Shown piece after piece: positions 1 to 61,555 of a stretch of 61,555 nt of DNA (position 1 is the first letter of the stretch; the number at the start of each line of letters is the position of its first letter). Source of the stretch: Gammaproteobacteria bacterium (GTDB lineage Bacteria > Pseudomonadota > Gammaproteobacteria > Pseudomonadales > Azotimanducaceae); contig JAPOYV010000100.1 of NCBI GenBank assembly GCA_026706385.1, positions 1 to 61,555 of the forward strand, written 5' to 3'. Both the position numbers and the translations under genes were made by a program. The notes beneath the pieces were generated by a model that saw nothing but the letters and a program-made list of their open reading frames with translations, did no database searches and was not told where the DNA came from.

Positions 1-1
1 C

Positions 2-283
2 GGGGCGATGATCCCGGGCCACCGCAACTACGTCCAGCAGCTCGAGGTCTACGAGCGGCAGACGGCGGAGGCGGGACTGGAGCGCATGCACCGGCTGCGC
101 CACGGTTACGCCTGCCGGCGCTACGCGGAGCTCACGGGCTGGAAGCCGCCGGCCGCGGGCGGCCCGCCGATGCGCAGCCTGAAGGCGGCGAGGAAGCGGT
201 TGGACGGCGCGTCGCGGGCGAGAATCTCAAGCGAACTCGGCCATTCGCGCCGTCAAGTTGTCAGCCAGTACATCGGTTCGTGA
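2..283 (+). CDS. Tyrosine recombinase/integrase, C-terminal fragment (5' end outside window)
   Basis: The open frame enters from the left edge. Its product aligns by eye with the C-terminal third of the complete integrase at 14285-15148: both share a GG-(A/M)-IPG-x-RNY segment, then E(K/R)QT, the catalytic HxLRH(G/R)YA box, LTGWK-PxxGGP, a basic stretch, SxELGHxR and the C-terminal tyrosine in a (Q/N)-Y-(I/L)-G ending. The HxxR box, the ELGH histidine and the nucleophilic tyrosine are all present, so the visible part looks intact. Whether the whole gene is complete cannot be seen. It lies on the opposite strand from the other two integrase copies. Confidence 0.8.
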   Translation, partial: GAMIPGHRNYVQQLEVYERQTAEAGLERMHRLRHGYACRRYAELTGWKPPAAGGPPMRSLKAARKRLDGASRARISSELGHSRRQVVSQYIGS

Positions 284-346
284 ACAGGCGAGCGGGCCGG
301 GACGCGACGACCGGAGCCGTCGCGCCTCGACCGCGAAGCGGCGGGA

Positions 347-886
347 TCAGTGGCGATTCACCCGCCACCCGGTGTCGTGGATGGAATGCGCCCATTCGCG
401 CTCTTCGCGCGGCTCGGGATCGGGCAACGGCGACCAATAGGCTGCCGACGGTTCCCGCGGGCCCCGCGCGTTCCACGGGCTGATTCCGCAATCGAGGTTC
501 GACGGTTCGTGCGCCCTGTCGGGCTTGGCCGCGAACTCGTCGATCGCCGCCGCGTCGATGGCGTCCCGGCGCTTCTGCCCGCGCTCGGCGTCGCGGTCCT
601 CGCGGCACCGCGCGCAGAGGAAGTCGCCCGCCAGTCGCTTGCGATAGGCGCATCGTCGGCATCCGCCTTCGGCAACCAGAGCGGCGCGGCGACGCTTGCA
701 GGATTTCGCGCGACGGATTCTGCACGGCTCGCACGACTTCGCGAACTCCCCGTTGGCCTTGAGCGAAGCTGGCCGCCGGCAACGCGGTTGAACGCACTGT
801 GGGGGCTGCTGCCGGAGGACGGCGTGGGGAACGAAGCCCGGCGGGGTCCTGCCGCTCCACTGGGCGATGAGGGTTTCGAGGTCCAT
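347..886 (-). CDS. Cysteine-rich hypothetical protein (putative zinc-binding)
   Basis: This 179-residue product starts at the ATG at 886, which has a strong ribosome site (AGGAGA) about 6 bases upstream; longer upstream reading in this frame has no such signal. Cysteines come in pairs: QCVQPRC near residue 30, CEPCR near 53, GCRRC near 75, and CARC near 91. They lie in a very Arg/Lys-rich setting, which suggests one or two structural zinc sites and nucleic-acid binding. The C-terminal half is polar without recognisable motifs. I do not recognise the family. It sits between the integrase fragment and the truncated traC, so it is probably cargo of a mobile element. Confidence 0.6.
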   Translation of the reverse strand: MDLETLIAQWSGRTPPGFVPHAVLRQQPPQCVQPRCRRPASLKANGEFAKSCEPCRIRRAKSCKRRRAALVAEGGCRRCAYRKRLAGDFLCARCREDRDAERGQKRRDAIDAAAIDEFAAKPDRAHEPSNLDCGISPWNARGPREPSAAYWSPLPDPEPREEREWAHSIHDTGWRVNRH

Positions 887-1780
887 GGTGGTCTCCTGTT
901 CAGACTCGCGACGCGGGAGTGCGTCGGTGCCTGGCAGGCGGCACGCGCGCGCAGGCCAGTCACCTCGCGCCAGCGAGGTCGCAGCAGCGCGGAGAACCCT
1001 TCGGGTTGACCGGCCGAGTACGCGTGACACGCTGGGCCGGTACCCGACGGACGACATGCCGTCGTTGACATCGCTGGCGTCGGACGATGCGGCGGCCCTG
1101 AGCGGGGCTGGCGGTTCGGGGAACGTGCGGGCGGCCCCCGATTCGTCACCGGCGGGCGGGCGGTCTGGCGGTCGGATGCTTTCGGAGCCGACGACGCGAT
1201 CTCACCGCCCGGAGGGCGGAAGCGATAGCGACCGCAACCCGGATGGGCGGAGACCGCGTGCGGGCTCCGGTCGGCGGAGCCGACTAGGGCGCGGGCCGCC
1301 GCGAGGCGGCATCGCCCACAATGCCCCCCAAACGCCGCCGCAAGCGTGTTTGCCGGAACATTGGGACCAACCCCGACTACACGGCCATCCGCACAGCGGC
1401 CGGACGGGACGAGCCAAGAGGGGTGGGCTCGCGGGCGCAGTGGCTCACCGAACGGTCACGTTCGCCCGACGGAAGCCTTGATCCGGACGTCGGAGGGGGA
1501 CGATCACGGGGAGCTTGAGGAAGCGCCGCCGCGCCGTCGGCAGTCCATGGGGTGGACTCCGGCGACCGGCGACCGGTACGTTCGTTGGCCATCCCGAGCA
1601 AGGTCGGCACCACGGAAGGAGCAGCGCCGGAAGTCGGGATGGACGCCGGAGTCGCACGGTCGGGGAGCCGCCGGAGTCGCAATAGGTGTCACCAGGGAGC
1701 GCGTTCCCGGTACGGTGCCGGTTTGTTGGAACACGCGCCGAAGTTCCCTTCAACCGAGTGTATTTATTGATCTTTTTTAG
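887..1780. other. About 0.9 kb with no convincing gene
   Basis: Several frames are open here on both strands, but the products are low-complexity Arg/Gly/Pro/Ser sequences typical of spurious frames in GC-rich DNA, and none has a good ribosome site. A small inverted repeat ACCTCGC-gcca-GCGAGGT lies near 960-977. The last 30 bases before traC are AT-rich, unlike the surroundings, and mark the point where the traC coding sequence stops. I see no transposase or tRNA. Confidence 0.5.
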
Positions 1781-4183
1781 GCCTCCCCGCTCACGCCACA
1801 TCTTCACGATCTTGACGAGATAGGGGCTCACCAGCGGGTGCGTGGTGACGATGTGCGCCTCGTCGATGGCCACCACGATCTCGCGGCCCGTGCGCTGGTC
1901 GCGCTCGGCGATGTTGTTCACCACGTTCAGCAGGCTGATGAGCGCGATCGCGAGATGGGCCTCGTAGCCCTCGCGCGCGAAGTGGGCGAGGTCGACGAGC
2001 GTGACGTCAGCCTCCGGCCAGATGTCGCCGTCGCGGTTGAACACCTCGCCGGCGAAGCCGTCGCAGAAGAGGCCGATCGCGTCGCCCATGTCGCGCAGGC
2101 GCTGGCGCGCCTCGTCCAAGAGCCCCTCGCGGGTCTCCGCGAGCAGGTGGAACGCGCGGCGCACGTGCTCCGTGCGGGGCATGGCGCCTTCCGCCCGGGC
2201 GTTCTTCGCCGCCTCGATCACCGCGTCGCGGATCACGCGCCGGTCGGCGCGCCTGAGCCGCTCGACCTCCTTGGCCTCGCCGCCGGTGACCATCAAGGTC
2301 GCCACCGTCTCGAGTTCGCCCAGGATGTCGCGCGGCTCGTCCTCGTCGTCGTCCTCCACGTCGCCGAATTCCGGCAACTCGGCGTCCTCCGGGGTGTCCG
2401 TGTCGAGCGCCACCTCGGCGGCCTCCGGCAGCAGCGCCGCGTCGGCGAAGGTCGGCAGCGAGACGCCGCTGCCGGGTCTGAGCGCCACCCGGTTGACGCT
2501 GAGCCCCCGAGACTCGAACCAGTCCGCCAGCAGCCCGAACGAGTTGCCGGCCTCGATCACGAACAGCCGCGGGCGGTGCACGGCCATCAGCTGCGCCAGC
2601 ATCCCGCCGAGCGTCGCGCTCTTGCCCGCGCCGGTCGGCCCGACCAGCAGGCCGTGGGCGTTCTTGAGGCGATCGAGCTTGTTCAGGGGATCGAAGGTCA
2701 GCGGCTCGCCGCCGCGGTTGAAGAACGACAGGCCCGGGTGTCCGGTGCCGGCCGAGCGGCCGAACACCGGCCAGACGTTGGCCGCGTGCTGCACCCACGC
2801 CAGGCGCGTCTGGCGCCAGCCGGCCTTCCTGTCGACGTCCGGGTCGTAGGCCATCGGCAGGTGCAGTAGGAAGTTGTCGAGCGCGCGGACGTCGTCCTTC
2901 GGCGCGATCGCCCGGAAGCCGTGGCGCAGCAGCACGGTCCGCGCCTCCGCGGTGCGCGCGTCGAGATCCTCCAGGGACGCCGCGCGCAGGTGGAAGGCGA
3001 CCCCGAGGCGGTAGAGCTTGTGGCGCTCGCCCATGATCTCCTTCGCCGCGCGGCAGTCGGCGCGCGCGCGCATGGCGTCGGCGGATTCGCCGGTGGCGGA
3101 GGACGCGATGCGGTCGACGTGCGCGTCCACCGTGTCCTGCGGCACCGGCACCAGGGTCGTCACGTAGACCGTGCCCTCCGGCAGCTGGTCGAGCACCGCG
3201 TTCACCGCGTCGCCGTGCCGGGTCTCGCCGGTCACGTGCCCGATCGCCGGCGGCCGGCGCAGCCCCTCCACCGTCAGCACCCGCATCGCCGTCTTGTCGA
3301 ACAGCCAGGCGCCGCGTTCCGCGTCCGAACGGGGATGCGAGTAGAAGAGCGAGTCGGCGAAGGCGTCGCCGTAGGGCAGCCCGTCGTCCAGGAACTCGCG
3401 CGCGAACGCCGCGGGATCGTCGGGGGTGAGGTGCGTCCAGGCGTTGAACCAGCGCGTCAGCCAGGCGTGCACCTCCGCCGCGGTCAGCCGCCGCTGCCGC
3501 ACGCCGAGACCCTCCAGCGCGCCCATCAGCTTGCCGCCCGCCTCCAGCACCAGCGCCCCCTCGCCGGCCGGGGCCGCATCCCGGCCCCAGCGGTGCAGGG
3601 TGACCACCGTGCGCTGCCGCGCGCCCGCCCACCGCGTCTGCGAGAGCCGGTCGGCAAACAGGCCTCCGGGCTTCGCGACCCCGCGGTAGTGGTCGGCGAG
3701 GATCGCCGCATAGCCCGCCGTGAACGGCCCGTCCCCCGCGTGCTCCGCCGCGTACGCCGAGAACGCCGCCGCGGCGGCCGAGAGGTCCGGCTCGCGCCAA
3801 GTGAACGTCTGCACCACCCAGGGCGAGGCGTCCAGTTCCTCGAAGCTGTCCTGCAGCACGTCGTGCAGGCCGTCGCGCACGTCCGCGAGCCAGGCGCCGC
3901 CGCGGCCCTCCGTGCCGCGCGGCCCGATCTCCCAGGCGGCGCCGACGCTGCGCCCGTCCTCCAGCAGGATCGTGCCGTCGTCGAGGGCCTCCGCCCAAGG
4001 CAGGTGGTCCACGAACGAGCGCGCCGGACGGTACATCGACGCCACCGTCGCCGGCGGCACGCCCTTGCGCGGCGCCGGGCGGCGCGCCGCCCCGGCGGCT
4101 TGCGCAGGTGCCCGCCCGGCGGATCGGCCCGATTCGCCCGAGTCCGGCCGCGACGCCTTGGCGACGAAGTCCGCCAGCTTCAC
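1781..4183 (-). pseudogene. traC: Conjugative transfer ATPase TraC/VirB4 (PFL_4706-like), 3'-truncated
   Basis: VirB4-type ATPases power type IV secretion at the inner membrane. The product starts at a GTG (4183) that overlaps the stop of the lipoprotein gene (GTGA). It reads about 801 residues of family-like sequence: an N-terminal VirB4/TraC domain, Walker A GPTGAGKSATL near residue 515 and Walker B VVAIDEAH near 768. Just past the next helix (VKIVKMWRERGG) the sequence turns at about 1781 into unrelated basic residues that run on to a stop at 1445. The family normally continues for at least another hundred residues with the motor's C-terminal part. The break is a deletion or insertion end rather than a point mutation, so the ATPase is very likely dead. 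Confidence 0.85.
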
Positions 4184-4716
4184 GGCGTCTCCCCGATGGC
4201 CGACGACGACGCTTCCGCGTCGGCGGGTTCCCCGTCCGGTGCCAGCAGCCGCAACGCCGGCTCCAGTTCGCCCGGCAGCGCGTACTCCACGCGTTCGTAG
4301 AGGGGCACCGCCGTCGTGTAGCCGGGCACCGGCACGCGTTCGTCCGTCGCCAGGTGCGCCACCACGTGGATGTAGACGTCGGGATTCGGCAGGCGCGGGA
4401 ACAGCAGCTCCAGTTCGTTCGCCGCCGTGCGCGCGTAGGCGCCGGCATCCCCCCGGGCGTCCCCGCCGGCCGCCTCGGCCTCGACCGGCAACGCTTCGCA
4501 CGGCCAGGTGAACAGCCACCAGCGGCAGCGTGCACCCGTCGCGGGCGACGCGGGCGACGCGGACTGGGCCGCCGCGCCCGCCGGCTCCCCGACCGCCGTC
4601 CCCCGGTAGAGCTCGATCATGCGCGGCCCTTCCGCGAGCGCGGAGGACGGCGCCTTCGACGCGCAGCCCGCCAGGACCGCCGCCAGCAGCACGGTCGTCA
4701 ATCTAGTCCAGCGCAC
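4180..4716 (-). CDS. Conjugative transfer region lipoprotein, TIGR03751-like
   Basis: This 178-residue protein starts at the GTG at 4716, inside the 3' end of the upstream gene (14-base overlap). It has a short basic N-terminus, a hydrophobic stretch and a lipobox (AVLAGC), so it is predicted to be lipidated and carried to the outer membrane. The conserved C-terminal part (FPRLPNPDVYIHVVAHL, then VPVPGYTT and PLYERVEYALPGE) is what I recognise from the ICE lipoprotein family that precedes TraC in type-G systems. It probably contributes to the outer-membrane core of the secretion channel. Gene order and overlap with traC agree with this. Confidence 0.85.
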   Translation of the reverse strand: MRWTRLTTVLLAAVLAGCASKAPSSALAEGPRMIELYRGTAVGEPAGAAAQSASPASPATGARCRWWLFTWPCEALPVEAEAAGGDARGDAGAYARTAANELELLFPRLPNPDVYIHVVAHLATDERVPVPGYTTAVPLYERVEYALPGELEPALRLLAPDGEPADAEASSSAIGETP

Positions 4717-6064
4717 GGTGCCTCCCCGCCGTCCCGGCGTCCTCGTGGCGGACCAGCCGGCCCGCCGGGTCGTAGTCGATCCTGAGTTCCTCGTCGACGT
4801 GCACGGCGACGCGCGCCCCGGGCGCCACGTAGACCGCGTCGTACTCCTGCGACTGGCGCGCGCGCAGCCAGCGCGCCACCTCCTGCGCCGCGCCGGACAG
4901 CCCGCGGCCGACGGCAAAGCGGCCGACGTCGCCGTCGACGACAGTGGTCGCCGTTCCCGCGATTCCTCCCGCATGGGCCGTCGTCTGCGCGGCCGCCAGC
5001 CCCTCGGCGGCCGCGCCGAGGGTGAGCGCCGCGGCGCTCTGGCCGAGGTAGGACGCCGCGTTCGTGATCCGCTCGCCGGCGACGCACGGGTTGCCGTGGT
5101 CGTCGGACAGGCCGCCCAGCCGCACCGCGCGGGTGCCGGCCCCGCCCCCGGAGACGTCCCGCGCCTCGGGCACGGTGACGATCCGCCCGTCGGCGAAGGC
5201 GAACGTCATCGAGGTCACGTCGCCCGACACGCAGCCGAGCGTCCAGTCGCCGATCGCCTCCCCGCTGGCGACCGCGTAGGCGAGTTCCGGGATCTCGTGG
5301 CCGTTGGCCGCCAGGTTGTCGCGGCCGATCAGCAGCTTGAAGAAGTAGGGGTCGGTAACGCGCGCGTCCTCGCCGACCGGCACCCGGCCGATCAGCGCCG
5401 TGAACGCGCGCGCGCCGACGAGGGTCGCGTTCTTGGGGATCGTGTAGACGGGCCGTACCGGCGGCGCCTCCTTACCCCCGCCCTCCTTGCCGATCGGAAC
5501 GGCGCCGGTCGGGCCGTCGCCCCAGGGCAGGAGCCCCGCGTCCTGCGCCTCGCGCTCCAGCGGCGGCAGCCAGACCGTCTCCGCCGCGCCGACGCCTTGC
5601 GCCGTCCGGCCCCGCACCGCCGCGGGCGCGCTTCCGAGCAGCCGCTCGATCTCCTCCTTCAGGCCCGAGACCTCGTCGCGGGCGTCGGCCACCACGCCGC
5701 GATTCTCCTCGCGCAGCCTGGCCGCCTCGTCGCCCAAGCTCCGGGTCACCTCCGCGACCACGCTCTCGCGCATGTCCCGCAGGCCCGCGTTCTCGTCCCG
5801 CAGGGTCTCGTTGGCGGCCTCCAGCGTCGCGAGGCGCTCGTTGGTCTCGCGCACGTTGGCGATCAGCGTGCGCACGATGTCGTCGGGGGTGTCGCCCTCG
5901 ATGCCGAGCGCCGCGGCCGTCTCGGCGGAAAGCGGCTCGCCGCCGACCATGGGCGCGACGCCGACGGACGCCGCCTCGTCGCGCGAGCAGCGCACCACGA
6001 CCATCATCGTCACCACCAGGAGCACCGCGCCGATGCCGACCTTGACCAGCAGGTTCGCGTTCAC
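4703..6064 (-). CDS. Integrating conjugative element protein, TIGR03752/PFL_4705-like (TraB/VirB10-type role)
   Basis: The product is 453 residues, starting at the GTG at 6064 overlapping the previous stop (GTGA). It has one N-terminal membrane helix (residues 4-24), then a coiled coil of about 85 residues rich in Glu/Arg/Leu (ETNERLATLEAANETLRDEN and following). After a linker comes the conserved C-terminal domain, recognisable by VYTIPKNATLVGARAFTALIG, DPYFFKLLIGRDNLAANG and WTLGCVSGDVTSMTF. This is the periplasm-spanning scaffold of type-G transfer systems. It looks intact, unlike the two ATPase genes of the operon. Confidence 0.85.
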   Translation of the reverse strand: MNANLLVKVGIGAVLLVVTMMVVVRCSRDEAASVGVAPMVGGEPLSAETAAALGIEGDTPDDIVRTLIANVRETNERLATLEAANETLRDENAGLRDMRESVVAEVTRSLGDEAARLREENRGVVADARDEVSGLKEEIERLLGSAPAAVRGRTAQGVGAAETVWLPPLEREAQDAGLLPWGDGPTGAVPIGKEGGGKEAPPVRPVYTIPKNATLVGARAFTALIGRVPVGEDARVTDPYFFKLLIGRDNLAANGHEIPELAYAVASGEAIGDWTLGCVSGDVTSMTFAFADGRIVTVPEARDVSGGGAGTRAVRLGGLSDDHGNPCVAGERITNAASYLGQSAAALTLGAAAEGLAAAQTTAHAGGIAGTATTVVDGDVGRFAVGRGLSGAAQEVARWLRARQSQEYDAVYVAPGARVAVHVDEELRIDYDPAGRLVRHEDAGTAGRHRALD

Positions 6065-6852
6065 GGCGCAGCCCCTGCGAACTCGAAGGGCGCCCGCGTG
6101 ACGACGTAGACGCGCGCCGTGAAGCCGGGCTCGCCGACCGGCGCGAGCGACGACCGGGTCCAGCCCACGGCCACCAGTCCCTCTCCGGCGCCGGCGCGCA
6201 GGCGCCGCACGTCCACCTCCAGCGGGTCCGGCGAGGTGTTCGACGCCTCGAGCGTCGTCACGAACAGGCCGCCCCGGGAGAGCTGGCCGCGCACGACGAG
6301 ACGCGGACGCGACCCGTCGGCATCGCGGTAGAGGCCAGTGGCGTCCGTCGCGGCTGTCTCGACGACGACCGTTCCCGCCGGGAGCCCGGCAAGCCGCGGC
6401 GGCGCCAGGTCCAGGCGGGCGGCGTGGCGGACAAGCTCCACCACCCCGCCGCGGGGGTCGTCGGGTGCGCGGTCGGCGGACGCGATCCCTTCGCGTTCCG
6501 GCCTCGCCACGCGCACCTCCAGCACCTCCGCGGACCCGCCGGCGCCCGGCGCCGCCCCGACGTCGAACAGCACGAACTCGCCCGTGCGTTCCAGGCGCAC
6601 CCTTATCCGGCGCGCAGCGAACGGCTCGGTCGCCAGCCAATAGGCGGTGTCGTTCGCGAACTCCGCGCGCAGCGCGCCGGTCCCGATGAGGTCCGCAGGC
6701 ACGCCGACCGTGGCCGGTCCCTCGAAGCGGACCTGCCGCTCGGCGCCCACCGCGAGCGTCACCGGAATCGGCGTCCGCTCCCACTCGACCGTCTCCGCGT
6801 GGACCCACGACGCCATCGCCGCGCACAGCCAGAACGGCATCCTTCCCTTCAT
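6061..6852 (-). CDS. Integrating conjugative element protein, TIGR03749/PFL_4704-like (TraK-type)
   Basis: This is a 263-residue secreted protein with an N-terminal signal peptide ending near AMASWVHA, followed by a beta-rich domain beginning VEWERTPIPVTLAVGAERQVRFEG. The start at 6852 overlaps the upstream stop (ATGA) and has a good ribosome site (GGAGGAG). In type-G elements this gene lies between the PFL_4703 and PFL_4705 homologues, exactly as here, and probably forms part of the periplasmic or outer-membrane ring of the channel. Nothing indicates damage. Confidence 0.8.
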   Translation of the reverse strand: MKGRMPFWLCAAMASWVHAETVEWERTPIPVTLAVGAERQVRFEGPATVGVPADLIGTGALRAEFANDTAYWLATEPFAARRIRVRLERTGEFVLFDVGAAPGAGGSAEVLEVRVARPEREGIASADRAPDDPRGGVVELVRHAARLDLAPPRLAGLPAGTVVVETAATDATGLYRDADGSRPRLVVRGQLSRGGLFVTTLEASNTSPDPLEVDVRRLRAGAGEGLVAVGWTRSSLAPVGEPGFTARVYVVTRAPFEFAGAAP

Positions 6853-7481
6853 GGTTTCTCCTCCTCCAATTCGATCGCCCGCGGCAGCCCGGCCAGGCAG
6901 TCCAGCGCCAGCCCCCACGGGTTGAGTTCGCGGTCCACGTCGTAGCGCACCACGCGCACGGGGTAGGCGACCGCCCGGCTCTTGACGCGCTCGCCGAGCA
7001 CCGTCTCCTCGATCATCAGGTCGAGGGAGACGACCCAGCTGCCGCCGCCCTCGTCGTACACGCGCTCCACCGCGTAGCCGCGGCCCGGGATCTCCCACAC
7101 CGCCCGCTGACGGCCGGCGAGCTCGCGCCGGGCGTTGCGCTCGGCGAAGTCGTCGAGGCGGTCCTGGCGGCAGGCCGGGGTGAGGAAGTTCGCCAGCGCG
7201 TCGAGCTTCGCCCGGTACTCGCGCGCGCCGTCGTTCGGCCAGCGGTAGAGCTGCTGCCAGATGTAGAGCGCGAACGTGTAGACATGCGGCGGCGCCGGCG
7301 CATCCGGCTTGACCGTGGCGCCCGCCGTCAGGTCGGGCGGGATGTGGATGCGCAGCGAACTCGGCGCGGTCATCCAGCCGATGCCGAGGATCAGGGCGCA
7401 GACCAGCGCGACGCCCACCGCGCCCCACAGGGCCCGGATCGCCTCGCGCTGGCCGGCGAGCACATTGCGGTAGCGGCTCAT
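6849..7481 (-). CDS. Integrating conjugative element protein, TIGR03746/PFL_4703-like (TraE/VirB8-type)
   Basis: The product is 210 residues with a short cytoplasmic tail, one membrane helix (about residues 20-38) and a periplasmic domain containing HVYTFALYIWQQLYRWPNDGAREY, a segment I associate with this family. It starts at the ATG at 7481, overlapping the upstream stop. VirB8-like proteins nucleate assembly of the secretion channel at the inner membrane; that role is inferred from topology, size and position in the operon. It appears complete. Confidence 0.8.
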   Translation of the reverse strand: MSRYRNVLAGQREAIRALWGAVGVALVCALILGIGWMTAPSSLRIHIPPDLTAGATVKPDAPAPPHVYTFALYIWQQLYRWPNDGAREYRAKLDALANFLTPACRQDRLDDFAERNARRELAGRQRAVWEIPGRGYAVERVYDEGGGSWVVSLDLMIEETVLGERVKSRAVAYPVRVVRYDVDRELNPWGLALDCLAGLPRAIELEEEKP

Positions 7482-7837
7482 CGCGGCCGACGGGCGCGGA
7501 TGTCCCACACGGCGCTCTCGCGCAGCATGGTCTTGGGCTTCAGGCCCCGGTCCTCGAGCCACGCGGCGACCGCGTCGGCGTGGTAGCCCTCCGGCCGGCC
7601 GCGCTTGAGGCGCCGCAGCGCCCGCGCGGTCAGCCAGATGCCGCCGCAGGCGGCCAGCGCCCCGGCGCCGAGGCCCAGCACCGCCTGGCCGAAGAGCGCG
7701 GCGATCGCCGCGCACCCCGGAACGAGAATCGCCAGGTTGACGAGCCCGGCCATGCGCAGCTCGCCGTCGGAGAGGCCCAGGAACACCGCCGGCGCCCGGT
7801 TCAGCCGGTCCGGCAGGAAGACGATCTCGTGCTCCAT
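7478..7837 (-). CDS. Conjugative transfer region protein, TIGR03750-like
   Basis: A 119-residue inner-membrane protein starting at the ATG at 7837, sharing one base with the upstream stop (TGATG). It has two hydrophobic helices (about residues 29-68) and a soluble C-terminal tail ending in a basic segment. The opening (HEIVFLPDRLNRAPAVFLGLSDGEL) is typical of the small inner-membrane component between PFL_4702 and PFL_4703 homologues, which may act like VirB3 or TraL. The assignment rests on order, size and the N-terminal motif. Confidence 0.8.
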   Translation of the reverse strand: MEHEIVFLPDRLNRAPAVFLGLSDGELRMAGLVNLAILVPGCAAIAALFGQAVLGLGAGALAACGGIWLTARALRRLKRGRPEGYHADAVAAWLEDRGLKPKTMLRESAVWDIRARRPR

Positions 7838-8193
7838 CAGGTCAGCACCGTGGCCGATTGGGTGGCGAGGAAGATGACGATCACCAGCAGCACCACGCCG
7901 ACCGCGCCGTGCATGCCCACCTCCCCCCAGGTGGCGCGGCCGTCCGACACCTGGCTGTACTTGCTGATGACGTTCTTGGCCACCACCAGGAGCGCGATCG
8001 CCGACAGGCCGAGGCCGCCGAGCACGACGATGTCGAGCCCGTACGCCTGCAGCATGCCGATGAAGTCGCCCTCGTCGACCGCGCCGGTCGAGGGGTCCGC
8101 CACGTCCGGCAGGCCCGCCTTCGCTCCGGCGGCAAGCGCCGCCGCGCACGTCGCGACGAGGTTCCGCCACCCATTCCGAATTCGCTTGTTCAC
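7837..8193 (-). CDS. Integrating conjugative element membrane protein, TIGR03745/PFL_4702-like (pilin-like)
   Basis: A 118-residue protein with a basic N-terminus and signal-like hydrophobic segment, then two further hydrophobic helices (LDIVVLGGLGLSAIALLVVA and AVGVVLLVIVIFLA). This is the layout of a processed VirB2/TraA-like pilin precursor. The strongly conserved middle (ISKYSQVSDGRATWGEVG) is recognisable for this family. It begins at the ATG at 8193 and ends one base into the next gene. It is probably the pilus subunit or an associated membrane subunit. Confidence 0.8.
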   Translation of the reverse strand: MNKRIRNGWRNLVATCAAALAAGAKAGLPDVADPSTGAVDEGDFIGMLQAYGLDIVVLGGLGLSAIALLVVAKNVISKYSQVSDGRATWGEVGMHGAVGVVLLVIVIFLATQSATVLT

Positions 8194-8214
8194 ATCAGAC
8201 TCCGTTTCTCTTTC

Positions 8215-8457
8215 TCACCAGGTGACGACCGCCAGCACGACGACCGTCAGGAACACCGCGCGCAGCACGTGGCCCCCGGCCTCGCCGGGGGTGGCGCCGC
8301 CGCCGCTCCAGTTCCTGTAGGCGTGGAACACGACCCAGCCGCACCACGCGATCGCCAGCGCACACACCAGCCCAGCGCAGAGCGCCAGCAGGTCGGCCTC
8401 CGTTACCGGGGAGCCGGGGTTCGCGCCGCGGAACGCGGCCAGTTGATCGGGGTCCAC
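8215..8457 (-). CDS. Integrating conjugative element protein, TIGR03758/PFL_4701-like
   Basis: An 80-residue protein starting at the GTG at 8457, two bases after the stop of the preceding gene; the start follows from family-like spacing and the absence of an in-frame ATG. It has two membrane helices separated by a short loop (WVVFHAYRNWSGGGATPGEAG), the signature of this very small family. It is one of the pilus or inner-membrane accessory subunits found next to the pilin-like gene. Its function is not known precisely. Confidence 0.75.
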   Translation of the reverse strand: MDPDQLAAFRGANPGSPVTEADLLALCAGLVCALAIAWCGWVVFHAYRNWSGGGATPGEAGGHVLRAVFLTVVVLAVVTW

Positions 8458-8459
8458 GC

Positions 8460-9119
8460 CTACAGGTACTTCTTGAAGGACGCCGCGACGACGAGCGCCG
8501 AGCCGCCGAACAGCGCCGCGCCCGGCACGATCACCGCCGTCGGGTGCACCGCGAACGGGATCGCCAGATAGACGAACGCCGCCGCGAACAGCACCTTGGG
8601 CGCGCCGCGCTTGGCGGCGTGGTAGACGCCGCCGAACTCGCGGCCCGCCGACCAGCGGCGCACGTCGCGCAGCGTCAGGCCAGCCGCCAGGCCGACCACG
8701 CCGAACCCCGCGAAGGCGGGCGCCGAGAAGCCCAGCAGCACCACGCGCACGATCAGCACCTGCGCCGTCAACAGCGCCGCCTCGACGTACTCGTCCAAGC
8801 GGGTCGCGCCGCCGAGCCACCGCAGGCCGGCGGCAAGCCCGGTCCACTCGAACGCGTAGAACCAGGCGCGCTCGGCGCCGCGCACGATGCGCGCGGCGGA
8901 CGGCCGGAAGTCCGCGTTCAGGTACCCCGCCTCGCGCCGCAGCACGTCCGAGGCGTGTTCGGCGCCCTGCTCCGGCCACCACCAGGTCATCCCGATCCAT
9001 TCGACCGCCACCGACATCACGAGCGACAGCCACAGGCAGTGCAGCACGCCGCGCGCGCGGCCGCGCGGATCGCGGCGCGGTTCGCTCCGCTCGGCACGCC
9101 TCGCCGGCGCCTCAGACAT
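8460..9119 (-). CDS. Integrating conjugative element membrane protein, TIGR03747/PFL_4697-like
   Basis: A 219-residue protein with an Arg-rich cytoplasmic start, one early membrane helix and several later ones (around residues 118-150 and 175-210). The MTWWWPEQGAEHA and SAPAFAGFGVVGLAAGLTLRDVRRW segments fit this family, which always neighbours the SXT/TOL-type TraD. The conserved RREFGGV-type loop appears here as GREFGGVYHAAKR. The ATG at 9119 lies just inside the 3' end of traD. It is likely an inner-membrane partner of the coupling protein. Confidence 0.8.
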   Translation of the reverse strand: MSEAPARRAERSEPRRDPRGRARGVLHCLWLSLVMSVAVEWIGMTWWWPEQGAEHASDVLRREAGYLNADFRPSAARIVRGAERAWFYAFEWTGLAAGLRWLGGATRLDEYVEAALLTAQVLIVRVVLLGFSAPAFAGFGVVGLAAGLTLRDVRRWSAGREFGGVYHAAKRGAPKVLFAAAFVYLAIPFAVHPTAVIVPGAALFGGSALVVAASFKKYL

Positions 9120-11024
9120 CCGCCGCCTCCGGCAGCGTCTCCGCCGCGCCCGCCCACCAGGAGCCCCCGGAGCGGTAGCGCCGCTCCATGTCCGCCGTCA
9201 GCTCGGCGAACGCCGCCGACGGGTCGCTCCTGCCGCCGCCCGGCAGCGGCAGCCGCACCTTCCACAGCGCGCCGCCCTCGAGCAGGGCGAACGCCTCCCC
9301 CTTGGGCAGGCGCGTGACGTCGTGGGGCTCCAGCATGGTGGCCGTCGAGGTCGTGATCCGGTCCTCGTGGCGGGAGCTGAAGTCCACCGTCGAGTCCGGG
9401 TCGGACGAGTCCGTGTAGCCGGCGATCTGCGTCAGCTCGACCACGCTCACGGTCGGCAGCTGATCGGTCAGGAGCGCTGCCGTGTCGATGTCCTTGACCC
9501 GGAACATCACCAGCGAGTTGAAGTTGCCCGACACCTGGCGCGCCTTCGCCACGTCGCGCGTCCTCGCCTGGATGTCGGAGAAGGTCTGGGTGTAGGCGGT
9601 CACCTGCAGGCCGGCGGCGCCGCCCTTGTTCAGCAGCGGAATGAACTCGTCGCCCATCAGCTCGTTGAACTCGTCCATGTGCGCCACCACCGGGTGGCGC
9701 GCCGCCTCGACGCCGGCACGCAGGCCGTGCGCGTCGCCGTGCTTGTAGCGTTCGCCCGCGTAGCTCACGAGGTCGGCGAACATGGAGTTGCCGACCGCCG
9801 CGGCCACCGGCGCGTCGGACAGGGCGTCGAGGCCGACGTAGACCACCAGCCGCTGATTCACCACGCGGCGCCAGTCCCACACCGGCCGCGGATCGTCCAC
9901 GTCGCGGTAGTCCGGGCTCAGGAGCTGCGCGGCCTTGCCGGTCGTCAGCTTCTCGAGCAGCGGCAGGAGCGACGCCACGAGCTTGTCGAAGTAGCTCTTC
10001 TCGTAGCGCATGGCGCTGCGCAGACCGTCGAGCACCTCGTCGCCCAGACCCCCGTCGAGCATCGTCCGCTCGAACGCCACCAGGCGCCGCGGCCGTCCCG
10101 CCATGTGCCGCGGCGGCTCCTCCCGGGCCGCCTCCATCGCAGCCACCGCCGCCAGCACGTCCGGCCGGTCCGCGAAATGCGACTCGGCGTACTCAAGGCA
10201 CAGCCCGTCGATGTTCGTCACGTGCCGGAGGATCGTGCGGTAGTCGGGCCGCTGCCCGAGCGCGGTCACCGCGCGGGCGACCACGTTGACGAACCGCCAG
10301 ACAAACTCGCGGAAGACAGCCGAGGCGCCCTCGCCCGACACCTGGCCGGCGACCCGCGTCGCGACCTCCGTGACCCGGTGGAACTGGCCGACCCCGTTGT
10401 AGCGGCTCGACAGCTCCGGGTAGCCGAGATGGAACAGCAGGAAATCGTCGCCGCGCTTCGCCGCGTAGCACGCCTCGCGCACCGCGCGCAGCAGGTCGGC
10501 GTCGCCCTTCGGGTCGAAGACCACCACCGTCTCGCCGCGCCGGATGTCCTGCGCCGGAAGGGGTTCAAGGGCACGTCGGCGGCGAGCTTCCGGCCGATCC
10601 GCGCCAGACCGCCCGCGCCGGGGTCCGCCGCGCAGGCGTGCGCCCAGCGCACCAGCCGGCCCGGCTCCACGAACTTGCGGAAGCGCGTCTTGCGGCAGTC
10701 GTGCAGGCGCTGCGTGTGGCGTTCGCCCCAGCGGAAGCCGCGGCCCAGAAACAGCGCCTCGGCGTTCACCGGGATGCGCCCCGCCGGCATCGTCCAGCGC
10801 CGCCGCCGGCGCAGGTTGCGTTGGTAGCGCACGACCTTGACGCCCCGGTTCAGCCACCACGCGCCGTGCACCCCGAGAAACGCCGCCGAACCGTAGCCGA
10901 CCCCCGGCGTCATCAGGAAACACTCCGGCCCGAGTGCTATGGCGACGCCGACGAGCACCGACACGGTGCCGGCGTTCAGTTCCGCCGGCGGGCGCAGCAG
11001 CGCCTCGACGGGGTGCCGGCTCAC
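9112..11024 (-). pseudogene. traD: Conjugative coupling factor TraD (SXT/TOL-type), Walker A deleted and frameshifted
   Basis: TraD is the DNA-pumping ATPase that links the relaxosome to the secretion channel. The gene starts at the GTG at 11024 (overlapping the previous stop, GTGA) and reads about 155 residues of normal N-terminus: two membrane helices, then GRGFRWGERHTQRLHDC and the approach to the ATPase domain. Near 10556-10560 the reading switches frame. The C-terminal 480 residues continue in another frame from AQDIRRGETVVVFDPKGD to a stop at 9112. The segment that should hold Walker A (GTTRVGKTR-like) is missing altogether, while Walker B (VVAHMDEFNELM) remains. A small deletion therefore removed the P-loop and shifted the frame. 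Confidence 0.85.
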
Positions 11025-11722
11025 GGCAACGCCTCCACCGGCGCCCATCCGCCGCCCGCGGTCCGCGCCCAGACGGCGGGCGCCGCCACCGGGGGCGCCC
11101 CGTCGCCGTGGTTCAGGGTCACGCGGCCGGCGCGGACGGCTCCGGGATCGAGCGCCTGCCCGGCGGCCCACGCGCGCAGGTCCGCGTCGTCCGCGGCACC
11201 GCGCACGTAGACGTCGACCGGCACGCCGGACTCGAGCCGGGCGCGCACGCGCCGGCCGCAGTCCGCGCAGTCGCGGTCCGCCACCAGGGCGTAGCGGTCG
11301 ATCTGTGCCGGGGAGACCGCCCCGGCCGGGCCCGCGATCCGCGGCCGCCCGGGAAAGAGCCGCCGCCAGGCGGTCTGCACCGCCCGCTCGAAGGCGAGCT
11401 CGCCCTCGACCCGGGCGTGCTCGGCCAGCACGAACGCCTCGGCGAAACGCCGACGCTCGGACTCCGAGCGCGCGTGCGCGCCCAGTACCAGCAGCGGATC
11501 CGCGTCCGGCGACCAGGCCCCGCGCCGGCCCGCCATGAGCGCCTCGTAGCGCGTCCAGTCCCCCCGCGACAGATCCCAGACCGCGGCGCGCCGTTCGGCG
11601 GCGCGGACGCCGGACTCCCGCACCGCGCTGTCCGCCACGTCGGCCCCGTGCGCCGTCCAGACCGACAAGGCGAGCGCCAGGGCGGCCGTGCCGGCCCCGC
11701 CCCGCAGCGCGGCCGTCATCAC
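11021..11722 (-). CDS. Integrating conjugative element protein, TIGR03759/PFL_4693-like
   Basis: A secreted protein of about 233 residues with a signal peptide ending near WTAHGA. A helical domain follows (RRAAVWDLSRGDWTRYEALM, the family's WxLsxxEWxRYexLM motif), then a thioredoxin-like part containing CADCGRRV and DVYVRG. It begins at the GTG at 11722 or the ATG at 11719, overlapping the stop of the regulator gene upstream. It is the first structural transfer gene of the operon. Family members are periplasmic; the CxxC pair suggests redox or metal binding, but this is inference. Confidence 0.8.
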   Translation of the reverse strand: MMTAALRGGAGTAALALALSVWTAHGADVADSAVRESGVRAAERRAAVWDLSRGDWTRYEALMAGRRGAWSPDADPLLVLGAHARSESERRRFAEAFVLAEHARVEGELAFERAVQTAWRRLFPGRPRIAGPAGAVSPAQIDRYALVADRDCADCGRRVRARLESGVPVDVYVRGAADDADLRAWAAGQALDPGAVRAGRVTLNHGDGAPPVAAPAVWARTAGGGWAPVEALP

Positions 11723-11955
11723 GCGAACACCTCGGGGTGCCGCACAAGGGAGCTCCGCGGCACCGCCGCGAGGCGTCCGCCGGTGCCCGCGGCCACGCGC
11801 CGCGTGGCCTCCTCCAGGCGCATCGCCATGTACGCGCTCGCGTGGCGGTGGCCGCCCGCGACCTGGTAGAGGTAGCCGACCGTGGTGTCGCAGAGCTCCG
11901 CGACCTCGGCGCGTTCGCGCTTGTTCGCCGCCCGCATGAATTGCTGCATCTCCAC
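11719..11955 (-). CDS. Cro/YdaS-like DNA-binding regulator
   Basis: A 78-residue protein with a compact helix-turn-helix: residues about 10-45 (RAEVAELCDTTVGYLYQVAGGHR) resemble Cro/YdaS-type domains. The GTG at 11955 is favoured because GGAAGG lies 6 bases before it; an ATG two codons later is possible. It is divergent from an S24-type repressor, with one shared control region between them, and it overlaps the first transfer gene. This is the layout of a phage-like CI/Cro switch governing conjugation. It probably binds the palindrome at 11976-11996. Confidence 0.7.
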   Translation of the reverse strand: MEMQQFMRAANKRERAEVAELCDTTVGYLYQVAGGHRHASAYMAMRLEEATRRVAAGTGGRLAAVPRSSLVRHPEVFA

Positions 11956-11975
11956 TTTTATCCTTCCTTTCTCGT

Positions 11976-11996
11976 TATTACTTGAAACGAGTAATA
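11976..11996. promoter_or_regulatory. Operator-like palindrome between Cro-like and CI-like genes
   Basis: A perfect 7-bp inverted repeat (TATTACT / AGTAATA) with a 7-bp spacer sits in the 121-bp gap between the two divergent regulators. It stands out in AT-rich sequence inside a GC-rich region. Size and position fit a dimeric repressor site that would overlap the promoter of the leftward transfer operon. Confidence 0.6.
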
Positions 11997-12020
11997 CAAC
12001 CTATCAAAGCGGAAACTTCA

Positions 12021-12049
12021 TTGGCAAGAACGGCCACCTGCTATATGCT
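12021..12049 (+). promoter_or_regulatory. Sigma-70-type promoter for the S24 repressor
   Basis: A -35-like TTGGCA (12021-12026) and -10-like TATGCT (12044-12049) are separated by 17 bp, with the repressor ATG 28 bases after the -10 box. This is the best promoter match I found in the window. Confidence 0.6.
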
Positions 12050-12076
12050 TATCCCTGCGCTAACCGGACAACGTCC

Positions 12077-12715
12077 ATGCCGAATCCGCTCGACCGCATC
12101 CGCCTCGACAACCTCCGGCGCCTCGTCGCCGAGGCCGGCTCCGCCGCCGCGCTCGCGCGCCGCGCCGGCGTCAGCGGCCCCTATCTCAGTGCCGTGCGCG
12201 CCGGCAAGCCCTACCCGAGCGGTCGTGCGCGGCGCATGGGCGACCGCCTGGCCGCCAAGCTCGAACGCGCCATGGGCAAGCCGCTCGGCTGGATGGACGA
12301 GCCGCAGGGGCTCGGGGACCCCCTGCCGCCCGGCGGCGGCTTCCCGGTGATCTCGTGGGTGCAGGCGGGCACGTGGACCGAGGCGCGCGAACTGCAGGCC
12401 GGCGCCGAGCGGCTGCACTGCCCGCTGCCGTGCGGCCCGGAAACCTTCGTGCTGCGCGTCGCCGGCGCCAGCATGGCGCCGCGCTTCCCCGACGGCGAGT
12501 ACATCTTCGTCGACCCCGACGTCGCCGCCGCCAACGGCAGCTTCGTCGTCGTGCGCCGCGCGCCGGGCGGCGCCGCCACCTTCAAGCAGCTCGTCGAGGA
12601 GGAGGACCGGCGCTACCTGCGCGCGCTCAACCCCGACTGGCCCGAACCGATCGTCGAGGCGGGCGCCGACGCGGCGATCTGTGGCGTCGTCGTGTTCCAG
12701 GGACGCCCCGCGTAG
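12077..12715 (+). CDS. XRE-type repressor with S24 (LexA/CI) self-cleavage domain
   Basis: A 212-residue protein starting at the ATG at 12077. Residues 5-45 form a helix-turn-helix (LVAEAGSAAALARRAGVSGP). Residues about 90-205 form an S24 peptidase domain with the nucleophile in RVAGASMAPRFPDGEY and the partner lysine in ATFKQLV. The likely cleavage segment lies in the linker before FPVISWVQAG. Such repressors inactivate themselves with RecA during DNA damage; SXT SetR and phage CI are the models. It lies head-to-head with the Cro-like gene that leads the transfer operon, so it probably kept conjugation genes silent. Confidence 0.85.
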   Translation: MPNPLDRIRLDNLRRLVAEAGSAAALARRAGVSGPYLSAVRAGKPYPSGRARRMGDRLAAKLERAMGKPLGWMDEPQGLGDPLPPGGGFPVISWVQAGTWTEARELQAGAERLHCPLPCGPETFVLRVAGASMAPRFPDGEYIFVDPDVAAANGSFVVVRRAPGGAATFKQLVEEEDRRYLRALNPDWPEPIVEAGADAAICGVVVFQGRPA

Positions 12716-12754
12716 CGCGCAGCCGGACGGCGGCGCGCCACGCGGGTGTTCTCC

Positions 12755-12985
12755 TCAGCCGGCCGCCCGCGACTCCGGCGCGACCGGCACGCCGGACGCC
12801 GTAGCGCGCGCCTCAAGCCAGGCGTCGATGTCCGCGACGCGCCAGCCGACGCAGCGCGGCGAGAGCTTGACGCGCGGCGGAAACTCGCCGCGCTCGAGCA
12901 GCCGGTAGACGGTGGCCTTCGACAGGCCGGTGACTTCGAGCACCGCCGGCAGCCGGTAGATCGAGATCGGGGGTGAATTGCGCAT
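12755..12985 (-). CDS. AlpA-like helix-turn-helix regulator
   Basis: A 76-residue protein starting at the ATG at 12985 with GGGAGG 7 bases upstream. It carries the standard AlpA/MerR-like fold: YRLPAVLEVTGLSKATVYRLL, then GEFPPRVKLSPRCVGWRVADIDAWL. Members control integrase or excision genes in prophages and islands, or act as excisionase-like factors. It is convergent with the S24 repressor and lies near the integrase, supporting a role in excision or transfer control. Confidence 0.8.
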   Translation of the reverse strand: MRNSPPISIYRLPAVLEVTGLSKATVYRLLERGEFPPRVKLSPRCVGWRVADIDAWLEARATASGVPVAPESRAAG

Positions 12986-13248
12986 GGGTACGCCTCCCTC
13001 ATGGGTCGAGCGTGTCCTGGCCCCCCGCATCGCAACACGGACTTCGTCTCGCCGCCGGCGCGGTGATCCGCGCGGCGGGACTGGAAAGCGGGGGGTGCGC
13101 CTCCCTTCCAATCGCCTACTACCCTAGGCCCGCGCCGGGACGCCTGTCAAAGCCCGCGTCCTTAGCATCCGCTATGCGCCGGACGCCGGGACGGACGCCA
13201 AACGCCAGGCCCGCACCCCGGCGCGGACCGCCGCACGCACGGCTCCCG

Positions 13249-14265
13249 CTACACGAGCCTCCCCCGGCCGATCTCCGGTTCCTCGTCGCCCCACAACAAG
13301 CCGCCCGGAAACAGCATCCCCCGCGCCTTGCGCCCGTCTCCCAGCGCCGCGTGGAACCGGTCGCCCATCACACCGCCGCGGCGCTGCCGCCGATGCAGCC
13401 GCAGGCGGTGCACCCGGTTCTTCGCCGTGGTCACCGCGACTCCCTCACGCGCCGCCCATTCCTCGAAGCAGTCCGGCACCACCGCGAACGCCTCGTCGTC
13501 GATCCGGTGCAGCCACCCGCCGTCCTCGTTCGCCGCGACGGCGCCGCTCGCGAGCTGCTCCCGCGCCCACTCGAACCAGCCCCAGCCGATCGCCCGACGA
13601 CCGCCGACGGCGACCGTCGGCGCGTCCGCACGCACCCCCGCCCCCGTCGGGGCTCCGCCGTCAGACCCCTCCCGGACGCGCAGCATCCGGCGCGCGGCGC
13701 ATTTCGCCGCCCGCCCTCCGCGGACCAGCGCGCGCAACGGGCCGGCCGGGGCCGGCACCGCACGCGCCCCGACGCGCGCCTCCATCGACTCGTAGTACAC
13801 GAAGCGGTCGCAGACCCCCACCAGTTCGGCGCCGACGGCGCCGCGGCGCGCCACGCCCACCACCGTCTTGCCGTGCCGCTTGAGCGCCTGCACCACCTCC
13901 ACGAAGTCCCGGTCCCCCGAGACGATGACGTACACGCCGATGCCCGGCACGTCGCGCACAAGCTCCACCGCGTCCACCGCCATGCGCACGTCGACAGCAT
14001 TCTTGAGAACGCGTCCCCGGCGCCGCCCGAGCACCTGCACGAACTCCACGCCGAGTCCGTGGATGCCGTCCGGGTAGTCCCGCATGGTCCTGGTACGCCA
14101 GTCCGCGTAGACGTTCGCAACCCGCACCGGTCCGTACCCGCCGGCCAGCGCCAGCAGCGCCGCGCAGTCGGCCTCCCGACCCCCGCCCGCGCTCAACACC
14201 AGGTTCTCGAAGTCCACCAGCAGCGCCACGCCGCCTTGCGACGTTCCATTGCTTCCATTCAACAT
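13249..14265 (-). CDS. NYN (PIN-like) nuclease fused to a TraI_2-type C-terminal domain
   Basis: A 338-residue protein. Residues about 12-165 form an NYN/LabA-like nuclease: LLVDFENL at the start of strand one, DVRMAVDAVELV, and VIVSGDRDFVEVVQAL supply the acidic residues of a metal-dependent RNase. After an Ala/Arg-rich linker, residues about 228-338 (WFEWAREQLASGAVAANEDG, LHRIDDEAFAVVPDCFEEWA, then a basic winged-helix-like stretch) resemble the C-terminal domain of the TraI_2 relaxases found in type-G conjugative elements. The N-terminal assignment is firm; the C-terminal one is by eye. It sits 19 bases downstream of the integrase gene on the same strand, so the two may be co-transcribed. 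Confidence 0.7.
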   Translation of the reverse strand: MLNGSNGTSQGGVALLVDFENLVLSAGGGREADCAALLALAGGYGPVRVANVYADWRTRTMRDYPDGIHGLGVEFVQVLGRRRGRVLKNAVDVRMAVDAVELVRDVPGIGVYVIVSGDRDFVEVVQALKRHGKTVVGVARRGAVGAELVGVCDRFVYYESMEARVGARAVPAPAGPLRALVRGGRAAKCAARRMLRVREGSDGGAPTGAGVRADAPTVAVGGRRAIGWGWFEWAREQLASGAVAANEDGGWLHRIDDEAFAVVPDCFEEWAAREGVAVTTAKNRVHRLRLHRRQRRGGVMGDRFHAALGDGRKARGMLFPGGLLWGDEEPEIGRGRLV

Positions 14266-14284
14266 TCGCCTGTCTCCAATCGAT

Positions 14285-15148
14285 TCAATTGCCTAGATAG
14301 ATGTTCGCCGCGTCCACGCGGCCATGGCCCAGCTCCCGCGACACCGTCAGCCGTGCCGCCGTGTCGACGCGCCGCCTCGCCCGCGACAGCGACCGCCGCC
14401 GCGGACCGCCGCGAGCCGGCGCCTTCCAACCCGTCAGGTCTTCGTAGCGCGTCTGCGCGTAGCGGTGCCGCAGGCCGTGCATGCGCCCGAGCCCCGCCGC
14501 CTTCGTCTGCTTCTCGTATGCCTTGCGCTGCACGACGTAGTTGCGCCCGCCCGGGATCAGCGCGCCGCCACCCGCCAGACCCCGGGCCGCATCGAGCACC
14601 GCGCGCTGTTCGTCGTTCCAGATCGGGATCTCCCGCACCCGGCCGCCCTTCGTCCAAGCCGCCTTCAGCACGATCGATCCGCCCCGGTCCGCGTACGACG
14701 GCGTGAACTTGATCGCCTCTTCCCGGCGCAGCCCGAAGGCCGCCTGCAGCCGGAGCGACATCCGCACATGCACGTCCCCCACCAGCGCCAGGCGGTCCGC
14801 GTCCAGCCCGCGGCTCTTGTCGCGGTTCGTCACGTACCGGCGCTGCCCGATCCCGTGCTCCGTGTTCGTGCCGACCACGCCCGGCCGGCCGATGTGTCGC
14901 GCCCACCAGCGCAGGTGCGCCATCCGGTTCTTGACCGTTCCGGTCGCGAGCCCCTGGCGCTGCCACGCCGACACCAGCGCCACCGCGTGCTTGCGCCCGA
15001 GCCCCGTCGCCCGCAGCCCGCGGAAGCCGAGTTCGTGCAGCGTGTCCGCCATCTGCGCCAGCGCATAGGACCGGTCCCGCCGCGTGACGAAGCCGCCCTC
15101 CCGGTGGCGCTCCTGCAGGCGCTTCAGGTCGAAGTTCAGCTGCCGCAT
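14285..15148 (-). CDS. Tyrosine recombinase (integrase), complete
   Basis: A 287-residue protein. I chose the ATG at 15148 because the paralogous fragment at 15671-15991 begins with the same M-R-(Q/E)-LNFDL sequence. Residues 1-90 are the core-binding (SAM-like) domain. The catalytic domain follows with arginine in AAFGLRREEAIKF, a lysine-bearing beta turn near TKGGRVREIPI, HxxR in MHGLRHRYA, histidine in ELGHGRV and nucleophile tyrosine in NIYLGN. It looks like the PF12834/PF12835 integrase type common in proteobacterial islands. All catalytic positions are present, so it may be active even though the transfer genes are not. Confidence 0.9.
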   Translation of the reverse strand: MRQLNFDLKRLQERHREGGFVTRRDRSYALAQMADTLHELGFRGLRATGLGRKHAVALVSAWQRQGLATGTVKNRMAHLRWWARHIGRPGVVGTNTEHGIGQRRYVTNRDKSRGLDADRLALVGDVHVRMSLRLQAAFGLRREEAIKFTPSYADRGGSIVLKAAWTKGGRVREIPIWNDEQRAVLDAARGLAGGGALIPGGRNYVVQRKAYEKQTKAAGLGRMHGLRHRYAQTRYEDLTGWKAPARGGPRRRSLSRARRRVDTAARLTVSRELGHGRVDAANIYLGN

Positions 15149-15350
15149 GCCGCCCTTCGCGCGGGCACCCACCGAAGGGGCCGTCGGGACTCGCTTCGGC
15201 GCATGTTCGTACCTCTCGCCACCGCCCCCGCAAGGGGGCGAATCCTCGAATGTCCGCGACGTCTCCGCCACGGGCGCGTCCTCCCTTGCCTTTAAGCTCT
15301 ACACCGTCGCGGGGGCTGCAGTCAATTCCCGGAACGCTAAAAATGTATTA

Positions 15351-15367
15351 TTTATCAACGTGATAAA
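15351..15367. promoter_or_regulatory. Operator-like inverted repeat upstream of the integrase
   Basis: A perfect 7-bp inverted repeat TTTATCA-acg-TGATAAA lies in an AT-rich pocket within the 335-bp gap between the integrase start (15148) and the ParA relic (15484). I see no gene in this gap. The repeat could be a regulator or recombinase binding site, or part of an attachment site. Confidence 0.4.
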
Positions 15368-15483
15368 GAGCCATACGTCCGGGGTGCCGCTTAGCTTCGC
15401 GCGAGCACTTTTCCTTTGCCAGCGCCCCAATCCGACTCGTACACTGGCCCTGGAACTTCGGGAACGCGGACTCCTCCACACGC

Positions 15484-15660
15484 ATGAGAACCGTCTCGGT
15501 CGTCGCGCAGAAGCGCCGAACGGGCAAGACCACGCTCTGCCTCGCCATCGCTTGTGCCGCCGTCCGCAATGGGCTCACCGCCGCGTCGTCGACCTCGACT
15601 CACAGGCCACGGCGGCAAGCTGGGCCGACCGGCGCAGCCGAGATCGCCGATGCCGACCCC
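15484..15660 (+). pseudogene. ParA/Soj ATPase remnant (N-terminus only, frameshifted)
   Basis: From the ATG at 15484 the frame reads MRTVSVVAQKRRTGKTTLCL, clearly the start of a ParA ATPase, but the deviant Walker A (normally KGGTGKTT) has its two glycines changed to arginines. Near 15585 the reading shifts frame, and the next conserved segment (VVDLDSQATAASWADRR) is in another frame. Nothing ParA-like follows. ParA genes are common near one end of type-G conjugative elements, where they help element maintenance. This copy is dead. Confidence 0.75.
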
Positions 15661-15670
15661 TGAACGCCGG

Positions 15671-15991
15671 TCACGATGCGTCGCCCACGATCCCGTAGCT
15701 CTCATTGTCCGGGCGGACCATGCCGGGCTTGCCCACCTTTACCGCCCACCACCGCAAAAGGGCCATCCGGTTGCGCATCGTCCCCGCCTTGAGGCCCTGG
15801 CGCTGCCACTCCGCCGCAAGCGCTTCGACATGCCGGCCCTTGAGGCCCCTCGCCCGCAGGCCCCGGTAGCCGAGCCGGTGCAGGGTCTCCGCCGCCTGCA
15901 TCAGGGCGTAGCGCCGCATCCGCCGGGTGCCGTGCGAGCCCTGCCGGTCCCCTTCCAGCAGGTGCAGCAGATCGAAGTTCAACTCGCGCAT
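15671..15991 (-). pseudogene. Integrase fragment (N-terminal core-binding domain only)
   Basis: The 106-residue product begins MRELNFDLLHLLEGDRQGSH and follows the complete integrase (14285-15148) through the core-binding domain: YALMQAAETLHRLGYRGLRA, then EWQRQGLKAGTMRNRMALLRWW. It stops about 15 residues later, before any catalytic residue. It is therefore a truncated paralogue. It could persist as a DNA-binding remnant, but more likely it is debris from an earlier insertion. Confidence 0.75.
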
Positions 15992-16012
15992 CCGCGGCTC
16001 CTGTGTCTTCGG

Positions 16013-17043
16013 AAACGGCGGGCAACCTAGACACCGCCATGCGCGCCGTCAACGAACGCGTGCTTACCCCGACGCTAACCGCGTCTGTCGCGACTCGCTG
16101 CCGCCCGCGGTCTGGAGAGTTGCGCTTGCGGATCGAGGAGCGTGAACAATAGCGTGCAACCCGCGTCCACGACCGCCTGTTCCCCGGCCGCGCCACGCGG
16201 CCGGGGAACAGGTCGAAGAGCTAAGTTGTGATGGGCGATCCGTTCCCTGCCAGGCAGGTCGTCCGGATCCCGCAACGAAATTGCGGTATTGCCCGTCAAC
16301 GCGTATTCCCTTGCCGTCGCATGCGGCGGCCGCGGCGGAGCCCTACGACACCCGTCCCGCCAGCCCTTCGGCGCGCCGGCCCGTGCGCTGCCCCGAAAAA
16401 GGACACGACATCGGATCGCTCCTCTGCCACGCACGAGACCTCGCGCCACGGCTTGTCGCCGACTGCACACCCGACTCCCGGTCGGGCCCGCGCGGTCTCC
16501 CGCGCGCCGCAGCGCGATGGCCGTTCAGGATACGCCCCCCTTCCGCGCGCGACCGCGACGTGGCGCTCGGTGCCCTTGCGACGCGTCGACCGCGTAGCCG
16601 CGCGATTGCGGCGAGGCACGTTGCACACCTTCCGGTGTGGCCACACAACGCCAGACGCTCCGTCCGGCGACACCGCCCCGAGGCGGCAAGTGGACGCGGC
16701 GGACTGTACCACCCCATCATTACTCCCGCATCACCCGCGTGCTTAGCAGATCCCTTGCCGCCACTGGCCTGAACGCCGCTTCCGCCGCCTGTCACTACCC
16801 CTGCTACGCACACCGCCATGTTCCCGCCAGCCGTCATCTTTGGGTAGTGACAGGCGCCATATCCAGTCACGGCTCCTGCTCGCGAAGGCGACACCGCGTG
16901 CCGCGGGAGAGAAAGCACCCCAACCGCAGCGTAAGGGATCTCGGCGGCTGCACACCCCGACGCTTCCGATCTCTTATCGTTAACCTGATGTCGGGAGCGG
17001 AACGGCACGCGCCTCGCACCTGCAACTTCGGGACTCCAAACCG
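16013..17043. other. About 1 kb without a convincing gene
   Basis: Open frames exist on both strands but are biased to Arg/Pro/Ala and lack ribosome sites or recognisable motifs. The stretch contains the long hairpin at 16176-16212, a small CGCAA-cgaaa-TTGCG repeat near 16271-16285, and a CCTGC-rich palindrome near 16249. It separates the recombinase debris from the DUF3883/SIR2 pair. Confidence 0.5.
16176..16212. repeat. Perfect 17-bp hairpin with 3-nt loop
   Basis: The arms CCTGTTCCCCGGCCGCG and its exact complement are separated by only CCA. There is no T-run on either side, so it is not a standard intrinsic terminator. It lies in non-coding mobile-element DNA. Candidates are a single-strand or transfer origin structure, a recombination site, or a remnant of a small repeat element. 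Confidence 0.7.
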
Positions 17044-18789
17044 CTACCAGCTCCCTCGTTTCCCCATCTGCCTAGCAGCGAGCAACAACCTCTCGCGGTT
17101 TCCCTCTGAGAATCCGGCAGCCAGCAGATCTGCGACCAGCGCACCGTTGAGCACGCGCGGCAACACGTTGCGCCGCCGCCCCAACGAGAAGCGGCCCAAC
17201 GGAACGAACGGTCGTTCGCCGGTACCAAGTTCCGCCTGCGAGTACTGCCCCATAAACTCAACCGTCGCGACTATCTCCCATGTGTCGTAAAGCCTGTCGA
17301 AATCAGCCAGCAAACCCATCGTCTCGCCACCCCACTCGGAGAAGAGCTCCGCCAGATGGTTCGAAAGTGCCAGCCGGTTGTTCTCCATGCCTTCAAGGAG
17401 TTTCCAGTGATCGTCTGCGCCCCACCAACCGGCGTAGAGTACGTCGACAAGTCGTTCAGGCTTGGGTGACTGGTACCTCTCAATGCGGCGGTTGAACAGC
17501 CTGTGCAGCACATCCCACCGCCGAGCCTGTACAAGAGACAGACCATACGCGCTCACGAGGAGAACGCTTGGGTACTCGCGCAACTCCAGCCATAGACTCA
17601 TGCCGCCCTGCGGTTCGTTGGCAGATCGAAACACCGCCAGAATCGCGTTGAGGACGCTGTCGAACTCCATGTCCGACCCCCAACGTCCAAGAAGAGCGAG
17701 CACTCTCGCTAGAGGTTCCGTGGCCGCCTCGTAGACCGCTACGCGCCGTTGAAACTCCTCCCGCGTCACGTCGCCGTGCAACGGCATCGAAGCGATGGTT
17801 TCGTTGTCAAGCAGCTTTCGGATTTCCGACGAGAGCAGGTCCTCGAGCGCAATACGGTTTCGTTCGGGTTCCGCCAACAACTGCTTCACCGTGCCGAGCA
17901 GCATTTCAACGTTCTGAGGGCTTTGCCGATGGCTGCGCGCCACCACTTCCAACCGATTGGCGAGATCCCCGAAGAAACTGTCGGCGTCCGAAATCGGGAC
18001 GACCGAGGCCCGACGGTGCGCAATGAGTTCGCCAGCAGCCCCGCCCGGTTCGCCCCGTGCAGCCCAGTAGGTCGGATATCTTCGCGATGGAGCGCGCAGA
18101 ACCGCGTTCCGCAGCGCCGCATCCCACTCCCCTGACCAGCCGCACACCACGAGACCGTATTCGTCGAACACCCGGTCCAGGAAGGCGTCGTACCCCTCCG
18201 GGTACTCCGATAACTCGGCGTCGGTGTTTCTGATACGCGAATCCTTGTAGTCCCCATGGAGCTTGAATAGGAAGCAACTCGAGTGCGCAGCCGGCTCCGC
18301 TCCCCTCAGGGCATCTTCCGACGCAACGACGGTCGGTTCGACGCCGTGCTCCCGCAACGCGTTCTCCATGAGCCTGTCGAAGTTCGTGGTGACGATCACG
18401 CGCACGTAGCCGTCCCGAACCAGGCGCGCTACAGCTCGGTGCGCCTCCGTCGGCGTCTTGACGCCGCGGCCTCGTTCCTCGTCGGTCGGCTCCATGTAGC
18501 TGTGCAGAAGCGCACGTCTCTCCTCCGGCGAACGGCCTAGTTCCCGGACTACTTCCGAGTAATCGGGCTCCTTGCCGGTCGATTTCCGGTACCAAGCGGC
18601 CCAGTCGCTGTGGGACGACACGCCATCGAGCGCCGCCAGGCGACGCACCAGGTCCAGCGTGATCTCCCAGCCCGTCGGAATCTGCGCCGCGCGGGACATT
18701 CCGGAGCCCAGCAACAGCGCGTAAACGCCCGGACTCTGGTAGATCGAGAAGGCGAGCCGGGTCGACAGGTCGGTCGTCGTGTCGGGCAC
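17044..18789 (-). CDS. SIR2-domain protein (putative NAD-depleting defence effector)
   Basis: About 581 residues. No ATG precedes the domain, so I use the GTG at 18789 (VPDTTTDLSTRLAF); the start is uncertain. Residues about 20-260 hold the SIR2 signatures: the NAD-binding GSGMSRAAQIPTGW, VTTNFDRLMENAL, the catalytic histidine in FKLHGDYKDS and VVCGWSGEWD. The remaining 300 residues are helical with no motif I know. SIR2 effectors in Thoeris, DSR and similar systems destroy NAD+ on infection. The gene follows a DUF3883 gene by 29 bases on the same strand, within an island that also holds a restriction-modification gene. Defence is inferred from domain and context. Confidence 0.75.
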   Translation of the reverse strand: MPDTTTDLSTRLAFSIYQSPGVYALLLGSGMSRAAQIPTGWEITLDLVRRLAALDGVSSHSDWAAWYRKSTGKEPDYSEVVRELGRSPEERRALLHSYMEPTDEERGRGVKTPTEAHRAVARLVRDGYVRVIVTTNFDRLMENALREHGVEPTVVASEDALRGAEPAAHSSCFLFKLHGDYKDSRIRNTDAELSEYPEGYDAFLDRVFDEYGLVVCGWSGEWDAALRNAVLRAPSRRYPTYWAARGEPGGAAGELIAHRRASVVPISDADSFFGDLANRLEVVARSHRQSPQNVEMLLGTVKQLLAEPERNRIALEDLLSSEIRKLLDNETIASMPLHGDVTREEFQRRVAVYEAATEPLARVLALLGRWGSDMEFDSVLNAILAVFRSANEPQGGMSLWLELREYPSVLLVSAYGLSLVQARRWDVLHRLFNRRIERYQSPKPERLVDVLYAGWWGADDHWKLLEGMENNRLALSNHLAELFSEWGGETMGLLADFDRLYDTWEIVATVEFMGQYSQAELGTGERPFVPLGRFSLGRRRNVLPRVLNGALVADLLAAGFSEGNRERLLLAARQMGKRGSW

Positions 18790-18818
18790 TCTGGGATGTT
18801 CCAACCTGTCCCGTTCGA

Positions 18819-19652
18819 TCAGCGCAGCTGCACTTCGAAGTTCACCGGTTCGAGGGCCAAATGGACGTCTAGCGGGGGCCGCAGCTCGAAAGCCCTTGGC
18901 GCACCTCGGAAGTTCCACACCCTCACCAGGCACCACTCCGCCGGCCGGGACTTTGCAACGGCGAGTTCGTTGCGCGAAATGTAGAACGGTGTGCGTTCCC
19001 AGCCGTTCGTCGTCTTCACCTCTACCAGCCGCGGCGTTCCGTCCGCCCAGAAGCTTCTGATGTCGTATCCGGCACCGTCCCCGTCTTCCTCTGAGACCCA
19101 CCGTACGCGCCGCGCGAGGTCGTGTCGGTCGATGGTTGTCAGCCGTTCTCGCTCGTAGCCGAGCACCAGGCGCTCACCCGCTCGTCCGAGCTTGCGGTTC
19201 CGCTCTGCGCGGGCCGCCGCGTTGTGTTTCCGCGACTGGCCAACCACACGACTTATCCTGGCCGCTTCTTCAGTATCCTCCGGTTTCCGCGGGGGTTCCC
19301 CCATCGTGAGTTTCCTGGCGTCATCGAGCGCACCGTCCTCGCCCGGTCCCCAATCCGGCACTGTGTCGTCCCGCTGACGAAGACGACTTTCGACCGCGGG
19401 GTACAGCGACGCCTGAAAATTGGATGCCGGCCGGTAGCCTTCGATCCAGTTCTCACCCAGCACTTGCAGGACGGCGCTGATGTTCCGGTGTTTGTATTCG
19501 ATCGAACCGTGCGTGCGGTTGATCCTCGCCCGTAAACTCTCGTTGTGTTCGCTCTTCACGTAGTCCCGCCCATCGTCCTGCGCTTCGAGCATTTCGAAGT
19601 AGTCTGCGACGACTAATGCGTTCTCTTCGTCTGTCCAAAGTCCACGAGCCAT
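18819..19652 (-). CDS. DUF3883-domain protein, partner of the SIR2 gene
   Basis: A 277-residue protein starting at the ATG at 19652 (MARGLWTDEENALVV). The N-terminal third (ENALVVADYFEMLEAQDDGR, then IEYKHRNISAVL and ENWIEGYRPASNFQ) is a segment often paired with this domain. The C-terminal third is DUF3883: GYDIRSFWADGTPRLVEVKT, then PFYISRNELAVAKS and WCLVRVWNF. DUF3883 resembles the restriction-endonuclease fold (D...VEVKT), so nucleic-acid binding or cleavage is plausible. It reads directly into the SIR2 gene, suggesting a sensor/effector pair; this is inference. Confidence 0.75.
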   Translation of the reverse strand: MARGLWTDEENALVVADYFEMLEAQDDGRDYVKSEHNESLRARINRTHGSIEYKHRNISAVLQVLGENWIEGYRPASNFQASLYPAVESRLRQRDDTVPDWGPGEDGALDDARKLTMGEPPRKPEDTEEAARISRVVGQSRKHNAAARAERNRKLGRAGERLVLGYERERLTTIDRHDLARRVRWVSEEDGDGAGYDIRSFWADGTPRLVEVKTTNGWERTPFYISRNELAVAKSRPAEWCLVRVWNFRGAPRAFELRPPLDVHLALEPVNFEVQLR

Positions 19653-20040
19653 GACGCGCACACTAGCATCAAGCGGACCGCAGGGCACCGACCCGTCGTC
19701 AACCGCCCGCGGGTCGAGCCAAGCCCACCTCAAATGATCCCCGTTCCCAGCCGGCCAATTGAGCGCGGCGGACGAGTTCCCCCTAGTCGTTCAAGTTGCG
19801 ATGCCACGAGTCGCGCCATCTCTTCGCCCGACCGGACAATTGCCAGTCATCAAACAGCCCGCGTTTAGGTGGTCTGCCCTCCTCACCAGAGAGATGGGCT
19901 TCCACGCCTCTCGGTCGACTCCGCCGCTCCGCTGAGTCGGCGACCCCCTACGAAACGACGCCTGACCTACTTCCCACTTCGCGGCGATGTCAACGCTAAA
20001 CCATGTGGAGATTGCGCAATGCCCACACCATTCCCCCACC
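19653..20040. other. Short stretch with no supported gene
   Basis: About 390 bases between two leftward transcription units. One minus-strand frame is open for 97 codons but has no family resemblance or ribosome site. This probably holds the promoter of the DUF3883/SIR2 pair and the 3' end of the upstream unit; I could not identify clear -35/-10 boxes. Confidence 0.4.
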
Positions 20041-20669
20041 TCAATCAGCGATATCCAGCTCCCCCAGCTCGAAGTACCTAGCAATGAGCTTTATTATATA
20101 TATCCTTGCCTCCCTGAGCGTCATATTCCCCTGAATCAGGTTGCTTCGGTGTGTCCGCCATGCGACGTTTTCCGGAACGTGCTTCGGTTGAATTGTCGGA
20201 TTCTCGTGCCCCAGATGGATCAACGACACTCCGTGTGTAGGCTCGATTGCCTCCCCCGAAAAGGTCTGGAAATCGAGTGGTTCCAATAGCAGGCTGTCGC
20301 AATAGGAGCCGCACAACGGTTCCGCTCCCAAATATCGTTCCGTCAACAACTCGATCGTCTCATCATCTACCGCAGGGCATTTGAAAACGCGAGCAGGAAT
20401 CCCAAGAGCCGAAGCTCGATGATCTTGCAGTCCACTTCCGTCCCATATTGGGGATCAGCAGTAGCCAGACGCCACCTCGGCTCCCGATTCGATTGAAACT
20501 GCCCCGTTTGCCGACGTCCGGACCTGATGGCTCTCCTCTCTATGCCTTGCAGGATCGTGTCGGCCACATCCGCCTCGCGAAACGCCTTTCGCACAGCCCG
20601 CCGGTCCGCGTCGATCTCATCCAATGACCCGGGGGGATCGGCTTCCGAGAAATCAAATAATTCGTTCAT
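20041..20669 (-). pseudogene. Small partner gene of the methylase-specificity protein, split by a frameshift
   Basis: Two abutting frames look like one protein of about 209 residues. The first runs from the ATG at 20669 to codons near 20395 (MNELFDFSEADPPGSLDEID to CKIIELRLLG). The second continues from IPARVFKCPAVDDETIEL to the stop at 20041, including HGVSLIHLGHENPTIQPKHV and NLIQGNMTLREA. A -1 shift near a GGG run at about 20395-20400 would join them. The start is 20 bases after the methylase stop. I do not recognise the family; the H-L-G-H-x-N segment hints at a metal or nuclease role. It may be a real mutation or a sequencing indel. Confidence 0.55.
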
Positions 20670-20689
20670 GGCGCTTCGTTGCCAGTCGG

Positions 20690-23197
20690 CTACCTCCCAA
20701 TTGTCAAGAATGCGAACTCGTCGCCACCCGCGTCGTCCCCGGGCACTACACTAAGAACCGTCCGCCAAGCTAACTGTCTTGCGGCTACACGATTCCCGAT
20801 GACCGTTCCCACGTCCTCAATGATCCTTTGGCGCTTAGAGGCCGATCTGGGAAACGGAAGAACCAGTTCTTCGATGCGCCGGCCAAGCGTATCGATGATG
20901 TCTTGCGTAAACCTTTTCGCGAAAATCTGTTCCTTAACCAAGGGACTGCTGAGAGTCGCCAATAGCAGATATGGATGTACCTCCTCAGGCGCCGTCGATC
21001 GGATCTTGTAGATGTGGCTTTGATAGACAATCCGCGTGTCGAGGGATGTCACCAGCGCACACGTCCCAACCAAATACGTCCCATCACGAACCATCAGGAT
21101 GTCATTCTCCTGTACGTCTTGCTTCTCCCTGTAGTAAGCGTAGAGAGACTCGCTTAGACCATGCTTTGGATCGATCTTAATTTCCCAGTTTGCAATATCG
21201 GATGTGCGTATGAACGGAACATCACCCGTTCCATAGGCCAGCTTGCCAACCTCGTTCCCCGTAGATAGCTCCACGATTCCATCCTCTACCAAATCTCCGA
21301 GTCTTGTCGGATTGTGCGTCGTGCCTATCGTACTGAGTTTCCGCCGGACCTCCGGGTTGTAGTACTTCGGCAGGTAGATGTCGTCAACGATCTCATTTGA
21401 CTCCACGGTGAACCCGAGGTGGTCATACTCCAATCTTCCCAAGTCTCTATATTCGTTGTACTTCGATTGAATGGCTGGGACATCGTCGTGCGGGATGCCG
21501 TGGCCCCTTGAGTCATGCCCGCACCAGCGAGCCACCGCCATGAATGTTCGCCCGCTGTTCTGCGTTTTCAGGCCGTCCTCCTTTTGAAGAAGCACAGCGC
21601 AGGTTTTTGCATGCGTGTAAGGCTGAAACAACTCCTCAGGAAGCGAGATGACCGCCCGGATCGCAGCCACGCTCTGAATGTACCGAATAATGTAGCGGTG
21701 GTTAGGATTGCAGAGCATGCTCTCGGGCAAGATGATCCCAATCCGACCCCCCGGCTTTAGCAGACTCAAGCATCGCTCAATGAACAGGATCTGCGGAGAC
21801 TGCCCATCCCGGAGCTTGCTGGTTTCTTCAAACTTTTGCGTATCCTTGTCCCAGCGCCACCTGTGTGCCAACCGGTATCCGGCCAGAACGCCTTGATCAT
21901 CCAGCTTGAGCTTCTTCCCGAATGGAGGATTCGTGATGACCACGTCAAACTGGCCGAAGGGCACCCCATCCTGCGCATGGCTACTCCATCGCTCCGGCTT
22001 CTCAAGGCTGTTCTCGCAATACACACCCGCCCGCCCATCGCCAATGATCGCCATATACGCCTTGGCCACCCTGCTTAAGAAAGCGTCCTTGTCAACTCCC
22101 CGGAAATTCCGAATGGCAACTTTCTGTTGTTCGCTGAATATCTCGCTTTCTGGCCAGTCAAGTTCCTCCCCGGATAGCTGCACTTGCCGCCAAACGTGGC
22201 GCAACGCGTCCACCAGAAATCCACCGCTGCCGCAGGCCGGGTCGATAATCTTGTCGGTTGGAGTAGGAGCCGTCAGATCAACAAGCAGCTTGACCACGTT
22301 TCTCGGGGTAAAGAACTGACCTTGGCCGCCTTTGAGCGACGGTCCAATGAACGTCTCGAACGCGTCCGCAATGGCATCCCGCTCACTGTCGACTAGGCAG
22401 TAGAGCTGCATGGCCCCGACGGCGTGCATCAACGACGCATCATCAAGGAGTAGCTCGTCGTTTAGGCCAATGACATCCGAGTACTGTCGCTTCACGCGCT
22501 CGAACAGCTCCTCCAGTCGCGCTCGGACATCTTCTCCAGGCTCGTCTACACCGACCCGGAACTTAACCTTTGCGTCTGCCTTAGTGAATCTCTCATCGTA
22601 AATCTTGCAGAACACCAAATTGATCATCTGTTGCGCGAATACCTCGTCGCGGGTGATCCCAACCGCGTTCGCCGCAAGGTAGTTCCGAATAGACCTGAAA
22701 ACAGCCTTGAGATTGTGAGCCGGCTTGAGGTCGCTCCGCCTATATCGCCCGATGTCGGCTAGACGCTCCCCGTATTTCGGAATGCTAGGTATCTCTTCGA
22801 ATAGAGCTTTTCCATCGGTCTCTCTCTTCTTAACGAAGAGGGACTCGTCTCCATTGAACCAGACCCCAATCTGGGCGCTGGAGAACCTAAGGTAATCTTC
22901 TAACTGGGACCTACCATCCTTTCGGGAGCGCTTTTTGCACTCCACAATTATGAGTTCCTTCTCTACGGAACGCTCCTCGTCCACAAACACGGCGATGTCG
23001 ACTGGGTACTCTTTCCTTAGGTCGGGCGGTCGTACCTTCACGCGCCATTGCGGATGCGTCTGAATATGTGCCTTTGGGTACTCGTAGTCTTCGACCAGCA
23101 ATCTAGCGAAAACCTGGACAGCATCAACTTCCTCGGGTGTGTTTCGAACCAACTTCCCGGAGATGAAGTCCTCGACAAGCCTACTGTCAGATTGCAT
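20690..23197 (-). CDS. Single-chain restriction-modification protein: HSDR_N nuclease, N6-adenine methylase, specificity domain
   Basis: 835 residues. The N-terminal ~140 residues resemble the type I R-subunit nuclease domain (HSDR_N): VDIAVFVDEERSVEKELIIV followed by ECKKR gives the D...ExK catalytic pattern. Residues ~180-560 are a type I-like N6-adenine methylase with KGGQGQFFTPRNV, the SAM motif DPACGSGGFLV and the catalytic NPPFG. The last ~200 residues are a target-recognition half like HsdS (TRLGDLVEDGIVELSTGNEV, VPFIRTSDIANWEIK, QDVQENDILMVRDGTYLVG). No helicase motor is present, so it is closer to type IIG or BcgI-like enzymes than to type I. The small partner gene follows immediately. 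Confidence 0.8.
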   Translation of the reverse strand: MQSDSRLVEDFISGKLVRNTPEEVDAVQVFARLLVEDYEYPKAHIQTHPQWRVKVRPPDLRKEYPVDIAVFVDEERSVEKELIIVECKKRSRKDGRSQLEDYLRFSSAQIGVWFNGDESLFVKKRETDGKALFEEIPSIPKYGERLADIGRYRRSDLKPAHNLKAVFRSIRNYLAANAVGITRDEVFAQQMINLVFCKIYDERFTKADAKVKFRVGVDEPGEDVRARLEELFERVKRQYSDVIGLNDELLLDDASLMHAVGAMQLYCLVDSERDAIADAFETFIGPSLKGGQGQFFTPRNVVKLLVDLTAPTPTDKIIDPACGSGGFLVDALRHVWRQVQLSGEELDWPESEIFSEQQKVAIRNFRGVDKDAFLSRVAKAYMAIIGDGRAGVYCENSLEKPERWSSHAQDGVPFGQFDVVITNPPFGKKLKLDDQGVLAGYRLAHRWRWDKDTQKFEETSKLRDGQSPQILFIERCLSLLKPGGRIGIILPESMLCNPNHRYIIRYIQSVAAIRAVISLPEELFQPYTHAKTCAVLLQKEDGLKTQNSGRTFMAVARWCGHDSRGHGIPHDDVPAIQSKYNEYRDLGRLEYDHLGFTVESNEIVDDIYLPKYYNPEVRRKLSTIGTTHNPTRLGDLVEDGIVELSTGNEVGKLAYGTGDVPFIRTSDIANWEIKIDPKHGLSESLYAYYREKQDVQENDILMVRDGTYLVGTCALVTSLDTRIVYQSHIYKIRSTAPEEVHPYLLLATLSSPLVKEQIFAKRFTQDIIDTLGRRIEELVLPFPRSASKRQRIIEDVGTVIGNRVAARQLAWRTVLSVVPGDDAGGDEFAFLTIGR

Positions 23198-23259
23198 ATG
23201 TCCGTATGTTCCGAGATCGGGGGAGGAGCCGCCGCCAGGGATTTTACACGCAAAGGACC

Positions 23260-23870
23260 TCGCCTTTGGAAGCTAAGGACCGTCTTCGGTCGCCTTCGTC
23301 CAGTCCCGTCCACCGGCCTTCCAGTACAGCGCGTACTTCAGCGCCATCAGCGGACTCAGCGGCACCAGCTGGGGCGCGCGCTCGGCCCGAGGCCGCCAGC
23401 GTGCTCTGCTTGCGCCACCATACGAGCTCCGCGACACCCTTCAGCTGCTACGCCCGTACCGTCCGCTCGTTCGCGTAGAACGCGCCGATCAGCGCCGGCG
23501 CAGCTTCAGCCAGCTCCGGTTCGGCGTGCACCGCCTCCTCGAAGCCGCGACTGGGGTGCGACCAGCACTGCGAACGCAGGACGCCCGCGGGCTTCGCTGC
23601 GTAGCAATGAGTACGCCTCGTACCGGTCGCTCGACAGCACCCGCTCGAAGTCGCCCAGAGGGTCGCAGCGTGACGGTACTTCAGCGTCGGCGCGAACGGC
23701 AACACGACCTCGTCCGCTTCGCCGAAAACCGGCCCAGGAGTGCCCCAGGGCTCATCTTGCCGGGCTCGCGCACGCTGGCCCTGCGTGCTCCATCTGCGCT
23801 GCCGTGCGCCGCGTCCGCATCCGCGTCTCCGAACCCGGCGAATCTTCCATAGTGCCCGCCACCGGCCATG
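23260..23870 (-). pseudogene. IS66-family transposase relic
   Basis: The minus strand carries scattered IS66 TnpC-like pieces in different frames. They are GDFERVLSSDRYEAYSLL near 23640, QCWSHPSRGFEEAVHAEPEL with ALIGAFYANERTVRA around 23460-23570 (the CWAHxRRxFFE...ALIxxLYAxE block), and SPLMALKYALYWKAG near 23330 (the S-x-L-x-x-ALxYAL-x-W block). Multiple frameshifts and the loss of most of the gene make it dead. I found no intact terminal repeats. It separates the methylase gene from the next small gene. Confidence 0.55.
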
Positions 23871-24248
23871 CCTCAGATGTGACCATTTACCATCCAGTCA
23901 CCCGAGGCTCAAAGGGGCACCGCCTTTTGCGACGGGGAGATCCAGCCAGGGGCTTAGCCGACCCGTCCGCGACCAGTGTCTCCAATGCTGAGATCTCGCT
24001 CGCCATCGTCCTAGGTAACCGCGAGCTGTTCCTTACCGCCTACGCAGGGCAACGGACGCGCAAGAGCCTTGCCGGTTTTCGACACCCTCCTCCTATGTCG
24101 CGAACGGCTCCCCCGGCAACCTCGCGCCCTGCCATTCGTCGTCGTCAAGGCCAAGCCCTAACGGGCGGCGCTACCGCGCCGGCCTTGACCACGTCGATGC
24201 CGGGCGCGTCGGCGCGGGGTACGCCATTCGCCAGACAAGGATTCCTCC

Positions 24249-24731
24249 ATGCAAAAAACCACCAAGAACAGCGGTCCCACCGAGCTCCCAGATACCGGTG
24301 TCTCCCAGAATCCGGTCAATGCCCCACTCGACTTTGACCTACTACAGGACATCATCACGAAGTTCGAGAACAGCACAGCAGAACGGCCACCGTCGCGCCG
24401 TGACGTCTTGAGCTCGTTCCATGAGGCCAACGCGGTCGACAAGAGTGACGGAGTCGTTTCAGATGCCGAGTTGCGCAGCGCCCTAGTTGCCCTGTGCTTC
24501 GACATCGTCCGCCAACAGGCGAAACCCAACGAACGCCTGCGACGCTTCCTCCTCTGCGAGATACAAGGCGGCAAGCCCGTCGTGCTCCGCATGAGCCTTG
24601 ACGAATGCGCCCTACGCCGCGAACGCGACCGCATTCTTGCCGCAGCGCCGACAGCCCGCCTCCACCTCCTCCGCGAGGACTATGTCCGCGTGGCGGCCGA
24701 CGTCCACTCGGACGCCGACGAAGCGCGCTAA
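24249..24731 (+). CDS. Hypothetical protein
   Basis: A 160-residue soluble protein starting at the ATG at 24249, preceded by AAGGATTCCTCC. The N-terminal 30 residues are Pro/Thr/Asn-rich and probably flexible. The rest is helical and charged (FDLLQDIITKFENSTAERPP, then SDAELRSALVALCFDIVRQQ and LRREDYVRVAADVHSDAD-like stretches). Amino-acid composition is balanced, unlike the surrounding spurious frames, which is why I accept it. No family recognised and no clear operon partner. Confidence 0.5.
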   Translation: MQKTTKNSGPTELPDTGVSQNPVNAPLDFDLLQDIITKFENSTAERPPSRRDVLSSFHEANAVDKSDGVVSDAELRSALVALCFDIVRQQAKPNERLRRFLLCEIQGGKPVVLRMSLDECALRRERDRILAAAPTARLHLLREDYVRVAADVHSDADEAR

Positions 24732-24821
24732 GAGCCCCGGCGCTCTGCTTGAGATAGTCAGACACCGAGACCCCTCCGACATGACGCCGCGCTAAATCGA
24801 AACAGATCGCTACCAGACGCC

Positions 24822-25010
24822 TTACCGACCTACTCTCACGTCCAGAGCCATCGCCCCGCCAGACGCGCACACCGCCCCCAGTCCGCATGTCACATACACC
24901 GGGCCCGCCCTTAGTTCGATCTCGCCATCTACGCCGCCTGGTGCGGCGCGCGGGCCGGTGCCGGTGCCCGTGCCGGCGAGCCCGGCCACGGTGGCGCCCT
25001 CAAGCCTCAT
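24822..25010 (-). CDS. Small Gly/Ala-rich hypothetical protein
   Basis: A 62-residue frame with a strong ribosome site (GGAGG, 6 bases before the ATG at 25010), the main support for a real gene. The product is Gly/Ala/Thr-rich (VAGLAGTGTGTGPRAAPGGV) with two short hydrophobic strands and no membrane helix. No family recognised. It is divergent from the AT-rich promoter-like stretch near 25076. Confidence 0.4.
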   Translation of the reverse strand: MRLEGATVAGLAGTGTGTGPRAAPGGVDGEIELRAGPVYVTCGLGAVCASGGAMALDVRVGR

Positions 25011-25444
25011 GACGTTCCTCCAAATCGCAATATTTGCGGTGGGTCAAGTGTGGCGTCGCTCGGCCCGCAGACAGGTATAATCTTTTTATATCAACAGCTT
25101 GTAAGCGTACATCCCTCCTACCTCTCGATCCCCTTCCCGGAACCCGCCCCATTGCCGCAAACGATCTCCTACCGGATCCTCGCCTTGACGACTGTCCTGC
25201 TGGCGTCAGCTGCCCTGCTCAACTCAGCCAACGCCACCCACGCGATGACCAGTCCCTCCGATCCTTCGCACCAACCCGCGAGGCAACTCCCGAACATCGG
25301 GTGTACCAACCTTGTTAGGCTAGCTCCACCGCTCGCGCACCGCTGCAAGTACCCGGGAAGCGGCTTCCCTCTCGTCATCGAACCGCATTAACAGACGATG
25401 TCCAGCGCCGTCCTTGGCGTCCGGACCGATCCAAGCTCTAGGGG
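25011..25444. other. Intergenic stretch with promoter-like sequence and a doubtful small secreted ORF
   Basis: A perfect -10 box TATAAT (25076-25081, plus strand) lies in an AT-rich pocket, but I see no matching -35. Downstream, a plus-strand frame ending at 25391 contains a signal-peptide-like segment (LTTVLLASAALLNSANA) and a short Pro/Cys tail, but lacks a convincing start codon or ribosome site. I do not call it a gene. Confidence 0.35.
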
Positions 25445-28400
25445 CTACGGTGCTTCGCAAGACATGCCAACCGGGCGCGCTGCTGTTTCTCGCTCGGGCG
25501 ACCGCAACAAGCTCCGGATCTCGAGTAACGATTCATACTCACCCCGGTACCGGTCCAACTGGTCCAAACCGTCCGCGAGTATCCGTACTCCTGACGTGTC
25601 CACCAGGCATCGGCTCGGGATACCCTCCATCAATGCGCATACTTGCCTATCCAGCCCCGCTTCCCCGCCTCTGGTGATCGCCGCAACACAATCCGCTACG
25701 AGGCCGGCAGCACATTGCAAGTGGTGCTCTTCCCATCCGCTGATGCTTCGCGACAGCCCCAAGACCTGCACATCCACGTAGCTCGCGGGCGACTCGAGCC
25801 AGCGGCGCGTACGGACCTCCGTGTCCTTCACGAACTCGGCCGTATCCCTAGCCAGCCGGGCAAGCCTCGCCACCGGGAAGTCCCCTCCCAAACGGCCCCC
25901 GAACGCTGCCCGGAAAAGGCGCTGAAGTGCAGTGAACTCGTACATCCCCAGCAATGCGGACTTCGCTTCGCGGTCTTTCTTCACCTCGTCCAGCACTGCG
26001 CTCTGAAGATCGTCCTCCATACTCCAGAGCTCCCAAGGCTCCACGCCTTCCGAACTGGAATCCGACGAGTCGAAACTGTTCTGCACAATGAACCGTAGCG
26101 GTCCTCCGTCCACGCCGTCAGGTTTCATCGCAAACCGCAGGTCCGAATCCAACACGTAGGCCCGCTCCCGGACACCGGAAACCGTCACCATCGCCGCAGG
26201 CTCCGCAAACCAGGAGCACGGAATCGTACCGAGCTCGGATACCCGCCCCACCAGCTGCTTCGCTCCTCCATCAATACACTCGACGGCGGATTCGATCGAG
26301 TCCCGCTCCCAACAGACCCGGATCACACTCACCAAGTCGCGGTCGAATTGCCTTGGTCGGTCGTACAGTGGCTCAAGTGCCGCCTCCACTCCGTGCGTGG
26401 GTCTGCCTCCTTCCTCCGAAAGCACTCCAAATCTCACCATCGCCGCTATGGCACTCAGCAAAACATCCGACGAGTCCTCCTCGCCAAGCCCGCAGATCGG
26501 CCCCGGTCTCTGCAAGGCGGCAACCGCCCGAGCAGCCCACGCGTACTCGTACAGCTCGACGACCCAACGGGACTCCATGTTCAGTCGGTCCCGCTCTACG
26601 TCCACGCTTGACCCATGCGGCACGAGTGCGTCAGCGAACGTGTCCAACACGATTGCCCTGCATCCCAACTGGGTGTCAACAATGGCCGGATGAAGCAGTA
26701 CGCGCAAATCGAGCAACGGCTCCGCACTCACCAGCGTCACAGCAGTCGGCCTCCCGTCCGCTGCGTACGCCAACGCGAGATGCACGGCCGCTGCGTCGTA
26801 CGGTCCCAGCTCGATGTCCGAGCCCCGGCTCTGCCGTAGCCGCAGCACTACGCTGCGCCCCTCCTCGTCCACTTCACTATCGAAACCCACGATGTCCGGA
26901 CCGCCGTCCTCCGATACACCATCAGGTTCACGGCCGATCAGAACACCGCCAACGCGATGAAAACCCCTGAGTTCCTGATAGGAACGCGCCCGACGCGCGG
27001 ACCCCCGCGTCGCGTCGGTCGGCCGATGTTCGATACCGGTGCTCCTACCGCCGTCTCCGAGCTTGCTGCTCGCCCGCTTCGTGTTCCCAGCCTCCCCGTA
27101 GAGCCGGTCCGCCGCCTTGCTATCCACAATTCGGGCCACCTCTGCCTGCAGACTGCCTACAGACTGGCCTGCGACGGCTGGGAACAACGTGGCATACGAC
27201 GCAAGCGCATTCACCGCCACCGCACCGCGCCGAAGGCCCCGCAGGTGACTAGCCAATGCCTCGGCGCGGGGCCCGTCCGGGCCGCGTGCCAATTCCAGCC
27301 CTACGGCCCCTGGCCCTCCCGGTTTCCCCACGTCCAATGCCGTCACCCGCCCGAACGCCTCCCGATATCTGGCAATCGTCTCGCGGTCGACAGTGCCCTC
27401 GAGCGCCTGAAACGCAGCATTGTCGATGCGCCCATTCCGAATACCAGCCACGAGCACGCGCCTGTTGTTCACCTGCGCCGCTCGGTCGAAATACTTAAAG
27501 TCCGATTCGACACCCCGCTCCCCCGTTCCGCTCACGGGCCGAAGAAACTCCTCCAGCCCGCTACCGAGCCCCTGCTTGAGCGCACCCGCGAGACCCTCAC
27601 CCGCGCCCAACCCGGGAACGTCCGAAACGCCTAGCTGGTCAATCGCTACACTGATGACCCCGCTTAACGCCGTCCCCGTCCACGTGCTTCCCCCACGGCC
27701 CGGGCCCGACCCCGCGACCGCAAGATCGATCGTCTGAAGTACCGGGCGCGCTTCGGCGCTAGCATCCTGCCCAACCGGCGTTACCGGTCGTGCGTACGCC
27801 GACCCCCGCACGTCGGCATCCACAACCGCCCGTCGCCAAGCGTCGGCGTCCGACTCTGCCGCCGCCACAACTTGAACCGCGGAGTCTCCCCGCGCCCTCA
27901 CCGCCTCCGCCAGCACTTGGCGGCGCGTCCATTCTCGGCGCCATGCCGACGACTCCTGGTCCGAAACCTCCGGCGGAGAGACCCCGGCCTCCCGATACAG
28001 GAACGTAGCCCACGCAATCTCGTACAGGCGTCCGAATGCCGCCGCTGGATCGCAGTCTTCCGGCGAGCTTGCCGGTGCCCAAAGACACCAGTCCGTCGCT
28101 TGACCTTCTTCCGGTCTCCCCTCCCGGCTCTCCGTTTGCCCTACTACCGTTGGGTCGCCATCCCCGGTATCGGCCACCGCGGATTCCTCGCCGGTATCCT
28201 TCGGCGTGCCTTCTTCGTTGGACTCCCCGCTGCCAGTCTCGGCGCCGCCGTCTCCCCTGTCAGCCGCTTCCTCGGGCCAGACCGCCGTCAACTCCTCCAA
28301 GTCCGCCTCGGTTTCTTCGGCCGAAAGGGCCAACGTCAGGTTTCTACGCCCGTTTTCCAGGTTCGCATGGGCTTGGTCAGCAGCCTCCCGAATCTCCTTC

Positions 28401-29320
28401 GCGGAAATCACCAGCGAGGCGGGGATGAGCAGCACCGTGGCTGCCATCGTGACAGCCGCGCCCAGACGCCTTATAGCTGTCAGAACCGAGACCCCCATGA
28501 CAAAAGCAACGGTCTGCGAGAGCCACCCTCGATGCAAGCCAGGCTCCCCTGCATCCTTCAACTCCGCCTCGACATGCCTGATGACATCGAAATCAACCAA
28601 CGACTCGTATAGCGTCGCTATCGTCTCCGCCCCGACAGCCCCTGCACGCGCTCGCACGATCTTCTCGTCCAACGCCTGCAGAACCGTCCCTTCCAGCCTG
28701 TCATCGTCGAGTCGCTGCACGATTTCCAACTCGACCAGTAGGCGGCAAAGCCGCTCCGTTACCTCCGTTGCCTCTCCCGCAGCGTGCGCCTCGGCGATGA
28801 CGGCTTCAACATTCCGCCGCCTCTCGTCTGCGTTCTCGTGCGCCAACTCCCCCTTCAGCAACGCAGCGCGCATCCGGCTTCGTCTTCGGCGAATCGACCT
28901 CTCCACTCCGAATCCCGACTGCAGAGCCATGTACGCGAGCAAGACGAAGAGGATCACCGCTGGCACTAGAGCCACCGTCAAACCAACGGGCGGCAGCGCG
29001 GAGCGCAACACCTCCAACGACGCGAGCGCCGCATTGACCAACTCCAGCTCCTCCGCCAATGCCACCTCATCGACCTTAGCCACCTCGTTCAGTGACTCGA
29101 CCCACCAGATGAGGCCGCGTCCGATCAACGCACCGATAGCCGTGAGTCCACAGAATGTCCCCACAAAGCGAATGACTGAGACCTTCGCCACACCGAACGC
29201 CGCGGCCTTTCGACCCTTCGCCGTGACATCGGCAAGCCAAGTCCCCAAGCGCGGTTCGATCCCCAGGCGCACCAAAAGGAAGCCACAGACTCCCGCAATC
29301 AACAGGATGTAGGTCACCAT
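25445..29320 (-). CDS. Very large membrane-anchored protein of unknown function
   Basis: 1,291 residues starting at the ATG at 29320. It has four or five membrane segments: residues about 2-18, 50-75, 110-135, and a pair near 275-310. Between them is a cytoplasmic helical block (ERRRNVEAVIAEAHAAGEAT and following). A long acidic, low-complexity linker (about 340-410, rich in E/D/G/T) leads to two or more soluble domains without recognised motifs. One conserved-looking core is FHRVGGVLIGREPDGVSEDG followed by a beta-rich region. Composition is even throughout, so it is a real gene. No close homologue comes to mind; the island position suggests a defence or conflict role but nothing proves it. 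Confidence 0.6.
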   Translation of the reverse strand: MVTYILLIAGVCGFLLVRLGIEPRLGTWLADVTAKGRKAAAFGVAKVSVIRFVGTFCGLTAIGALIGRGLIWWVESLNEVAKVDEVALAEELELVNAALASLEVLRSALPPVGLTVALVPAVILFVLLAYMALQSGFGVERSIRRRRSRMRAALLKGELAHENADERRRNVEAVIAEAHAAGEATEVTERLCRLLVELEIVQRLDDDRLEGTVLQALDEKIVRARAGAVGAETIATLYESLVDFDVIRHVEAELKDAGEPGLHRGWLSQTVAFVMGVSVLTAIRRLGAAVTMAATVLLIPASLVISAKEIREAADQAHANLENGRRNLTLALSAEETEADLEELTAVWPEEAADRGDGGAETGSGESNEEGTPKDTGEESAVADTGDGDPTVVGQTESREGRPEEGQATDWCLWAPASSPEDCDPAAAFGRLYEIAWATFLYREAGVSPPEVSDQESSAWRREWTRRQVLAEAVRARGDSAVQVVAAAESDADAWRRAVVDADVRGSAYARPVTPVGQDASAEARPVLQTIDLAVAGSGPGRGGSTWTGTALSGVISVAIDQLGVSDVPGLGAGEGLAGALKQGLGSGLEEFLRPVSGTGERGVESDFKYFDRAAQVNNRRVLVAGIRNGRIDNAAFQALEGTVDRETIARYREAFGRVTALDVGKPGGPGAVGLELARGPDGPRAEALASHLRGLRRGAVAVNALASYATLFPAVAGQSVGSLQAEVARIVDSKAADRLYGEAGNTKRASSKLGDGGRSTGIEHRPTDATRGSARRARSYQELRGFHRVGGVLIGREPDGVSEDGGPDIVGFDSEVDEEGRSVVLRLRQSRGSDIELGPYDAAAVHLALAYAADGRPTAVTLVSAEPLLDLRVLLHPAIVDTQLGCRAIVLDTFADALVPHGSSVDVERDRLNMESRWVVELYEYAWAARAVAALQRPGPICGLGEEDSSDVLLSAIAAMVRFGVLSEEGGRPTHGVEAALEPLYDRPRQFDRDLVSVIRVCWERDSIESAVECIDGGAKQLVGRVSELGTIPCSWFAEPAAMVTVSGVRERAYVLDSDLRFAMKPDGVDGGPLRFIVQNSFDSSDSSSEGVEPWELWSMEDDLQSAVLDEVKKDREAKSALLGMYEFTALQRLFRAAFGGRLGGDFPVARLARLARDTAEFVKDTEVRTRRWLESPASYVDVQVLGLSRSISGWEEHHLQCAAGLVADCVAAITRGGEAGLDRQVCALMEGIPSRCLVDTSGVRILADGLDQLDRYRGEYESLLEIRSLLRSPERETAARPVGMSCEAP

Positions 29321-29341
29321 CGGTCAATCCCCATCAACGCC

Positions 29342-29608
29342 TCACCTATCCTTCAAAGTCGCATCCGCGGCCCACCGCGGAACATGCGCTCTATGCGTCC
29401 CGTCAAGCAATCGCCAATACCAACCCCCGCCTCTTCGACTTGGCCCGCCGTCACGTCGGCCCACCGTCTCGGGTACCTTCCTCGCCACCGGCTTTTCGAG
29501 GCGCTCGTGCGGGATGGACGCACTCTTCGCGTCCCCCTTTTGCGCCCGGCCCGCCTGACCGCTTACCCATGCAAGAACCTCCGTTTTTTTCGCACAATCG
29601 CGTGCCAA
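29342..29608 (-). CDS. Possible small protein ahead of the giant membrane gene
   Basis: An 88-codon frame from a TTG at 29608, ending 21 bases before the giant gene on the same strand. The C-terminal half (GGGWYWRLLDGTHRAHVPRW) looks protein-like, but the start codon is weak. A competing frame from the ATG at 29570 (39 codons, ending 29451) has a much better ribosome site (GGAGG, 7 bases upstream) but a less natural product. Only one of the two is likely real. Confidence 0.3.
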   Translation of the reverse strand: MARDCAKKTEVLAWVSGQAGRAQKGDAKSASIPHERLEKPVARKVPETVGRRDGGPSRRGGGWYWRLLDGTHRAHVPRWAADATLKDR

Positions 29609-29826
29609 ACGGCCTTCCTATCCTAGCCAAAGGCCGGCACTCACAACAGACGCTGACGTGCCTCGCGGCATCTTCGCACCGGTTGTTCAACAGCCTGCAC
29701 CGGTGGGCCGTTTCTAAAGCATCGTTCTTCCGCTGCACGCGAAAACGACGCAAAAATCCGACGACCCCGCCTATGTCGCGAACGCGCTATCCACGGCGAC
29801 AGGCATGGACTCACAGCAGTTGCACT

Positions 29827-29866
29827 TTATGTAGATATTAGGCATAGTAACCAAACATCTACATAA
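29827..29866. promoter_or_regulatory. Perfect 10-bp inverted repeat upstream of a small gene
   Basis: TTATGTAGAT and its exact complement ATCTACATAA flank 20 AT-rich bases. The right arm ends 20 bases before the ATG of the 103-residue gene. It is well placed to be an operator for autoregulation or an RNA hairpin in the leader, and it is too AT-rich to be chance in this GC-rich neighbourhood. Confidence 0.5.
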
Positions 29867-29886
29867 TGCTCCCAAGAGGAGAAGGC

Positions 29887-30198
29887 ATGGACACTCGACT
29901 ACCCTACGACCCCGCAGTGCTTGCCCTCATCGACAACATCCAAGAGGGCCTCAACCGACTGCGGCAGCTTGTCCAAAAGCAGCCGGAGAGTCTCGATCCC
30001 ACCGACCCGAGGAACAAGCAGCCGGACGGCAAGTTCACTCCGCGCGGAGTCGAAATCTGCTATCGGCTATTCGATCAGGGTATGACGCGCTATGGCGTGT
30101 CTCGGCTCATGGGCATTTCGTTTGGTGCCGCGACGTACCGGCTCGCTCGCTGGCAGAAAGAAGGCGGCAGAGACCGCACTCGGACGACGCTCGACTGA
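29887..30198 (+). CDS. Small HTH-like hypothetical protein
   Basis: A 103-residue protein starting at the ATG at 29887, preceded by GAGGAGAAGG. The C-terminal half (TPRGVEICYRLFDQGMTRYG, VSRLMGISFGAATYRLARW) looks like a helix-turn-helix of the kind used by small regulators or resolvase-like proteins; the N-terminal half is helical (DPAVLALIDNIQEGLNRLRQ). With the inverted repeat just upstream, autoregulation is plausible. It lies directly before a broken gene. Confidence 0.55.
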   Translation: MDTRLPYDPAVLALIDNIQEGLNRLRQLVQKQPESLDPTDPRNKQPDGKFTPRGVEICYRLFDQGMTRYGVSRLMGISFGAATYRLARWQKEGGRDRTRTTLD

Positions 30199-30255
30199 TA
30201 CGCCGGCTCACCTAGATCGCGACCCAGCGACTCGAAATGACGGCGTTCCGAGCGT

Positions 30256-30949
30256 TGCCAGGACTGCAAGACGCGAGTGCGCGAGCTCGTCGCAGCCATC
30301 TAAGGCGAGTGCGTCCGAGACCATCGGTTCGACGGGTCCACGCAGCCTAGCGCGCACGCGGGCAGATCGGTACACGGCGCGCTCGAGCGTGTAGCCGCCG
30401 CCCTAGCTAAGCTAGAGACGCATCGCGGGTACCGCATCGCTGAGTTCGTCAGGACGGCGCGCCTCGCCGCGTGTGACTTCTGGGTACCCGACCCGGGACT
30501 CGTGGTCGAGTTCGACGAGAGCCAGCAATTCACCGCCCCCCGCAAAGCCGTGCTCTCCGTCTACGCCCACGACCTGCCTTTGGGCTTGTACGCGACACGC
30601 TGGATGGATCTGTGCGACCGATACGGCGCGACCGACAACCATCCGCCCTACCGGGACGAGCAGCGAGCGTGGTACGGCACCCTTGCGCGACCTGGCGCCC
30701 ATCGTCCACGGTCTCTCGCCAACCGTTAGGGTGCACGCCGGCGCCTCGACCTCGTGCATCTTCGATCCGGCCCGGGCGACGCGCCCCCTCCGGGAGACGC
30801 ACCCACACTACTTCCTCCTCGATCCAGCGCCAGGCCGCGCCCGCGGCGTCCACAGCGACGAAGGCGAACTCACCGCGGTCGACGGGGCTCGGCAGCGTGG
30901 TGGGCATGCGTGGCTCGTTCATCGCGCCCGCGAGCGTTTCGCCCGTTGA
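30256..30949 (+). pseudogene. Broken conserved hypothetical gene (CxxC N-terminus, VEFDESQ motif)
   Basis: The first frame reads CQDCKTRVRELVAAI, then a TAA stop (30301-30303), then continues in the same frame with GECVRDHRFDGSTQPS, FVRTARLAACDFWVPDPGLV and VEFDESQQFTAPRKAVLSVY to WYGTL. Near 30685 the coding sense moves to another frame (RDLAPIVHGLSPTVRVHAGA onward) and ends at 30949. The whole resembles a conserved family of about 220 residues with an N-terminal zinc-like CxxC and a VEFDESQxFT core of unknown function. One nonsense codon and one frameshift make it a pseudogene. It is the last item before the tRNA cluster. Confidence 0.6.
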
Positions 30950-30982
30950 GAAAGTGATACTTGAAGTGATATCCAATTCGTT

Positions 30983-31008
30983 GAAAACGCCGTTTTATAG
31001 GCATTTTC
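30983..31008 (-). terminator. Putative intrinsic terminator of the tRNA pair
   Basis: Reading leftward, GAAAATGCC and GGCGTTTTC can pair over 9 bp (one G-T) around an 8-nt loop, with T-rich 3' arm, 21 bases after the end of tRNA-Asp. Confidence 0.45.
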
Positions 31009-31028
31009 AAAGGGTTATGATGAGCTAT

Positions 31029-31105
31029 TGGCGGAGCGGACGGGACTTGAACCCGCGACCCCCGGCGTGACAGGCCGGTATTCTAACCAGCTGAACTACC
31101 GCTCC
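31029..31105 (-). tRNA. tRNA-Asp (GTC)
   Basis: A 77-nt cloverleaf starting GGAGCGGTAGTTCAGCTGG with anticodon GTC in CCTGTCACG, T-loop GGTTCAAGTCC and an encoded 3' CCA. The acceptor stem GGAGCGG/CCGCTCC pairs fully. Its 3' end faces the accessory region, a common arrangement for island integration sites. Confidence 0.97.
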
Positions 31106-31140
31106 GATGGTGTGAACCCGACAAGTCCAGTCACGGGTTC

Positions 31141-31216
31141 TGGTGGGTGTTGCAGGGATCGAACCTGCGACCTACGGCTTGTAAGGCCGTCGCTCTCCCA
31201 GCTGAGCTAAACACCC
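31141..31216 (-). tRNA. tRNA-Val (TAC)
   Basis: A 76-nt cloverleaf starting GGGTGTTTAGCTCAGCTGG, anticodon TAC in CCTTACAAG, T-loop GGTTCGATCC and an encoded CCA. It lies 35 bases upstream of tRNA-Asp on the same strand, so the two are probably co-transcribed. Confidence 0.97.
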
Positions 31217-31382
31217 GTTTCAGCAAGTGGCCGCACATGGTAGCGGCGCGTGACGCGTTGTCAAACACCTCGACGCATTTGCGACGGATAGTAGGCGTTC
31301 TGCGACATGCCGACAGGCGCAGGGGTGAGTGTGCGTCAACGGTCCGGTCTACCCGAAAGGTAGGCAACGGAGAAGGCATTTC

Positions 31383-31571
31383 ATGAATTCAAAACACGCC
31401 GCATCCTGGCTTCGTCTCCCCGTATGGTCCCGGCCCGCCCTTTCTGCGCTTGCTGTTCTTGTCACAGTCGCAATTGCCGGCCACGGCCACTACCCTGGCG
31501 AGGGGAGTAGCGTCTTGGCGGCCGCTCTGACGCTTCAGTCGTCCGCTCCGCACGCCGCCGAAGTCAAGTAG
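31383..31571 (+). CDS. Small single-pass or secreted protein
   Basis: A 62-residue protein starting at the ATG at 31383 with a strong ribosome site (GGAGAAGG, 6 bases upstream). Residues about 18-33 (PALSALAVLVTVAIAG) form a hydrophobic helix after a basic N-terminus, so it is membrane-anchored or exported. The tail is Ala/Ser-rich. Its last 37 bases overlap the end of the convergent sigma-factor gene. Family unknown. Confidence 0.5.
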   Translation: MNSKHAASWLRLPVWSRPALSALAVLVTVAIAGHGHYPGEGSSVLAAALTLQSSAPHAAEVK

Positions 31572-32929
31572 TCGTAGCTGTGCACGTACGTGTTGCCGTC
31601 GATGACCAGCCGTTCGGCGTGCGCCAGGATCTCGCGGCGCGGACGCGACTCGCCCGGCACCTTGCGTCGGTCGTCGTCGTAGCGGCGGAACAGCACGGTG
31701 CGTCCCGAGTCATCGACGTAGGCGACGATCACGACGTCCCATTCCGCCGGTGACAGTGGCATTTCAACGACTCGCGTACAACGGAAGTTCGTCTCGCCAA
31801 AACGTACGTTGAATACGCCGTCCGCGAACTGTTCAGCCGTGCCGGCCACACGCTCGAGCCGGCCGCCAGGTTTCGCCAGCAGATGGTCGCCCGCCACGAT
31901 GCGGCGCGGGCGGGCGCCGAAGTCTTCGGCGAAGTGGTCGTCGAGGAAGGTGTAGAGCTTTCTCATGCCTTCCGGGGACTCGCGCTCGACGCCGACCCAT
32001 TGCACTTCGGCATCGGTGAGCCGTCCCCAGACCCTGGTGTGGCGGTCTTGCGCGGACGGCACCGGCACACCGTCAACGGCGAACTGTCGCTCGTCCACTT
32101 CGATCTCGACGCATTCGCGATCGTGGATCACGGCACGCCGCGCCGCGCGCATGGCGCTGACCTGGGTGAGCTGCCACGACAATCCGCCATCGAGGGGCTG
32201 GTATTCTGCCCAGTGCACCTCGTCGTCGAGTTTCGGGCACACGAACCACCATGTGAGTTCCCGCATGTCCATGCCCGAGGCCTTGGCTTCGAGCCGTTCG
32301 ATGGCGACCTCAGGTCGCTCGGCGGGAAACGTGCGGGTCTGCACTGTCTTGTCCTTGCTCATCTCGCTGTTTCTCCTGTCTATCGATACGCCAAGCGCCT
32401 CGCGCACGCGGTCCCGACCGTGTGACAGCCGGCGCTTGATGGTTCCAGGCGGACTACGATGCCGTGCGGAAATCTCGTCAATGCTGAAGCCCTCGACATA
32501 GAACGACTCGAGGGCTTGCCGCTCCTTGGCCGGCAACGTTGCGAAGGTGTCAACGACCTCGTCGATCATCTGCCGCCGGCTAGCCTCGACCGAACCGCGA
32601 CGGTCGACCATCACGGTGAGCATGTGTTCGTCTACGGTGCTCTCACGACGTTCCGCACCGCGCAGGTAGTCCCTACACCGGTTGCGAGCGACCTGGTAGA
32701 GCCAGGCCCGCGGTTCACGGGGCTCATAGCCGCGCATGCCCGTCCAAGCCTGCACGAGCGTCTCCTGCAGCACGTCCGCCACGGCATCCACCGGGCCCAG
32801 ACGGCTACGGATCAAGGCCAGAAGCGACCGCTCGTAGCGACCGACCAGCGCGGCGAAGGCGTCCTGGTCGCCGACGTGCGCCCGGCGCGCGAGGATGTGG
32901 TCATTCGGGGTTTTCGTCGATTCGGTCAT
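31535..32929 (-). CDS. ECF sigma factor fused to a ~275-residue C-terminal domain
   Basis: A 464-residue protein starting at the ATG at 32929 (GGAG just upstream). Residues ~20-95 are sigma region 2 (YERSLLALIRSRLG, then AWLYQVARNRCRDYLRGAER). Residues ~120-175 are region 4 (LPAKERQALESFYVEGFSID with EISARHRSPPGTIKRRLSHG). Region 3 is absent, as in ECF factors. After a short linker (about 190) comes a domain unlike classic anti-sigma or SnoaL-like tails, beginning RTFPAERPEVAIERLEAKAS. It contains EVHWAEYQPLDGGLSWQLTQ and later beta-rich segments, and probably senses a signal or acts as a built-in inhibitor. No separate anti-sigma gene is adjacent. Confidence 0.8.
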   Translation of the reverse strand: MTESTKTPNDHILARRAHVGDQDAFAALVGRYERSLLALIRSRLGPVDAVADVLQETLVQAWTGMRGYEPREPRAWLYQVARNRCRDYLRGAERRESTVDEHMLTVMVDRRGSVEASRRQMIDEVVDTFATLPAKERQALESFYVEGFSIDEISARHRSPPGTIKRRLSHGRDRVREALGVSIDRRNSEMSKDKTVQTRTFPAERPEVAIERLEAKASGMDMRELTWWFVCPKLDDEVHWAEYQPLDGGLSWQLTQVSAMRAARRAVIHDRECVEIEVDERQFAVDGVPVPSAQDRHTRVWGRLTDAEVQWVGVERESPEGMRKLYTFLDDHFAEDFGARPRRIVAGDHLLAKPGGRLERVAGTAEQFADGVFNVRFGETNFRCTRVVEMPLSPAEWDVVIVAYVDDSGRTVLFRRYDDDRRKVPGESRPRREILAHAERLVIDGNTYVHSYDYLTSAACGADD

Positions 32930-33010
32930 GGCACTCCACAAGGCGGGCGGGACGGCAAGAAGGTTCGCTTCCCGTGTCGGCCCAGGACTGCCGTTTCGTG
33001 ACGAGGTCCG

Positions 33011-33865
33011 TTAGAGCGCGGCTAGTTCCCGCCTTAGCTCGCGAGAGTAGGCCTGTAGTGCACGGACATTGGCGGGCCCCATGCGCAGGAGCTGCTTCTG
33101 GAGCGGCGAGCGCCCTTCCAAGGTCGGGTCGGCGAAACGGTAGAGCACTTTCGGCTGCTCGACGGCTATCGGGCCTTCGGTGACAGGCGTGCGGAGCACC
33201 TCGTCAAGCGTCGCAAGCAACAGCCGGCGCGGCGATTCTCCGCTTGCGAGAGCGCGAAGCGCGTCACCGAGCAGCGGTTCGAAGAGCACCAACAACTCGG
33301 CTGCCCGTGCAGGCGGGATGGAGGTTGCGGTCTGCACGATGGCGTCGAAACGGGCATGCGTCTCGGGCGCGATGACGGCGATGTCGTCGGCGCGGTCCAC
33401 CGCGAACTTGCCGGGCACCGTCACGAAGCCAAGGAGGCGTCTCGGGACATTGCCGTCGCGGCCATTGGCGATCACTGCGGCGGCGCGGAGAACGAGGTCG
33501 GCCTCGTCGAGCCAGGCGTCGCCTTCCGCACCCAATTCCGGCGCGAGACGTTCACGCACGAAAGCGTCACTCGCGGCGAGCACTGGCAGGACGACCGGGG
33601 CCGTGACAGCCCCGGCGGGATCCGGCTGCACCGGCGGTTTGGTGGCTGGCGGTTCGGGCGCGGGGTCGGCGGACACGACCTTCTCGGTCGCGGGCACGTC
33701 ACTGGCCGGGACACTCACAATCGGCTCCGGCTCGGGCGTTTCCGCTTCAAGCCCGGGCGGCGGGGTCGTGGGTTCCGCCGCGTCACCGTCCCACAGCAGG
33801 TAGGCGACCACGACGATCGCGACCCCCGCCACGGCTGCGGCGACGATCCACGCCATGCGGTTCAT
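33011..33865 (-). CDS. DUF3014 membrane-anchored protein
   Basis: A 284-residue protein starting at the ATG at 33865. It has one N-terminal membrane helix (MAWIVAAAVAGVAIVVVAYL), a Pro/Glu-rich periplasmic linker (about 30-90) and a C-terminal DUF3014 domain: SDAFVRERLAPELG, VPRRLLGFVTVPGKFAV, and the typical ending LLRMGPANVRALQAYSRELR. Likely periplasmic, function unknown. It lies 55 bases downstream of uvrA on the same strand. Confidence 0.8.
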   Translation of the reverse strand: MNRMAWIVAAAVAGVAIVVVAYLLWDGDAAEPTTPPPGLEAETPEPEPIVSVPASDVPATEKVVSADPAPEPPATKPPVQPDPAGAVTAPVVLPVLAASDAFVRERLAPELGAEGDAWLDEADLVLRAAAVIANGRDGNVPRRLLGFVTVPGKFAVDRADDIAVIAPETHARFDAIVQTATSIPPARAAELLVLFEPLLGDALRALASGESPRRLLLATLDEVLRTPVTEGPIAVEQPKVLYRFADPTLEGRSPLQKQLLRMGPANVRALQAYSRELRRELAAL

Positions 33866-33920
33866 GGGCCGGATTATGCACCTATGGGAACACGTGCCGG
33901 GACGGTTCCGTGCTTCCTGG

Positions 33921-36845
33921 CTAGAGATGCGCGCGCAGGTACTGCCCCGTGTAGGACCGCGGACTGGCGGCGACATCCTCCGGCGTGCCCTTGGCGACCA
34001 CCTCGCCACCGCCGCGACCGCCCTCGGGTCCCAAGTCGATGACGTGGTCGGCGGTCTTGATCACGTCCAGGTGGTGCTCGATGACCAGCACCGTGTGACC
34101 GGCGTCCACCAGCCGGTGCAGGCAATCGAGGAGCCTCCTGATGTCCGCGAGGTGCAAGCCCGTGGTCGGCTCGTCGAGAATGTAGAGGATGTGGCCGCGA
34201 CGCTGGAGCTTGGCCAGTTCCGTCGCGAGCTTGATGCGCTGCGCCTCGCCGCCGGAGAGCGTCGTCGCGGATTGGCCCAGGGTGAGATAGCCCAGGCCTA
34301 AGTCGTTCAGGACCTTGATCTTGCGGCCGATGTTCGGCAGGTCGGCGAAGAACTCGACGCCCTCCTCGATCGACATGTCGAGCACGTCGGCGATGTTCTT
34401 GTCCTTGTGCGTGACCTCCAGCGTCTCGGCGTTGAAGCGCTGACCCTTGCAGGCGCCGCACACCACTTCCACGTCCGGCATGAAGTAGAGCTTGGTGGCG
34501 ATGACCCCCTCGCCCTGGCATTCCTCGCAGCGTCCGCCCTTGACGTTGAAACTGAACCGGCCGGGCTTGTAGCCGCGGTCCTGGGCCGTGTCGGTCTTCG
34601 CGAAGAGCGTGCGGACCTGGTCGTAGAAGCCGACGTAGGTGGACGGGTTGGACCGGCTGTTGCGGCCGATGGGCGATTGGTCGATGTTGATGACGCGCGT
34701 TAGGTGTTCTACGCCCTTGAGATCGTCGTGGGCGCCCGACAGCGAGCGCGAGTCCACGAGCCGCTTCCACAGCTCCTTGTAGAGGACCTCGTTGATCAGC
34801 GTCGACTTGCCGGAACCGGATGCGCCGCTGACGCAGACGAACTGCCCGAGCGGGATGTCGACGTCGACGGTCTTGAGGTTGTTGGCCGAGGCACCCAGGA
34901 TCGTCAGGGCCTTGCCGTTGGTGTCGCGCCGTGAACTTGGCGTCTCGATGCGGCGGCGCCCGGACAGGTACTGTCCGGTCGGAGACGCCTGGCACTCGAG
35001 CACATCCGACAAACTGCCCGATGCGACCACCTCGCCGCCGTGGATGCCCGGCCCCGGGCCCAGCTCGAGAACGTGGTCGGCCGCACGGATGGTGTCCTCG
35101 TCGTGCTCGACGACGATGACCGTGTTGCCGAGGTCGCGCAGCGATCGCAGCGTGTCGATCATCTTCACGTTGTCCTTCGGGTGCAGACCGATCGACGGCT
35201 CGTCGAGCACGTACAGCATGCCCATCAAGCCCGAGCCGATCTGCGTCGACAGCCGGATGCGCTGGGCCTCGCCGCCGGACAGCGTCCCGGAGGCGCGGTT
35301 GAAGTTCAGGTAGTCGAGGCCGATGCCGAGCAGCAGATCGAGCCGCCGGGCCACCTCGCGCACGATCTGCACGCCGGCGGCGGCGTGGTCGCCGGTCGGT
35401 TTCGCCGTATCGAGGAAGGGGCGGAGTTCGTCGAAGTTCATCTGCCCGAACTCGTCGATCGTCTTGCCGTTGACCAGGAACTTGAGCCGGGTCGCGCGCA
35501 GGCGAGAGCCGTCGCAGTCCGGGCAGATGTGCTCCACCATCACGCGGTCGAGCCAGGCCTCCATGCCGGAGTTGGCCACGTCGCGCTGCCGGTACCAGCG
35601 GTAGTGGCGTTCGATGCCGCCTGCGATCCCCTGGAACGGATAGGGTCGGCGCAGCCAGCCTTCCTTGCGGACCTTGGCGTCCGGGGGAATCTGAAGCTGA
35701 AGCGGCTCGCCGCGGGTGCCGTAGAGGATCAGGTCGCGCGCCTCGTCGCTCAAGTCCTGCCACGGCGTGTCGAGATCGAAGCCGTACTCCTGGGACAGCG
35801 AGTAGAGGGTGTAGCCGCGGTGATTGTCGGGCCGGTAGTTGAATGCGTCGCGCAGGAAGCAGCCCTCCCTGACGCTGCGCTCCGGGTTGGTGATCAGGAG
35901 GTCCGGATGCGTGCGCTTGTCGGTGCCGATGCCGCCGCAGGTCCGGCAGGCGCTCTCCGGGTTGTTGAACATGAAGAAGTCCGGGACGATGTCGCCGTAG
36001 ACGAGCGCGTGGCGCGCGCTGCCGAAGGTCTGGGCAAAACGCCGTGCCTCGCGCTCGGTCGTTCCGCCGACGACCGCCGCCGACATCAGAGAGTCGCCGA
36101 CGCGCAGGGCGTGTTCGATGCCGGCCTTGAGTTGCTTCTCGACGCCCGGGACCAGGACGAAGCGGTCCACCACGGTAGAGAGCTTGGGGTCGCCCGGCAA
36201 TGTGTCGGGCACGTTCTCGGCGAGGTCGATCCGCACGGGCGGTTTGCCGTCGGCATCGATGTCCACATAGCGGCAGCCGAGCTTGCGGATCTCGTTGAAG
36301 ATGAACTCGGGATCCTCGCCGTAGACTTGGAAGATCGGTGCGCGCAGTTCCACCTCCGCTCCCTCGGGCAGCTTGAGGAGGGACTCGAGGATCTGCGAGG
36401 CCGTCTTCACCGGCACGGGCTCGTCGGTGTACGGGCAGTAGCCTTCGCCGATGGTGGCGAAGAGGAGGTTCAGGTAGCTCGCGATGTCGGTGAGCGTACC
36501 GACCGTGGACCGGGGGTTGCGGCCGATGGTCTTCTGCTCGATGGACACCACCGGCGACAGGCCGTAGACGAAGTCCACGTCAGGCTTCTCCACCTGGGCG
36601 ATGAAGCGCTTGGCGTACGAGGAAAGCGACTCCATGTAGCGCCGCTGGCCCTCCGCGTAGACGGTGTCGAATGCGAGCGACGACTTGCCGGAGCCCGACA
36701 GCCCCGTGACCACCGTAAGCTGGTCGCGGGGGATCTCCACGGAGATGTTCTTCAAGTTGTGGACGCGCGCGCCCTGCACGGCGATGGACGTGCGCACGGG
36801 TGGACGGGCGACGCCGTCCGTCTGCTGGGCTTCACCACGCGACAT
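33921..36845 (-). CDS. uvrA: Excinuclease ABC subunit A
   Basis: 974 residues, slightly longer than the usual ~940. UvrA finds helix-distorting DNA damage and loads UvrB. Visible elements are Walker [21 protein letters not shown] near residue 50 and CRTC...CPDC (first zinc pair). ABC signature [10 protein letters not shown] and Walker [12 protein letters not shown] follow, then second Walker [19 protein letters not shown]...CGACKGQR (second zinc finger), a second signature [10 protein letters not shown] and [11 protein letters not shown]. All motor and zinc elements are intact. The ATG at 36845 overlaps the end of the nucleotidyltransferase gene by 14 bases, so the two are translationally coupled. 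Confidence 0.97.
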
Positions 36846-37758
36846 GGAAAAAAGCCAGTTCGTCGACTTCCGTCTGACTGCGGGTGGTGAGTTTAACGGG
36901 CGCCGACGCCTTCTCGATGATGCCGATGTCCGAGAGCCACTCGCACGCCAGGATGATGTGCTCCATGTCGTAGTGGCGGCGGAAGTAGTGGCTCAAGTCC
37001 GTCGTCGAGCGCGGTTCGCCGCCGGCCTCGTCGAGGTAGTCGAGCACCGGACGGAAGAGTTCCTCGGCGCGCGGCTCGAGGTAGTCGTCGATCGCGTCGA
37101 GAGCCGCCGCCAGGGCGTCTCGCGTAACCTCGCCCTCCATCAGGTCCGTGTAGATCAGCCGGAAAAGCGCCGGGTCGATGCGCCTGGCATCCACCAGGGC
37201 CTCGCGGTCGACGATCTCCCCGGCAAGACCGACGACGACCTCGGCGAGCGAGCGCGCCGTCATCAGGATCCACATGGCGGTGTAGTTGACGTCGTCCTTG
37301 ATCTCGTACCACTTGCGCGCCTTGTAAAGGGTGGCCAAGGCTTGTTGGGCGGCGTGCATCGCCTGCACGACGCTGTCCCGGGCGCCGATCTCGTGCAGAC
37401 CCTCGAAGATCAAGTCGATCGACGGGTCGCGGCTGAACAGGAGCTTGGCCTTCGCGAACATCGAGTGGCCGAACGTGTTGCGGACGGAGGCTTCGAGCAG
37501 GCGGCGAAACTCCGCGCGCGGCTGCACGCTGGTGTGGATGTTGACATCGTCCGCGACGAGCGCGACGCCGTGCGACTTGGTCTTCTTGTCGTCCGTGCAG
37601 ACGAGGACCAGGTCGATATCGGACTTGTCCCACACCTCGTCGTGGGACAGGCTGCCGCAGAGGATCGCCGCCAGGATGTGGTTGTCCTGCCGGACATCGT
37701 TGATCAGGCTGTCGAGCGCCGTCTCGAAGCGCGCCCGGGCGGTGTTCGCAGTCGACAT
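36832..37758 (-). CDS. Nucleotidyltransferase-fold protein
   Basis: A 308-residue protein starting at the ATG at 37758. Residues ~30-60 carry the Pol-beta-type signature: [20 protein letters not shown], the GS...DxD pattern. The rest is helical, with [20 protein letters not shown] and a C-terminal helical bundle. It is a larger relative of MNT/KNT enzymes; the substrate is unknown. The 14-base overlap with uvrA suggests co-expression, but no functional link to repair is visible. Confidence 0.75.
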
Positions 37759-37890
37759 CGGGTCGGCGCCGTGGGCTCCTCAACCGGGAGGCGGAAACCT
37801 ACCACACCCCGCCGCTAGCGTTCTTGAGGGCGCGCCATATCCAAACGTGGACTGAGTTTCGCTGACGCCGGTGGGAGAATGCGCCAGCAT

Positions 37891-37936
37891 CGGACCGCCT
37901 GCGGTCCGCCTCGATCGAGTCGCCGCCAGGCGACTC
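37891..37936. repeat. Pair of perfect hairpins (intergenic)
   Basis: CGGACCGC-ct-GCGGTCCG (37891-37908) is followed by GAGTCGCC-gcca-GGCGACTC (37917-37936). They lie just beyond the stop of the DUF1499 gene and could end transcription from it or from the facing direction. A pair of similar layout lies at 38768-38817 on the other side of the same gene. Confidence 0.6.
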
Positions 37937-37943
37937 GCCTAGA

Positions 37944-38654
37944 TCATTCGCCGCGGAAGCGCGCCATGAAGGCGTCGATCCGGCGCGCGTTCGCCCCGAG
38001 GTCGCTCGAACCCACGCGCGAGGCGGAACGGACGTCGACCAGCGATCCGTTGCCCTCCGGGCGAATCCGCACGACGACGTCGTCGACGAATCCGAACCAG
38101 AACGTGGTCGCCGTGGCCTCCAGCGTCCGTTCGCCGTCGGCATCGGTGTCGGCCAGCACCTCCCACCCCAGTTCGCGCGCGACGGCGAGCGCCTTGCGCG
38201 AGGCGTCGACCGGCGCGAGATCCGAACGTTCGGTCTCGATGTGCGAATAGCTCCGGCGCTGCGCTACGCCCTTGTCCGGCTCGTAGTCCAGCACGCGACC
38301 GCCGCGCTGTTCCAGGGCCCCGAACGCGGGCGGATCGTCAAAGTCGGTCGTGATGTCGTTGATCGGCGGCAACGTGGTCGTCAGCCGGTACTGCTGGCCC
38401 ATGGTCGCCAGCGCGACGATGCTCGCGAGGAGCCCGATGCCGATGGGCAGGACCGCGTTCTTGCGTCCGGCGCGCAGTGCGAACACCAAAACGGCGATGC
38501 CAAGCACGAGGACCGCGGCGGCGACGAAGACGCCCGTATACAAGAGCTGGAAGCCACGACCGATGTCCCAGAAGCCGAACCGGGTCCCCAACGCCCCGAG
38601 CGGTAGCAGGGCCAACGCCCCCAAGCCGACGATCAGTACCGCGCGATTCAGCAT
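37944..38654 (-). CDS. DUF1499 family membrane protein
   Basis: A 236-residue protein starting at the ATG at 38654. Three or four membrane helices (about residues 5-23, 38-60, 70-88) precede a cytoplasmic or periplasmic DUF1499 domain: LPPINDITTDFDDPPAFGAL, YSHIETERSDLAPVDASRKA, and FWFGFVDDVVVRIRPEGNG with RSASRVGSSDLGANARRI. The family is widespread with no assigned function. It stands alone between two hairpin pairs. Confidence 0.85.
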   Translation of the reverse strand: MLNRAVLIVGLGALALLPLGALGTRFGFWDIGRGFQLLYTGVFVAAAVLVLGIAVLVFALRAGRKNAVLPIGIGLLASIVALATMGQQYRLTTTLPPINDITTDFDDPPAFGALEQRGGRVLDYEPDKGVAQRRSYSHIETERSDLAPVDASRKALAVARELGWEVLADTDADGERTLEATATTFWFGFVDDVVVRIRPEGNGSLVDVRSASRVGSSDLGANARRIDAFMARFRGE

Positions 38655-38767
38655 GTCAAGGCCTTAAGTCCATACCGTTGTGTGGAAACGTCCGCATAGG
38701 CAACCCCGGTTTCGAGGTGCAAGTCCGCGTCACCTTAGATGGCTTCTTCGGCCGCAGCAAGGGCGAC

Positions 38768-38817
38768 GCGACCGCTTCGCGGTCGCCCCGAGAATTCGCT
38801 GCGCTGCGCGAATTCTC
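38768..38817. repeat. Second pair of perfect hairpins (intergenic)
   Basis: GCGACCGC-ttc-GCGGTCGC (38768-38786) is followed after three bases by GAGAATTCGC, eight bases, and GCGAATTCTC (38790-38817). Both stems are perfect. They sit upstream of DUF1499 and idi in a 260-bp gap without a gene, and mirror the pair at 37891-37936 in layout (GACCGC-type stem first, GA...TC stem second). Confidence 0.6.
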
Positions 38818-38916
38818 AAGACGGGACGCGGGGGCCAACCACAAGCGAGGCTTGGACACGGCATTGGGGCGCTGGGCACGAGTGCGGTCCCTTCCCGGGG
38901 CCGCTAAACTCCGCCC

Positions 38917-39486
38917 ATGCCCACGGCAACCCGATTCGAGGTCGTATCCCACGACGACGAACCGCTGATCCTGGTCGACGGCGAGGATCGCGAGATCGGA
39001 ACTCTCGACAAGGCGTCCTGCCACGACGGCGACGGCCGGCTTCACCGGGCGTTCTCGCTGTTCGTGTTCAACGCCGAGGGCGAGACGCTTCTGCAGAAGC
39101 GACATCCGGACAAGCGGCTGTGGCCGGGGTACTGGTCCAACGCCTGCTGTTCCCATCCGCGGCGCGGCGAGGCTCTGCCGCAAGCGGTGGTGCGCCGCGC
39201 CGAAGAGGAACTAGGGCTCACCGTCGTGCCCGAGTTCCTGTTCAAGTTTCAGTACCAGGCGGCCTTCGCGGATGTCGGGAGCGAGTTCGAGTTGTGCTCC
39301 GTGTTCGTCAGCCATGGTTCTTGGCTGCCGCGGATCAACACGGCGGAAATAGCGGAGTGGCGGTGGATCTCGCCGCAGGGCCTCGACCGGGAAATCGACG
39401 CGTCGCCCGGAGCATTCACGCCATGGTTCAAGATCGAATGGCAACGCCTACGAGCGGAGTTCTCGGGGCAAATCGAACCGCCATGA
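38917..39486 (+). CDS. idi: Isopentenyl-diphosphate delta-isomerase, type 1
   Basis: A 189-residue enzyme that interconverts IPP and DMAPP, the building blocks of isoprenoids. It has the Nudix fold: the active-site cysteine in WPGYWSNACCSHPRRGE, metal-binding histidines in CHDGDGRLHRAFS, and the glutamates in AVVRRAEEELGLTV. The length matches the E. coli enzyme. The start is the ATG at 38917. It lies in a plus-strand run that includes an envelope transport set, and a squalene/phytoene synthase is found 7 kb on. Confidence 0.95.
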   Translation: MPTATRFEVVSHDDEPLILVDGEDREIGTLDKASCHDGDGRLHRAFSLFVFNAEGETLLQKRHPDKRLWPGYWSNACCSHPRRGEALPQAVVRRAEEELGLTVVPEFLFKFQYQAAFADVGSEFELCSVFVSHGSWLPRINTAEIAEWRWISPQGLDREIDASPGAFTPWFKIEWQRLRAEFSGQIEPP

Positions 39487-39565
39487 TTCGGCGGGTACCG
39501 GGCAGTTGATCGGGTACGTACCTCCCATTACAGTTCAAGGGAATCCGAAAAGGAACGAGTCGGGC

Positions 39566-40732
39566 ATGTTGCACCCTCCCGGCGCGTATGCTGCGGGTTA
39601 CGCCAAGGCTTGCGCCGCCGACTCCGAACTGGCCGCCAACTACATTCGGCACACGCGCCTGGGCGATCCGGAACTGGATCCGGTGATGGCCGACGTGGCC
39701 GACCTCGATGGCGGTCTGCTGAACCGCTTCATTCGCGCCGGCATTGAGGAGAACGCGGCGGAGCTCAGACGTGCGCCACAGTCGCTGCGCCACTTCTTCG
39801 ACGACAAGGTCGGGCGGCCGTCCTGGGTGGATTTCGAGTCCCACGCCCCCGCCGTGCGCGCGTTCAACCTCAACGCCGCCACCATGCTCGTGGCGTTCGT
39901 CTGCGGCGTCCTCATCGAGGGCTTCTCCACGCTCATCTCCAAGTCCTTCGCCACCACCGGCCGCGTCCTGACACCCGAGTCGGGCCGTCGCCGCCTGATG
40001 CAGAACAACCGCCATCTCATGGAAGTGTTTTATCCCGGCGGCCTCGATAGGCTTGGGGATGGATGGAAACTGTCGACGCGCGTCCGGTTCGTGCACGCGC
40101 GCGTCCGGCACCTGTTGGCGGAGTCCGGTGCGTGGGACACACCCGAGGTCGGGACCCCGATCAGCGCTGCGCACATGGGACTCGCCTTGACGGTCTTCTC
40201 CATGCGCCTGCTGGACCACGCCGCCCGGGTGGGGGCGGTTTTCAACGATGACGAACAGGCCAGCGTCATGCACGTCTGGCGTTACGCCGGATACGTCATG
40301 GGCGTGCCCATGGACATCCTGTACGACGATCGTGACCACGCCAAGCAGATCTTCCGGATCGCCCACCTTTGCGAGCCGACGCCTGATGCGGACGCGGCAA
40401 AGATGGCGAACGCCCTGATCGGGGCGATTCCATTGACGGCGGGCATCGAAGAAGAGCGCCGACAACGCGAAGTCGTCCGGCTCGCCTACCGCCTATCTCG
40501 GGCTTTGATCGGTGCCGAACTCGCCGACCAACTGCAGTTCCCGAGGATGATGACGGTGGGCTCGCTGTTCGCCTTCCGAGCCCGACAAAAGGCGCAGCGG
40601 CTGTTGCAGGGCCGGCAAACCGTGAGATCGAGCAACTTCTCGCAATTGCTCGACATTTCCGTCTACGACGCGCCCGACGAACGCTACCGCATGCCCGATC
40701 ACTACCTGTCGTCCCGCTCCCGGCCCTGGTAG
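39566..40732 (+). CDS. DUF2236 (MpaB-like) oxygenase family protein
   Basis: 388 residues. The ATG at 39566 gives MLHPPGAYAAGYAKAC and is preceded by AAAAGGAACG. Helical throughout with histidine and arginine motifs of the family: STRVRFVHARVRHLL, ALTVFSMRLLDHAARVG, MHVWRYAGYVMGVPMDILYD. DUF2236 includes the rubber oxygenase LCP and mycophenolic acid MpaB' relatives, which bind heme b through histidine. The reaction here is unknown. It ends 17 bases before the RND gene, so co-transcription is likely. Confidence 0.85.
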   Translation: MLHPPGAYAAGYAKACAADSELAANYIRHTRLGDPELDPVMADVADLDGGLLNRFIRAGIEENAAELRRAPQSLRHFFDDKVGRPSWVDFESHAPAVRAFNLNAATMLVAFVCGVLIEGFSTLISKSFATTGRVLTPESGRRRLMQNNRHLMEVFYPGGLDRLGDGWKLSTRVRFVHARVRHLLAESGAWDTPEVGTPISAAHMGLALTVFSMRLLDHAARVGAVFNDDEQASVMHVWRYAGYVMGVPMDILYDDRDHAKQIFRIAHLCEPTPDADAAKMANALIGAIPLTAGIEEERRQREVVRLAYRLSRALIGAELADQLQFPRMMTVGSLFAFRARQKAQRLLQGRQTVRSSNFSQLLDISVYDAPDERYRMPDHYLSSRSRPW

Positions 40733-40749
40733 TCGGGTACCCTCTGCAC

Positions 40750-43080
40750 ATGACGGACAGTCCACCAGCGAACGAGCACGGCACCGGGGAACCGGGGTCG
40801 GCAGCCTTGGTGCGCTACACGGAGGCGCTGCTGGCGCGACCTTGGCTGGTCGTGGCGGTCACGGCGTTGTCGATGCTGATCTTGAGCGCCGGGGCCGTCT
40901 CCATCGGCGTCACCAACGACCACCGCGTACTCTTCGACGAGCGCAATCCGCAGTTGCTCGCCTACCAAGCCCTCGAGGCCACCTACACCGAGTCCGACAC
41001 GGCATTGATCGCCGTGGCCCCCGACGAAGGGTCCGTGTTCAGCCAAGAGGCGCTTGGCCTCATCGAAGCGCTGACGGAGTCCGGCTGGCAAACGCCCCAC
41101 TCGATCCGCGTCGACTCGCTCACCAACTACAACCACAGCGAGTCGTCAGGCGACGACCTCATCGTCGGACCGCTCGTCGAAGACGCGCAAGCGCTCGACG
41201 ACGACGGTGTGGCGCGTATCGAAGAGATCGCCCTCAATACGCCCGAGACCGTCGGCCGCCTCGTGTCCGCCGATGGACGCGTGGGCGCCGTAGTGATCAC
41301 CTTCGCGTTGCCCGAGAACCCGGATGCGGCGGTGATCGAAACCACCGACCACTTGCACGGCGTCCTCGACGATTACCGCAGCGCATACCCACAGATCAGC
41401 CTGCACGTCACCGGCGACGTGCTGATGAACCGCGCGTTCGCCGACGCGACGCGGGACGACTTGGAGAAGCTCACGCCCATCGTCTTTGCCGTCATCGTCC
41501 TCGTCACGATTGCCATCCTGCGGTCCCTGCTGGCAACGGTCGCGGTCGTGGTCACCCTCATTTTCACGATCAACACCACCATGGGCTTCGCCGGGTGGGT
41601 GGGCACGGTGTTCAATCCCGTCAACGCCGGCGTGCCCTTGATCGTGTTGACGATCGCGGTGGCGGACTCCATCCACATCGTCTCGGGCACGATGACCGGG
41701 CTCGCCCGCGGGTTGACGCGGCACGAGGCGATCATCCGCTCGATTCGGGACAACGCCTACCCGGTGCTCCTCACGTCGATCACCACGTCTTTGGCGTTCC
41801 TCACCCTCAATGCGTCCGAAGCGCCGCCGTTCCGCGTGCTCGGCAACCTGGTCGCCTTCGGCGTCCTGTGCGCCTTCGTGTTTTCGATGACCCTTTTGCC
41901 CGCCGTGCTCGCCTTGCTACCCCTGCGCGGTCGAGAACGCGCCGACTGGCGATTCCTCGCCCGCCTGGCCAACTTCGTCATCGCGCGCCGCGTGACCCTC
42001 GTGTGGACGATGAGTCTCCTCACCGTGGTCCTGATCGCGGGTGCCTGGAGGCCCGACTTCACCGACAACTGGACCACGTATTTCGACGACCGCTACGAAT
42101 TCAGGCGCGATACCGACTTCGTCGTGGAAAACCTGACGGGGCTCGAGTCCTGGGAGTACTCCTTGGATTCGGGCGTCGAAGGGGGCATCACCGACCCGGA
42201 GTACCTGCGCGCCGTCGATGGCTTCGCCGGGTGGCTGCGCGAACAGCCCGAGGTCAGCCATGTGCAGGCATTCCCCGACATCATGAAGCGTCTGAACAAG
42301 AACATGCACGGCGACGATCCGGCATACTACCGGCTTCCCGACGACGGCGAACTTGCCGCGCAGTACCTGCTGCTCTACGAACTGTCGCTCCCGTTCGGCA
42401 ACGACCTCAACGATCGACTCGACGTCGCCAAGTCGTCGACGCGGCTGACCGCGATGGCGCGCGGTGGTCTCACCGCGAGCCAACAGCGCGACTTCGACGT
42501 ACGCGCGCAGGACTGGCTGCAGGCGAACGCACCGGACCTCGCATCCCCGGCGACCGGTTTCACGATCACCTTTGCGCACCTGTCGCAGCGCAACATCGAA
42601 AGCATGCTTCAGGCCACCATTCTCGCCATGGGCGGCATCTCAATCATCCTGCTCCTGGTATTGAAGAGCTGGCGGCTCGGGCTCATCAGCCTGGTGCCGA
42701 ACTACATACCCGCCGCCATGAGTTTCGGCGTTTGGGGATATCTGGTCGGCCAGGTCGGTCTCGCGGGCTCGGTCATGACGGCCGTCGCGTTCGGCATCGT
42801 CGTGGACGACACGACGCACTTCCTCACCAAGTACCGGCGCGTTCGAAACGCGGGACACTCCTCCGCCGACGCCGTGCGCGCCACGTTCGCCGAGACGGGC
42901 CGTGCGCTTTGGACGACGACGGCGATTCTGGTGGCCGGGTTCCTGGTGTTCGCGTCATCGGGCTTCGAGGTGAGCTGGACGCTTGGCGTACTGGTGGCCA
43001 TTACGCTGGCGCTTGCACTGGTTGCCGACTTCCTGCTTCTTCCACCCCTGCTCATGGCCCTCGATCGGAGAAAGACATGA
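40750..43080 (+). CDS. MMPL/RND-family transporter
   Basis: 776 residues with twelve predicted membrane helices in two halves, each with a large periplasmic loop. Family marks: SIGVTNDHRVLFDERNPQ after helix one, VLTIAVADSIHIVSG and ARGLTRHEAIIRSIRDN in half one, and the proton-relay region GIVVDDTTHFLTKYRRVRN in half two. It belongs with lipid-exporting MMPL/HpnN-like members rather than multidrug pumps. It is followed, with a 4-base overlap, by a LolA-like protein and then a barrel protein, suggesting a three-part envelope lipid or sterol-like export path (inference). Confidence 0.85.
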   Translation: MTDSPPANEHGTGEPGSAALVRYTEALLARPWLVVAVTALSMLILSAGAVSIGVTNDHRVLFDERNPQLLAYQALEATYTESDTALIAVAPDEGSVFSQEALGLIEALTESGWQTPHSIRVDSLTNYNHSESSGDDLIVGPLVEDAQALDDDGVARIEEIALNTPETVGRLVSADGRVGAVVITFALPENPDAAVIETTDHLHGVLDDYRSAYPQISLHVTGDVLMNRAFADATRDDLEKLTPIVFAVIVLVTIAILRSLLATVAVVVTLIFTINTTMGFAGWVGTVFNPVNAGVPLIVLTIAVADSIHIVSGTMTGLARGLTRHEAIIRSIRDNAYPVLLTSITTSLAFLTLNASEAPPFRVLGNLVAFGVLCAFVFSMTLLPAVLALLPLRGRERADWRFLARLANFVIARRVTLVWTMSLLTVVLIAGAWRPDFTDNWTTYFDDRYEFRRDTDFVVENLTGLESWEYSLDSGVEGGITDPEYLRAVDGFAGWLREQPEVSHVQAFPDIMKRLNKNMHGDDPAYYRLPDDGELAAQYLLLYELSLPFGNDLNDRLDVAKSSTRLTAMARGGLTASQQRDFDVRAQDWLQANAPDLASPATGFTITFAHLSQRNIESMLQATILAMGGISIILLLVLKSWRLGLISLVPNYIPAAMSFGVWGYLVGQVGLAGSVMTAVAFGIVVDDTTHFLTKYRRVRNAGHSSADAVRATFAETGRALWTTTAILVAGFLVFASSGFEVSWTLGVLVAITLALALVADFLLLPPLLMALDRRKT

Positions 43081-43886
43081 CACTTGCTTTGTTGCGAGGG
43101 GCAATCGCCGCAGCCATCGTCGCGGCGGCGATCCCCGGTTCGGACGCGGCCGCCCAGGAACTCACCGCGGCTGAACAGAAGGGACTCGACATCGCGCTCG
43201 AAGCCCGCGAGAGACGGCTCGGTTTCGGCAACTTCACCGCCCGCCAGAACATGCTGCTGCGCAACAAGCGCGGCCAGGAGAGCCAGCGCGAGTTGCGCGT
43301 CAAGGTGATGGAAGTCGACGGCGACGGCGACATGAGCCTGTTCGTTTTCGACGAACCGCGCGATGTCCAGGGCACGGCGTTCCTGATTCACGCCCACAAG
43401 GACAAGGGCGACGACCAGTGGCTCTACCTGCCGGCGCTGAAACGCGTGAAGAGGATCAGTTCCGGCAACCGCTCGGGCTCGTTCATGGGCAGCGAGTTCG
43501 CCTACGAGGACATGACCCCGCCGGAGGTGGAGAAATTCACCTATCGGCATCTGCGCGACGAGCCCTGCGGCGAACTGACCTGCACCGTGGTGGAACGCAA
43601 TCCCACCGACGAGCGGTCGGGGTACAGCCGACAAACCGTCTGGCGGGACACCGAGGAACTTCGGATCTGGAAAGTCGAGTACTTCGATCGCAAGAACGCC
43701 CATCTGAAGACGCTCAACCTCGACGGCTACGAACGGCACCTCGATCGCTTCTGGCAGGCTGGCCAGATGGACATGGTCAATCACCTGACCGGGAAGTCCA
43801 CGACCCTGACCTGGACCGACTACGTCTTCCAGGGCGAACTGGATGCCGGTGATTTCACGCAGGCCGGTCTGAGGCGCGCTCGTTAG
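43077..43886 (+). CDS. LolA-like outer-membrane lipoprotein-sorting family protein
   Basis: 269 residues beginning at the ATG in ATGA overlapping the transporter stop. It has a signal peptide (to about AAAQ, residue 28) and then a LolA/LolB-like sheet with RELRVKVMEVDGDGDMSLFV, QGTAFLIHAHKDKGDDQWLY, LPALKRVKRISSGNRSGSF, MGSEFAYEDM and VERNPTDERSGYSRQTVWRD. Such proteins carry hydrophobic molecules across the periplasm. Its place between an MMPL transporter and an outer-membrane barrel fits that role. Confidence 0.85.
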   Translation: MTLALLRGAIAAAIVAAAIPGSDAAAQELTAAEQKGLDIALEARERRLGFGNFTARQNMLLRNKRGQESQRELRVKVMEVDGDGDMSLFVFDEPRDVQGTAFLIHAHKDKGDDQWLYLPALKRVKRISSGNRSGSFMGSEFAYEDMTPPEVEKFTYRHLRDEPCGELTCTVVERNPTDERSGYSRQTVWRDTEELRIWKVEYFDRKNAHLKTLNLDGYERHLDRFWQAGQMDMVNHLTGKSTTLTWTDYVFQGELDAGDFTQAGLRRAR

Positions 43887-43887
43887 G

Positions 43888-45552
43888 ATGCGCGTGCCCC
43901 ATAGCCAGGTCCGGCGCCTCGCGGTCGTCGTCCTCGCTCTGGGGCTGACCGGGCCAGCTTTCGGCACGTCGGCGGACACGGCCTCCTCCGGCGTGGTCGT
44001 ATTCGGCAGCTACCTGAACCCGGGCACCGCCGAACGTCAAGCCGAAGTCGTCCGGGAGCGGCTTGGCGTTGCGCTTGCGGTGACGGAGGTCCGCATCGAC
44101 GACGTGGTCTACCACCGCGTCGTGTCCGAGGCGTTGCCGGAGGCGGTCGCACGGCAGATGATCGAGCGCGCAGCCCAGCGCGGTCAGGACGCCTGGTTCG
44201 CGGTCGCGCAAGCACCCCGCAGCGATGTAGTCGTAGACGTCGCGCCCGACTCGCCCGAACAGCCATCTCCAGAGCCGTTGCCCGCGCCCGCGCCTGCGGC
44301 GAGAGCGGTGCCCGACGAGCCTGCGGACCGGGCAGTCGATGACATCGCCATTCCCATCGATATCCCGGAAACCGCATGGACAGACCGCTTCAACCGCATC
44401 GACCTGACCGGCAGCTTGAGCGCCCAGACACGGCTGTTCTACCGCCGCATTGGCCATGCCGGACAGAGGTCCCGCCCCAGCGGCTTCGTGGCGATGCCGC
44501 AACTGTACGTGGAGGATCGAACCGGCTGGAGCTTCACGCTGTCGCCGTTCTACCGCTTCGACAGCGACGATCCCGAGCGTACGCACGCCGATCTGCACGA
44601 GGCGTACGCCCTGTTTTTCGGTTCGCTCGGCGACGGGCAGTGGGAGACGCGCCTAGGCGTCGACCGTGCGTTCTGGGGCGTCGTCGAATCCAACAACCTC
44701 GTCGACATAGTCAACCAGGTCGACCTGGTCGAACACCCGGACGAGAAGTCCAAGCTCGGCCAGCCCATGGCCTATTTCGCCTACATCGGAAACTGGGGGA
44801 CGATGGAGCTCTTCGGCTTGCCGTATCACCGCCAGAGGACGTTCCCCGGCTACCCTGGCCGGCTGAGGTTCCCGTGGCTCGTGGACGACGAGATCGTCAC
44901 TTACGAGAGCGGTCAGGAGGAACGGCACGTCGACGTGGCCGCGCGCTACAGCCACACCTTCGGGTTGTTGGACATCGGCATCAGTGCATTCCAAGGGACG
45001 AGCAGGGAACCCTTCCTGTCCCCTAGGATTGGCGTCGGCAATGAAATCACCTTGGCGCCCCACTACGAGCAGATTCAGCAAGCCGGTCTCGACGGCCAAG
45101 CCACCTTCGATACGTGGCTCTTGAAGCTCGAAGCCATCTATCGGAGCGGGATGTCGAACCGTCTCGGCGAGGAGGAGGCCTATGCGTCGTTCGTCCTCGG
45201 GGGCGAATACACGTTCCACGGCCTACTCGAGACCGCCGCGGACGTCACTGTTCTCGCGGAGTGGTGCTACGACGAGCGCGGGATACGGGCGACCACGAAA
45301 TTCGACAACGACCTCTTCCTGGCGACGAGACTGTCGCTCAACGACGTTCAGGGTACGGAACTCTTGATCAGTGCATTGCTCGGAACGGACCACGACTCTC
45401 GCGTGCTCACGGCGGAACTCAGCGGGCGCTTGACGGATCGATGGTCGGTACGACTCGAAGCGGTCGCCCTGCTCGAACTCGACCCCTGGGATGTCCTTTA
45501 CGAGACGCGCCGCGACAGTTTCGTCGAAGTGGGCCTGACGTACAGTTTCTAG
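43888..45552 (+). CDS. Outer-membrane beta-barrel protein with N-terminal SPOR-like domain
   Basis: 554 residues. A signal peptide (to about FGTSA) is followed by a small alpha/beta region (VVVFGSYLNPGTAERQAEVV, about 35-110) that resembles SPOR domains. A Pro/Ala linker (about 115-150) leads to a long run of amphipathic strands ending in YSF, the usual barrel assembly signal. It begins 2 bases after the preceding stop. It probably forms the outer-membrane exit of the MMPL/LolA-like system. The N-terminal SPOR-like part is unusual for such barrels. Confidence 0.75.
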   Translation: MRVPHSQVRRLAVVVLALGLTGPAFGTSADTASSGVVVFGSYLNPGTAERQAEVVRERLGVALAVTEVRIDDVVYHRVVSEALPEAVARQMIERAAQRGQDAWFAVAQAPRSDVVVDVAPDSPEQPSPEPLPAPAPAARAVPDEPADRAVDDIAIPIDIPETAWTDRFNRIDLTGSLSAQTRLFYRRIGHAGQRSRPSGFVAMPQLYVEDRTGWSFTLSPFYRFDSDDPERTHADLHEAYALFFGSLGDGQWETRLGVDRAFWGVVESNNLVDIVNQVDLVEHPDEKSKLGQPMAYFAYIGNWGTMELFGLPYHRQRTFPGYPGRLRFPWLVDDEIVTYESGQEERHVDVAARYSHTFGLLDIGISAFQGTSREPFLSPRIGVGNEITLAPHYEQIQQAGLDGQATFDTWLLKLEAIYRSGMSNRLGEEEAYASFVLGGEYTFHGLLETAADVTVLAEWCYDERGIRATTKFDNDLFLATRLSLNDVQGTELLISALLGTDHDSRVLTAELSGRLTDRWSVRLEAVALLELDPWDVLYETRRDSFVEVGLTYSF

Positions 45553-45569
45553 CAGCGCGCGGAGAACCT

Positions 45570-46310
45570 CTAGCGCCGATCGAGGGTGGCTAACTCGGCC
45601 AAGGCGAGTTCATGGATGAGGCCGTCGAAATGATTCCCAGCCGGCAGTTCCACGGCTCGGGTCAGGAGACTGCGCGCACGGTCCCGGTGTTTCCGACCGC
45701 CGATGGCCAATAGACCGCGTCCGAACTCGTAGTGCGCCATCTTCTCGTCGGGCGCAAGCTCCAGCGCGCGCTCGTAGTTTTCGATCGCCGCACCCACGGT
45801 GGCTCCGTAGACGGTTCTGCCGAGGAGGCGGCCGACACCGGCAACCACGTCGGCATGCCAGGATGCGAGGCTGAGGCGCGCCGCAGCCATGTCCGGATCG
45901 AGTTCGAGAACGGCCTCGATCGACTCGCGCGAGCGTCCGACGTAGCCTTGCCGCAAGGCCTTGGCCGGGCCGATGCTCTGCGCATAGCGAGCCACCGCGT
46001 GGGACAGTTGGAACTTGGCTTCGGCACTCGTCTCGTCAAGTGCCACGGACTGGGCGGCGAGTTGGTTGGCGCGTTCGAGAGTGGGGACTTGCTCGCCTTC
46101 GGGTGCCACGAAATGCCCGTAGACAGCCAAGGCCTCTGCCGCCAACGCAAGTCCGTCCGACGTGCCAAGCGCCTCCGCCAACTCGGCGGCTTCTAGGTAG
46201 CGACCCTCGTCAAAGGCCGTCCGGGCAGCGGTTGTAGGGGCATCTGTCGCGAATGCCGTGGAGGCGAACAGGACCGGTGCGAGGAATCGTACGAAGGCGG
46301 CGGCGCTCAC
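45570..46310 (-). CDS. Secreted TPR-like repeat protein
   Basis: A 246-residue protein from the GTG at 46310 overlapping the stop of the synthase gene (GTGA). It has a signal peptide (LAPVLFASTAFA) and several helical repeats with TPR spacing (AARTAFDEGRYLEAAELAEA, AIENYERALELAPDEKMAHY). It is probably a periplasmic scaffold. Coupling to the squalene/phytoene synthase suggests related expression, but no function can be assigned. Confidence 0.7.
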   Translation of the reverse strand: MSAAAFVRFLAPVLFASTAFATDAPTTAARTAFDEGRYLEAAELAEALGTSDGLALAAEALAVYGHFVAPEGEQVPTLERANQLAAQSVALDETSAEAKFQLSHAVARYAQSIGPAKALRQGYVGRSRESIEAVLELDPDMAAARLSLASWHADVVAGVGRLLGRTVYGATVGAAIENYERALELAPDEKMAHYEFGRGLLAIGGRKHRDRARSLLTRAVELPAGNHFDGLIHELALAELATLDRR

Positions 46311-47344
46311 CCCCCGCTGCCCGCGCGCGATATCCGCTCCACCGCGCGGTCGAACATCCACCGCAGGCCCCGATCCCAGCGCACGAGCGCGCTGGTTGCC
46401 AAGACGATGGCGCGCACCTCGTTGCGCGAGATCTTGACTTGGGCTCCATTGACGAACGCCGGGTTCTCGGCGAGCCGCAGCAGGGTCTGCACGGCCATGC
46501 CGAGCGCCCAGAGCAGGAACCGGCGCATGCCGGCTTCCTTCGCCGGAATCAGCATCGTGTACCTGAAGGCGCCCGCCAAGTGACCTGCGGCCACGTAGAT
46601 CAGTCGCAACATGGCCATGGCGAACTTGCTGCCGGCCTGGCCCTTGCCGGGGACAAGAGACGAGAGATCGAGGCCGACGTCCGCGAACACGTCCCGGGGC
46701 AGCCAGCAGACGCCGCGTTCACGGTCCTCCCAGAAGTCCTTGAGGATGTTCACCATCTGGAGCCCTTGCCCGAAGCTCACCGACAAGCCGAGCAACCGTT
46801 CCCGCCGGCTCTTGAGGCCGGGCGAATAGTCGCAGAACAACTCCGTCAACGTCTCGCCAACGACGCCTGCCACGCAGTAGCAGTATCGATCCAGGTCGCG
46901 CATGCCCTCGAGGCCACGCGGGGTCATGCTCGCCTGGAACTCGGCCATCCCCGGGGCCATGATGCCGATGCAGCGCTCGATCGGTTCGCGCTGCGAGCGA
47001 CGAAATCCGCGCGTGACCCCGACGACCGTGTCCACATTGGCGACAAGATTCCGCTCGGCTTCAATGGTGGCGTCGGACAGCATCGGGTGGAGATCCCGGC
47101 CGAACTCCCGTGCCGAGGAAGTGCCGTTGACGACGCTGACAAATCTGTCCAGGTAGACGCTCTTCTCGTCCACGGGCAGGGCGGGTTCGTCCTCGATCGT
47201 GTCGGCGATCCGACACAGCAGGTAGGCGTTGCCGACGACGTGGCACAGCGGCTCCGGCAGTTGCGGAATGGTGAGCGCGAAAGTCCGTGAAACGCCGGGC
47301 AGCGCTTCGGCCTGATACGCTAGAGATTCCGTGCTGCTGTTCAG
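46307..47344 (-). CDS. Squalene/phytoene synthase family protein
   Basis: About 345 residues. Homology clearly extends upstream of the GTG at 47173: YQAEALPGVSRTFALTIPQL, then VVGNAYLLCRIADTIEDEPA with the first Asp-rich motif. No ATG or GTG exists in frame there, so a CTG at 47344 is the most likely start, or a small indel hides the true one. The second Asp-rich motif is in MVNILKDFWEDRERGVCWLP. The enzyme condenses two prenyl diphosphates head-to-head. With idi nearby this indicates squalene/hopanoid or carotenoid synthesis; which product is unclear. Confidence 0.8.
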   Translation of the reverse strand: MNSSTESLAYQAEALPGVSRTFALTIPQLPEPLCHVVGNAYLLCRIADTIEDEPALPVDEKSVYLDRFVSVVNGTSSAREFGRDLHPMLSDATIEAERNLVANVDTVVGVTRGFRRSQREPIERCIGIMAPGMAEFQASMTPRGLEGMRDLDRYCYCVAGVVGETLTELFCDYSPGLKSRRERLLGLSVSFGQGLQMVNILKDFWEDRERGVCWLPRDVFADVGLDLSSLVPGKGQAGSKFAMAMLRLIYVAAGHLAGAFRYTMLIPAKEAGMRRFLLWALGMAVQTLLRLAENPAFVNGAQVKISRNEVRAIVLATSALVRWDRGLRWMFDRAVERISRAGSGG

Positions 47345-47461
47345 CTTCGGTACCCTCGCGAGGAGTCGGGTTCCACCATGACAGGTGGTGGCCTGCCGGT
47401 CAAGTTGGCAAAGTGACCGGGCAGTCAGTGCTCAACGGACTTGTCGGACCGAGTGTCGATG

Positions 47462-48373
47462 CTACGCACCTTCGCCGACACCAGGCGCCAGCCAGACGCA
47501 CGTGGGGCATTCGGGGTCGGCAAGCGAGGCATCCTCGGCGCACTGGTACTGCGGCGTATCGATGCGTTCTTGCCGGCTGTCGCCGCGCATGACGCCGTCC
47601 TTCCAAGCGTCGTCCGGGGCCCACCGGTAGTCGAGTTCAGTCACCGTCCCGGGAACCGTGGCATCGCGAATCAGATCGAGGGCGTGGCGAACGACATCCC
47701 GCTGCATGGCCGTGTCGAATGCCCGACCGGCAGTGCGCCCCAGCGGGAAGTCGAGGAAGACGGCGCGCGGCGCACCCGCGGACCGGGTGATCGAAAGCGC
47801 GCTCGACAGGCTGACAGAGGCAATCCCGCGCGCCTCGACCTCCCTCGCAATCAGTCCTACGGACTGGTGGCAGACCGGTCAGACCGGCACCATGAGGGCG
47901 ACGTCGACGGCGTCCGCTACGAGGCGGTCGGCGAGGGCCGGGGCCAGCACGTCGCGCACCCTCCTTGCCGAGTAGATGCCGCCCATGAACGTGTACGCGT
48001 TCGCGCCCACCTCGCCGATGACGCCTTCCGCCGCCAGGTCGCGCAAGGTCTCGAGGGGGAACACCACGTTCGGATCCTGACGCGAGTCGGCCAGATCGTA
48101 GGCGAAGTGGGTCGTGCGGAGATCCTCGACCGGGGTGTCGCGGGCGATCTCCCGGTAGCTGAAGTCGTCGCGGTGATGGAAGGCGATCTGGCCCAGGGCA
48201 TAGATCCCGCCGGACGCGACCAGGCCGACCCGCCACTCGTTCTGTGGCTTGCCCGTGTGCGCAAGACTGGCCAGCGGCTCGTTGGCGACCCAGCGGTACG
48301 GCGGGTAGCCGAGGGACGAGTACACCGCACGGGTGCGCGCGATGTAGTCGACCGGGGGTTGCCGGCCGGTCAT
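47462..48373 (-). CDS. GrdB-like (glycine/betaine/sarcosine/D-proline reductase family) selenoprotein with in-frame UGA
   Basis: Two frames separated by one TGA (47879-47881) form a single 303-residue protein. The first half runs MTGRQPPVDYIARTRAVYSS, then DLRTTHFAYDLADSRQDPNV, VFPLETLRDLAAEGVIGEVG and VALMVPV. The UGA follows, then PVCHQSVGLIAREVEARGIA, FLDFPLGRTAGRAFDTAMQR and so on to TAG at 47462. The UGA (residue 165) falls at the UxxC position where relatives carry CPVC. A perfect SECIS-like hairpin lies 12 nt downstream. The start ATG overlaps the pterin dehydratase stop (ATGA). A redox role is inferred. Confidence 0.8.
47852..47866 (-). promoter_or_regulatory. Bacterial SECIS-like hairpin downstream of the UGA
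   Basis: In the mRNA, CAGUCC-GUA-GGACUG forms a perfect 6-bp stem with a 3-nt loop starting with G. The stem begins 12 nt and the loop 18 nt after the UGA. Position, small loop and loop G match what is known for bacterial selenocysteine insertion elements read by SelB. Confidence 0.65.
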
Positions 48374-48723
48374 GAGGTGCTTGCCGACGAGGTACGCGCC
48401 GCCATGATGAAGTCGTTCCGGTGCAGGCCGCCGATCGTATGCGTCCACCAGCGGACCCGCGTCCGACCCCACTCGACCACCAGCTCCGGATGGTGGTCCG
48501 CAGCGTCCGCCAGGTCGCCGATCCGGTTCGCGAACTCGAGCGCGGCGCGGAACGTGTCGAAGGTGAACGTGGCCGTCAGCACGTCGATGCCATCCTCCTG
48601 CACGATCTCCCACCCCGGCAACGCACCGAGGAGGCGGGCCGCGTCGGCTGGCGATACGCGCGGACTGCCGGGGCGGCACGCTTGGCAGACCTCCTTCGCC
48701 AACGACTCCGTCGTTGCACTCAT
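48370..48723 (-). CDS. phhB: 4a-hydroxytetrahydrobiopterin dehydratase (pterin-4a-carbinolamine dehydratase)
   Basis: A 117-residue protein that recycles the pterin cofactor after aromatic amino-acid hydroxylation. Family marks: LGALPGWEIVQEDGIDVLTA, FRAALEFANRIGDLADAADH and the histidine motif HHPELVVEW followed by TH. The ATG at 48723 overlaps the symporter stop (ATGA), and its own stop overlaps the selenoprotein start. No pterin-dependent hydroxylase is in the window, so its role in this operon is unclear. Confidence 0.9.
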   Translation of the reverse strand: MSATTESLAKEVCQACRPGSPRVSPADAARLLGALPGWEIVQEDGIDVLTATFTFDTFRAALEFANRIGDLADAADHHPELVVEWGRTRVRWWTHTIGGLHRNDFIMAARTSSASTS

Positions 48724-50459
48724 CGTGGTACCCGAATCCGTCGCACCATCGCCTTGACCTCCTCCGGCGGCTCCCGGGTCAATGCGCTCACCGAGAAAGC
48801 TACCGCAAAGTTGATCAGCATGCCGATTCCGCCGATCCCTTCGGGGGAGATGCCGAACAGCCAGTTCTCGGCCACGTCCGCGGCGAACGGTTCGACCACC
48901 ACACCCTTGAAGTAGATGATATAGCCGACCGTGAACAACAGCCCCGCGAGCATGCCAGCGACCGCACCCGGCTTGTTGATGCGCACCGAGAAGATGCCGA
49001 GCAGGATCGCCGGGAACAGCGATGCCGCGGCGAGCCCGAACGCCAACGCCACGACCTGCGCCACGAAGCCAGGCGGGTTGAAGCCGAGGTAGCCCGCCAT
49101 CAGGATGGCGACGCCCGCCGAGATGCGCCCGGCCATCAGTTCCCGGCGCTCCGAGATGCTGCGCCAGAAGACGCCCTTGCACAGGTCGTGCGAGACCGCC
49201 GCGGAGATCACCAGCAGCAGGCCGGCGGCGGTTGACAGGGCCGCGGCGATCCCGCCCGCCGCCACCAGCGCCACCACCCAGTCCGGCAGGCCCGCGATTT
49301 CCGGATTGGCGAGTACGATGATGTCGCGGTCCACCGTGAGTTCGTTGCCTTCCCAGCCGAAGTTCTCGGCTTGGGCCGCGAAATCGGCATTGGCATCGTT
49401 GTAGTACTGGATGCGACCGTCGCCGTTCTTGTCCTCGACGGTGAGCAAGCCCGTCTCTTCCCAGGTCTTGAACCACTCGGGACGTTCTTCGTAGGGCAGG
49501 TTCCCGGTCTCCTCCCCCACCGGTCCGGTCTGGATGGTGGTCGTCAGGTTGAGCCGCGCCAGCGCGCCGACGGCCGGCGCCGTGGTGTACAGGATGGCGA
49601 TGAAGAGCAGCGCCCAACCCGCCGAGGCCCGCGCGTCGCGGACCTTCGGCACCGTGAAGAATCGGACGATGACGTGCGGCAGACCCGCCGTCCCGACCAT
49701 CAGCGCCAAGGTGATGAAAAAGACGTCGATGCGGCTCTTTGTGCCCGAGGTGTACGCGGCGAAACCAAGGTCCGTGACGATGGCGTCGAGCTTGGCGAGA
49801 AGGTAGCCGCCGCCGGCGACTTCGCTGCCGAAGGCGACCTGGGGCACCATGACGCCGGTCACCTGGAGGGAGATGAACACGGCCGGCACGGTGTAGGCGA
49901 AGATCAGTACGCAGTACTGCGCGACCTGGGTGTAGGTGATTCCCTTCATCCCGCCGAGCACCGCGTAGAGGAAGACGACGCCCATGCCGACCAGCAGTCC
50001 ATAGCCGATGTCGATGTTGAGGAAGCGCGAGAACACGATCCCGACGCCGCGCATCTGGCCGGCGACGTAGGTGAACGAGATCACGATCAGGCAGATGACG
50101 GCGACCACCCGCGCCACATCCGAGTAGTAGCGTTCGCCGATGAACTCGGGCACGGTGAACTTGCCGAAACGGCGCAGATACGGGGCAAGCAGGAGCGCGA
50201 GGAGCACGTACCCGCCCGTCCACCCCATCAAGTAGACCGAGCCGTCGTAGCCGAGGAAGGCGATCAACCCCGCCATGGAGATGAACGACGCCGCCGACAT
50301 CCAGTCCGCCGCCGTCGCCATGCCGTTGGCGACCGGGTGGACGTGTTTGCCGGCGACGTAGAAGTCGCCCGTGCTGCGCGCCTTCGACGCGAAGGCGATG
50401 CCGATGTAGAGGGCGAACGAGGCGCCGACGACCAGGTAGGTGAGGACCGTCAGGCTCAT
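48720..50459 (-). CDS. Sodium:solute symporter, VC_2705/ActP-like
   Basis: 579 residues with about 13 membrane helices. SSS-family marks: ASKARSTGDFYVAGKHVHPV near the start, WMSAASFISMAGLIAFLGYD, VLGGMKGITYTQVAQYCVLI, and VISAAVSHDLCKGVF near residue 425. An extracytoplasmic insert (about 325-375) contains VEDKNGDGRIQYYND, an EF-hand-like calcium loop. The related VC_2705 family always pairs with a DUF4212 subunit, present here with a 4-base overlap. The solute is probably an organic acid such as acetate. Confidence 0.9.
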   Translation of the reverse strand: MSLTVLTYLVVGASFALYIGIAFASKARSTGDFYVAGKHVHPVANGMATAADWMSAASFISMAGLIAFLGYDGSVYLMGWTGGYVLLALLLAPYLRRFGKFTVPEFIGERYYSDVARVVAVICLIVISFTYVAGQMRGVGIVFSRFLNIDIGYGLLVGMGVVFLYAVLGGMKGITYTQVAQYCVLIFAYTVPAVFISLQVTGVMVPQVAFGSEVAGGGYLLAKLDAIVTDLGFAAYTSGTKSRIDVFFITLALMVGTAGLPHVIVRFFTVPKVRDARASAGWALLFIAILYTTAPAVGALARLNLTTTIQTGPVGEETGNLPYEERPEWFKTWEETGLLTVEDKNGDGRIQYYNDANADFAAQAENFGWEGNELTVDRDIIVLANPEIAGLPDWVVALVAAGGIAAALSTAAGLLLVISAAVSHDLCKGVFWRSISERRELMAGRISAGVAILMAGYLGFNPPGFVAQVVALAFGLAAASLFPAILLGIFSVRINKPGAVAGMLAGLLFTVGYIIYFKGVVVEPFAADVAENWLFGISPEGIGGIGMLINFAVAFSVSALTREPPEEVKAMVRRIRVPR

Positions 50460-50752
50460 TCGTCTGTGTCGCTGTGGGACGACGCGTCGTCAGGCGGGGC
50501 CTCGTCGGACTCGGCCACGCCATGACGGCGGTCGATGACCGCCATGCCCACCACGTAGGCCACGATGACCAGCAGGAAGACGACGATGCTGCCCTGCTGG
50601 GCGAACCAGAAGCCGAGTTCGAAGCCGCCGATCGAGAACCGATTGAGGGAATCGACGAAGAGGATGCCGCAACCGAACGAGACGACAAACCACACGACCA
50701 GGCAGATGGCGACCAGGCGCAGGTTGTCGCCCCAGTGGCTCGATTTCTTCAT
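50456..50752 (-). CDS. DUF4212 small symporter subunit
   Basis: A 98-residue protein with two membrane helices (LRLVAICLVVWFVVSFGCGI and GSIVVFLLVIVAYVVGMAVI) and a short acidic tail, typical of DUF4212. It overlaps the symporter start by 4 bases, heads the four-gene operon, and is likely an obligate partner of the symporter. Its upstream region is shared with the divergent TonB-dependent receptor gene. Confidence 0.9.
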   Translation of the reverse strand: MKKSSHWGDNLRLVAICLVVWFVVSFGCGILFVDSLNRFSIGGFELGFWFAQQGSIVVFLLVIVAYVVGMAVIDRRHGVAESDEAPPDDASSHSDTDE

Positions 50753-50968
50753 GGCGCCTCGGCTGGACGGGGCAACAAGCGACGGATTCTAACGCGATAC
50801 GGGCGACCGCCCGTGTCCCCCGCCATGGCGGACATCGGTCTGCGTTCGTGTCGGGCGCTGTTCGACCGCGTCCGGCGAGCCGCACTCTCAAGCCCGTAGC
50901 GTGCGAAAATAGCGTGTGCTCTCGGATGCACGGGACCAACAAACTACAAACCGATCGAGGAGAAACAC

Positions 50969-53962
50969 ATGCCATTGGTCAATCGTCGTGCGCCCCTCTG
51001 GGGCGTTTTGGCATTGGTCGGCTCGCCTGCCGTCATGCAAGACGCGCTGGCGCAGGACCAGCAGGCCGGCGAAATCGAGGAGGTGGTGGTCACCGGGACG
51101 CGGATCCGCGATCCCAATGTCATCAGCTCGTCCCAGATCACCACTGTCCAGGCCGAGGACATCGCGGATCGCGGCATCACGCGCGTTGAGGACTACCTGA
51201 ACGACCTGCCGCAGGTCTCCCCCGGCCAGGCGATCACCGCGTCGAACGGCTCGTCGGGCACCGCGACGGTGAATGTCCGCAATCTCGGCTGCCCGCGGAC
51301 CCTGGTGCTGATCAACGGCCAGCGCCTAGCTCCGGGAACCACCGGTGGCGGCAACTGCGCGGACCTGAACTCCATTCCCACCTTGCTGCTCGAGCGGGTG
51401 GAAGTCCTGACCGGCGGTGCCTCGTCCGTGTACGGCTCGGATGCAGTAGCCGGCGTCGTCAACTTCATCCTCGACGACGACTTCGAGGGCTTCCGGGCGA
51501 GCTACATGCACAGCCGCTATCAGCACACCAACGACAACGACGAGTTCCGCAACCTGGTGCGCTCCTACGACTACCAGGTGGCTGACGGGGACGTCACCAC
51601 CGGCGAGACCGACAAGTTCGCCCTTGCGTTCGGTGGCGGCGTACTGGATGGGCGTGGCCATGTCACGGGGTTCATCGAGAAAACCGACACGTCGCCCATC
51701 CTGCAAGGGGACTACGACATCTCCGCCTGCGCGCTGACGCGCGGCAAGAGCGCCTGCGGCGGCTCCTCCACCATTCCGCCGGGTCGCTGGGCGGATTTCG
51801 GCGGCTACTCCGCATTGGGTTACGTCAACACGGCCGATCCGTCCGTCACCGGACTCGATCTCAAGGTCCTGGGCGACGAATTCGTGCCCCGGGCTGGACA
51901 GACCTTCAACTACAACCCGACCAACTTCTTCCAGCGCCCGGACGTGCGGCTGAACGTCGGCTTTTTCGGCGACTACCAGGTGACCGACACCGTCGAGGCG
52001 TACGCGAGCGTACGATCGATGCGATCCGAGTCCAATGCGCAGATCGCCTACTCCGGCACCTTCGGCAACATCACGTCGCTGCCTTGCTACAACCCCCTGC
52101 TCTCCAAGCAGCAGTACGACACGGTCTGCGGCAACTGGGCTGGCATGGGAGGCGACCACGCGCCGGACTTCCCGAGCACCGCAGCCGCCCTTGCCTACCT
52201 CTCCACGCTGGCCCAGGCGGTCGGCAACGGCGACATCCTCGGGTACCGCGCGCCCCTGTACTCCCTCAAGCGCAACGTCGAAGGCGGACCACGCCAGAAC
52301 ATCACCACCTACGAAAACACGGTATCGATCTATGGTGTGCGCGGCGATCTCGGCGAGCGCTGGTCCTTCGACATCTCCTACCAGTCGTCAGACGTCGAAT
52401 ACACCAGCGAGTACCGCAACGACCTCTCGGTGATGGCGATCAACCGGGCCATCGACGTGGTCAGCGTCAACGGCACGCCGACGTGCGTGGCGGCCTTGAA
52501 CGGCAGCGATCCGGCGTGCATCCCGTACAACCTGTTCCGGGGCGGCATGCCCGGCGACGGCGGCATTCAGGGCGTCATCGACGGTGGCGAGGCGCTGCAA
52601 CGCTACATCGCCAACTCGACCTTCGTGCTCGGCACCGGCCGTCAGCGCATCGTGCAGGCCGTTGTGTCCGGCGAGACGGCCTTCGCCCTGCCCGGCGCGC
52701 CGAGCGGGATCTCGACCGCCATCGGCATCGAGACCAAGGATCTCAGCACGGACTTCCGTCCCGACCGGCCGAGCCGCACGGGCGACCGGTCCGGCTCCGG
52801 CGGCGCCACCTTGCCGCTCGCCGGCGGCTACGACGTCACGGAGTATTTCGTCGAACTCGGCATCCCGGTACGCGACAACCTGAGCGTTGACGCCGGCTAT
52901 CGTTACGCGGATTACTCGACTGGCAACACCACGGACACCTTCAAGCTGGGGGCGTTCTGGGAAGTCCACGAGTCGATCGCGTTGCGCGGGTCCTACCAGT
53001 CCGCCATCCGCCATGCGAGCCTCTACGAGTTGTTCCGCGCCCAGGGCTTCAACCTCGTCGACCTGGCCGACGACCCCTGCGGGCTGTCGATGAGCGCCAG
53101 CCGGGCGGCCTGCGCCAACACCGGATTGCCCGAGGCGCTCTACGGCACGGATCTCAAGTCGCCGGCGGATCAGTACAACATCCTCCAAGGGGGCCGCCCC
53201 GACGTGGAACCCGAGGAGGCATCGTCATTCACTGCCGGCCTGGTCGCGACGCCCGCGTTCATCGAGGGCCTGACCGTGACCCTCGACTACTTCCAGATCA
53301 ACGTGGAGAAGGGGATCGGCACCATTCCCGCCGCCACCGCCCTCGACAAGTGCCTGGACACCGGCATCGCGACGTTCTGCGACCTGATCAACCGCAACCC
53401 GGTCAACGGATCGCTGTGGCTGGCCGGCGGCTACATTTCCGCCCAGACGACGAACCTGAGCGAGGAGACGGTCGAAGGCCTCGACATCATCTTCGACTAC
53501 ACCTTCGACACGCGACTCGGCCTCGTCACCGTGGAGGGCGTGACCACGAACCTGTGGACCGCGGACCTGATCGAACTGGTCGGCGAGGCGCCGCTCGGCT
53601 GCGCCGGCCACTGGGGCGCGTACTGCGGCAAGAACCCGCAACCCAAGTGGAGCGGCAACTACAAGGCGACCCTGCAGGCCCCGCGCGACCTCCGGCTCTC
53701 GGTCGGGCTGCGCTACCTCGGCGAGACCGAGGACTTGGGCTCCAACGAGATCGACTTCGAAGCGGAGACCTACTGGGATCTGACCGCCGAGTGGCAGGCG
53801 ACCGACCACCTCCTGGCCACCGCGGGTGTCAGCAACCTGTTCGACACCGACCCGCAAGTCAGCTCCGACGCCGGTACCGCACCAGGCAACGGGAACACGT
53901 TCCCCGCCTTCTTCGACGCCCTGGGGCGCTACATGTTCGTCAACGTGGGGGTGAGCTTCTAA
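50969..53962 (+). CDS. TonB-dependent outer-membrane receptor
   Basis: 997 residues starting at the ATG at 50969 with GAGGAG upstream. A signal peptide (to about DALA) is followed by a TonB-box-like EEVVVTGTRI. The plug domain is next (ADRGITRVEDYLNDLPQVSP, NVRNLGCPRTLVLINGQRLA, VEVLTGGASSVYGSDAVAGV), and then a 22-strand-type barrel ending MFVNVGVSF. It uses energy from TonB to import a scarce nutrient; the ligand is not evident. Several cysteines in the loops suggest disulfides. It is followed by a terminator hairpin. Confidence 0.92.
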   Translation: MPLVNRRAPLWGVLALVGSPAVMQDALAQDQQAGEIEEVVVTGTRIRDPNVISSSQITTVQAEDIADRGITRVEDYLNDLPQVSPGQAITASNGSSGTATVNVRNLGCPRTLVLINGQRLAPGTTGGGNCADLNSIPTLLLERVEVLTGGASSVYGSDAVAGVVNFILDDDFEGFRASYMHSRYQHTNDNDEFRNLVRSYDYQVADGDVTTGETDKFALAFGGGVLDGRGHVTGFIEKTDTSPILQGDYDISACALTRGKSACGGSSTIPPGRWADFGGYSALGYVNTADPSVTGLDLKVLGDEFVPRAGQTFNYNPTNFFQRPDVRLNVGFFGDYQVTDTVEAYASVRSMRSESNAQIAYSGTFGNITSLPCYNPLLSKQQYDTVCGNWAGMGGDHAPDFPSTAAALAYLSTLAQAVGNGDILGYRAPLYSLKRNVEGGPRQNITTYENTVSIYGVRGDLGERWSFDISYQSSDVEYTSEYRNDLSVMAINRAIDVVSVNGTPTCVAALNGSDPACIPYNLFRGGMPGDGGIQGVIDGGEALQRYIANSTFVLGTGRQRIVQAVVSGETAFALPGAPSGISTAIGIETKDLSTDFRPDRPSRTGDRSGSGGATLPLAGGYDVTEYFVELGIPVRDNLSVDAGYRYADYSTGNTTDTFKLGAFWEVHESIALRGSYQSAIRHASLYELFRAQGFNLVDLADDPCGLSMSASRAACANTGLPEALYGTDLKSPADQYNILQGGRPDVEPEEASSFTAGLVATPAFIEGLTVTLDYFQINVEKGIGTIPAATALDKCLDTGIATFCDLINRNPVNGSLWLAGGYISAQTTNLSEETVEGLDIIFDYTFDTRLGLVTVEGVTTNLWTADLIELVGEAPLGCAGHWGAYCGKNPQPKWSGNYKATLQAPRDLRLSVGLRYLGETEDLGSNEIDFEAETYWDLTAEWQATDHLLATAGVSNLFDTDPQVSSDAGTAPGNGNTFPAFFDALGRYMFVNVGVSF

Positions 53963-54014
53963 CGCCCGGTGGTACGCGGGCCTCAGGCCGGCACACACCG
54001 ACAGTCCCGCAGCA

Positions 54015-54037
54015 TACGCGGGTCACCAACCCGCGTA
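54015..54037 (+). terminator. Hairpin after the TonB receptor gene
   Basis: TACGCGGGT-cacca-ACCCGCGTA, a perfect 9-bp stem about 50 bases after the stop. There is no T-run, so termination may depend on Rho. Confidence 0.5.
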
Positions 54038-54128
54038 CGCACTGCGGCGGCGTCACGGCGTCATGGTTCTCGACCCCGGCGGCGAGATCGTGGTAGGTTT
54101 TGAGATTCGACATCCCTAGGAGCTTCGA

Positions 54129-55802
54129 ATGAGCCGCCCCCCCCCCTTGCGTTCGCTCGCCACCGTCGCCTACCTCGCCATCGCCTCTTTCGGCGTAACG
54201 GCAGCGTGGGGCGGAACCGATCCGTTCTTCAACCCGCTGACCCAATCCACCGCGGTCGCATCCCCCAACCACGTCAACGAACTCAACTCGCCGTGGCAGA
54301 TCCCGCCGGGTCTTTCGCAGCGAAACCTGACGAGCCTCAAGGAGGCGGAGGCCGATGCCACGCAGTCCATCCAGCGCGTCCCGTTTGGCGGTGTCTCATC
54401 GATGTTCGACATGCTTGCCTACGACCCGTCAGGCCGGTACATCTTCATTCCGCACGAGACGCCGTTCGGTGCCGGCCTGTCCCGGTACGACACGATGGAA
54501 GACCGCACCGACTTGCTGTTTGCCGGAGATTCGATGGCGTCCGACTTCGGTGCGTGTTGGGGCCAGGCATGCCCGGCGTGGGCATCGGACTTCGCCGCCT
54601 TCGACCCGGCACGCTGGACACCCAACGGCACCGTCCTCCTCGGCGAGGAGTGGTCCGGGCTCGGGCGGATCGTCGAGATCCTGGATCCGCTCGGAGACGC
54701 CCCCGAAGACCCCATCGTCACCTCCTTGGTGGAGGGAGAGGACTACCGGATCCTCGACTCCATCGCCAAGGTGGCCCACGAGGGCATCAACTTCAGCCGC
54801 CGCTTCCCCAACCGGGTCATCTACTACATAGACGAGTGGAACTCCGGTTCCATCTATGCCCTAGTGCTCAAGACGCCGGGCGACTACACCGGAGGCGGAC
54901 AGACCTTCGTGCTGTCGGTGGACGCCTTCATGGAGACCGGCGGTGATCCGGCGGCAATGTGGAACGAAGGAGTGAACGAGAACGCACAACGCTTCGGCTT
55001 GGCCACTTGGGTTCCGATCACCGATGCCGACGGCACGCCGCTGTCCGGCGTGAACGATCCCTTTATGGATGGACCGACCGTCGATCCGAGGGAGCGCTCC
55101 GATGTGCGCGGCGGACGTGCGGCGGCGGACGATGTGGGCGGCACACCCTACGGCCGGCCGGAGGATATGGAAGTCGGCATGCTGGCCAATTTCAACGAAG
55201 TGCTCTACGTCGCCATAACCTCGGAACATTCGGTGATCTCCATCGAGATGCTGGGCAATCGCAAGGCGATCGTGCGCGAGTTCGCGACGGCCGAGTCGGC
55301 CAAGAACGTCGGCTTTGCGGCGACCACCGGTACCCTGAACTCGCCCGACAACCTGGCCCAGGATGCCCTCGGCAATATCTACATCATCGAGGACTCCCCC
55401 AACTCGGGTGACGTCGGCGGCGATATCTGGTTCGGCCGAGACACTGACGGCAACGGTGTCGCCGAATCGCTCGACCACTTCATGAGCATCCAGGTTGCCG
55501 GCTCGGAGTCGACGGGCATGATCTTCCACCCGTTGAACCCCGAGAAGTTCGTGGTTGCCGTGCAGCATCCGAGCAGTACCGACCTCGAGGAAGTCCCGGA
55601 CGGCTTCGGCGACGCGGTCTGGGAGTTTGACGTGAGTAATGCCGTGCCGCCACCGTGCGACGATGGTGGCAGCCTGTTCGCGGCAGTGGCGCCGCTCGAC
55701 ACGAGCTGCACGTCGCGGGTCGGCAACCCGTTCGCGTCAGATCTACGTGCCGCCGCCGAGCGCGGCCCTGCAACCCGTGCGCCGCTGAACGCCCGTTGGT
55801 AG
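54129..55802 (+). CDS. PhoX-like (DUF839) secreted protein
   Basis: 557 residues from the ATG at 54129. A signal peptide (to about TAAWGG) and a beta-propeller-like DUF839 domain follow: FGGVSSMFDMLAYDPSGRYI, NGTVLLGEEWSGLGRIVEIL, VAHEGINFSRRFPNRVIYYI and YGRPEDMEVG. PhoX enzymes are calcium/iron phosphatases, while many DUF839 relatives have other roles. The acidic EDxE-like motif (GRPEDMEV) is consistent with metal binding. The N-terminus lacks a Tat motif, unlike classic PhoX. Confidence 0.8.
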   Translation: MSRPPPLRSLATVAYLAIASFGVTAAWGGTDPFFNPLTQSTAVASPNHVNELNSPWQIPPGLSQRNLTSLKEAEADATQSIQRVPFGGVSSMFDMLAYDPSGRYIFIPHETPFGAGLSRYDTMEDRTDLLFAGDSMASDFGACWGQACPAWASDFAAFDPARWTPNGTVLLGEEWSGLGRIVEILDPLGDAPEDPIVTSLVEGEDYRILDSIAKVAHEGINFSRRFPNRVIYYIDEWNSGSIYALVLKTPGDYTGGGQTFVLSVDAFMETGGDPAAMWNEGVNENAQRFGLATWVPITDADGTPLSGVNDPFMDGPTVDPRERSDVRGGRAAADDVGGTPYGRPEDMEVGMLANFNEVLYVAITSEHSVISIEMLGNRKAIVREFATAESAKNVGFAATTGTLNSPDNLAQDALGNIYIIEDSPNSGDVGGDIWFGRDTDGNGVAESLDHFMSIQVAGSESTGMIFHPLNPEKFVVAVQHPSSTDLEEVPDGFGDAVWEFDVSNAVPPPCDDGGSLFAAVAPLDTSCTSRVGNPFASDLRAAAERGPATRAPLNARW

Positions 55803-55813
55803 CGCCGCCGGAC

Positions 55814-55852
55814 AAGAACCCGGGCGGACGACGATAGTCGGCCCGGGTTCTT
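55814..55852 (+). terminator. Strong hairpin terminator after the PhoX-like gene
   Basis: AAGAACCCGGGC and its complement GCCCGGGTTCTT enclose an inner CGAC-gata-GTCG stem; it starts 12 bases after the stop and ends in a short T-rich arm. Confidence 0.65.
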
Positions 55853-55907
55853 GACACCTGAGAAAGGTCCCGCCCAGGCGCCGCGACCGCATCGCGAACG
55901 ACACGCC

Positions 55908-57680
55908 TTGACGCGGACGCGAACGGGTAATCCCGTTCGCGTCCGCCATTCAGGCCGGATACAAGCCCCAAATCGGGCCAGGAGGTCCGCGGGCCTCGCG
56001 CTGGCGTCGTTGGCACTCCTCTGCGGTTGTCTGCCGCAGCCCGGACGCGCGCCGACCGACGCCGTCCAAGCGGACCCCGTGGCCGTACCGCCGGCCCCCT
56101 ACCACGAGCAGGTCCTCGCGTATCTGGGCGACAGTGACGCCGTCGTGCCACGTCCGCTTCCGGACATTCACCCCGTGCGCACTGCCTACAACCCCGAGGC
56201 GATCATTCCGCCGCAGTGCTATACGCGCACCGAAGGACGCTTCAACCCCTGCTACGTGTGCCACCAGCGCCAGATCCCAGGCCGGGAGAACGTCATGAAC
56301 GACGACGACCTGCAGGTCGCCTACAGCTTCAGCGACGTCGGCATGACCAACCACTGGCGCAACCTTTTCGAGGACCGGTCCGCAGAAATCGGGCACGTTT
56401 CGGACGACGAGATCCGCGCCTGGGTGGACGACGACAACTACACCGCCCTCGCGCCGCGTCTGCGGAAGGCCGGTTTCACGGGCTGGATTCCCGACCTCGA
56501 CGGTCTCGAGCGTGGCGCCGGGGCGTTCGACGATCAAGGTTTCGCCCTCGACGGCAGTCATTGGGTGGCTTTCAACTACAAGCCGTTCCCGAGCACGTTC
56601 TGGCCGACCAACGGCTCCACCGACGACGTCATGATCCGCCTGCCGGTGCAGTTCCGGACAGACAGCGGCGGCGGTCACTCCCGGGACGTGTACCTCGCCA
56701 ACCTGGCGATCCTCGAGGCCGGCATCAAGGGACTCGACTCGATCACCGTGCCGCCCGTGGACGAGCGGCGCGTGGGCGCCGACCTCGATGGCAACGGTGC
56801 GCTCGGCGTTGCCGAACGCATCGTCGAGCCGACGGGTTACCTAGGCGCGGCCGCTGACGAGTTCCATGACACCCACCTCTACCCCGCAGGCACCGAGTTC
56901 CTGCACACGGTGCGCTACCTCGGGATCGCCGAAGACGGCGAGATCGGTTCGTCGCGGCGCATGAAGGAGGTCCGCTACATGCGCAAGTGGGTCCCCTACA
57001 GCAAGCAGGTCTACGCGCGCCAGTACCAGCTCGAGGCGTTCGAGAAGGAACTCGGCAACATGCCGCAGTACGCCTATCTCGGCGATCGGGGCCTCGACAA
57101 CAAGTTCGGCTGGTCGGTGCAGGGCTTCATCGAGGACCGCCGTGGCGAATTACGCGCGGCCACGTACGAGGAGACCCTCTTCTGCATGGGCTGCCACACC
57201 TCGGTCGGCGTCACCGTCGACAAGACCTTCGGCTTTCCGCGCAAGGTTGACGGTGCCCCGGGTTGGGGCTACATCGACCTCAAGGGCATGCCCGACGCGC
57301 CGAGCTTCGGGGAGGCCCGTGGTGAGATCGCCGTCTACCTCGAGCGGGTCGGCGGCGGTGGCGAGTTCCGCAGCAACCCGGAGATGTTCGCGCGCTGGTT
57401 CAACGCGGACGGCAGCGTGGCTCGGGAACGAGTGGCGGCTGCGGCGGATGTCTACGCGCTGGTCGCGCCGTCGGTGACACGAGCACTGGCGCTCAACAAG
57501 GCATACCGTGCCATCGTGCTCGAACAGGACTACATCTACGGTCGCGACGCGATGCCGGAGCCGCCCGCCAACGTCTTCACGCACATCGACAACACGACCG
57601 CGCCAACGCTGCCGGAAGAGTTCGTCTACGACTGGGACATCCGCCTGGATTGGTCCCGCCCGACGGAACCGCGACCGTAA
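55908..57680 (+). CDS. Diheme c-type cytochrome-like lipoprotein
   Basis: About 590 residues; the exact start is uncertain because no ATG or GTG lies in frame ahead of the signal peptide. I use a TTG (55908), which sits next to a 15-bp hairpin (55913-55946), so the true start may be an unusual codon after it. An AGGAGG lies at 55980. A lipobox (LALLCGC) is followed by a periplasmic domain with two heme-binding CxxCH motifs: CYVCH (about residue 100) and CMGCH (about 425). Calcium-like acidic loops (ADLDGNGALG) are also seen. It probably takes part in electron transfer; no partner oxidoreductase is adjacent. Confidence 0.75.
   Translation: MTRTRTGNPVRVRHSGRIQAPNRARRSAGLALASLALLCGCLPQPGRAPTDAVQADPVAVPPAPYHEQVLAYLGDSDAVVPRPLPDIHPVRTAYNPEAIIPPQCYTRTEGRFNPCYVCHQRQIPGRENVMNDDDLQVAYSFSDVGMTNHWRNLFEDRSAEIGHVSDDEIRAWVDDDNYTALAPRLRKAGFTGWIPDLDGLERGAGAFDDQGFALDGSHWVAFNYKPFPSTFWPTNGSTDDVMIRLPVQFRTDSGGGHSRDVYLANLAILEAGIKGLDSITVPPVDERRVGADLDGNGALGVAERIVEPTGYLGAAADEFHDTHLYPAGTEFLHTVRYLGIAEDGEIGSSRRMKEVRYMRKWVPYSKQVYARQYQLEAFEKELGNMPQYAYLGDRGLDNKFGWSVQGFIEDRRGELRAATYEETLFCMGCHTSVGVTVDKTFGFPRKVDGAPGWGYIDLKGMPDAPSFGEARGEIAVYLERVGGGGEFRSNPEMFARWFNADGSVARERVAAAADVYALVAPSVTRALALNKAYRAIVLEQDYIYGRDAMPEPPANVFTHIDNTTAPTLPEEFVYDWDIRLDWSRPTEPRP
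55913..55946. repeat. Perfect 15-bp hairpin at the 5' end of the cytochrome gene
   Basis: GCGGACGCGAACGGG-taat-CCCGTTCGCGTCCGC. It could be a second terminator for the PhoX-like gene or a leader structure controlling the cytochrome gene. Its presence argues that translation starts beyond it. Confidence 0.6.
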
Positions 57681-57701
57681 CGCGCGTCCGCGGCGGGGGC
57701 C

Positions 57702-58934
57702 TCAGCCGCCCGGACTGCCATGCCGTCGTTCCCCGCTTCCACCCATCCGTTTCGCCGCGGCGCGACGTTCGCTGCCCAAGGGGTGCATGACGCCCGCGCC
57801 GGGCGGCCAAACGCCGGGCTCCGCCTTGATGTGGCGGCACAGGTGCTTGCCGTGGGGTGTGAGCGTCTCCCAGACGTGGTGGGGCATGGTCCGGGCGTGC
57901 TTCGAGCCCAGCCAGGGGGCACCGTATTCCACGTTCGGCAGCGAGCGAATCTCCCGGCTCAAGTTGGGGGTCGCGCCGTGCCAGGCGCGATTGTCGCGGA
58001 TGACGCCGGCGCCGGCCGGGGCGCCCACCAGGGTCGACATGCGCATCCACTCGGGCTCGTCCTCGGGCGGCGGTGGCGGCATCTGCCAGGTGTGGGAGCC
58101 GAGAATCTGACGGATCGGGCCGTTCTCCCAGGTGAGATCGCACATGGCGAAGTTGATGGTGACCACCGCCGGGCAGAAATCGATGATCCGCCGCCGGGTC
58201 GTGAGGTCCGGCTCGTCAGAGCCCTCTTCGGTCGCGATCTCGATGCCGATATCCTTCGCCATCTGCAAACGCCCTTCGGAAATCTGGTTGGCCTCCCGAA
58301 CGTCGGCGTGCAGGTGCTGATACTCGACGGCACCCGGCAGGCACAGGTCACCGCCGGCACCGAGAACCATGTAGTCGGTCGAGCCGAATATCTCGGTGAG
58401 GATCGGCGTGGTGGTGGGCAGGTCCACCATCGCCGCCCACTCCTCCTCGTGCAGCATCTGGCGCGAAGCGGACGCCGTCCCGTAGCTGTAGCGATGCGGC
58501 AGGCGGCCGCTCTCGGTGACGTACTTGCGCTGATCCCGCCCCGGAACTTCGAGAATCTGGCGCAGTGCCCGGGCGCTGCCGCGGCGGAACTGGGCGAGGT
58601 GCTCTTCGTCGAGAAGGTCGCGAACCACCACGAAGCCGTCGCGACGGAAGATCCGCGCGGCACGCTCGACCTCGTCCGGACTGACCATCTCAAGCCCTTG
58701 GATGCCGTTGTGCCGTTTCAGGCGTTCGCGCAGCCGGGTCACGTCCGGGTGGTCGTAGACCCGCTCGCGCGGCGCACGCGGATCGGGCACGCCGAAGCCG
58801 GGCTGGCCGGGAAACGGATTGCCCTCGGCGTCCACGGTCTCGTTGACCGGGGTGTGTGCATCCCAGCCGACGGCAGTGTCGCCATGGACCTCGAGCGTTT
58901 CAAGCTCGTGCTGCACCGAGGATCGCGCCGCCAT
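57702..58934 (-). CDS. Phytanoyl-CoA dioxygenase (PhyH) family protein
   Basis: 410 residues starting at the ATG at 58934. A Fe(II)/2-oxoglutarate oxygenase fold is visible: FRRDGFVVVRDLLDEEHLAQ at the start of the domain, the metal-binding HLHAD (about residue 208) and the distal histidine in NRAWHGATPN (about 326) with the 2-oxoglutarate arginine nearby. A long N-terminal extension (1-85) precedes it. Substrate unknown. It is convergent with the cytochrome gene. Confidence 0.88.
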   Translation of the reverse strand: MAARSSVQHELETLEVHGDTAVGWDAHTPVNETVDAEGNPFPGQPGFGVPDPRAPRERVYDHPDVTRLRERLKRHNGIQGLEMVSPDEVERAARIFRRDGFVVVRDLLDEEHLAQFRRGSARALRQILEVPGRDQRKYVTESGRLPHRYSYGTASASRQMLHEEEWAAMVDLPTTTPILTEIFGSTDYMVLGAGGDLCLPGAVEYQHLHADVREANQISEGRLQMAKDIGIEIATEEGSDEPDLTTRRRIIDFCPAVVTINFAMCDLTWENGPIRQILGSHTWQMPPPPPEDEPEWMRMSTLVGAPAGAGVIRDNRAWHGATPNLSREIRSLPNVEYGAPWLGSKHARTMPHHVWETLTPHGKHLCRHIKAEPGVWPPGAGVMHPLGSERRAAAKRMGGSGERRHGSPGG

Positions 58935-59006
58935 GCCGTTCCTTCTAAGGCCGTTGCCGTGGGACGCTGATCATATGCAAATCCTCAACGCACGTGGGCG
59001 TCGAGG

Positions 59007-59621
59007 TCATCGACTGGGTGAACGCCTCGCTCGCCTGAACCGGGCGGCCACGCGCTCGCCAAAGAGCAGAATGAGGATCGCCCCGTATACGAACGGGTCC
59101 ATGAACCCCCCCTTCGACAGCCACATCAGGTGGGTCCACGCCGCGACCGCGGCCGGGTAGACGAGCCGGTGAAGCATCCGCCAGCGTCGTCCCAAGCGCC
59201 GTTGCCAACCCCGGGTCGAGGTCACGGCCAAGGGAATCAGCATCAGGAGCGCTGAGAACCCCACGGTGATGTACGGTCGCTTGACGACGTCCGCGGCGAT
59301 GGTCGCCAGTTCGAAGCCCGCCAGAACGGCCAGGTAGGCGATGAAGTGCAGGACGATGTACGTGAATGCCCAAAGGCCAACCATCCGTCGGAAACGGACC
59401 AGGCGGGGTTGGCGCAGGACGCGCGACGCGGGCGATACGGCGAGCGTCAGCAGCAGGATCCGCAACCCCCACGTCCCCAAGGTTCGCACCAACTCGTCAG
59501 CCGGGTCCGGGCCGAGCCCGCTGCCGGGCACTTGAAACTCCCGCCAGACATCGACGGCGAGCAGCGCCAGCGGTACCGCCAGCAGGATGAAGAGGACGAT
59601 TCGGGCAGCGCGGTCAGTAAT
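59007..59621 (-). CDS. msrQ: Protein-methionine-sulfoxide reductase heme-binding subunit MsrQ
   Basis: About 204 residues with six membrane helices. Matches to Msr[41 protein letters not shown] (heme histidine), [20 protein letters not shown] and [20 protein letters not shown]. The obvious GTG at 59531 would drop the first helix ([20 protein letters not shown]), so translation probably begins at an ATT (59621) overlapping the msrP stop. MsrQ passes electrons from quinones to MsrP to repair oxidised periplasmic proteins. Confidence 0.85.
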
Positions 59622-60567
59622 AGCGGCTGAGATCCATCCCCGCGTAGAGCCCGGCCACCTCGTCGTAGCCGTTGAACATCCGCGTGGGAATCCAGTTCGG
59701 CCGGAACAGCGTCGTCGGGAAACGGCGCTCGCGGGCCTGGCTCCAGCGGGGGTGGTCGACGCTCGGGTTGACGTTCGCGTAGAAGCCGTACTCCCGCGGC
59801 TGCAGGTCGTTCCAGGTATTCACGGGCCGGGCTTCGGTCAGGCGGATCGAGACGATGGACTTGATGCTCTTGAAGCCGTACTTCCAGGGCACCACGAGGC
59901 GGATCGGGGCGCCGTTCTGTTTCGGCAACAGCTTGCCGTACATGCCGACGGCGAAGATGGCGAGCGGATGGTTGGCCTCGTCCAGGCGCAGGCCTTCGAC
60001 GTACGGCCAGTCGATGCTCGAGAACAGCGATCGCTGGCCGCGCATTTCCGACGGTCGATGCAAGGTCTCGAACATGACGTACTTGGCGTTCCCGGTCGGT
60101 TCGAACTTGTCGAGGACCTTCTTCACCGGGAACCCGATCCACGGGATCACCATCGACCAGGCTTCCACGCAGCGCAACCGGTAGATGCGCTCCTCGAGGT
60201 CGATGCCGGCGAGCATGTCCTCGAGGCCGATCTTGCCGGGCTTGGCGACCTCGCCGGAGACTTCCACGGTCCATGGATCGATGGTCATTTCGTGCGCGTG
60301 AGCGGCCGGGTCGCCCTTGTCGGTGCCGAACTCGTAGAAGTTGTTGTAGCTGGTCGCGTCGCTCTCCGAGGTCATCGTCTCGTAAAGAGGCGCGGCCGGT
60401 CTGACGGCGCGTTCAGCCAGCCAAGCCGCGGGAAGCGCGGTGGCGGGAAGCGCGACCCCCGCCCCGGCCAGCGCCAACGTCTCACGCATGAACCGGCGGC
60501 GCGACCGGTAGACGTGCTCGGGCGTGATCTGCGAAGGCTTGATGTCGGCGACCGTTCTGATGAGCAT
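59614..60567 (-). CDS. msrP: Protein-methionine-sulfoxide reductase catalytic subunit MsrP
   Basis: A 317-residue molybdopterin enzyme of the periplasm. A Tat signal ([14 protein letters not shown]) is followed by the sulfite-oxidase-like domain with the molybdenum-ligand cysteine in [20 protein letters not shown], and [17 protein letters not shown] and [20 protein letters not shown], all typical of YedY/MsrP. The start at 60567 lies 3 bases after the pssA stop. It reduces methionine sulfoxide in periplasmic proteins. Confidence 0.95.
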
Positions 60568-60570
60568 GAG

Positions 60571-61362
60571 TCAGGTACCCGTATCGGCGTGTTCGGTGGA
60601 CTCGCCTTTCGACCGGTCCGGTCGGTAGCGCTGCCACAGGAAAGCTGCGGGTCCGGACAACGCGTACAGGCCGAAACAGATCAGCAGCACCAGCGGCGGG
60701 TTGACGAGGATGACGGCGAAGATCAGGACCGCGGCCACCAGGGCGAAAAACGGGCGGCGGCCCTTGAGGTGCATCTCCTTCGGCGAAAAGTACGTGAACG
60801 GCGAGACCATCAGCAGGCTGACGGCGGCCGTCATGAGCGCCGTCGCGATGGCGCGCATGAGCGACGGGTCCGGCCCGGCGGTTTCGCTCCAGATCCACAC
60901 CGTGCTCGCCACGATGGCCGCGGCCGAAGGACTGGCGAGCCCCGTGAAGGTGGCGTTGTCGCCGCTGGTGTTGAAACGCGCCAGGCGCAGCCCGGCGCAG
61001 GCGACGTAGATGAAGGCCACGACCCAACCGAACTGGCCGAGGCCCTTGAGCGCCCAGAAGAACGCCACCAGGGCCGGCGCGACGCCGAAGGCGACCATGT
61101 CCGACAGGCTGTCGTACTGGGCGCCGAATTCGCTCTCCGAGCGGGTCCAGCGCGCCACCCTGCCATCCAGCGTGTCGAGAATGAAGGCGGCATAGATCGC
61201 CAATGCCGCCTTGATGAAGTGTCCATTGGCGGCCGCGACGATCGCGTAGAAGGCGGCGAAAAGGGCGGCCGTCGTGATCAGGTTGGGCAAGAGGTAGACG
61301 CCACGGCGTCGCTTGAGTTCGCCATCCGGATCGATGCTGCGCACCTTCGCGTCCTTGGCCAT
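60571..61362 (-). CDS. pssA: CDP-diacylglycerol-serine O-phosphatidyltransferase
   Basis: 263 residues starting at the ATG at 61362. An inner-membrane enzyme making phosphatidylserine. The CDP-alcohol phosphotransferase motif is complete: DTLDGRVARWTRSESEFGAQ followed by YDSLSD. It has seven or eight helices, opening with LLPNLITTAALFAAFYAIVA. It heads an apparent pssA-msrP-msrQ operon and is divergent from a partial gene at the window edge. Confidence 0.93.
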   Translation of the reverse strand: MAKDAKVRSIDPDGELKRRRGVYLLPNLITTAALFAAFYAIVAAANGHFIKAALAIYAAFILDTLDGRVARWTRSESEFGAQYDSLSDMVAFGVAPALVAFFWALKGLGQFGWVVAFIYVACAGLRLARFNTSGDNATFTGLASPSAAAIVASTVWIWSETAGPDPSLMRAIATALMTAAVSLLMVSPFTYFSPKEMHLKGRRPFFALVAAVLIFAVILVNPPLVLLICFGLYALSGPAAFLWQRYRPDRSKGESTEHADTGT

Positions 61363-61438
61363 CGTGATACCCGCTTGTCGGCCGCGACTATAGCACCGAG
61401 TCTTGCGTGACGGCGGTCAGCGTTTACAGTCAGGTGGC

Positions 61439-61555
61439 ATGACACGTTCCGATCTCGCCGAGTACATCCGCCGTGGTCTGGTCGACTACCGCGTGCCGAT
61501 CTCGGCGACGATCATGGTGGCCGCGCTGGCGTCGATGTTCGTACTCGGCTCGCAG
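61439..61555 (+). CDS. Partial gene running off the right edge
   Basis: 39 codons from the ATG at 61439 with AGGTGG upstream. The product begins MTRSDLAEYIRRGLVDYRVP and then a hydrophobic helix (SATIMVAALASMFVLG), so it is probably membrane-anchored. It is too short to name. Confidence 0.5.
   Translation, partial: MTRSDLAEYIRRGLVDYRVPISATIMVAALASMFVLGSQ

Follow-up and report, generated by a model that had tools for sequence, protein, structure and literature searches.

The window, a 61,555-nucleotide stretch of gammaproteobacterial DNA, holds on its minus strand a coding frame with an in-frame TGA, and it raises the question of whether this locus is a broken gene, two genes, or one gene whose UGA is read as selenocysteine (Sec), and what its product would do. 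Automatic annotation would split the gene, which very probably is actually one selenoprotein gene.

A single reading frame interrupted by TGA

We found that the gene, which encodes a PrdB/GrdB-like protein, occupies positions 47462 to 48373 on the minus strand. With TGA read as Sec (U), it runs from an ATG at 48373 to a terminal TAG at 47464 to 47462 and yields 303 residues with a single U at residue 165. The TGA at 47881 to 47879 is the sole interruption of the frame, which bears out the preliminary description of two same-frame halves split by that codon only. Sec165 lies in the motif MVPVUPVCHQSVGLIA, and the cysteine of its UxxC element (UPVC), Cys168 at 47870 to 47872, is invariant in the 27 rows of our alignment A1.

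Directly upstream on the same strand, at 48370 to 48723, lies a pterin-4a-carbinolamine dehydratase gene (Pfam PF01329, 2.2e-27), whose TGA stop overlaps the ATG of the selenoprotein gene (ATGA at 48373 to 48370). We picked this ATG from the overlap and from relatives, and the frame stays open further upstream. Since TGA terminates the dehydratase gene, it retains its role as a stop codon in this DNA, and there has been no wholesale change of the code. The dehydratase gene stands beside a homolog in 1/80 loci (L050 to L129), and it is a neighbor outside any conserved unit. Elsewhere in the window, at 60573 on the minus strand, another TGA separates two coding-like frames that share a phase; the arrangement resembles a pair of adjacent genes and not a selenoprotein.

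Residue 165 across relatives

A stop-tolerant search gave matches in 56 of 97 related genomes, a number that includes the window's own, and the matching rows mostly carry exactly one TGA each. A collection scan gave 80 named loci, with titles that include Gammaproteobacteria, Myxococcota, Acidobacteria, Chloroflexi, Binatota, Desulfosarcina, and others. In 110/110 loci (L020 to L129), TGA stands at the position of codon 165; this set counts the window gene itself, has some genomes twice, and comprises 92 distinct sequences over the compared region. In a phylum sample of 398 genomes, 16 had matches at E 1e-20 or better; 14 of these have unbroken proteins, and the other two, the window's own genome and G230, have TGA forms. 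The 16 distinct unbroken homologs that we fetched, 15 from this sample and one from a separate search, all have Cys at residue 165 and never Trp. Rows of the 97- and 398-genome searches that were not fetched were characterized by stop count only; among the homologs fetched and aligned, residue 165 is U or Cys only. Conservation continues past the UGA in alignment A1, where the residues flanking it on both sides are invariant. The proposal that UGA stands where Cys would be expected is upheld by these comparisons, as is conservation beyond the apparent stop.

Several individual loci deserve mention. In a side clade comprising L155, L156, and L158, the motif reads UPLD rather than UPxC, which leaves Sec without its partner Cys, yet the 6-bp hairpin is perfect. 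Both forms of the wider family, Sec (C21, L040) and Cys (C181:2269-3060, L169), occur in one genome of the window's family (G042). A record titled as a Klebsiella pneumoniae metagenome-assembled genome (L117) shows 53.311% identity to the window protein, equal to that of L040, whose genome belongs to the window's family; the record has probably been mistitled.

A SECIS hairpin follows the UGA

The hairpin CAGUCC-GUA-GGACUG, at 47866 to 47852 on the minus strand, begins 12 nt past the UGA and overlaps the codons for Q-S-V-G-L; it has a 6-bp stem and a GUA loop, and the loop begins after 18 nt. The available text of one review gives a bacterial SECIS model with a 3- to 9-nt loop, an upper stem of 4 to 16 bp, a G in the first two loop positions, and a spacing of 16 to 37 nt, and with 3 nt, 6 bp, G first, and 18 nt, the window hairpin lies within all of these limits (PMC13188914). 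The stem, loop, and SECIS-type spacing claimed in the preliminary description are therefore as described, and the stem covaries among relatives. The 45 nt from the UGA alone reach z = -1.33, with 18/200 shuffles folding as well, and an Rfam search returned no SECIS match at gathering scores. Taken by itself, the hairpin is within what chance would give; its significance comes from the comparison across relatives.

In the 92 distinct TGA sequences, stem pairs 1 to 5 are always standard, and two of them show two-sided changes: the third pair is G-C in 79, A-T in 11, and G-T in 2, and the fourth is T-A in 83, A-T in 6, and T-G in 3. In the sixth pair, 83 sequences have C-G, 1 has G-T, and 8 lack pairing. 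Codon choice is marked at the hairpin compared to elsewhere in the same genes, with Gly codons ending in A or G (86/86 versus 33%), Ser encoded by TCC (83/86 versus 18%), and Leu codons ending in G (92/92 versus 54%). Mean core energy is -9.33, compared to -2.99 (sd 0.20, 50 runs) after random synonymous recoding. Since random synonymous codons lose the fold, synonymous choice is bent toward keeping the hairpin.

To these we added 30 further TGA sequences, mostly paralogs, whose stems differ (for example, CGTGCC/GGCGCG and CGTACG/TGTACG). Across the resulting 122, in which one gene is counted twice, 97% of cells pair in the true register versus 10 to 39% when slid by 1 to 3 bases, and loop position 1 is G in 122/122. 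The best single control is the contrast between Sec and Cys forms. The loop G is present in 30/30 of the further TGA sequences versus 1/16 Cys homologs, and mean stem pairs out of six are 5.5 versus 3.6, with many of these Cys homologs coming from one genus. Judged by its covariation, its codon bias, and its decay in Cys forms, the hairpin behaves as a real SECIS element. The family offers a clean comparative case, with Sec forms retaining the hairpin and Cys forms losing it, by which many relatives might be recognized.

A pseudogene or sequencing error, in which a nonsense change splits the gene, would fit the two pieces that ordinary annotation gives and the fact that TGA ends the gene just upstream, but a TGA shared by all 110 loci under record titles spanning several phyla, conservation beyond it, and a selected hairpin leave this reading with practically no probability, and it is effectively refuted.

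Selenocysteine machinery in the same genome

The window's genome (5.1 Mb, 98% complete) contains selA, selB, selC, and selD, each over its cut-off, and so answers the check for sel genes that accompanied the first reading of this DNA. SelA (C84:188072-189160), SelB (C84:186201-188027), and tRNA-Sec (C84:186049-186138; 68.8 bits, gathering 47) lie side by side, and SelD is encoded at C3:86502-87407. When 80 genomes were tested for SelB at E 1e-70, a match was found in 50/56 with a TGA homolog, 1/14 with Cys homologs only, and 4/10 without any homolog. The six TGA-homolog genomes in which SelB was not found at this threshold (G006, G031, G033, G043, G055, and G056) may reflect incomplete assemblies, their stated completeness being 85 to 95%.

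UGA read-through is known in bacteria, and the codon could in principle be read as another residue, such as Trp or Cys, by a route that does not involve Sec machinery. This is extremely improbable here, given a SECIS element that is selected in Sec forms and lost in Cys homologs, sel genes in the same genome, Cys rather than Trp in every unbroken homolog fetched, and a TGA that stops the neighboring gene. From sequence, the machinery and the hairpin can be taken as established, and we infer the decoding of the UGA as Sec itself; the support for Sec insertion is about as strong as sequence alone permits. All the checks we ran among those suggested with the first reading favored it. We conclude that the locus very probably encodes a functional PrdB/GrdB-type UxxC selenoprotein with Sec inserted at codon 165.

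Predicted structure, paralogs, and the C-terminal CxxC

The predicted model of the window protein (pLDDT 92.3, pTM 0.92) has a strand at residues 158 to 162, Sec165, and a helix at residues 166 to 181. The product is thus predicted to be an alpha/beta protein in which a strand is followed immediately by Sec at the N-terminal end of a helix. No solved relative of the protein was found by sequence, and none clearly by fold.

Both sides of the UGA are modeled as one fold, which bears on the possibility that the UGA is a deliberate stop ending a short form, with the second half translated separately. An ATG-started frame does cover the second half (47462 to 47707), and to our knowledge, a Sec UGA always yields some termination. 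Cys homologs, however, span the same length as single unbroken proteins, and the invariant residues on either side of the UGA belong to that one modeled fold. We consider two separate products very improbable, and the locus is better read as one selenoprotein.

We found four further homologs in the window's genome, for a total of five Sec paralogs (the others at C101:54286, C77:3651, C112:36618, and C84:179886; L172, L173, L174, and L171, respectively). In each of the four, a single TGA falls in the same column, followed at the same offset by a SECIS-like hairpin of 5 to 6 pairs, and three of them are longer, at 381 to 456 residues as read. The C84 paralog is located some 5.6 kb away from the selABC genes.

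The window protein ends in a second cysteine motif, a CxxC formed by Cys289 and Cys292 (47498 to 47509, minus strand), which is found in 26/27 rows of alignment A1. In the window's clade, it is present in 100/101 readable loci, a count that is not deduplicated and leaves aside 3 more loci cut by N runs, compared to 0/6 loci in the sister clade. The Cys289/Cys292 pair is a possible resolving dithiol.

Family assignment and proposed mechanism

The best NCBIfam model for the window protein is that of D-proline reductase PrdB (TIGR04483), with E 1.9e-45 and 155.2 bits, where the cut-off is 300. GrdB-type NCBIfam models gave 54 to 64 bits, all below their cut-offs (TIGR01917, 55.3 versus 602.2; TIGR01918, 57.8 versus 65.45), and Pfam GRDB (PF07355) gave 37.4 bits against a gathering cut-off of 22 (E 2.4e-9). 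The protein is nearer to PrdB than to GrdB, yet below the D-proline reductase cut-off. The label "GrdB-like" in the preliminary description is loose, with PrdB fitting best. The PF07355 profile stops at about the residue before Sec, and the model was perhaps built from split annotations and hence cut at the UGA.

Of the alternatives, a true D-proline or glycine reductase subunit engaged in Stickland-type reduction fares best, as PrdB is the best model and PF07355 is over its cut-off. It is nevertheless improbable, given a score far short of the PrdB cut-off and no conserved gene neighbor found among the homolog loci compared. PF09338, which we take to be the PrdA/GrdE-type partner, had no match in the window's genome or in 16 further genomes, and PF04723 (GrdA) had none in the window's genome, with the control genomes silent in both searches too.

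Given the predicted fold, searches that found no conserved neighbor and no solved relative by sequence or clearly by fold, and partner searches without a match (controls silent), we infer that the window protein is likely a stand-alone selenol/thiol reductase. In the scheme that we propose, the ribosome would read UGA codon 165 as Sec by means of SelB, tRNA-Sec, and the downstream hairpin. The Sec165 selenolate would then attack a small substrate at an electrophilic carbon or at a disulfide-like bond, Cys168 would resolve the adduct to a selenenylsulfide, and the C-terminal Cys289/Cys292 pair would pass in electrons from a cellular dithiol. We offer the reaction steps, from Sec165 attack through Cys168 resolution to Cys289/Cys292 recharge, tentatively and by analogy, as somewhat short of an even prospect; the lack of the CxxC in the sister clade counts against them. 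Analogies to the reduction of glycine and of D-proline, and to a GrdB-like protein that is a candidate for fluoroacetate reduction, point to the reductive loss of an amine, halide, or thiol group as the most likely reaction class. The broader possibility, to which we give nearly even chances, is a stand-alone selenol reductase family, with five Sec paralogs in one uncultured gammaproteobacterium, that cleaves a bond in a manner unlike glycine or D-proline reduction and without a pyruvoyl partner, the clade's C-terminal CxxC replacing an external electron carrier. The UxxC, the C-terminal CxxC, and the five paralogs are all parts open to biochemical testing.

Comparison with known systems

PrdB resembles the window protein over residues 33 to 251, an alignment that runs across Sec; on the other hand, the window protein reaches half the cut-off score, has its C-terminal CxxC tail beyond the model, and was not found with conserved partner genes. 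The likeness to GrdB (glycine/sarcosine/betaine reductase selenoprotein B) consists of a match to the last third of PF07355 up to Sec and of NCBIfam matches (TIGR01917 and TIGR01918) that span Sec. The window protein differs from GrdB in its 303 residues compared to 431 to 435 in the models, in scoring below every NCBIfam cut-off, and in a genome where no GrdA match was found, the control being silent as well.

UxxC selenoproteins named PrdB are already known from sea DNA, and the kind is not new. According to the available text of these sources, a UxxC "proline reductase PrdB" was the third most abundant known selenoprotein family in the Sargasso Sea in 2005, with 42 genes (PMC1088965), the GOS survey of 2008 counted, under pfam07355, 235 forms with Sec and 110 with Cys (PMC2398784), and reviews from 2022 and 2026 list GrdB and PrdB among UxxC selenoproteins (PMC9312934, PMC13188914). 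The marine family shares with the window gene the UxxC, the Cys counterparts (PMC1088965, PMC2398784), the pfam07355 assignment (PMC2398784), and PrdB as the nearest name, and by this match of motif, Pfam family, and name, the two would appear to be the same family. In the available text of these surveys and reviews, we found no mention of a five-fold set in one genome, a C-terminal CxxC, or missing conserved neighbors. The nearest named family is abundant in the sea and bears the name of a clostridial enzyme; our findings suggest that the name "PrdB" misleads.

A further parallel comes from Cloacibacillus, a rumen bacterium that respires fluoroacetate, in which the available text describes a candidate GrdB-like fluoroacetate system in a four-gene operon found by transcriptomics (PMC10838667). 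Compared by description, the likeness is that GrdB-type proteins may reductively remove a non-amine group, and by analogy, this suggests that the chemistry of GrdB-like proteins need not stop at amino acids (PMC10838667).
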